Source: a virus
Length of the DNA: 27,146 nt
Strand: one strand, 5' to 3'
Virus record (IMG/VR): IMGVR_UViG_3300045284_000148
Location: 1-27,146 of that record
The translations under genes and the position numbers were made by a program. The notes under the pieces were generated by a model that worked only from the letters and a program-made list of their open reading frames with translations, did not search any database and was not told where the DNA came from. Of this stretch, positions 1-27,146 are shown in pieces (the stretch's first letter is position 1; each line of letters begins with the position of its first letter).

Positions 1-19
1 GTCAACATTTCTCCGACCT

Positions 20-277
20 GTGCCTAGAGTCGCGTCAACGACTGCGCGCGGCTACGGGGGCGGGTGGCAGCAGTTGCGGGTTGCGTGGTCGCGGTTGGTG
101 GCTGCGGGTGTGGTTCGGTGCCGTCGTTGCGGAAGGCTGATCGCGCCTGGGGAGCCGTGGGACTTGGGTCATGACGACCACGATCGGGCGAAACAGCCGC
201 AACCGGAGCATCGGAGCTGCAATCGGGCCACTTCTCGGCATCGGAAGGAGCGTATGAAGGGCTCGAGGGCGTGGTGA
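20..277 (+). CDS. HNH endonuclease, terminase-associated
   Basis: This 85-residue protein carries a compact HNH nuclease fold. A zinc knuckle CRRC is at Cys34 and Cys37, the catalytic-type motif DLGHD at residues 48-52, and the closing HRSCN at residues 64-68. HNH proteins beside the terminase genes are known in HK97-like cos phages, where they assist terminase in cutting packaging sites. That role is inferred here from position: the stop overlaps the next gene, which is followed by the large terminase. The GTG start lies only 20 bases from the window edge and the frame is open upstream, so the true start could be further left. Confidence 0.85.
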   Translation: MPRVASTTARGYGGGWQQLRVAWSRLVAAGVVRCRRCGRLIAPGEPWDLGHDDHDRAKQPQPEHRSCNRATSRHRKERMKGSRAW

Positions 278-600
278 AGCCGAGCGGCCAGGATCAAGAG
301 GGCAAACTTGCCGCCTTGATCGCGCGCGATCTGTCGGTTGTGGCCGCTTTGGACGCCGAACTCGCCGTTTTGGCCGATATTGACGCTGTTTTGGCTGGTT
401 CTAGCCTTGCGATGAGCGCTCGAGCGCTCGCGTTGAAGCTCGACGACGGCGAGACGAGCGCGACGGCGGCTGCGTCGTGCGCGAAGGAGCTCCGTGAGCA
501 CCTTTCCGAGTTGCGCAGGCTCGCGCCGGAGGCTGTGCTGGATACGGAGGTCGATGAGATCACCGCGCGGGCCGCTCAGAAGCTCAGGAGCGTGAAATGA
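271..600 (+). CDS. probable terminase small subunit
   Basis: This is a 109-residue, Ala/Leu/Glu-rich and probably all-helical protein directly upstream of the large terminase, which it overlaps by ATGA at 597-600. Two adjacent GTG codons (271 and 274) could start it. The second gives the usual GTGA overlap with the HNH stop. No helix-turn-helix is obvious. The call rests on position between HNH and TerL and on general resemblance to small helical proteins found there in actinophages; direct sequence recognition is weak. In the terminase complex it would recognise phage DNA and stimulate the large subunit. It could instead be an unrelated small helical protein. Confidence 0.5.
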   Translation: MVKPSGQDQEGKLAALIARDLSVVAALDAELAVLADIDAVLAGSSLAMSARALALKLDDGETSATAAASCAKELREHLSELRRLAPEAVLDTEVDEITARAAQKLRSVK

Positions 601-2030
601 GCCCCGCTCGCATTCACCAGGTGCCGGAGCACGCGGATTCGCTCGGCCGTGAGGCGCTCGAGCTCGCCGCGAACGCCGGACTCACCGCGCTCCCCTGGCA
701 AGCAGACGTCATCGATGCGAGCCTCGGCCTGCGCGGCGACGGAAGATGGGCATCCACCGAGATCGGCCTCACCGTCGCACGGCAGAACGGGAAAGGTGGT
801 GTGTTCGAGATCCGCGCACTCGCCGGGTTGTTTCTGATCCCGGGTGACAGGCTCCAGGTGTACACGGCCCATTTGTTCAAGACGGCTGGTGACATGCAGC
901 TCCGGCTCGAGGGTTTGATTCGGAGCACCCCGGATCTGCACAGCCAGGTGAAGTCGTACAAGCATTCCCACGGTGAGGAGGGCATCTACTTGCGGAACGG
1001 GAAACGCTTGTTGTTCGCCACGAGGTCGAAGGGCGGTTTGCGTGGTTTGAGCATCGACACGCTGTACTTCGACGAGGACATGTTCCTCCCCGAGCACGAC
1101 CTTGCCGCGTCGGTGTTCACGCAGTCCGCTCGGCCGAACCCGCAACGCTGGTACTTGGGTTCCGCGGTGGATCAGTTGGCTCACCCGGATGGTGTCGCGA
1201 AGTCACGGATCCGCGCCAAGGCGATCGCTGGTGTGGATCCGTCGACGGCGTACTTCGAGTGGTCCGTCGACTTGGACTCCCCAGATGATCTCACGGATGA
1301 GATGATGCGCGACCACAACCTGTGGTTGGCGGCGAACCCGTCGATCGGGCACTTCCTGAACGAGGAAGCCGTCGCCGCCGAAATGAACCTGTTGCCGCGC
1401 ACGTTCGCGGTCGAGCGACTCTCGATCGGTGACTGGCACCCCATCGGCGACCAGGCGCTATCCGACATCGACCTCGAAGCATGGGACGAAGCCGCCGACA
1501 CCGCCTCGAAACCACTTGACCCGGTGTGCTTCGCGTTCGACGTCACCCCCCGCCGGTCGTTCGCGAGCATCGCTGTCGCCGGGAGACGCTCAGACGGCCT
1601 AGTTCACGTCGAAGTGATCGACCGACGCGCAGGTACCGCGTGGGTGCCGGAGCGTCTCCTCGAGCTCCAGGGGCGCCACAAGACGGCTTCTGTTGGGTAC
1701 GCGATGAGTTCCCCCGCTGAGGCGCTCATCCCGGACCTGAAGGTGCGGAACCTCCACCCGATCTCGACGGCGGAGCACGCGTCGGCGTGCGGCCGGTTGT
1801 TCGACGCCGTCGAGCAGCGCACGATTCGGCACCTCGGCCCTGGTAGCGCGTTCGGGACTGACCTGGACGTCGCGGTGCGTGGCGCGGTGCAGAAGGAGCA
1901 CGGCGACAGGTTCCTGTGGTCACGCTCGAAAAGCAGCGTCGACATCTCGCCGCTCGTCGCCGTGACCCTCGCGCTGTATGAGCTTTCCCTGACACCTGAG
2001 AGGAGCGGACCAATGGTGGCATTCGCGTGA
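597..2030 (+). CDS. terL: terminase large subunit
   Basis: This 477-residue protein is the DNA-packaging motor: an ATPase that pumps DNA into the prohead and a nuclease that cuts the concatemer. A PWQ adenine-binding-type motif is near residue 33. The Walker A motif ARQNGKG is at 61-67 and Walker B is LYFDED at about 156-161. The C-terminal RNase-H-like nuclease begins with FAFDVTP, whose Asp314 is the likely metal ligand; a second acidic position lies in SSVDIS near the C-terminus. Length fits the family. The ATG overlaps the preceding stop (ATGA), and its own stop overlaps the next GTG. This is a phage-type (Terminase_1-like) large subunit, with high certainty. Confidence 0.95.
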   Translation: MSPARIHQVPEHADSLGREALELAANAGLTALPWQADVIDASLGLRGDGRWASTEIGLTVARQNGKGGVFEIRALAGLFLIPGDRLQVYTAHLFKTAGDMQLRLEGLIRSTPDLHSQVKSYKHSHGEEGIYLRNGKRLLFATRSKGGLRGLSIDTLYFDEDMFLPEHDLAASVFTQSARPNPQRWYLGSAVDQLAHPDGVAKSRIRAKAIAGVDPSTAYFEWSVDLDSPDDLTDEMMRDHNLWLAANPSIGHFLNEEAVAAEMNLLPRTFAVERLSIGDWHPIGDQALSDIDLEAWDEAADTASKPLDPVCFAFDVTPRRSFASIAVAGRRSDGLVHVEVIDRRAGTAWVPERLLELQGRHKTASVGYAMSSPAEALIPDLKVRNLHPISTAEHASACGRLFDAVEQRTIRHLGPGSAFGTDLDVAVRGAVQKEHGDRFLWSRSKSSVDISPLVAVTLALYELSLTPERSGPMVAFA

Positions 2031-2266
2031 AGTCAGATCGCATCGCATTTTCGCTTCGCACCGTCGCGTCGATATTCGAGGCGCGTGAGGAGATGGGGAT
2101 TCCGGAAGAGCGCGAATATTCCTCGATTCTGCTGATGGTTCTATGTGAACTTGAAAAAAACCTCGACCCGGAGCGGATAGTTCCTACCGCGGCATGCCCA
2201 TTTTGTGGGTATGGAGTCGACTTCCCTCTGGAACATGGGTGTTTTCTCGTTCTTCCGACACCATGA
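2027..2266 (+). CDS. hypothetical protein, single CxxC motif
   Basis: This is a 79-residue protein starting at GTG 2027, overlapping the terL stop by GTGA. The N-terminal half is helical and acidic. The C-terminal part has CPFCGYG followed by a His and a further Cys, which could form a small zinc-binding site or a redox pair. Local base composition is slightly more AT-rich than the neighbours, hinting at separate ancestry. Its stop overlaps the next start (ATGA at 2263-2266), so it belongs to the same transcription unit. I do not recognise the family. Confidence 0.7.
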   Translation: MKSDRIAFSLRTVASIFEAREEMGIPEEREYSSILLMVLCELEKNLDPERIVPTAACPFCGYGVDFPLEHGCFLVLPTP

Positions 2267-2463
2267 CGCGCGCTGACCTCGACACGCTCGTCGCGGCGCG
2301 CGTCATCACTCCGCGTGAAGCCGAAGCCATCCACCTACACGACACCAAAGGCATGAGCTACCGACAGATCGCACTCGGCCTCGATGTGACGGTGAGCGTT
2401 GTGTACGACCGCGTGAAGCGCGGCCACCAGAAGATCAAACGAGCAAGACAGGAGGCAGCATAA
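2263..2463 (+). CDS. small helix-turn-helix protein, sigma-70 region 4-like
   Basis: This is a 66-residue protein. The frame stays open upstream to 2194, but the ATG at 2263 forms an ATGA overlap with the previous stop and is the natural start. Residues about 16-62 read as a helix-turn-helix of the sigma-70 region 4 or LuxR type: a TPREAEAI helix, the turn MSYRQIALGL, a recognition helix VSVVYDRVKRG and a basic tail. Such domains bind DNA or act as terminase-like DNA-recognition modules. Two roles are possible: a regulator of late transcription, or a packaging accessory, given its place just after terL. The sequence does not decide between them. Confidence 0.75.
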   Translation: MTRADLDTLVAARVITPREAEAIHLHDTKGMSYRQIALGLDVTVSVVYDRVKRGHQKIKRARQEAA

Positions 2464-2676
2464 GTGGCGACGTTCTCGTTGCAGCAGAAGCACGCCGAGC
2501 TCGACCGGCACAACGCACAGATGCTCGTCAGGATCGCCAGGGACAGCGGCGACGTCCCGATGACCGACATGCCGCGCGTGCTCAGCCGCCTCGGGGACGA
2601 ACTCCAGCTAAGGGGCATTCCGGCCATAGGTAGGGGTGTGGCGGGCGCGATCCCTGGCTCGAACCCTGGGAACTGA
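2464..2676 (+). CDS. hypothetical protein
   Basis: This 70-residue protein starts at GTG 2464, directly after the stop of the helix-turn-helix gene. The first 50 residues are helical and charged (QQKHAELDRHNAQML), while the last 20 are Gly/Pro-rich and look disordered. It is the last gene before the terminator at 2774-2798. No family is recognised. The C-terminal end could be spurious coding, since its DNA resembles a tRNA T-loop, but no tRNA folds there. Confidence 0.5.
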   Translation: MATFSLQQKHAELDRHNAQMLVRIARDSGDVPMTDMPRVLSRLGDELQLRGIPAIGRGVAGAIPGSNPGN

Positions 2677-2699
2677 GGTACGTCCGACGGCTCGTCTAG

Positions 2700-2767
2700 G
2701 CTGCTTGTCGGTACGGATGCGGTGATCTGATCCCGCGAAACCCGTACGTACGTACACGCCACCGGTG
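2700..2767 (+). promoter_or_regulatory. structured intergenic leader with nested stem and 12-base palindrome
   Basis: The non-coding stretch between the terminase cluster and the next gene contains a nested stem: GTACGG at 2711-2716 pairs with CCGTAC at 2742-2747, enclosing GCGG (2719-2722) pairing with CCGC (2733-2736). The perfect palindrome GTACGTACGTAC is at 2744-2755 and CACCGGTG at 2760-2767. The terminator follows directly. It could be a regulatory RNA, a protein-binding site or the remains of a promoter region. No convincing -10/-35 pair was found. Confidence 0.35.
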
Positions 2768-2773
2768 TCACCG

Positions 2774-2798
2774 AAGCCGCCCATCGAGGCGGTTTTTT
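2774..2798 (+). terminator. intrinsic (Rho-independent) terminator
   Basis: A stem CCGCC (2777-2781) pairs with GGCGG (2788-2792) around the loop CATCGA, extended by A/T and G/T pairs, and is followed directly by six T residues at 2793-2798. It closes the packaging transcript and lies between the terminase cluster and the accessory virion genes, so the latter probably have their own promoter or depend on read-through. Confidence 0.8.
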
Positions 2799-2823
2799 CG
2801 TGCCCAAAACCCGAAAGGATCGC

Positions 2824-3504
2824 ATGAGAACAGCCACCCTCCCTGTATCGGGCGAGCTCAGCTTGCGCGTCACGCGCGGGTGGCCGTCCATCCACGAACA
2901 GAACACCCTCCGCCACGCGCTCCCCTCGTTGAAGCTCGATGCTGAGGTTGCTGCGTGGCGCCGCAGCAACCTCCGGAACGTGATGCGCGGCTACTGGCGC
3001 CACTCGATCGCCGACAAACTCGGCGTCGGGCATTTCACCGGCGCGCTGTTCCTGACGGTGTTCCGCGGTGACGGCACCGTCCTCCCGCTCGGGCTCGCCT
3101 CGATGCGGGTCGTCACGACGGCGGGTTGCACGTTCATCCGTGACGACTTCAACGCCGGTTCGACGGACATCACGACGATGAAGTTCCACGGGTTCGGCAC
3201 CGGCACCACCGCCGAAGCCACAGGTGACACAGCGCTCGTCACCGAGTTGACGACGCAGTACGCGACGGATTCCACCAGGCCGACTGGGTCGCAGACGACG
3301 AACGGCACAACCGTGTACCGCACCATCGCAACACTCACCCCCGACTCGGGTGGCACGATCGCGGTCACCGAGCACGGCATCTTCTCCGCGTCATCGTCGG
3401 GAACCCTGCTCGACCGCTCCAAGTTCTCAGCGGTCAACCTCGACTCGACGGCCGGCGACTCGCTCCAGGCGACCTATGACTTCACGATCACGGCGGGCGG
3501 CTGA
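2824..3504 (+). CDS. hypothetical phage protein, probable virion-associated beta-rich protein
   Basis: This is a 226-residue protein. An upstream GTG at 2800 is in frame, but it sits against the T-run of the terminator. The ATG at 2824 has a good Shine-Dalgarno, GAAAGGA at 2813-2819, so it is preferred. The N-terminal third is basic and Trp/Arg-rich. From about residue 110 there is a pattern familiar from phage structural clusters: FHGFGTGTTAEATGDTALV, then a TRPTGSQ segment and Thr/Ser/Gly-rich strands ending in DSLQATYDFT. The function of this kind of protein is not established. Membership of a late structural cluster suggests a virion component. Confidence 0.7.
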   Translation: MRTATLPVSGELSLRVTRGWPSIHEQNTLRHALPSLKLDAEVAAWRRSNLRNVMRGYWRHSIADKLGVGHFTGALFLTVFRGDGTVLPLGLASMRVVTTAGCTFIRDDFNAGSTDITTMKFHGFGTGTTAEATGDTALVTELTTQYATDSTRPTGSQTTNGTTVYRTIATLTPDSGGTIAVTEHGIFSASSSGTLLDRSKFSAVNLDSTAGDSLQATYDFTITAGG

Positions 3505-3505
3505 G

Positions 3506-4792
3506 ATGAGGAAACACGCTTCGTGGCCGCGTCTCGCGGCCACGATCGGTGTACTCGCAACCGCGCTCGTTCTTGGGCTGATCGCATCCGGTCTCGTCAC
3601 CGGCGCCACCGGAGTCACCGTCCTCTCTCCTGGCACGTACTCCGTCCCGGCACAGAGCACAATCACACGGACCGTTACGCCAACTCTCCCCGGCTCGACG
3701 GTCACAACGACCGTGCCTGGGCCGACGACTACGGTCACCACGACGGTCACGCAGCCGACGACGACCACCACACCGACCACGACGACAACACCAACGACCA
3801 CCACGACGCCGACTACGACCACGACCCCGGCGGGCAACTGCTCCTCCCCGTGGGCACCGTCCTTCAAGTCCCCTGGCGCGTGCGGCTACCCGGACCCGGC
3901 CTTTGGGAACGTCGGGGTGCCACCAGGCACGACGCTCACGCCTCACGCTGCGTTCTCGACGAGCAGCATGTGCTCCGCGAACGGTCCCTGCACCATCTCC
4001 GGCCTAGACGTGACGGGGACGTCACCGGCGAACTCGCAGATGGTCACAGTTGACACCAACAACGTCACGTTCCTCAACGACAGGTTCACCGCCACAAGCG
4101 GTGGTTGCGGCCCAGCGAACCACTGCTCGAACACCCTGGTGTTCCAGCAAAAAGGCAAGAGCGGACTCACGTTCTCCCACGTCGAACTGTCAAGCGCACC
4201 TGCGATCACTGTGGAGCACGCCGTCCGCGAGTACGGAGGCGGTCTCGCGATGGACCACGTCTACCAGCACGGCGACGTCGACGCGATCTGCTGGTGCCCT
4301 GAGGCGAACATCAGCGACAGCTACTCAATCGTGCATCTCGCCATGGCGGACGACCACCTCGAGAACGTCTACTCCGAAAGCTCGAACCTCACGATTACCC
4401 ACAGCGTCCTGCTGAACTCCGAGGTCAACTACACGCAGGGCGCGGTGTTCGCGCAGACCGCGGCTGGTGCGTCGATCCCGTGCGCGAACCACATCACCCT
4501 GACGAACGATCTGTTCGCCGGTGGTGGCGACACCCTCGACCTGTGTTCGCATTCCACAAGTGTCGGGACGGCGAAACTCACCGTCCAGAACAACCGGTTC
4601 GCACGGTGCCTCACGACGCCCGTCGGCCCGGACGGGGGCGGCCAGTGGCACTGCTCCGGCGGCCCAGATCAGTTCGGGTACGCACCATTCAGCGGTGTCT
4701 ACGGCCCCGACTACGACATGTACTGCGGGTCGAGCCAGACGACGTGGACGGGGAACAAGTGGGACGACAACGGCTCCACGGTGAACTGCTAA
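3506..4792 (+). CDS. membrane-anchored, Thr-rich-linker, beta-helix-like surface protein
   Basis: This is a 428-residue protein. The frame is open upstream to 3350 inside the previous gene, but ATG 3506 directly follows that gene's stop and gives a proper signal-anchor: basic MRKHASWPR, then a hydrophobic segment at residues about 10-33. A Thr/Pro-rich low-complexity linker (about 52-108) contains four PTTTTT units. The remaining 320 residues are Asn/Thr/Gly/Cys-rich with recurring short strands such as NVTFLNDRF, GLTFSHVEL, NLTITHSVLL and LTVQNNRF, the pattern of a right-handed parallel beta-helix like pectate-lyase or tail-spike folds. There are many Cys, suggesting an oxidising, extracellular location. 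It could be a secreted or displayed glycan-binding or depolymerising protein, but no catalytic residues are identified. Confidence 0.75.
   Translation: MRKHASWPRLAATIGVLATALVLGLIASGLVTGATGVTVLSPGTYSVPAQSTITRTVTPTLPGSTVTTTVPGPTTTVTTTVTQPTTTTTPTTTTTPTTTTTPTTTTTPAGNCSSPWAPSFKSPGACGYPDPAFGNVGVPPGTTLTPHAAFSTSSMCSANGPCTISGLDVTGTSPANSQMVTVDTNNVTFLNDRFTATSGGCGPANHCSNTLVFQQKGKSGLTFSHVELSSAPAITVEHAVREYGGGLAMDHVYQHGDVDAICWCPEANISDSYSIVHLAMADDHLENVYSESSNLTITHSVLLNSEVNYTQGAVFAQTAAGASIPCANHITLTNDLFAGGGDTLDLCSHSTSVGTAKLTVQNNRFARCLTTPVGPDGGGQWHCSGGPDQFGYAPFSGVYGPDYDMYCGSSQTTWTGNKWDDNGSTVNC
3755..3826 (+). repeat. four tandem 18-base repeats encoding PTTTTT
   Basis: Four in-frame units of one Pro and five Thr codons lie at residues 84-107 of the surface protein. 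The surrounding stretch (about 3660-3830) is also Thr/Pro/Val-rich. At protein level this is a stiff, extended linker of the type often O-glycosylated in secreted proteins. That glycosylation happens here is inference. Confidence 0.9.
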
Positions 4793-5320
4793 ATGGCTAC
4801 CGGCACAGTTCTTCTCCCAACCACCGCCGCGGTTCTGCCGGACGGGTCAACGTCGAACCTCGCACCAGGGATGAGCCGGAGGCAGGGCACACAGACGGGC
4901 GCCAAGGTTCATTTCATCACACTGGACTTCGACGGTGCCGGGAACCTCGAGCTGTGCTTCTTCGGGTTCCGTCTCCCCGCGAACTACGCATCAGCGGCTG
5001 CGCTGAAGCTCCAGTGGCAGGCGAACGCAACCGCGAACGCCGTGAAGTGGCAAGCGAAGGTCGGTGCCGTGACACCCGCCGATGCCGACACCGTGCTCGA
5101 GCACGCGTTCGCGACAGCCGCGACGGTCACCACGAACGTGAACACCACCGAAGCACGCAGGCTCACCGAATCGTCGATCGACCTCTCTGGCGTGTTCGAC
5201 TCCGGCGCCCCGGGTGACTACATCACGATCCAGTTGCTCCGCGACTCCGCAGACGCCGCTGACACAGCAACCGTCGACGCCGAGCTCCTCACCGCGTCGT
5301 TCGAGTACACCACCACGTAA
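4793..5320 (+). CDS. hypothetical virion-type protein, beta-sandwich-like
   Basis: This is a 175-residue protein starting at ATG 4793, the base after the preceding stop. After an N-terminal strand (GTVLLPTTAAVLPDG) there is an alternating hydrophobic pattern with LKLQWQANATANAVKWQAKV in the middle and a beta-rich end (GDYITIQLLRDS, LTASFEYTT). Ala and Thr are abundant and charge is low. This type of small beta protein is common in structural regions of environmental phages, perhaps as decoration or fibre components. The precise role is unknown. It is coupled to the surface-protein gene upstream and to the 81-residue gene downstream. Confidence 0.7.
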   Translation: MATGTVLLPTTAAVLPDGSTSNLAPGMSRRQGTQTGAKVHFITLDFDGAGNLELCFFGFRLPANYASAAALKLQWQANATANAVKWQAKVGAVTPADADTVLEHAFATAATVTTNVNTTEARRLTESSIDLSGVFDSGAPGDYITIQLLRDSADAADTATVDAELLTASFEYTTT

Positions 5321-5329
5321 GGGGGACGG

Positions 5330-5575
5330 ATGGCTCTCGACTCCACGCAGACGCACGACGTTCTCCGCACCCTCGTCATCACAGACGGTACCGCGGCGCT
5401 GAACAACATCGCCCGTGCCGACATGGCCGCCGCGATCGCCGCGGTCGATACGTGGGCAACGGCGAACGCGACCGCGTACAACACGGCTCTACCGGATCCG
5501 TTCAAGTCGACCGCGACCGCAGCGCAGAAAGCAGCGTTGCTCGCCTATGTGTGCTTGAAGCGAGCGGGGAAGTAA
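5330..5575 (+). CDS. small hypothetical phage protein
   Basis: This is an 81-residue, Ala/Thr-rich, mostly helical protein. The ATG at 5330 follows an AAGGGGG Shine-Dalgarno at 5319-5325. Recognisable features are the central AAIAAVDTWA helix and the C-terminal AAQKAALLAYVCLKRAG segment, a pattern seen in small genes of phage structural clusters whose function is not known. It lies 3 bases before the next start. Confidence 0.7.
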   Translation: MALDSTQTHDVLRTLVITDGTAALNNIARADMAAAIAAVDTWATANATAYNTALPDPFKSTATAAQKAALLAYVCLKRAGK

Positions 5576-5578
5576 GCA

Positions 5579-7057
5579 TTGGCTAGGACTTTCACTAGGG
5601 CGAGCGCCCATTACATCCAGACCGCCATGGGGAACTGGGGCGCGTTTGGCGGCTCGACGATCGCCGTTATCTGCAAGAAAGCATCCGACCCGGCCGCGTT
5701 CATGTTCCTCGCAGGCGTCGGTGAGGTAACCGACAACCACGACTGGTACATCGGGATCCTCGATGACAAAACGCTCGACCTCTGGAACGGCGCCGTCGAT
5801 AGCAACTCCACGTTCACGGTGTCAGCGTCCGAGGGATGGGTGCTGCTCGCGGCGACCAAGACGTCTGGCACCACGACGGTCCGGCTCCACAAGTACGTGT
5901 ACTCCACGAACACTTGGACGCACCAGAACACCGCAGCGGGAACCTCAGCGGACCAGGCGACCTCGGGGACGATGAACGCGTCGATCGGGTCGTCGCTCGC
6001 CAGCGGCACCGTCAGCGGCTCATTCGACGGCGACATCGCTGTTGTCGGGAAATGGAACGTCGTTCTCGCCGACAACCAACTCGAGTCGCTCAGCACGTCC
6101 CTGAACGCATGGTGGCAAGCACCACCAGCCGTGCTCTTCACCCTCGACCAGAGCGCCACAGGACAACTCGTCCGTGACTTGACCGGTGGTGGCGCGAACC
6201 AATCAGCGATCGTCGGCACAACTGTCTCCACCAGTTCGCTCCCGGTGTTCTCGTACGGGTGGTTCCCGACGTTGGTTCACGCCGTGGGTGGGGCTATCGC
6301 GAACACGATCAGCCTGTCCGGTGCCACGACACCGACGGGTCTGCTGATCAAGCAGGCAGCGAAATTTTTCACGGGCGCGACGACACCGACGGGTGCTCTC
6401 GCCAAGCAGGACGCGAAACTCTTGACGGGCGCGACAACACCCACGGGGGCGCTCACCAAACAGGCTGGGAAGCATCTCACGGGTGCGACGACACCGACCG
6501 GCGCACTTGTCCGGGCGTGCTCGAAGTTCGTCACAGGTGCTGTCACTCCGACCGGGACGCTGATCAAGCAGATATCGAAGACGCTCGTGGGGAGCATCAC
6601 CCCTGCCGGTGCGCTCGCGGTGATCCGCGCGATCCTGCTCGCGCTCGGGGGTGCGATCACCCCCGCCGGGACGCTCGTGAAGCAGACAAGCAAGACGCTC
6701 ACAGGTGCGGTAGGGCCATCGGGTGCGCTCGCGAAGGCATGCGCCCGCGCGATGAGCGGAACCATCACACCCGCAGGCGCGCTCACGAAAACCGCCGTGA
6801 AGCAACTCGCTGGCGCATTCACACCCGTCGGCGGACTCGTCAAGAACATCGGGAAGCGTCTCGCCGGTGCGCTCGGACTCAGCGGGGCGCTCTCAACGCA
6901 GTCCAGCAGCGGCGGGCCGACCGCACCCGGTTACGTCACCCTCAGCGCCACGTTGAAATCAGCGGTGGCGTTCCAGGTGATCTCAGTCGCCACCGCTGAG
7001 ATCACGGCGCGGCTCGCCGACGACGTCCAGATCACCGCGCTCCTCAGAGACGCCTAA
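5579..7057 (+). CDS. LamG-like (concanavalin-like) protein with eleven TPTGAL repeats
   Basis: This is a 492-residue protein. The TTG at 5579 is chosen because GGGGAAG lies about 6 bases upstream and because the N-terminus ARTFTRASAHYIQ matches how LamG/concanavalin-like domains begin. Residues 1 to about 220 form that jelly-roll-like domain, usually a carbohydrate- or surface-binding module in phage fibres and decoration proteins. Residues 247-441 hold eleven repeats of about 18 residues with consensus GAxTPTGALxKxxxKxL. A short beta-rich tail follows (442-492). It is probably an extended virion appendage, with the lectin-like head exposed and the repeats acting as a spacer. Ligand and location on the particle are not shown by the sequence. 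Confidence 0.8.
   Translation: MARTFTRASAHYIQTAMGNWGAFGGSTIAVICKKASDPAAFMFLAGVGEVTDNHDWYIGILDDKTLDLWNGAVDSNSTFTVSASEGWVLLAATKTSGTTTVRLHKYVYSTNTWTHQNTAAGTSADQATSGTMNASIGSSLASGTVSGSFDGDIAVVGKWNVVLADNQLESLSTSLNAWWQAPPAVLFTLDQSATGQLVRDLTGGGANQSAIVGTTVSTSSLPVFSYGWFPTLVHAVGGAIANTISLSGATTPTGLLIKQAAKFFTGATTPTGALAKQDAKLLTGATTPTGALTKQAGKHLTGATTPTGALVRACSKFVTGAVTPTGTLIKQISKTLVGSITPAGALAVIRAILLALGGAITPAGTLVKQTSKTLTGAVGPSGALAKACARAMSGTITPAGALTKTAVKQLAGAFTPVGGLVKNIGKRLAGALGLSGALSTQSSSGGPTAPGYVTLSATLKSAVAFQVISVATAEITARLADDVQITALLRDA
6317..6901 (+). repeat. eleven 54-base tandem coding repeats (TPTGAL type)
   Basis: An in-frame tandem array of 18-codon units lies inside the LamG-like gene. The first four copies are close to identical at the core GATTPTGAL. 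Copies 5-11 drift (GSITPAGAL, GAVGPSGAL, GALGLSGAL), and copy 6 has two extra codons. The gradient suggests recent expansion at the 5' end. The conserved Thr-Pro-Thr and Lys positions would recur on one face of a regular structure. Confidence 0.9.
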
Positions 7058-7345
7058 ATGCCGATCCCCCCGGACATCCCCGACATCGGGGACGTAGTCA
7101 TCCTCCAAGCCACGTTCACCGACCGCGAAGGCGCACTCGCCGACCCGACCACCGTTACGTGCAAGGTGCTCGACTCCGCGAACGCCGAAACAACCGTGTC
7201 CCCCTCACAGATCAGCACAGGCTTGTACGAGGCCGAGTTCAGCCCGACATTGTCGGGGACGCACTGGTTCAGGTTCGCCGGAACCGGGGCGGTCGTCGCC
7301 GCCGGTGAGTACCACTTCGTCGTCGCACGCCAGCGCGTCACCTAA
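7058..7345 (+). CDS. small Ig-like beta-sandwich phage protein
   Basis: This 95-residue protein has its ATG immediately after the preceding stop. The sequence follows an immunoglobulin-like strand pattern seen in small proteins beside phage head genes: GDVVILQATFTDREG, then PTTVTCKVLD, STGLYEAEFSPT, the strand GTHWFRFAGTG and the final EYHFVVAR. Proteins of this sort are thought to be virion surface additions, but this particular one has no assigned role. It directly precedes the portal gene. Confidence 0.7.
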   Translation: MPIPPDIPDIGDVVILQATFTDREGALADPTTVTCKVLDSANAETTVSPSQISTGLYEAEFSPTLSGTHWFRFAGTGAVVAAGEYHFVVARQRVT

Positions 7346-7352
7346 CCATCTC

Positions 7353-8840
7353 ATGAGATTCCTTCCCTCACGCCGCAAGGCGGAAATCGAGCTGGTCCGA
7401 GGCCAGAACGACCCGGCACTGTCGCTCGACGGTTACATCGGGATGCTGAACGAATTCTTCTACGGCGGTAGTGGCTACAGCACGTTCGGCGGCTCCTACT
7501 ATCAGACCGCACCGGGGCAGAAGCAGGAGCCGATCGGCCCCGACTTCCGCACCGTGTCGGAGCTCGCCTATAAGTCGAACGGGATCGTGTTCGCGTGTAT
7601 GGCGACCCGCGCAATGCACTTCAGCGAGGCAAGGTTCGCGTACCGGCGGTTCCAGAACGGACGGCCACAAGCGATCTTCACGGACCAGTCGCTGAGCTTG
7701 CTCGAAACACCATGGCCGGGAGGAACCACAAGGGATCTCCTCTCTCAGATGCTGATGGACGCGGACCTGGCTGGTAACGCGTTCGTCGCGAAGGTTGGCT
7801 CCGATCGACTGGCCAGACTCCGACCTGACTGGGTGACTATCGCAGTAGGCGTTCCCGGTGACAGCAGCGCGGATGCGTGGGACTCGCAAGCTGAGGTGGT
7901 TGGCTACTTCTACAAACCCGGCGGGTACGGCTCCGACTACGAAGTCGAGTTGTTCTCGCCCGAGCAGGTGGCGCACTTCAAGCCGCACCAGGACCCCGAA
8001 GCACGGTTCAGGGGCATGTCTCCGTTGCAGCCGATCATCCGGGAGATCATGGCCGACAAAGCCGCCACCACCCACAAGCTGTCGTTCCTCGAGCGCGGAG
8101 CGACCCCGAACCTGATGGTCAAACTCGACGTGCCCGACCTGGCTGAGTTCAACGAGTGGATCTCAGCGTTCAAGGAGCAGCACGAAGGTGCACGGAACGC
8201 CGGCAAAACGATCTTCATGGCCGCCGGCGCCGACGCGACCGTGATAGGTACCAACCTCCAGCAGATCGACTTCAAAGCCGTCCAAGGTGGCGGTGAAACC
8301 CGTATCGCCGCCGCGCTCCGCGTCCACCCGAGCCTTGTCGGACTGTCCGAGGGCTTGCAAGGCTCCGCGCTGAACGCGGGGAACTACCAGTCAGTTCGCC
8401 GGAACTTCGCCGACGGCACCATGCGTCCCTTGTGGGGCGAAGCATGTGGCGTCCTCGAAAACCTCGTCGACCACCCCGGTGGTGCGCACCTCTGGTACGA
8501 CGAGCGCGACATCGCGTTTCTCAAGGAGGACTTGAAGGAGCGCGCCGAGGTTGCGTTCCTTCGGGCGCAGACGATTCGGCAGTACGTCGACGCCGGATTC
8601 AAACCAGATGACGTCGTCGCGGCCGTCGATGCGGACGATATCAGCCTGCTCGAGCATTCCGGTTTGTTCAGCGTGCAGTTGCAGGCGGCTAACGCACCGA
8701 AGCAAGGATTGTTCACCGGGACTCCAGTGCCCGATAAGGGCGACACCCCACCGAGCGAGGAACCGGGCGGCGCAAAGCCGAACGGTGCCGTGAACGGCTC
8801 TGGCCGCGAACTCGTGCTCGCCGGACACCGAGAGGAGTAA
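7353..8840 (+). CDS. portal protein, HK97 family
   Basis: This is a 495-residue protein. The open frame extends to GTG 7305 inside the previous gene, but ATG 7353 gives a typical start (MRFLPSRRK). It lacks a clear Shine-Dalgarno and may be translationally coupled. Phage-portal features include the conserved N-terminal stretch AYKSNGIVFACMATRA, the PDWV segment, FSPEQVAHFKP, SPLQPIIREI, the stem-like KLSFLERGATPNLMVKL and the crown-side AALRVHPSLVGLSEGLQGSALN. The C-terminal 40 residues are Pro/Gly-rich and disordered. The dodecameric portal forms the DNA entry channel and docks terminase and then the connectors. The protease and capsid genes follow in the standard order. Confidence 0.93.
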   Translation: MRFLPSRRKAEIELVRGQNDPALSLDGYIGMLNEFFYGGSGYSTFGGSYYQTAPGQKQEPIGPDFRTVSELAYKSNGIVFACMATRAMHFSEARFAYRRFQNGRPQAIFTDQSLSLLETPWPGGTTRDLLSQMLMDADLAGNAFVAKVGSDRLARLRPDWVTIAVGVPGDSSADAWDSQAEVVGYFYKPGGYGSDYEVELFSPEQVAHFKPHQDPEARFRGMSPLQPIIREIMADKAATTHKLSFLERGATPNLMVKLDVPDLAEFNEWISAFKEQHEGARNAGKTIFMAAGADATVIGTNLQQIDFKAVQGGGETRIAAALRVHPSLVGLSEGLQGSALNAGNYQSVRRNFADGTMRPLWGEACGVLENLVDHPGGAHLWYDERDIAFLKEDLKERAEVAFLRAQTIRQYVDAGFKPDDVVAAVDADDISLLEHSGLFSVQLQAANAPKQGLFTGTPVPDKGDTPPSEEPGGAKPNGAVNGSGRELVLAGHREE

Positions 8841-8843
8841 CCA

Positions 8844-9737
8844 GTGACAGTCATCGACCATGTCTCCTCGCTCGGGGACGGCAGCCGCATGCCTCCGCGC
8901 GACGACCTCATCCGCGCCCGTCAGGAGCTCGGCGTCGAACGCTCCGAAGGCGCGGAGATGCCGACGCTCGTCGGCCACGCAGCCGTGTTCAACCAATGGA
9001 CCGAGATCAACAGCGCCTACGAGGGCAGGTTCCTGGAGCGGATCGCGCCGGGTGCGTTCAAGAAGACGATTAGCGAGAACCGCGACAGGATCCGTGTGCT
9101 GTTCCAGCACGGCAAGGATCCGCAGATCGGTGATAAGCCGCTCGGCCCGATCCGCGCGCTCGAGGAAGACGACACCGGTCTTCGCTACGAGGTACCGCTC
9201 CTCGACACGTCGTACAACCGTGACCTGATTCCCGGTCTCGACGCTGGTCTTTACGGTGCGTCGTTCAGGTTCTCGGTGCTCCGGGAGGAGTTCCAGAAGC
9301 GGCCTGAGCGGACTGACTTCAACCCGCTGGGTTTGCCGGAGCGCACCGTGAACGAGTTGCGGATGCCGGAGTTCGGCCCGGTCACGTTCGGTGCATACGC
9401 AAACGCCACATCTGGGTTGAGGTCGATGACGGACGAGTTCCGCCTCCCCGTGCCAGGGTACGCCGGCGTGTCGTTCGCGAATGTCGGTACCGCCGACATG
9501 TGGTTGCGGCTCGGGCAGCCCACCACGTCTTCAACAGAGCTTTTCTCCGTCCAGCTTCAATCGGATGGGGACGATCACCGGGACGACACCGAACCCGAGC
9601 ATGACGCGGAGGTTCGTCTCGAGCCGGAGCCGCAGGCCACCACTCCCGACGTGGAGCCGGAGCCGAACGCCACCACTCGCTCCGAGCGCGACCTCTTCTG
9701 GTTCGCGCCAAACCCAGCACTCAAAGGAGCGAAGTAA
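8844..9737 (+). CDS. prohead (capsid maturation) protease, HK97 family
   Basis: This is a 297-residue protein starting at GTG 8844, with AGAGGAG at 8831-8837. It is a serine protease of the HK97 prohead class (peptidase U35/S78-like). The likely catalytic residues are His89 in FQHGKD and Ser140 in GASFRF; Glu176 in MPEFGPVTFGAY is a plausible third member. Motifs AVFN, GRFLERIAPGAF and NRDLIPGLDAGLYG also fit the family. It cleaves the scaffold-like N-terminus of the capsid protein and then itself. Residues about 245-297 form an acidic, Glu/Pro-rich, probably disordered tail. Its stop shares one base with the capsid start (TAATG). Confidence 0.92.
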   Translation: MTVIDHVSSLGDGSRMPPRDDLIRARQELGVERSEGAEMPTLVGHAAVFNQWTEINSAYEGRFLERIAPGAFKKTISENRDRIRVLFQHGKDPQIGDKPLGPIRALEEDDTGLRYEVPLLDTSYNRDLIPGLDAGLYGASFRFSVLREEFQKRPERTDFNPLGLPERTVNELRMPEFGPVTFGAYANATSGLRSMTDEFRLPVPGYAGVSFANVGTADMWLRLGQPTTSSTELFSVQLQSDGDDHRDDTEPEHDAEVRLEPEPQATTPDVEPEPNATTRSERDLFWFAPNPALKGAK

Positions 9738-11179
9738 TGGAAGACAAGCACTCGCTCGACGAGCTTCGCGCGCACAGCGACGAGGTGACCGAGCGCATCA
9801 AGAAGATCGCGACCGAGTACGACGGTCGCGAGTTCCCCCCGGACACCAACGAGGAGTTCGAGGCTCTGAAGGAGGAGCGGTCGAAGACCGACAAGCTGAT
9901 CGTCGACCTGGAGCAGCGGGCCGCGTTCATCGAGTCCCTGTCCGACCGCCCCGAGAACCTGGAGTCCGAGCAGAAGTTCTCGTTCCAGACCCGGAAGTCG
10001 AACCTCCCCGACCGGTTGACCGACATCGACGAGTACCGCGTCCGCGCGACGAGCATCGAAGGGTACGACCAGCTCGTCCGTGACGGTGCCATGAAGCTCG
10101 TCGACACGCGGATCCGGTCACGGCATCCGAACGTGAAGATGGAGGAGTTCCAGGGAGACATGGAGTCCCTCATCAACCTCGACCAGGAGGTCGCGATCCG
10201 GGCGGTCACGACGCAGGATCCCGGCTACCAGGACGAGTGGAGGACGTATCTCCGCACGTACGGCCAGGTCGTCGGCCCGATGATGCAGCGCACCGCATCG
10301 CTGACCAACACGGCCGGCGGCTACGCCGTCCCGGTCGAGCTCGACACGACACTGTTCCTCACGAACGCCGGTGTCGTGAACCCGATTCGCGGGATCGCAC
10401 GGGTGCGGCAGACGAACGGGAACGTTGTCGACTTCATCAACACGACCGGCATCGTCGCCGGGTTCGGTGCCGAGGCGACGGAGGCGTCGGACAACGCGCC
10501 GGTGCTCGCCCAGCCCGTCGCCAACGTCGAAAAGGCGTTCGCGTTCGTACCGTACTCGATCGAAATCGGTGAGGACTGGGCCGGGTTCCAGACCGACATG
10601 TCGATGGCGTTCGCGGACGCGAAGAACCAGCTCGAGTCGCAGCAGTTCCTGACCGGGCTCGGTCATGCTTCGCACGCACCGCAGGGTCTCATCGCAGCCA
10701 ACGGCGCAACCGCGATCATCACGACCGCCACTACGGCGGTGTTCGCCCTCGCTGACCTGTATTCCCTCGAGCTCGCGCTGAGCCCGAGGTACCGGCCGAA
10801 CGCCACGCTGGTCGGGAGCAAGGCTGCGTTCCAGAAGATCCGTGGGTTCGGCACCGCGTCTGGGCCGTCCGCGTGGACGGACAACCTGCGGGTGGGTTAC
10901 CCGTCGCAGGTGCTCGGCTACAACGCAGCAGAGTGGTCCGCATATGCGGCCACACCGACGACGTCGGGCAGCACCATCGTCACGCTCGGCGACTTCAGCT
11001 ACTTCGCCATCGTGGACAAGGTCGGGATGAACATCGACAACATCCCGCACCTGTTCGGCGGCTCGAACCGCTACCCGACCGGGCAGCGCGGGCTCTACAT
11101 GTACTGGCGCACCACGAGCCAGGTGCTCTCCCCGACGCTGGGCGCGAACAGCGCGTTCGTGTCGGTGAAGGTGCTCTAG
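9737..11179 (+). CDS. major capsid protein, HK97 fold
   Basis: This is a 480-residue protein, with AAAGGAG at 9723-9729 before ATG 9737. Residues 1 to about 150 are charged and coiled-coil-like (the delta or scaffolding region), which the upstream protease is expected to remove. The HK97 fold begins near residue 180-190 with TASLTNTAGGYAVPVEL. Family landmarks follow: VNPIRGIARVRQTNG, the E-loop/P-domain segment AFAFVPYSIEIGEDW, FLTGLGHASHAPQGL, ATLVGSKAAFQKIR, VLGYNAAEWSAY, the GDFSYFAIVDKVGM strand and the C-terminal RTTSQVLSP. It forms the icosahedral shell. The adjacent glycan-modification genes make it a candidate acceptor for sugar; that is inference. Confidence 0.93.
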   Translation: MEDKHSLDELRAHSDEVTERIKKIATEYDGREFPPDTNEEFEALKEERSKTDKLIVDLEQRAAFIESLSDRPENLESEQKFSFQTRKSNLPDRLTDIDEYRVRATSIEGYDQLVRDGAMKLVDTRIRSRHPNVKMEEFQGDMESLINLDQEVAIRAVTTQDPGYQDEWRTYLRTYGQVVGPMMQRTASLTNTAGGYAVPVELDTTLFLTNAGVVNPIRGIARVRQTNGNVVDFINTTGIVAGFGAEATEASDNAPVLAQPVANVEKAFAFVPYSIEIGEDWAGFQTDMSMAFADAKNQLESQQFLTGLGHASHAPQGLIAANGATAIITTATTAVFALADLYSLELALSPRYRPNATLVGSKAAFQKIRGFGTASGPSAWTDNLRVGYPSQVLGYNAAEWSAYAATPTTSGSTIVTLGDFSYFAIVDKVGMNIDNIPHLFGGSNRYPTGQRGLYMYWRTTSQVLSPTLGANSAFVSVKVL

Positions 11180-11211
11180 TCGAAGCCTCCGTGCGATCGC
11201 GCGGACGAGTT

Positions 11212-11257
11212 GGGGGGCAGGTCCCGTCCCGGTGCCTGTCCCCCATTCCTACCGGGA
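11212..11257 (+). promoter_or_regulatory. hairpin(s) after the major capsid gene
   Basis: GGGGGGCAGG (11212-11221) pairs with CCTGTCCCCC (11235-11244), a 10-base stem with one G-T wobble and a 13-base loop. An alternative stem pairs TCCCGGT (11227-11233) with ACCGGGA (11251-11257); the two are mutually exclusive. No T-run follows, so this is not a canonical intrinsic terminator. It may reduce transcription after the abundant capsid message, stabilise its 3' end, or act as a switch near the GAGGGAG ribosome site at 11261-11267. Confidence 0.6.
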
Positions 11258-11275
11258 CAAGAGGGAGACAACACA

Positions 11276-11491
11276 ATGCGAGCAGACACGCAACCAGATA
11301 CGAGAGTTCTCGTCGCCACCGAATCTTTCGCGAAACGGTGGCAGGGCGCTGACTACTCGTTCCAGGCCGGTGTCACGCGCGTCCGCGAAGGACACCCGAT
11401 GCTGAAAGGCATCGAGCACTTGTTCGAGCCGATCAGCGCGGACTTCGAGTTTGAGCAGGCAACTGCCGCTCCGGGTGAGAAGCGCCGATGA
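11276..11491 (+). CDS. small conserved-looking protein after the capsid gene
   Basis: This is a 71-residue protein. The open frame runs back to 11210 through the hairpin, but ATG 11276 has GAGGGAG at 11261-11267 with good spacing. Visible features are the start RVLVATESFAKRW, then GVTRVREGHPMLKGIEHLF and an acidic end. The pattern VTRVR..HP.L.....LFEP recurs in small phage proteins directly after the capsid gene, sometimes proposed as head-associated. I cannot assign a function. Its stop overlaps the GT4 start (ATGA), linking capsid and glycosylation genes. Confidence 0.7.
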   Translation: MRADTQPDTRVLVATESFAKRWQGADYSFQAGVTRVREGHPMLKGIEHLFEPISADFEFEQATAAPGEKRR

Positions 11492-12708
11492 AGCTGCTCT
11501 GGCACTCCGTCTCGCCGCTGTGCCCAACAGGGTACGGGAACCAGACAGCGCTTTTCGCGCCCAGGCTGAACCAGATTGAGGAGTACGACGTCGCTGTGTC
11601 GAGCGGCTACGGGCTCGCTGGCACACCCGTTGATTACCGGGGTGTCCGCGTGTATCCCGGCTTCGACTGGAACCAACAGGTACTGACGTGGCGCGACTAC
11701 CACGCCAACAACGAACCGTGTTTGACGGTGACGCTGATGGACGTATGGCCGCTCGACCACACCGTCTTTCGCCACGTGAACGACACCGGTGGCCTCGCGT
11801 GCTGGGTGCCGGTCGACCACAAGCCGGTCACTCCCGGCGTGGAGATGTTCCTGCGCGCCACACAGGCGCGGCCGATCGCCATGTCGCGGTTCGGTGAGGA
11901 GCAGCTTCGCGTGAAGGGATTCGACCCGTTGTATGTCCCCCATGGTGTCGACACCGAACTGTTCGAGCCGTTCGAAGATCGTGCCGCAGCGCGCCGCTAC
12001 TTCGGGCTCTCAGAGGATGCGTTCATCGTCGGGATGGTCGCGAACAACGAAGGAGTCGCACCTCCGAGGAAGGCTTTCCCGCAAGCGCTGATGGCGTTCA
12101 AAGACTTCTATGACCAGCACCCCGAAGCGCTCCTCTATCTCCATTGCGAGATGACAGGGAACACGGGGATGCGGCAGGGAGTCGACCTCCGCATGCTCGC
12201 GTCACAGTTCGAGATCCCCGACACAGCGATCGTCGCGACGAACCCGTCACGGATGGTCACAGGGGTTCCGCAGTCCGAGCTCGCCGCGCTGTACTCAAGC
12301 ATGGACGTGCTGCTGAACCCAGCTTATGGGGAAGGGTTCGGTGTGCCGATCATCGAAGCGCAGGCGTGCGGCACACCCGTCATCGTCAGCGATTGGACGG
12401 CGATGCCGGAGCTGTGCGGAGCCGGCTGGAAGGTCGGCGGCCAACCCTGGTACGACTGCCAGCACTACTCCTGGTTCCTCAACCCGAGCGTCGACGGCAT
12501 CGTTGCGGCGCTCGAGCAACTCCACGGGATGCCAGCCGACAAGGTCGAGGAGCTCCGGGCGAACGCTCGATCGTTCGCGTTGCAGTACGACGCCGGCACT
12601 ATCACCGAACAGCATTGGAAGCCGACGCTCGAAGCACTTACCCGTCCGCGGGAGGTTCAGCCGTTGAACCGCGCGATGCGCCGCGCCGCCGCAAAGATCG
12701 CAGCATGA
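11488..12708 (+). CDS. glycosyltransferase, GT-B fold, family 4-like
   Basis: This is a 406-residue protein with two Rossmann-like halves. The N-terminal acceptor half starts KLLWHSVSPLCPTGYGNQT, the type of glycine-rich opening usual in GT4. The C-terminal donor half contains the E-x7-E motif of family 4, Glu282 and Glu290 in GEGFGVPIIEAQACGTPVI, which binds nucleotide-sugar. The linking PHGVDTELFEP is another family landmark. It would transfer a sugar from a nucleotide-sugar donor, in the cytoplasm. It is the first enzyme of a ten-gene cassette and overlaps its neighbours at both ends (ATGA). Acceptor is unknown; phage virion protein is the working inference. Confidence 0.9.
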   Translation: MKLLWHSVSPLCPTGYGNQTALFAPRLNQIEEYDVAVSSGYGLAGTPVDYRGVRVYPGFDWNQQVLTWRDYHANNEPCLTVTLMDVWPLDHTVFRHVNDTGGLACWVPVDHKPVTPGVEMFLRATQARPIAMSRFGEEQLRVKGFDPLYVPHGVDTELFEPFEDRAAARRYFGLSEDAFIVGMVANNEGVAPPRKAFPQALMAFKDFYDQHPEALLYLHCEMTGNTGMRQGVDLRMLASQFEIPDTAIVATNPSRMVTGVPQSELAALYSSMDVLLNPAYGEGFGVPIIEAQACGTPVIVSDWTAMPELCGAGWKVGGQPWYDCQHYSWFLNPSVDGIVAALEQLHGMPADKVEELRANARSFALQYDAGTITEQHWKPTLEALTRPREVQPLNRAMRRAAAKIAA

Positions 12709-12911
12709 GCGAAGCCATCGACATCAGCGGCCCCACGCGTGCTCTCTGCGATGCGTTCGGGTTGGAATACGACTGCGTCAACAAGATCGTGCTCGAACCC
12801 AAGTCGGCTTCCGTGACGCACTACCGCCTGAACGAGTCCGGGAAGAAGTTCGTTGATCCTGAGACGAACGAGGGAGCCGCTGAGACGGTTCACTTCGAGG
12901 TGCGGACATGA
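12705..12911 (+). CDS. small hypothetical protein in the glycan cassette
   Basis: This is a 68-residue protein. A longer frame runs back to 12144 inside the GT4 gene, but ATG 12705 makes an ATGA overlap and is the natural start. The sequence is acidic, with a short helix (TRALCDAFGLEYDCV) followed by strands (NKIVLEP, SVTHYRLNESG, ETVHFEV). No catalytic motif is seen. Its stop overlaps the start of a 23-residue membrane peptide. Function unknown; it could be a small accessory of the neighbouring enzymes. Confidence 0.7.
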   Translation: MSEAIDISGPTRALCDAFGLEYDCVNKIVLEPKSASVTHYRLNESGKKFVDPETNEGAAETVHFEVRT

Positions 12912-12979
12912 CGAACGTTCAGGCGTGGCTGATCGTTGGTGCGCTCATCGCTATCGCAGCCAGGTTGTGGCTCCCATGA
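12908..12979 (+). CDS. 23-residue single-span membrane micropeptide
   Basis: ATG 12908 overlaps the preceding stop (ATGA), and its own stop TGA at 12977-12979 overlaps the next glycosyltransferase start ATG 12976. The peptide reads MTNVQAW, then the hydrophobic run LIVGALIAIAA, then RLWLP: one short transmembrane helix. The perfect overlap geometry on both sides argues that it is translated. Its short length leaves room for chance, and a mere translational-coupling device is the alternative. A role in anchoring a cassette enzyme at the membrane would be speculative. Confidence 0.55.
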   Translation: MTNVQAWLIVGALIAIAARLWLP

Positions 12980-13698
12980 AGATCGCCGTTCTGTCGCTCA
13001 CGCGTGACCGGCTCGCGTACACACAGCACTGCTTCACCAGCCTCCGCGAGAACGCTGGATGCGCGTTCCACCATTCCGTTCTCGACCAGGGAAGCAACGA
13101 CGGCACCTCCGAATGGCTTCACGGCGAGTTCCAGCCCGACATGCTCGTCATGGCCGGCGAGAACGTCGGGATCAGTTGTGGACTCAACACGCTCATCGAC
13201 GATCTCCCCTGGAACGACTTCGACGTGATCGTGAAGTTCGATAACGATTGCGAGTTGCTCACGCCGAACACGCTCCGCGACATCGCGCTGCTCGTCGACG
13301 AGTACGGGTTGCTCCTCTCACCGCAGATCCACGGACTTAGACAGCCACCCGCGACGATCGGACTTGCGCCGTTGTCGCTCGGCGGCGCGCTTGTGGATGA
13401 GAAGGCGCAGATCGGGGGGATCTTCCTCGCCGCACCCGCCTGGCTGTACGACGACTTCCGCTACTCCGAGGCGAATCCGCTGTGGGGCGGCGACGACGTC
13501 GAGGTCTGCGCCTACTGGCGCGGCCGGGGGATGAAGTGCGGTTATGTGCAAGGCTATGACGCGAACCATTACTTGACGAGCGACGGCCAGTACGAGCATG
13601 ACCGGCCGTACTTCGATCGCAAGGTCGCGGAAATGGCGAAAGCAATGGTTGACGCGGGAATCACGACTGATGAAGCAGTGGCAAAGGTCGCCGCATGA
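12976..13698 (+). CDS. glycosyltransferase family 2-like (GT-A)
   Basis: This is a 240-residue protein. The frame is open back to 12853, but ATG 12976 starts the family pattern MKIAVLSLTRDRLAYTQHC exactly. The GT-A landmarks are the nucleotide-binding LDQGSNDGTSEW, then GENVGISCGLNTLI, and a DxD metal site Asp89-Asn-Asp91 in KFDNDCEL. An acceptor-side WGGDDVEVCAYWRGRG follows, with the acidic pair typical of the catalytic region. It uses a nucleotide-sugar donor to extend a glycan. It is flanked by ATGA overlaps on both sides and is one of four GT2-like genes in the cassette. Confidence 0.88.
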   Translation: MKIAVLSLTRDRLAYTQHCFTSLRENAGCAFHHSVLDQGSNDGTSEWLHGEFQPDMLVMAGENVGISCGLNTLIDDLPWNDFDVIVKFDNDCELLTPNTLRDIALLVDEYGLLLSPQIHGLRQPPATIGLAPLSLGGALVDEKAQIGGIFLAAPAWLYDDFRYSEANPLWGGDDVEVCAYWRGRGMKCGYVQGYDANHYLTSDGQYEHDRPYFDRKVAEMAKAMVDAGITTDEAVAKVAA

Positions 13699-14213
13699 CC
13701 GAAATGCTCCAAGTGATGTCGGAGTTCGATCAGCTCGCCGAGATTTACCGGACGCATGCGCCGCGTCGCGTGCTCGAGATAGGTGTGTACATGGGCGGCA
13801 CCCTCCGCACGTGGCTCGATGGGCCACAGATCGTGGTGGCTGTCGACAACCTGCACCTCAACAGGGACGCTTACCCCGCATGGACGGATATCGGTGCGGA
13901 ACTCATCGTCATTCAGGGCGTCTCTCAGGACTCGAACACGATCGCGCGGATTCGTGAGCACGCACCGTATGACTTCGCGTTCATCGACGCCGACCACGGC
14001 TACGGCTCCGTCAAAGCGGACGCCGACACCGTCCTGCCGCTCATGGCACCGGGTGGGCTGCTCGCGTTCCACGACCTCGTCAGCGACACCGGCGCTGTGT
14101 ACGGGCCTGGGATGGTCGTGAACGAACTGGAGGCCGCGGGCTATTCGGTGGAGCGGTTCATCGACCTTGAGCCTTCCCCCGTCGCGCACGGCATCGGCCT
14201 CATCAGGCTGTGA
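13695..14213 (+). CDS. class I SAM-dependent methyltransferase
   Basis: This is a 172-residue Rossmann-fold protein. Motif I is VLEIGVYMGGTL (Glu28, with the glycine loop), motif II is AVDNLHL with Asp51, and the post-core motif DFAFIDADHGYGSVKAD at about 93-109 is characteristic of the Methyltransf_24 group that includes O-methyltransferases and sugar or macrocin-type methyltransferases. GGLLAFHDL provides the next strand. It would transfer a methyl group from S-adenosylmethionine. Within a glycan cassette an O-methyl-sugar product is the reasonable inference; a protein or lipid acceptor cannot be excluded. Confidence 0.85.
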   Translation: MTEMLQVMSEFDQLAEIYRTHAPRRVLEIGVYMGGTLRTWLDGPQIVVAVDNLHLNRDAYPAWTDIGAELIVIQGVSQDSNTIARIREHAPYDFAFIDADHGYGSVKADADTVLPLMAPGGLLAFHDLVSDTGAVYGPGMVVNELEAAGYSVERFIDLEPSPVAHGIGLIRL

Positions 14214-14737
14214 GGGTTTTTGACTTCGATGACTTCTCCGAAACCAACCATCAGCTCGACAGGCTTGAGGAGCTCAAGCGCGTCAATCCTGCGTTTCGTT
14301 GCACGTTGTTCGCTGTGCCTGGGCTCGGCTCTAACGAGTTTTGGGAATCGGTACCTGAGTGGTGCGAGCTCGCGGTCCACGGGTGGACTCACGCTGACTC
14401 CTATGAGTGCTCAGGATGGGACCATGAGCGCGTTCGCGCATTACTACGTGAGCCAGTGGTCAACAGGTTCTTCGTCCGAGGATTCAAAGCACCCGGATGG
14501 CAAATAAGTGATGCCTGCTACGACGTTCTCCTCGAACACGGCTGGTGGGTTGCTGACCAGCACCTCGAAGACCACCGACGCCCTCCAGGTCTACGCACCT
14601 ACTTCTACGAGGACGGCGGCTGGCACGGACACATCCAGGACGTCTGCGGGAACGGCATCGTTGAGACGTGGCCGCGGCTTGTGCAGGCCGTGCGCGCCGA
14701 AACTGACTTCCGGTTCGCCAGCGAACTAGCCAAATGA
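14210..14737 (+). CDS. polysaccharide deacetylase-like protein
   Basis: This is a 175-residue protein starting at GTG 14210 (GTGA overlap). Elements of the carbohydrate esterase 4 / NodB-like fold are visible. The N-terminal FDFDDFSETN supplies the Asp residues (5, 7, 8), AVHGWTHAD gives a metal-binding HxxxH (His57, His61), FKAPGW at 92-97 resembles the arginine/proline substrate-groove motif, and WHGHI at 138-142 may supply the final catalytic His. The domain is shorter than the typical 200 residues. It would remove N- or O-acetyl groups from sugars in a metal-dependent way. The fold assignment is good; the activity is not proven. Confidence 0.75.
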   Translation: MRVFDFDDFSETNHQLDRLEELKRVNPAFRCTLFAVPGLGSNEFWESVPEWCELAVHGWTHADSYECSGWDHERVRALLREPVVNRFFVRGFKAPGWQISDACYDVLLEHGWWVADQHLEDHRRPPGLRTYFYEDGGWHGHIQDVCGNGIVETWPRLVQAVRAETDFRFASELAK

Positions 14738-15255
14738 CCCCCCTTGTCTCAATCCTCACTCCCACGATCGGGGAGCGTTCACACCTGCTCGCCGAATGCC
14801 GAGCGTCCGTGGGAGCACAGACCTATCGCGGGTTCGAGCACGTCATCGTGGAAGACCCAGACCGGGACGGCTGCGCGATTTCCGTCAACCGGGCAGCGGA
14901 GATAGCGCAGGGAGAATGGGTGCTTCCGCTCGCCGACGACGACCTGCTCCTCCCCGGCTGCGTCGAGCGGCTCCTGAACGCCGACGGTGACATCATCTAC
15001 TCTCCGCCATTGGTCACGGGGAACGAGGATCGTTGGTGGTTCTTCCAGGAGCCGCCGGTGATCCCGTCAACGGCGCTTATCCGCGCGTCGCTGTGGGATG
15101 ACCTCGGCGGTTACGACGAGAACCTGAAGCGCGAGGAGGATCGCGACCTGTGGATCAAAGCGCTCGCTGCCGGCGCACGGTTCACCCGCGTCGATGAGCC
15201 GTGCTGGGTGTACAGGCAATGGGCCGGAAACAAGAGCTTCGCGGTGGCTGCGTGA
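14734..15255 (+). CDS. glycosyltransferase family 2 (GT-A), short form
   Basis: This is a 173-residue protein with a clear GT2 opening, LVSILTPTIGERSHLLAEC, followed by SVGAQTYRGFEHVIVEDPD and the metal site LADDDLLLPG with Asp68-70. EEDRDLWIKALAAG near residue 135-148 is the catalytic-base-type segment of the family, and VYRQW ends the domain. It lacks the extra C-terminal region of longer GT2 enzymes. It is expected to add a sugar to the growing glycan. The ATGA overlap with the deacetylase upstream and the overlap with the acyltransferase downstream place it in the same transcript. Confidence 0.88.
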   Translation: MTPLVSILTPTIGERSHLLAECRASVGAQTYRGFEHVIVEDPDRDGCAISVNRAAEIAQGEWVLPLADDDLLLPGCVERLLNADGDIIYSPPLVTGNEDRWWFFQEPPVIPSTALIRASLWDDLGGYDENLKREEDRDLWIKALAAGARFTRVDEPCWVYRQWAGNKSFAVAA

Positions 15256-15725
15256 TGCTCGAGCCGTTCATTTCACCGCTCGCACTGATCGGCGCACCGC
15301 CAGAGCATCGCGGCTACCGGAGCACCGACACCATCTATTCGCCTGTCATCGGTACCGGGTGCCGCATCAACGCTTTCGTCACGATCGATTGCGGGATCAA
15401 AGGGCCGACCACGCTCGGTGACAACGTCCTGTGCCTCACGAAGGCACATGTGGGCCACGACGCGGTTGTCGGTGACGGATGCGAGATCGCTACCGGCGCC
15501 ATCATCGGCGGCTGGTGCGAGCTCGGAGAGAACGTCAAAGTCGGGCTGAACGCCGTCATCCGGCCGCGCGTCAAGGTTGGTGCCGGGGCGCGCATCGGCG
15601 CTGGCGCCGTCGTCGTCAAGGACGTGCCCGCCGGAGAGGTGTGGGTTGGTAACCCTGCGCATCCGATCGAGCGCATTGAGACGGTTGACCCGTTGTGGGA
15701 GGAGCTCTACGGTGCTCGCGCCTAG
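15255..15725 (+). CDS. hexapeptide-repeat (left-handed beta-helix) acyltransferase
   Basis: This is a 156-residue protein. ATG 15255 shares a base with the previous stop; GTG 15252 is an equally possible start. From about residue 30 the hexapeptide pattern is plain: IGTGCRINAFVTI, TTLGDNVLCLTKAHVGHDAVVGDGCEI, GAIIGGWCELGENVKVGLNAVI, VKVGAGARIGAGAVVVKDVP and the closing VWVGNPAHPI. His in AHVGHD is at the usual catalytic position of LbH acetyltransferases. It would move an acetyl (or other acyl) group from CoA to an amino or hydroxyl group of a sugar. It works as a trimer in known relatives. Confidence 0.9.
   Translation: MLEPFISPLALIGAPPEHRGYRSTDTIYSPVIGTGCRINAFVTIDCGIKGPTTLGDNVLCLTKAHVGHDAVVGDGCEIATGAIIGGWCELGENVKVGLNAVIRPRVKVGAGARIGAGAVVVKDVPAGEVWVGNPAHPIERIETVDPLWEELYGARA
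15697..15704 (+). promoter_or_regulatory. strong ribosome binding site deciding the 15712 start
   Basis: GGGAGGAG lies 7 bases before GTG 15712, inside the end of the acyltransferase gene. It fixes the start of the next glycosyltransferase, although the frame stays open upstream to 15577. Confidence 0.75.
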
Positions 15726-16266
15726 CGACGTCTCCTGTGTCATCCCGACGCGCGGGAACGTCGACCTCACCGAAGTCTTGGAGTCGCTGCCGTTCACCGA
15801 TGTGGTCGTCTACGACAACTCGCAGCGCGACGACCAGGGCATCTACGCACGGTATGCCGCGATGATTGAAGCGAAGAACGACATCATCGTCACCCAGGAC
15901 GACGACGTGGTTGTCCCCTGCTGGGCTGAGATCCTCGCCGCCTACGAACCAGGTGTCCTCACCGTGAACTACGCGGAGCCTTGGGACATCCCGTGGGTTG
16001 CTTGCGGCGCCGTGTTCGACTACGAGCTGCCGTTCGAAGCGTTCACCAGGTACCTCCACGTGTATCCGGGCGACAGGTTGTTCACGCACCGGATCTGCGA
16101 TGCCGTGTTCGGCCTACTCACCGATCGGGTGAAGGTGATCGACTACGGCCACCGTGATCTCCCGTACGGACTCGTGACGGGCCGCGTGTCGACGAGCGAC
16201 GACTGGTATCAGGGTGACCGGCTTGAGGGGAAGCGTCGTTGCGCCGCGTTGAAGGTGGCCGCGTGA
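15712..16266 (+). CDS. glycosyltransferase-like protein (GT-A fold)
   Basis: This is a 184-residue protein starting at GTG 15712. The opening VSCVIPTRGNVDLTEVLESL and the strand VVVYDNSQRDD are GT-A-like. The segment AKNDIIVTQDDDVVVPCW carries a DDD metal site (Asp63-65). DGDR-type C-terminal elements are replaced by YPGDRLFTHRICDAVFG and the DYGHRDLPYG segment, so it is a divergent member. It overlaps the acyltransferase by 14 bases and the next gene by 4. Probable sugar transfer; donor and acceptor unknown. Confidence 0.8.
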   Translation: MLAPSDVSCVIPTRGNVDLTEVLESLPFTDVVVYDNSQRDDQGIYARYAAMIEAKNDIIVTQDDDVVVPCWAEILAAYEPGVLTVNYAEPWDIPWVACGAVFDYELPFEAFTRYLHVYPGDRLFTHRICDAVFGLLTDRVKVIDYGHRDLPYGLVTGRVSTSDDWYQGDRLEGKRRCAALKVAA

Positions 16267-16886
16267 GCGTCACCATTGTGACCCCGTGGCAGAACCACCG
16301 GGAACTCGAGCGGGACTACTGGGCCGCCATCCGCGTCGCCGGCGCGCGCACGCTTATCGTGGACGACGGCTCCGAGCCGCCGCTGCCGAACGCGCTCCGC
16401 GTTGAGCGCGGCGGGTTCGCGCGAGCATGCAACGCCGGTCTCGCGAACGTACACACAGACGCCGTACTGTTCCTCAATGACGACATCGCCGCGACCGGCC
16501 CCGGTTGGCTCGCGCTCCTCGAGGAAGCCATCGAACCGGGTGTGCTCGTCGGTGCCGAGCTCCGTTCCGGGCCTCACTGCGACGTTGATGGCGAACCGAT
16601 GCCGTACCTCGACGGGTGGTGCCTCGGGGGGATGACGGCAGACCTCCGTTACCTCGGCGGCTGGGACGAAGTGTTCACGGAGCCGTCCTACTACGGTGAC
16701 AACGACCTCTGTTTGCGCGCCCGCGCCGAAGGGTTCGCGCTCCGGGAGGTGCGTGTCCCGTTGGTGCATAAGCGGAACGTCACTGCTGGCCCCGCGTCGG
16801 ACCCGCGCGTGAACGCTGCGTCGGTGTTGAACCGTGCCCGCTATCTGGCCCGCGCCCGTGAACTGCTGGAAGGAGTGCCAGCGTGA
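16263..16886 (+). CDS. glycosyltransferase family 2 (GT-A)
   Basis: This is a 207-residue protein. The frame opens at 16239, but GTG 16263 overlaps the previous stop (GTGA) and begins the family sequence MSVTIVTPWQNHRELERDYW. Landmarks are LIVDDGSEPP (Asp34, Asp35), GGFARACNAGLANVHTDAV, the metal site FLNDDIAAT (Asp73, Asp74) and GGWDEVFTEPSYYGDNDLCL with the acidic catalytic region. The basic C-terminal helix (RARYLARARELL) ends the protein. It is the last enzyme of the cassette, and its stop overlaps the head-tail connector gene by GTGA, which ties the cassette to the tail operon. Confidence 0.9.
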   Translation: MSVTIVTPWQNHRELERDYWAAIRVAGARTLIVDDGSEPPLPNALRVERGGFARACNAGLANVHTDAVLFLNDDIAATGPGWLALLEEAIEPGVLVGAELRSGPHCDVDGEPMPYLDGWCLGGMTADLRYLGGWDEVFTEPSYYGDNDLCLRARAEGFALREVRVPLVHKRNVTAGPASDPRVNAASVLNRARYLARARELLEGVPA

Positions 16887-17494
16887 GCGACTACATCACC
16901 TCGGATCAGCTCAAAGCCACCATTGAGATCGTCGACGAAACATATGCGGACGCTGATATCGCTACGGCGATCAGCGCCGCGAGCCGCGTCATCGACGCTT
17001 ACAAGAACACGCGGTTCTACCCGACGCAGGAGACCCGGTATTACACCCCGGATCCGTGCCGGTACGACCTCCCGATCGATGATCTCTCCACGAGCACTGG
17101 TTCCACGATCACCATCGACGCGGACGGCGACGGTGTGTACGAGACAACGTGGGCGCTCAACACCGACTACTACCTCGATCCGCCGAACGCCGCACTGGAG
17201 GGGCGGCCGTTCAACAGGGTGACTATCCGCCGGAACTCGGGTCGCACATGGCCGGGGTGGCAGCGCGCAGTCCGCGTCGACGGTGAGTTCGGTTGGGCCA
17301 CCGCGGTGCCACAGGTGACGCAAGCCTGCTCCATCCTCGCCAGCCGGTATCTGCGCCGCGCTAGGGAGACGCCCTATGGGATCCTGACCGTCACAGGGGA
17401 CGCCATCACAGCCGCGAGGTTGGGACGGATCGACCCGGATGTGGCGTTCCTGCTCGACAACATCCCTGGTGACCCAGCCCAGTTGATCGCGTGA
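16883..17494 (+). CDS. head-tail connector (adaptor) protein, HK97 gp6-like
   Basis: This is a 203-residue protein. The N-terminus, with helices TSDQLKATIEI, DADIATAISAASRVIDAYKNTRF, is the usual opening of phage head-tail adaptors that bind under the portal. A beta-rich insertion (residues 50-125, with DGDGVYETTW) is followed by FGWATAVPQVTQACSILASRYLRRAR, the conserved closing helix of the family. It lies between the capsid side and the tail genes, at the expected place if the sugar cassette is ignored. Overlaps of 4 bases on both sides (GTGA). Confidence 0.8.
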   Translation: MSDYITSDQLKATIEIVDETYADADIATAISAASRVIDAYKNTRFYPTQETRYYTPDPCRYDLPIDDLSTSTGSTITIDADGDGVYETTWALNTDYYLDPPNAALEGRPFNRVTIRRNSGRTWPGWQRAVRVDGEFGWATAVPQVTQACSILASRYLRRARETPYGILTVTGDAITAARLGRIDPDVAFLLDNIPGDPAQLIA

Positions 17495-17904
17495 GCTTCG
17501 AGATCGCCGACATCCGCGCCGGTCTTGCCGCGAACCTCGCCACCGTTGCTGAGTCACGCCAGGTGAGCGCATACCGGATGGCGTCACCGACACCGCCGTC
17601 ACTGGTTGTTGTTGGGTTCGAGGAGATCACACCTATCACGTTCGGTCGTGGCGGGTTCGAGATCCCGATGCTCATCCAAGGACTCGCAGGGAAGAGCACC
17701 GACAAGGGCGCTCAGATCAGGTTGGACAAGTGGCTTTCACCGAACGGTGACCTGAACGTGTGGGCCGCCATCGAATCAGACCAATCACTCGGCGGGACTG
17801 TTTCCGCCGTGACTGTGCTCCGCTGCGACGGATCACAGTTCATCCAGCTCGAGAACGGCACCGAGGTGTTGGGCTCGACCTGGCACGTACGGATCGACCT
17901 CTAA
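17491..17904 (+). CDS. probable tail terminator / neck protein
   Basis: This is a 137-residue protein. It opens with IADIRAGLAANLATVAESRQVSAY and continues with PTPPSLVVVGFEEI, GRGGFEIPMLIQGL, DKWLSPNGDLNVWAAIESDQSLGG and ends with GTEVLGSTWHVRI. This alpha/beta pattern (helix, strands, short helix, strands) is common in actinophage proteins located just before the major tail protein and is usually taken as the tail terminator that caps the tube and joins it to the head. A head-closure role is the alternative. GTG start overlapping the connector stop. Confidence 0.65.
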   Translation: MSFEIADIRAGLAANLATVAESRQVSAYRMASPTPPSLVVVGFEEITPITFGRGGFEIPMLIQGLAGKSTDKGAQIRLDKWLSPNGDLNVWAAIESDQSLGGTVSAVTVLRCDGSQFIQLENGTEVLGSTWHVRIDL

Positions 17905-17905
17905 C

Positions 17906-17959
17906 CGGGACGCAAGTGCTCCACCATCCCAGCCCCTCTAGGGGCATTTCAACGTCCCG
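17906..17959 (+). promoter_or_regulatory. nested hairpin upstream of the major tail protein
   Basis: The 71-base gap before the major tail gene can fold into a nested structure. The outer stem CGGGACG (17906-17912) pairs with CGTCCCG (17953-17959). Inside it GCCCC (17932-17936) pairs with GGGGC (17941-17945) around the loop TCTA. Only a weak ATTTC follows the inner stem, so efficient termination is doubtful. A partial attenuator or an mRNA-processing/stability element at the 5' end of an abundant message are both possible. Confidence 0.5.
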
Positions 17960-17975
17960 AAAGGGGGAGTAACCC

Positions 17976-18413
17976 ATGGCAGGGAAGTTCGCCGCCACCG
18001 ATGTCAGCATCGTCTTGGACGCGCTCGACATCTCCGATTACTGCTTCAGCGTCGACGTCCCGGACACCAAAGACCAGATCGACGTGTCCGGGTTCAACCC
18101 GACGAGCTCCAGGGAGTTCCTCCCTGGCACCCGTGACCAGACCGTCACCCTCGGCGTGCTCCAGGTGTTCGACAGCACCGGCGGGTTCGCCGCGATCCAC
18201 ACGAAGCTGAACACCCTGTACACCGCGAACAGCGCGTTCGTGTTCACGATCAAGCCGACCAGCGGCTCCGTGTCGGGGACGAACCCGAAGTACTCGGGTA
18301 CCGCGCAGATGTACGAGTACGACGGCCTCAACGCGCAGTTGAACGCTCGTGCCGAGATCACCGTCACGCTGAAGCCCGCCAACGGCGCCGTCTGGGCGTG
18401 GGCAACGGCTTAA
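17976..18413 (+). CDS. major tail protein (tail tube)
   Basis: This is a 145-residue, beta-rich, Thr/Ser/Asn-rich protein at the place of the tail tube protein. ATG 17976 has AAGGGGGAG at 17961-17969, the strongest ribosome site in the tail region, consistent with high expression. It contains strands typical of tube monomers: DVSIVLDALDISDYC, SVDVPDTKDQIDVSGF, QTVTLGVLQVFDS, FVFTIKPTSGS, YSGTAQMYEYDGL and the closing AEITVTLKPANGAVWAW. It stacks as rings around the tape measure protein. Neighbours (tail terminator before, chaperones and tape measure after) support the call. Confidence 0.85.
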   Translation: MAGKFAATDVSIVLDALDISDYCFSVDVPDTKDQIDVSGFNPTSSREFLPGTRDQTVTLGVLQVFDSTGGFAAIHTKLNTLYTANSAFVFTIKPTSGSVSGTNPKYSGTAQMYEYDGLNAQLNARAEITVTLKPANGAVWAWATA

Positions 18414-18414
18414 G

Positions 18415-18780
18415 GTGGCGAAGGAAGTCCTCGCGGTCAAGGGATACCGGGAACTCCTCCGCGCCACCGACCGATCGGGGAAAGCATCGAAGAAGGAAGT
18501 CAGAACGGCGCTGGCCGACGCCGGAGAGATCGTCCGCGCGGACGGCCAGCGCCTGTTCACCAAGTACGACGCGAGATCAGCCGCGGGGTTCACCGTGAGC
18601 GTCCGCGCCACCGGTGTGTCCATCCGGCAGCGGCTCCGCAAAACCACGGGTCAGCACCCCGAATACGGCGCGTTGCAGATGCGAACCCTGCTGAAGGCTC
18701 GCGCCGAGAACACCGAGAACGTCGAGAAAGCGTTCGAGAAAGCCATCGACCGCATCGCTGACACATTCGACGAACACTAA
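18415..18780 (+). CDS. HK97 gp10-like tail completion/minor protein
   Basis: This is a 121-residue protein starting at GTG 18415, one base after the tail protein stop. Helices VKGYRELLRATDRS and KKEVRTALADAGEIVRADGQRLFTKYD are followed by SAAGFTVSVRATGVSIRQRL and a PEYGALQM motif, then a C-terminal helix with KAFEKAIDRIADTFD. This is the usual pattern of the HK97 gp10-like family, proteins of the head-tail junction or tail completion. Its location after, not before, the major tail protein is slightly unusual for gp10 itself but common in actinophages. Confidence 0.7.
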   Translation: MAKEVLAVKGYRELLRATDRSGKASKKEVRTALADAGEIVRADGQRLFTKYDARSAAGFTVSVRATGVSIRQRLRKTTGQHPEYGALQMRTLLKARAENTENVEKAFEKAIDRIADTFDEH

Positions 18781-18797
18781 GGAGAGGAAACCGGGAC

Positions 18798-19223
18798 ATG
18801 ACAGACACAGGCAAGGACGGGTTCGAGTACAAGTCCCCCGACGACACCGCGGCGACGTTCTACACATGGTCGGTCTCCACCGGGGCGAAAGACCTGATGC
18901 TGATCGACAGGTTCACCGGGATGCCCGTCAGCGAGTTCTTCGAGCAGATCGAGGACAGCTTCGACCGTGGCCGCGCACCGATCCTGTTCGCGCTCATGGC
19001 GACGTCGATTCGTGCGAAGAACCCCGAATGGTCACTTGAGCGGATCGTCCGGCTCGTCCAGAACCTCGACCTCACCGAAGTGAAGTTCATCGACGGTGAC
19101 GCAACTGAGGATGAGCTCCCCCCTCCCTCGGGCGGACAACAGGGGCCGCCCAGCGAAGACGGCTCAACCTCACCGTCAGACGAGTCGAAACCATCTGCGA
19201 CCCGTCGGGCACGGTCGGCATAA
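18798..19223 (+). CDS. tail assembly chaperone, short (G-type) product
   Basis: This is a 141-residue protein with ATG 18798 preceded by GGAGAGG at 18781-18787. It is acidic, with helices SEFFEQIEDSFDRGRAPILFALMATSIR and LERIVRLVQNLDLTEVKFID. From residue 104 it becomes Pro/Ser/Gly/Glu-rich and disordered, the region where the frameshift occurs. It is located immediately before the tape measure gene, as for lambda G and its relatives, which coat the tape measure protein during tail assembly. It is the non-shifted product of the frameshift pair. Confidence 0.85.
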   Translation: MTDTGKDGFEYKSPDDTAATFYTWSVSTGAKDLMLIDRFTGMPVSEFFEQIEDSFDRGRAPILFALMATSIRAKNPEWSLERIVRLVQNLDLTEVKFIDGDATEDELPPPSGGQQGPPSEDGSTSPSDESKPSATRRARSA

Positions 19224-19360
19224 CCGACTTCTGCCGTGAACCCACCCTGATGTGGTCACCGTGGATGGCGTACCACTACCGGCTGCTGAAGAACGACATC
19301 GTGACTCACAACATCACCCTTGACGAGATCGTCTCGATGTGGGACGGGATAAAGAGCTGA
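18798..19360 (+). CDS. tail assembly chaperone, -1 frameshift (GT-type) fusion
   Basis: A proportion of ribosomes are expected to slip back one base at 19118-19124 and continue from 19124 to the TGA at 19358-19360. The predicted product is 187 residues: the first 109 of the short form, then 78 residues in the -1 frame. The new part looks like real protein, with VETICDPSGTVG, TDFCREPTLMWSPWM, HYRLLKNDIVTHNITLDE and the closing IVSMWDGIKS. The -1 frame has a stop at 19112-19114 and the original frame stops at 19221-19223, so slippage must lie between them. The T-like part would contact the tape measure or tube proteins. Confidence 0.82.
19118..19151 (+). promoter_or_regulatory. programmed -1 ribosomal frameshift signal
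   Basis: The slippery heptamer C CCC CCT is at 19118-19124 in the reading frame of the short chaperone (codons CCC CCT). Both tRNAs can re-pair after slipping to CCC CCC. After a 5-base spacer, a hairpin pairs GGGCGG (19130-19135) with CCGCCC (19146-19151) around a 10-base loop. Spacing and all-GC stem match classic -1 stimulators. No other heptamer of the X XXY YYZ form exists between the two limiting stop codons. Confidence 0.8.
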
Positions 19361-19361
19361 G

Positions 19362-22300
19362 TTGGCGCGCCGGATCGAAGTAGACATCATCGGTGACGCA
19401 AGCTCGCTGCAACGGTCGTTCAAGGCTGCCGATGCGTCCGCGAAAGAGTTCAACGGTGTCATAGGTTCCGTCCGTGTGGGTCTCGGCGCGCTCGTGAAGA
19501 GCTTCGTCGTGATCGAAGTCCTCGACAAGGCGTTCGAGGGTCTCACCGAAACGTTCCGGGCGGGGATCGACGAGTTCAAAGAAACGACGCAGATCCAGGC
19601 TCAGACAGCGGCGGCGATCAAATCAACCGGGGACATCTCCGGTGTCACCGCGAAGCAGATCCATGGGTTGTCGCTCGAGTTGTCGAACCTGTCCGGTCAG
19701 TCCGACGAGTCGGTCCAGGCCGCCGAGAACGTCCTGTTGTCGTTCACGAACATCCGAAACTCGCTCGGGAAGAACAACGACGTCTTTACCCAGGCCACGA
19801 AGGCCGTCGTTGACTTCTCGGCGCGCACCGGCCGGGACGCACCCGCCGCAGCGGTGCTCTTGGGGAAGGCGTTGCAGGACCCGGCGAAGCGCGTCGGGAT
19901 CCTCGCACGGGCCGGGGTGGTGCTGTCGCAGTCGCAGACAGCGGTGCTGAAGTCGGTTGAGAAGAACCAGGGGATCCTGGCGGCGCAGAAGATCCTGCTC
20001 GCCGACCTCGCAACACGGTTCCAGGGAGCCGCCGCGGCAGCCGGGAAAACACTGCCGGGTGCGCTCAACATTCTGAAGGAACGGTTCCGTGACCTCGCCG
20101 GTGAAGGCATCGCGAAGGTCCAAGGGCCATTGACGTCGGCAGCGAACGCCCTCGCAGGGTTCGTGGTGAAACTCACCGACGCGAAAGGCGCGGCCGCGAA
20201 GTTCAAGATCGCCGTCGACGGGCTCAAGTCACTCGGGAAGTCGCTGACGAAAGCGATCGGGGACGCTGTCGCGCAGATCAACTGGGACCAAATCTGGGCG
20301 CGCGCGAAGGACATCGGGAAGGGCTTGCAGCAACGGCTCGCGCAGATCGACTTCAAAGGGATCGGCCAGAAGATCGGTGACGGCATCGCACAGGCCATCA
20401 AGGTTGCTGTCCCGGCCGTGGCTGAGCTCGCGAACAAGATCACCTCGGTGATCTCCTCGATCGACTGGGAGAAGGTTGGGCAAACGGTGGGGCCGGGGTT
20501 GGCGACGGCGATCGTGACTGCGTTCGCGACGTTGACCGACGTGACGTTCTGGGCGCGCCACTGGGATCTCGCCCTGTCGGTCGCAGCGGTCGCGTTCAGC
20601 GGGCCGCTTGGGAAGCTCGGCTCGAAACTCCTCGAGCCGTTCGCACGGGTTGGTGTGAGGCTCGCGGAATCGTTTGCGCTCGCTATCGCTTCAACGGTTG
20701 AGAAGATCGCGCCGGAGATCGCTGACCCCGTTCTCAACGTTCTGTTGAGGTTGCCAGCCCAGGTCGCAAGGATCGTCTCAGGATTGGCGGCACCGTTCGT
20801 TTCGTTGTTCAACCGGTTGGGCCGGATCGCGACGTTCTCTATCAAGGTTCTCGGGATCAAGTTCGCGCTCGACCAGATCGCCGACTTCTTCAGGAAAGCG
20901 AAGCAGGTGCTCGCGAAGCCGATCGCTGTGGTGCTCGACGTCACGGGCGTCTCCCAGGCACTGAGCCAACTCAAGTTGGCGTTCCACGTCATCATCCAGA
21001 CGATCACCGGGGATTTCTCCGGACTGTGGAAAACACTTGAGAAGCAGGCGATCAACGCTGCGCTGGCGATCGTTGAGCCGTTCACGCACCTACCGAAGAT
21101 CCTCGGCGGCGGGCCGTTCCAGGAGATCAAAGCCGAGCTCCAGAAACAACTCGACGGCATGAAGACATCAGCGGCGACGAGTGGTAATCAGATCGGTCAG
21201 GCGCTTGGAGACGGGATCTCTCAGGGATTTGCGTCGAAGGCTGGTGTCCTCGCGCAGCAGGAGAAGTCGCTGATCCCGACGACGGCGATAGTTCAAGCGA
21301 AAACAGCGGCGAAGCAGACCCGGCAGCCAGCCGCGGCATCTCCCTTGAAGCCGGTCGCGAGCGATCTTCTCGGTGCACCCACCCAGCCGAAGGGAATCAC
21401 CGCCGACCAGCGCAACACATTCTTCGATAGCAGCATCGGCCGGTTGCTCGACCAAGCACAGGACGGCAAGATCCAGCAGCAGATCGCGAAGCTCAAAGCA
21501 ATCGGCGGGCTCATCACGAAGCGGATCGCCGCGACGAAAGACGTTACGCGCAGGCTCACGCTCGAGCAGCAACTCCTCGACAACGTGACACGGCCGATCC
21601 AGGCGTTGGAAGCAACCGAGAAGTCGGATGCGCTCCAGGCATCAGACGATGCGTTCCAGAAGCTTGTCGATTCGCTCCAGTTGAACGTTGACCGTGCCTC
21701 GGTGACGAAGGGAACCGCCGACGACATCGCGGCCGTGAAAGCCCTCATGGACGGCATCAAGACCAGGATCAAAGCCGTCGGTGCGACCTCCGACCTTGAG
21801 CAGCAGCTACTCGCCGCCGAACAGAACCTGAAGGACGTCAACTCTCAACGCGCCCAAAACGTCCTTGATTCGCTCCAACTGAATGTCGACCGTGCAGCCG
21901 TGACGAAGAGCACCAGTGACGACATCTCGACGCTCACCGCGTTGAAGAACGGCATCAAAGCCAGGATCAAAGCGGTCGGTGAAACATCGGACCTGGAGCA
22001 GCAACTCCTCGCGGTAACGCAGCAGATGGCGACCGTGAGGTCGCAGGTCGCGCAGGGGATCCTCGACGCGCTGAACCTGAAACTGACGAGGGCGCAAGCC
22101 ACTCCGAGCCAGCAGGATGATCTCAGTGTGCTCGATGCGCTTCAGAAAACGTTGAAGAAACAGATCAAGGCTGTTGGCGCGACGAACGATCTTGAACAGC
22201 AACTCCTCGCGGCCACGCAGCAGATCAAGGGTGTGCGCGACCAGGTGCGACAGGGGATCCTCGACACGCTCAACTTCGCCGTCACGAAAGCGTCAGCGAC

Positions 22301-23003
22301 GAAGAGCCAACAGGACGACCTGGCGGCGCTCAACAACCTTCAAGCCACGCTGAAGAAACAGATCCGCGCTGAGGGCGCGACGCTTGACCTTCAGCAGCAG
22401 TTGTTCGACGTGGAGCAGAAACGGAAGGACGCCCTCGCGCAGGTTCGCGCGAACGCCGTCACCGCCAGGAACGCAGCGCAGTTCAAGACGCTCGGACTTA
22501 CCGCCACGGGTGACGACCGGATCGCCGGTGTGAAAGCGTTGAAGGCTGAGCTCGGGAACGTCGGGAAGGCGCTCGAGGGTTCGTTCCTCGACACGTCGAA
22601 GACGAAGAGCCTGATCCAGCACATCCGTGGGGTTCTCTCCGGTGGCCTCGGCGCTATCAGCGTGGACGTGCGGTCGAAGGTGAAGAGCATCCTCGACGGC
22701 ATCGATCAGCAACTCAAAGACCACGCGACACAGAAAACGGTGTTCCAGCATCTCTCGACTCAGAAGCTCCTCGGCGGTTTGGATCTGTCCCCTGATCAGT
22801 TGCGCGCCGCACGGGAGCGCCTCGCCACCGTCGGGTTGGGCGGCACCGTCCCGCAGAAAACGGCTGCGTTCAGTCTCGCAACAGGCGGGGTCACGATCAA
22901 CGGTGGGGTCCACATGCACGGTGTCCAGGACATGCGTGGCCTCGAGGATCAGCTAGCGAAGCGCGCCGCACGGAGGCCGCAGGTCAGGCGCGGCGCCAGG
23001 TGA
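19362..23003 (+). CDS. tail tape measure protein
   Basis: This 1213-residue protein is the longest in the window and is located after the chaperones. The TTG start at 19362 follows the T-frame stop by one base. The N-terminus RRIEVDIIGDASSLQRSFKAA and the 20-260 region (GQSDESVQAAENVLLSF, TGRDAPAAAVLLGKALQDP) match the conserved head of siphovirus tape measure proteins. The central part has hydrophobic stretches near residues 360-500. Residues about 690-1060 are coiled-coil-rich and contain four 66-residue repeats (769-1032). It sets tail length; at roughly 1.5 angstroms per residue a tail of about 180 nm is expected. Its stop overlaps the next GTG. Confidence 0.93.
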   Translation: MARRIEVDIIGDASSLQRSFKAADASAKEFNGVIGSVRVGLGALVKSFVVIEVLDKAFEGLTETFRAGIDEFKETTQIQAQTAAAIKSTGDISGVTAKQIHGLSLELSNLSGQSDESVQAAENVLLSFTNIRNSLGKNNDVFTQATKAVVDFSARTGRDAPAAAVLLGKALQDPAKRVGILARAGVVLSQSQTAVLKSVEKNQGILAAQKILLADLATRFQGAAAAAGKTLPGALNILKERFRDLAGEGIAKVQGPLTSAANALAGFVVKLTDAKGAAAKFKIAVDGLKSLGKSLTKAIGDAVAQINWDQIWARAKDIGKGLQQRLAQIDFKGIGQKIGDGIAQAIKVAVPAVAELANKITSVISSIDWEKVGQTVGPGLATAIVTAFATLTDVTFWARHWDLALSVAAVAFSGPLGKLGSKLLEPFARVGVRLAESFALAIASTVEKIAPEIADPVLNVLLRLPAQVARIVSGLAAPFVSLFNRLGRIATFSIKVLGIKFALDQIADFFRKAKQVLAKPIAVVLDVTGVSQALSQLKLAFHVIIQTITGDFSGLWKTLEKQAINAALAIVEPFTHLPKILGGGPFQEIKAELQKQLDGMKTSAATSGNQIGQALGDGISQGFASKAGVLAQQEKSLIPTTAIVQAKTAAKQTRQPAAASPLKPVASDLLGAPTQPKGITADQRNTFFDSSIGRLLDQAQDGKIQQQIAKLKAIGGLITKRIAATKDVTRRLTLEQQLLDNVTRPIQALEATEKSDALQASDDAFQKLVDSLQLNVDRASVTKGTADDIAAVKALMDGIKTRIKAVGATSDLEQQLLAAEQNLKDVNSQRAQNVLDSLQLNVDRAAVTKSTSDDISTLTALKNGIKARIKAVGETSDLEQQLLAVTQQMATVRSQVAQGILDALNLKLTRAQATPSQQDDLSVLDALQKTLKKQIKAVGATNDLEQQLLAATQQIKGVRDQVRQGILDTLNFAVTKASATKSQQDDLAALNNLQATLKKQIRAEGATLDLQQQLFDVEQKRKDALAQVRANAVTARNAAQFKTLGLTATGDDRIAGVKALKAELGNVGKALEGSFLDTSKTKSLIQHIRGVLSGGLGAISVDVRSKVKSILDGIDQQLKDHATQKTVFQHLSTQKLLGGLDLSPDQLRAARERLATVGLGGTVPQKTAAFSLATGGVTINGGVHMHGVQDMRGLEDQLAKRAARRPQVRRGAR
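21666..22457 (+). repeat. four 198-base tandem repeats inside the tape measure gene
   Basis: Four contiguous 66-codon units start at 21666, 21864, 22062 and 22260. All begin with (L/V)D(S/A/T)L(Q/N) and contain a central KxxIKAVG-like segment, then DLEQQLL, and end with a helix of Gln/Val/Arg residues. The first two are closest to one another, as are the last two in part. A degenerate fifth copy may precede them, since a shorter TLEQQLLDN occurs just upstream. This looks like modular lengthening of the coiled-coil part. Confidence 0.85.
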
Positions 23004-24346
23004 CGCTCCCCACCGCGATCGCGACAGGCCGGGTCAACATCGCTTTCGACGACGACGCATTGGAACCATCACCGACATGGACAAGGTTGGACGACACCGC
23101 GAACCTCGTCGCGTCCTATTCGATTGACCGCGGTCGCCAGTTCGAGCTCGACCGAACGGATGGTGGCTCCGCGACCGTCGTCATCAACGACATCGACGGT
23201 GTGTTGGACCCCACCAATACAACGGGGCCGTTTTACACCAAGATCGAGCCGCTACTCCAGATCACCCTGGGCCGGTTCAACCCCGTCGCCAATGAGTGGC
23301 AAACACGGTTCCGTGGGTTCATCAGCGAGTACGACTACTCGTTCAACCCGGCCCAGAACGTCAACCAACTCACCCTCAGTTGCGTTGATCTGTTCGAGAT
23401 CCTCCAGGCGATCGACATGCTCCCCGGCCAGTTCGGCGACACCCCGCCCGCCGGATCCGAGGGCCAGGTGGTGTTCAACGTGTTCCCGAACGTTGACGAT
23501 CGCATCAACCAGGTGTACGGCAACGCGAACCTTCCCACCGCTTTCTACGTGACGTTCACCGGGAACGTGACCGTCTCCCCGACTGTCTACTCGAGTGGTG
23601 AGTCGGCCATGACGGCCGTCCAAGAGCTCGTCGATGCCGAGTTCCCCGGTGTGTCGAACCTCTACACCGACAGGTTCGGCCGGGTTGTCTTCCATGGGAG
23701 GCTCGCCAAGTTTGACCCAGCCACCACCGCCGCCGGGGCTGGGGACGAGGCATGGGACTGGCACCACTGGCACGCCGGTGACCACGCCGCCGTTGTCGCA
23801 TCGCCGTCAACGGTTGCGCAGCTCCGGCAGTTCGCAATGAACCGCGGTCTGTCGAAGATCATCAACAACGCGATCGCGACACCCATCGGGATCGCCGACA
23901 CAGATGTTGCGGGTCAGATCGTGCAAGACCTCACGTCGATCGGGTTGCGCGGTTACCGCTCCTGGTCAGCAATGAACCTGCTCACCAGCGGAGGTCTCCT
24001 CGACGCAACGGACGCGAACGACGCCACGAAGCAGTTCGCCACGTATTACGTCGAGAACTACGCAGAAGCACGAAACCGTGTTCCGCTATGCGGGTTCCGG
24101 TCTATTGACCCGCGCACACCGGGCGCAGCGGCCGTTTGGAACCTGATCGCGAAAATCGATATTTCGGATCAGATCGACTTCACCGTTGCAGCGCCCGGTG
24201 GAGGAGGGTTCACCGCTGAGCCGTTTTTCGTCGAAGGTATCCACGAAACCAACATGCCCGCGAACGGCACCTACGACGACGTGACCGTCACGTTGGACGT
24301 TTCCCCACAGGCGTACTTCACGACGAATCCGTTCCCGACGACATGA
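23000..24346 (+). CDS. minor tail protein (tail hub / distal tail type)
   Basis: This is a 448-residue protein at GTG 23000, overlapping the tape measure stop by GTGA. The N-terminal 150 residues are strand-rich and tube-like (SYSIDRGRQFELDRTDGGS, INDIDGVLDPTN, RFRGFISEYDYSF, LTLSCVDLFEIL). The middle part has TAVQELVDAEFPGVSNLYTDRFGRVVFHGR, seen in actinophage minor tail proteins, and the C-terminus is beta-rich. Position directly after the tape measure gene suggests the baseplate hub or distal tail protein. Receptor-binding or enzymatic activity is not visible. Confidence 0.8.
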   Translation: MTLPTAIATGRVNIAFDDDALEPSPTWTRLDDTANLVASYSIDRGRQFELDRTDGGSATVVINDIDGVLDPTNTTGPFYTKIEPLLQITLGRFNPVANEWQTRFRGFISEYDYSFNPAQNVNQLTLSCVDLFEILQAIDMLPGQFGDTPPAGSEGQVVFNVFPNVDDRINQVYGNANLPTAFYVTFTGNVTVSPTVYSSGESAMTAVQELVDAEFPGVSNLYTDRFGRVVFHGRLAKFDPATTAAGAGDEAWDWHHWHAGDHAAVVASPSTVAQLRQFAMNRGLSKIINNAIATPIGIADTDVAGQIVQDLTSIGLRGYRSWSAMNLLTSGGLLDATDANDATKQFATYYVENYAEARNRVPLCGFRSIDPRTPGAAAVWNLIAKIDISDQIDFTVAAPGGGGFTAEPFFVEGIHETNMPANGTYDDVTVTLDVSPQAYFTTNPFPTT

Positions 24347-25092
24347 AGGCAGCGAAGCCGATCATCCATGGGCCGGACCATTTGCTCAACCACGCTGACC
24401 CGATCGTCGGGCTCGTCACATCAACGGACGCATCCGTGACGATCGACACCACCGGATCGTCATATGACCTCAGTGTCTCCGGTGGCGGTGGAGGTGACGG
24501 CTACCAGTTCAACAGCGGCACCTACGGAGCCACCAACACAGGTGATTACTCGATCATCGAGTACAGCGGTGAGGCACCGAGCGGCAGCGGCTGGGGACTA
24601 GACCTCTACACCACCGACAACGTCAACGGGGGAATCCAGATCCGTGATATCGGTGGCGGCTCGAACGGGATCATTATCGGCACCGACGGAGAGGGCGGCA
24701 ACGGCATCGCGATCAACACCGTCATCACAAACCAATTCGCCACTTCCTCTGGGCCGTTCAGCCTCACCACGCCCTATGAAGGCGGTTATAGCCTCGCGCG
24801 GGTAGACACCGCCGGTCACGTCCAGGAGCAGATCGAGGCGACAACCTCCACTAGCAACTTCGCCACAGACACCCTTCTTTTGCAGGCCGCAGGTCAGACG
24901 ACGGGGAACATCGAGCTCGGGCTTCTCGAGACAGGACTTGTCGCGGTTTTCCTCAATGACGTCGGCACCACGGGGTCGAAGCTCGTCGTGTACGACAAGG
25001 GCATTCATCACAGCGGCGCACCGATCTTCGAGGTCCGCGACGACGGCACCGTCCACATCCGCACCGGCGGTTCGATCGTGGCCGACCTATGA
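24343..25092 (+). CDS. tail fibre-like protein, glycine-rich
   Basis: This is a 249-residue protein (ATGA overlap). A short N-terminal region with HGPDHLLNHADPI, of a kind often seen at the start of phage tail fibre or collar proteins, is followed by a Gly-rich hinge (VSGGGGGDGYQ) and a long, repetitive Asn/Gly/Thr/Ser strand region (TGDYSIIEYSG, GIQIRDIGGGSNGIIIGTDG, GNIELGLLETGLVAVFLND). A final DDGTVHIRTGGSIVADL resembles the trimerising C-terminal end of phage fibres. It is probably host-facing, with binding target unknown. Confidence 0.72.
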   Translation: MKAAKPIIHGPDHLLNHADPIVGLVTSTDASVTIDTTGSSYDLSVSGGGGGDGYQFNSGTYGATNTGDYSIIEYSGEAPSGSGWGLDLYTTDNVNGGIQIRDIGGGSNGIIIGTDGEGGNGIAINTVITNQFATSSGPFSLTTPYEGGYSLARVDTAGHVQEQIEATTSTSNFATDTLLLQAAGQTTGNIELGLLETGLVAVFLNDVGTTGSKLVVYDKGIHHSGAPIFEVRDDGTVHIRTGGSIVADL

Positions 25093-25229
25093 ACCTGAAT
25101 GATCGTGTCGCGCTTCTGCTCGGGCGCGCGATCATCCGTGCCGAAGAGATGGCGATCCGCGCGGAGCTGGCCGAAGCGAAGGTCGCGGAGTTGACGTCGC
25201 CGAAGTCGCCTCGCCGAGAAGCGAAGTAG
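25089..25229 (+). CDS. 46-residue helical protein
   Basis: ATG 25089 overlaps the fibre gene stop (ATGA). The frame runs to TAG 25227-25229. The peptide is strongly helical, with RVALLLGRAIIRAEEMAIRA and ELAEAKVAELTS in a heptad-like spacing, ending in basic residues. It is short, so length alone cannot prove coding, but the overlap geometry and charge/hydrophobic pattern support it. It may be a fibre-associated or coiled-coil partner. Confidence 0.55.
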   Translation: MNLNDRVALLLGRAIIRAEEMAIRAELAEAKVAELTSPKSPRREAK

Positions 25230-25275
25230 CCAGTCCTTTGCTCGTTTCAACCGCACCCGTTAGGGAGGCATCAGC

Positions 25276-25791
25276 ATGACGTCGAACCCGCCGCTCACCG
25301 CCCCGAACCACCCTGCGGCTGTCCCCGTGAACGTTGGGGAGCAGCGCCGCCAGGAGATGCACAAATGGGCGTTGTGGGCGATCGCGCACCACACACAGTT
25401 CACGTACACCGAAGGCCCGCAGCGGTGGCACATGGTCGAGTCGAAGCCAGGGACGTTGCCGCAGTTCGCGGATTGCTCAGCGTTCGTCACCGGTCTCGCG
25501 AAATGGGCCGGTGCCACAGACCCGAACGGACTCGCGTACAAGGGCGGGTACACCGGGACACTCCTCACGCACTGCAACCACATCACCAAAGCACAGGCCC
25601 GTGTTGGCGACCTGATCGTGTACGGCCCCGGCACCGGGACACACGTCGTGATGGTGCTCGAGCGACTCACCGGCGGCGACTTCCACGTCGTCAGCCACGG
25701 ACACCAGGGCGACCCCGGCCAGTACTTGCACTCGCACTTCATCACGTACTTCGGCGCGAACAGCGCCAGGTATCTCCGCTGGCTGTCTTGA
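25276..25791 (+). CDS. endolysin, NlpC/P60-like cysteine peptidase
   Basis: This is a 171-residue protein. ATG 25276 has AGGGAGG at 25262-25268. The cysteine-peptidase signature is FADCSAFVTGLAKWAGA with nucleophile Cys67; GTHVVMVLE with His123 and HVVSHGHQG with His141 or His143 complete the likely catalytic dyad or triad. GDLIVYGPG precedes the His strand, as in NlpC/P60 and CHAP enzymes. Such enzymes cut peptide bonds of peptidoglycan at lysis. No cell-wall-binding domain is attached. Position at the start of the membrane-protein cluster supports a lysis role, although a virion-associated peptidase is possible. Confidence 0.82.
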   Translation: MTSNPPLTAPNHPAAVPVNVGEQRRQEMHKWALWAIAHHTQFTYTEGPQRWHMVESKPGTLPQFADCSAFVTGLAKWAGATDPNGLAYKGGYTGTLLTHCNHITKAQARVGDLIVYGPGTGTHVVMVLERLTGGDFHVVSHGHQGDPGQYLHSHFITYFGANSARYLRWLS

Positions 25792-25794
25792 CGA

Positions 25795-26079
25795 ATGGCT
25801 GACCCGATGGAGATAGCGATCCGCGCCGAAGAATCCGCGAAATCAGCGCACCAACGCCTGAACCGGATGAACGGCTCACTCGACAGGCTCACCGCCGAAG
25901 TCGCACGCGCGAACGCGAAAAGCGAAGAAATCCTCATCCGGCTCGCACGTGATGACGGCGGTCAGCTCGTCAGTCGTGGCGTGATCGACTCCAGACGGTT
26001 CCTCATCACCACCATCGTGCTCGTCCTCACTAGCTCGGTCATGTCGCTGCTATTTACCCTCGCGCTAAGGAGCCGCTAA
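25795..26079 (+). CDS. coiled-coil, single-span membrane protein, possible holin
   Basis: This 94-residue protein starts at ATG 25795, 3 bases after the endolysin stop. The first 60 residues are charged and helical (EIAIRAEESAKSAHQRLNRM, LDRLTAEVARANAKSEEIL), followed by a C-terminal transmembrane segment FLITTIVLVLTSSVMSLLF and a short basic end. This resembles phage membrane proteins of the haemolysin XhlA type, often grouped with holins. Location after the endolysin supports a lysis function. Its stop and the next start share one base (TAATG). Confidence 0.72.
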   Translation: MADPMEIAIRAEESAKSAHQRLNRMNGSLDRLTAEVARANAKSEEILIRLARDDGGQLVSRGVIDSRRFLITTIVLVLTSSVMSLLFTLALRSR

Positions 26080-26348
26080 TGAACCCCAGACTCATGGCTG
26101 GTGTGATCGCCGCGACAGCCGTTTCGGTGTTCGTGCTCGCGTTCTCGTCCGTGTATAGCGCCTGGGTGGCGGCGAACAACCACCACACGTACTGCACTCG
26201 CACGGATGTGATCCTCGACACGTTCCACGACGTGATCCAGCTCGCGTTCACGCCGCAACAGGGACAGGTGCTTACGGCGAAGCAGGTGGCGTCTATTCAG
26301 GCTTTCGAGGCGCGCGCGTTCGCGCGGATCGACCAGGCGCGGTGTTAG
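26079..26348 (+). CDS. membrane-anchored small protein, lysis-cluster partner
   Basis: This 89-residue protein has an N-terminal hydrophobic segment (MAGVIAATAVSVFVLAFSSVY, split by a few polar residues) likely to act as signal-anchor, with a short amphipathic remainder carrying two Cys (YCTR and the terminal QARC). No lipobox precedes the Cys residues, so it is not an obvious spanin lipoprotein. It may be a second holin-type or accessory lysis protein; evidence is positional only. Confidence 0.62.
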   Translation: MNPRLMAGVIAATAVSVFVLAFSSVYSAWVAANNHHTYCTRTDVILDTFHDVIQLAFTPQQGQVLTAKQVASIQAFEARAFARIDQARC

Positions 26349-26527
26349 CAGCAACCCCAGCGCACGTCGCGAAGCAGCCCATGCGCACCGTCAGGCTGCA
26401 CGGCCAGCCGTGGATCGTGCTCCGCACCTACCCCTCCGGCCAGTTCGTATGCGGCGTCTGGTACTCGGCTGATGGCCGGTTCATCGAGGTGTGCGCACCA
26501 CTGCCGAAGTCGGCTCCGAAGGCGTGA
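26342..26527 (+). CDS. small hypothetical protein
   Basis: This 61-residue protein is read from GTG 26342 with a 7-base overlap of the previous gene. ATG 26381, giving 48 residues, is the alternative. Neither has a good ribosome site. A basic and Trp-containing strand pattern (RTVRLHGQPWIVLRTYPSG, FVCGVWYSADG, FIEVCAPLP) suggests a small beta-fold with two Cys. Unknown function. Confidence 0.55.
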   Translation: MLAATPAHVAKQPMRTVRLHGQPWIVLRTYPSGQFVCGVWYSADGRFIEVCAPLPKSAPKA

Positions 26528-26531
26528 CGGC

Positions 26532-26750
26532 GTGGGCGAGCCGCGCCCGAAGTTCTGCGCGTACTGCGGCAACACCACCCACGGAGACGACCTCTGCGCC
26601 ACCTGCGGCACAGGTGTCACCAAAGCCTATTACGAAGCCAACGAAGTCATCCTGAACGCGTACGCGCGAAGGGGACTCGCGCAGATCGAGCATTTACTGG
26701 CGAGTTACGCACGGTTCCAGAATTGGCTCACCGAACACCACCAAGCCTGA
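26532..26750 (+). CDS. zinc-ribbon protein
   Basis: This is a 72-residue protein. The frame is open upstream to 26472, but GTG 26532 lies just after the previous stop and starts the family-like sequence. It contains a zinc ribbon FCAYCGN...LCATCGT (four Cys in two CxxC pairs) followed by a helical domain (YEANEVILNAYARRGLAQIEHLL). Zinc ribbons of this kind occur in small phage proteins that bind nucleic acid or partner proteins. Specific role unknown. Confidence 0.65.
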   Translation: MGEPRPKFCAYCGNTTHGDDLCATCGTGVTKAYYEANEVILNAYARRGLAQIEHLLASYARFQNWLTEHHQA

Positions 26751-26756
26751 CGAACC

Positions 26757-26780
26757 CGCATTAAGTCGCGACTTTATGCG
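26757..26780. promoter_or_regulatory. 24-base near-perfect palindrome, probable operator
   Basis: An inverted repeat is centred between 26768 and 26769. The central 12 bases AAGTCGCGACTT are perfectly palindromic, and the arms CGCAT and ATGCG extend it, with a single mismatched pair (positions 26762 and 26775). It lies in the gap before the last gene, where a regulator site would sit. With no spacer between the arms it would make a poor terminator hairpin and a good dimer-binding site. No promoter was identified beside it. Confidence 0.55.
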
Positions 26781-26839
26781 TGCCGAGAACTGGCCGTGAT
26801 GGTCCAAAGTGACTGACAAACCAACAGCCCGTGATGGGC

Positions 26840-26846
26840 AAGGAGG
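26840..26846 (+). promoter_or_regulatory. ribosome binding site deciding the 26852 start
   Basis: AAGGAGG, a full match to the anti-Shine-Dalgarno core, lies 5 bases before ATG 26852. This favours that ATG over in-frame GTG 26831 and ATG 26834. Confidence 0.85.
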
Positions 26847-26851
26847 GCGAG

Positions 26852-27097
26852 ATGCCCAAGGAATACGTCATCGATCCTACTGGCTTCAACGACCATGACC
26901 GCCGTGGTCTCCGTGTCCAGGTCGGATGGAGCCGCGAGGCAGAGCACGTTCAGATCTCGACCGTAGCCGACGAGGCGCCGAAGGAGACTGGATTGGGTGA
27001 AGAAGGATGGTTCGTCGGACTCGACCGCAGGGGGATCAACGACCTGATCCGCCACCTGCGCCGTGCGCGCGATCAAGCGTTCGGCCGCGACGAGTAG
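26852..27097 (+). CDS. small hypothetical protein, last gene in the window
   Basis: This is an 81-residue protein with a strong ribosome site. It is charged, with strands EYVIDPTGF, LRVQVGWSREAEHVQIST and a C-terminal helix LDRRGINDLIRHLRRARDQAF. Similar small proteins appear in actinobacterial and actinophage genomes without known function. It is the only gene after the 26757 palindrome and may be regulated separately from the late genes. Confidence 0.72.
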   Translation: MPKEYVIDPTGFNDHDRRGLRVQVGWSREAEHVQISTVADEAPKETGLGEEGWFVGLDRRGINDLIRHLRRARDQAFGRDE

Positions 27098-27120
27098 CAG
27101 CACACCTTAAAAAGAGAGAG

Positions 27121-27145
27121 GGGCCGGGGATTGGATCCCCGGCCC
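27121..27145. terminator. strong hairpin at the window edge
   Basis: GGGCCGGGGAT (27121-27131) pairs perfectly with ATCCCCGGCCC (27135-27145), an 11-base stem with the loop TGG. The window ends one base later, so a + strand T-run cannot be seen. On the opposite strand the hairpin would be followed by CTCTCTCTTTTT, a fair terminator tail. It is probably a terminator after the last gene, perhaps bidirectional. Confidence 0.65.
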
Positions 27146-27146
27146 G

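Follow-up and report, generated by a model that had tools for sequence, protein, structure and literature searches.

The lambda tail chaperone slip site is GGGAAAG. As described in the available text of PMC5009743, the lambda gpG/gpGT system has two overlapping ORFs before the tape measure gene, and a -1 shift near the end of the first ORF gives a short and a long product. The locus described here likewise has two overlapping ORFs before the tape measure gene. The SEA-PHAGES actinobacteriophages are high-GC phages, as is that of the window; their annotated tail chaperone frameshifts use X_XXY_YYZ sites, and in the accessible sections of PMC10885494 every nucleotide is seen at each of X, Y and Z. 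Signals of the dnaX type are composed of an upstream Shine-Dalgarno-like element, a slip site and a downstream hairpin, according to the available portion of PMC3711429.

The stretch of DNA analysed here, called the window, comprises positions 1 to 27,146 of the 27,146-base virus record IMGVR_UViG_3300045284_000148. In all likelihood it carries two overlapping genes that encode the tail assembly chaperones of a long-tailed phage and are expressed through programmed -1 frameshifting by the ribosome.

Gene order and elements of the overlap

The window contains genes for terminase, portal, prohead protease, major head protein, head-tail adaptor, tail terminator, major tail protein and tape measure. 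On the + strand, the tail terminator gene (17491-17904; phrog_17840 tail terminator, E 1.2e-12) and the major tail protein gene (17976-18413; phrog_4574 major tail protein, E 9.2e-10) are followed by a 121-amino-acid ORF with no function assigned (18415-18780), the frame-0 ORF of the putative tail assembly chaperone (18798-19223; 141 codons, ATG start, a gpG-like product) and the tape measure gene (19362-23003, TTG start; phrog_27166 tail length tape measure protein, E 2.5e-14), whose start region is similar to that of relatives. The chaperone ORF is placed between the major tail protein and tape measure genes, and the 121-amino-acid ORF is the only one to intervene, on the major-tail side. 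A PHROG match to this intervening ORF was not found; it has counterparts in two relatives, L003 and L004 (21 and 42% identity). The window also has, in the interval from the major head gene to the tail genes, a glycosyltransferase-like gene (11488-12708, phrog_2170) and a DNA-methyltransferase-like gene (13695-14213, phrog_2675). In L003, two ORFs (3290-4519 and 4516-5169) are glycosyltransferase-like by eye and lie directly upstream of an ORF (5135-5587) that occupies the tail protein's place.

All elements of the overlap are on the + strand. The -1 frame is open at 19115-19360, following a TGA at 19112-19114 that confines the slip to positions after it, and frame 0 stops at TAA 19221-19223. 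The putative slippery heptamer, C_CCC_CCT in frame 0, is located at 19118-19124 (conserved unit C_CCY at 19118-19121) and is the sole strict X_XXY_YYZ heptamer between these two stops, as a preliminary description of the window had stated. The -1-frame extension (19118-19360) has 78 residues after the slip (19124-19357) and a TGA at 19358-19360; it ends right before the tape measure gene, with its TTG at 19362, which had also been noted. Downstream of the heptamer, a 5-nt spacer (19125-19129) leads to a putative stimulatory hairpin (19130-19151) of 6 bp with a 10-nt loop, whose arms are GGGCGG (19130-19135) and CCGCCC (19146-19151). Upstream is a Shine-Dalgarno-like GAGGATGAG (19107-19115), weak in the window, which belongs to an element found across the family some 9 nt ahead of the slip site. 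A second frame-0 stop, a TGA at 19248-19250 (position read from the sequence), overlaps the ATG of CTGATGTGG; it lies 27 nt after the used TAA and corresponds to the frame-0 end in most relatives. The predicted products are a frame-0 protein of 141 residues and a fusion of 187 residues (109 + 78). Each position originally given for the heptamer, spacer, stem arms, both stops and open -1 frame was correct when checked, and the size given for the fusion agrees with ours.

AlphaFold models were built from 33-sequence alignments. For the frame-0 product, block means of pLDDT were 86-98 at residues 11-100 and 51-60 after residue 100; frame-0 residues up to about 100 are conserved in relatives. The extension was modelled as all helical with a mean pLDDT of 92.5. 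With a folded core, a low-pLDDT tail and a folded extension, the shift would therefore replace a tail that is probably disordered by a folded domain. No chaperone family of Pfam or PHROG matched the frame-0 part or the extension, so the chaperone name rests on place, size and architecture. Pfam matches to Croc_4, GEN1_C and TrbC involved only 1-2 of 33 members each and were judged chance. Profile searches of solved structures gave no credible match, and in Foldseek and VIA-align neither the frame-0 nor the extension model credibly resembled a known fold. The best viral match was an unnamed protein (E 4.9e-5). The top Foldseek PDB match for the window's frame-0 model was ORF12 of lactococcal phage p2 (3d8l), which we take to be a tail chaperone; the match was not significant (E 1.1, TM 0.14/0.21, VIA-align Z 2.2).

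Relatives and the -1-frame extension

Several scans of IMG/VR yielded 47 related contigs; together with the window these make 48 contigs, one locus per contig, which fall into 36 clusters at 90% nucleotide identity. The contigs of L005 and L017 end shortly past the slip site, and that of L031 is truncated inside the extension; these three are included in slip-site counts and left out of extension measurements (n = 33 or 34 clusters). Relative to the chaperone gene, the extension occupies the -1 frame in all 36 clusters, and the seven contigs found via the extension alone all have the same chaperone upstream. Relatives in which chaperone and extension are split genes, named in the preliminary description as an observation that would speak against frameshifting, were looked for and found in 0 of 36 clusters. 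Conservation extends over the whole of the extension, in which several R, P, M and W residues hardly vary. From the slip to 100 nt downstream, the open -1 frame contains no ATG, GTG or TTG in 33 of 33 complete clusters; within 60 nt upstream of the slip, a -1-frame start codon is present in only one of these (L092, at -42). At this level comparison establishes the architecture, its conservation and an extension without a start. The programmed -1 frameshift first proposed for the window is thus strongly supported by the 47 related contigs, in which the extension is conserved, always in the -1 frame, devoid of a start for its first half and never a split gene.

Among 118 extension pairs at least 50% identical, which are not independent and give descriptive figures, differences per -1 codon position were 0.325, 0.304 and 0.395 in the overlap and 0.271, 0.259 and 0.403 after the overlap. 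The most variable position in the overlap is the third of the -1 frame, which is the second of frame 0, and the -1 frame is therefore better kept than frame 0.

Searches of cultured phage genomes (nucleotide and tblastn) with the region, the frame-0 protein, the extension and one ORF elsewhere in the window gave nothing useful; a Klebsiella phage match at E 0.6 was disregarded. No relative turned up in either of two scans of 84,980 prokaryote genomes, nor in IMG/VR scans with the window's extension alone and with its major tail protein.

The overlap might instead be expressed by termination and re-initiation, in which ribosomes end frame 0 at TGA and begin again at the ATG that overlaps it (TGATG), translating a separate short peptide in the -1 frame. 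The frame-0 stop overlaps an ATG in 32 of 34 clusters, a count used in place of an ATG-context measurement in which the Met of the extension's central motif was misplaced in at least L011 and L024. Directly before this ATG the codon is almost always xTG, even though the family prefers CTC for Leu and GTC for Val, and the window retains CTGATG at 19247-19252. However, the product of re-initiation would comprise no more than the extension's second half, while the first half is also conserved and lacks a start codon in 33 of 33 clusters. No Shine-Dalgarno match precedes the stop-overlapping ATG (mean -2.0, compared with -9.0 for the chaperone start), the stop used in the window (TAA) lies 27 nt upstream of the TGA/ATG, and the conserved C_CCY would be left unexplained. 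We regard re-initiation as a very improbable substitute for frameshifting; at the stop-overlapping ATG it could add a minor third product.

The putative C_CCY slip site and its possible stimulatory elements

The homologous Pro codon reads as C_CCY in 36 of 36 clusters (22 C_CCC, 14 C_CCT). A strict heptamer is present at the site in 30 clusters, as C_CCC_CCG (18), C_CCC_CCT (2), C_CCC_CCA (2), C_CCT_TTG (5), C_CCT_TTA (1) or A_AAC_CCT (2; L014 and L089). The six clusters without one have C_CCT_CCT (L025, L038, L039), C_CCT_ACG (L077), C_CCT_ACC (L088) or C_CCT_CCG (L103); these bare C_CCT sites were picked by homologous position, which favours the slip reading, and the chance per site is 0.19-0.35. 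As a null, the eight codons around the site were recoded synonymously with the family's own codon usage. Such recoding gave C_CCY in an expected 9.6 clusters (maximum 21 in 20000 simulations) compared with 36 observed, and a strict heptamer in an expected 5.5 clusters compared with 30 observed. Only 40 of 386 other Pro codons occur as C_CCY, and elsewhere in the frame-0 genes of the 36 clusters a strict heptamer was found at 2 of 4813 codon positions. Comparison thus also establishes a constraint on the slip site.

Loss of the heptamer while both frames stay intact had likewise been named as evidence against frameshifting. Such loss does occur, in 6 of 36 clusters, but these keep C_CCT at the same place, and therefore the conserved unit is C_CCY and not the strict heptamer. 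That the slip site is kept while its letters change supports programmed -1 frameshifting. The remark that a poly-C site is uncommon may hold in general; within the family, however, no other form is as frequent (22 of 36). Resolution is poor in the tree built for the frame-0 domain: the best version of this tree needs 12 changes of slip-site class, of which the well-supported branches force few, and repeated turnover of slip-site class is suggested. In L005 the strict heptamers A_AAC_CCC and C_CCC_CCG overlap at 6294-6303, one codon apart. This double heptamer may represent a transitional state from one type of site to another.

In E. coli, C_CC.C_CC.A, C_CC.C_CC.G and C_CC.U_UU.G shift at more than 0.10% without stimulators, and the tetramers C_CC.U and C_CC.C also shift given a strong pseudoknot, as reported in the available part of PMC4066793. 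On the data of that part, the heptamers and, more weakly, bare C_CCT therefore have in vivo precedent. Text searches covering the main text of openly accessible phage papers did not find CCCCCCT, CCCCCCG or CCCCCCA named as a slip site. The putative C-based slip site of the family is unusual but conserved.

The preliminary description had omitted an upstream Shine-Dalgarno-like element, which is strong across the family about 9 nt before the slip. The anti-Shine-Dalgarno match is strongest where its 3' end lies 9 nt upstream of the heptamer, with a family mean of -7.2 kcal/mol, and energies 60 to 24 nt upstream of the heptamer are between -0.3 and -1.9. The best match 5-14 nt upstream has a mean of -9.31; synonymous recodings give -7.84, and none of 1000 reaches so low a value (z -3.77). 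At six upstream control positions no lowered energy relative to synonymous recodings was seen. In strength the element is on a par with the match at the start of the chaperone gene (-9.17 vs -8.95), and a 5-base Shine-Dalgarno core is present in 24 of 36 clusters. Its existence at family level is established by these comparisons; one part of the signal reflects the protein, in which an acidic segment uses many GAG codons, and another part goes beyond the protein. The window's own element (-6.1, null mean -6.3) is not above expectation.

Folding of the 60 nt right after the site had a mean z of -0.82 (se 0.18, n 34), and mean z at eight other offsets was between -0.39 and +0.04. The bias across the family is modest and the downstream structures differ in shape between clusters. 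For the matching hairpin claimed at the window's site, the stem arms are present as sequence, but its stability is no better than that of shuffles: the 32-nt segment has a folding energy of -12.7 kcal/mol (z -0.51), a value equalled or bettered by 62 of 200 dinucleotide shuffles, and z for longer segments is -0.04 to +0.68. The shape of the hairpin is not shared. In the alignment of relatives, the letters of the heptamer vary at a fixed place and no stem shape is common to the clusters.

A slip of RNA polymerase on the C run, giving mRNAs with a base gained or lost, would be an alternative to a slip of the ribosome. The window's site is a homopolymer of six Cs, and some bacterial genes use such slippage on runs of 9 A or T, or on T5C5 with an adjacent inverted repeat, in the examples of the available text of PMC5009743. 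However, 14 of 36 clusters have only C_CCT and no long run, and the upstream Shine-Dalgarno-like signal suits ribosomes and not polymerase; we consider transcriptional slippage still less probable than re-initiation. A shift in the +1 direction, as for E. coli Pro codon pairs, was considered since CCC/U-C sequences promote +1 slippage in that host (PMC8129111, in the part available), but across the 33 complete clusters the length of the +1 frame beyond the site varies widely (0-190 codons, with three clusters at 0) while the -1 reading is steady (70-89 codons, or 70 to 88 when counted after the P codon) and its protein conserved, and a +1 shift at CCC/CCU-C is hardly credible. An artefactual indel in the C run of a single gene, as could arise from metagenomic assembly of a homopolymer, is negligibly probable because the same -1 arrangement, which already contradicts an error, is found in 36 of 36 clusters from many metagenomes, non-homopolymer sites included, with frame 0 mostly ending at one conserved stop.

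Proposed mechanism and comparison with known systems

Programmed -1 ribosomal frameshifting, very probably of the gpG/gpGT chaperone type, would proceed as follows in the window. Most ribosomes would read frame 0 to 19223 and make the 141-residue chaperone with its probably disordered tail. A minority, with prolyl-tRNA on C-preceded Pro codons, would slip back one base on C_CCC_CCT at 19118-19124 and continue in the -1 frame to 19360, giving the 187-residue fusion with a helical domain as its C-terminal 78 residues. Across the family, the upstream Shine-Dalgarno-like element and structure on the downstream side probably aid the slip. If lambda gpG/gpGT is taken as the model, the short form may coat the tape measure protein and the long form may recruit the major tail protein. 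We infer the slippage itself, its rate and the roles of both proteins.

A more specific scheme is put forward tentatively and with considerable doubt. A single prolyl-tRNA might slip from C_CCY to CCC under a Shine-Dalgarno-like pull, with the tandem heptamer optional. Sites would then interconvert (C_CCC_CCN, C_CCU_UUN, A_AAC_CCU, bare C_CCU) around the invariant Pro codon, and the stop-fused ATG may add a third product.

The classic phage mechanism is already known; what is added is a putative chaperone family named by none of the libraries searched, along with 36 clusters for comparison, across which the slip site varies in letters and not in place. With this set, the rules of C-based -1 slippage and the role of a putative Shine-Dalgarno-like stimulator in tail chaperone genes are therefore testable with reporters. 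The interest of the locus lies in a C-based site conserved in a diverse uncultured set, in slip-site types interchanging around one C_CCY, and in the putative upstream stimulator. For annotators, such extensions can go unnoticed in gene-by-gene calling.

Compared with lambda gpG/gpGT, the window's family has no detectable sequence homology and a putative slip site that is C-based. A difference from the SEA-PHAGES phages is that tblastn with the window's frame-0 protein, extension and one other ORF gave no usable match in a cultured phage. With respect to dnaX-type signals, as presented in the available portion of PMC3711429, the family would slip on Pro codons and not on A_AAA_AAG, the shape of its downstream structure is not conserved and the window's upstream element is weak; at the family level, the putative signal would have the same three parts in the same order.
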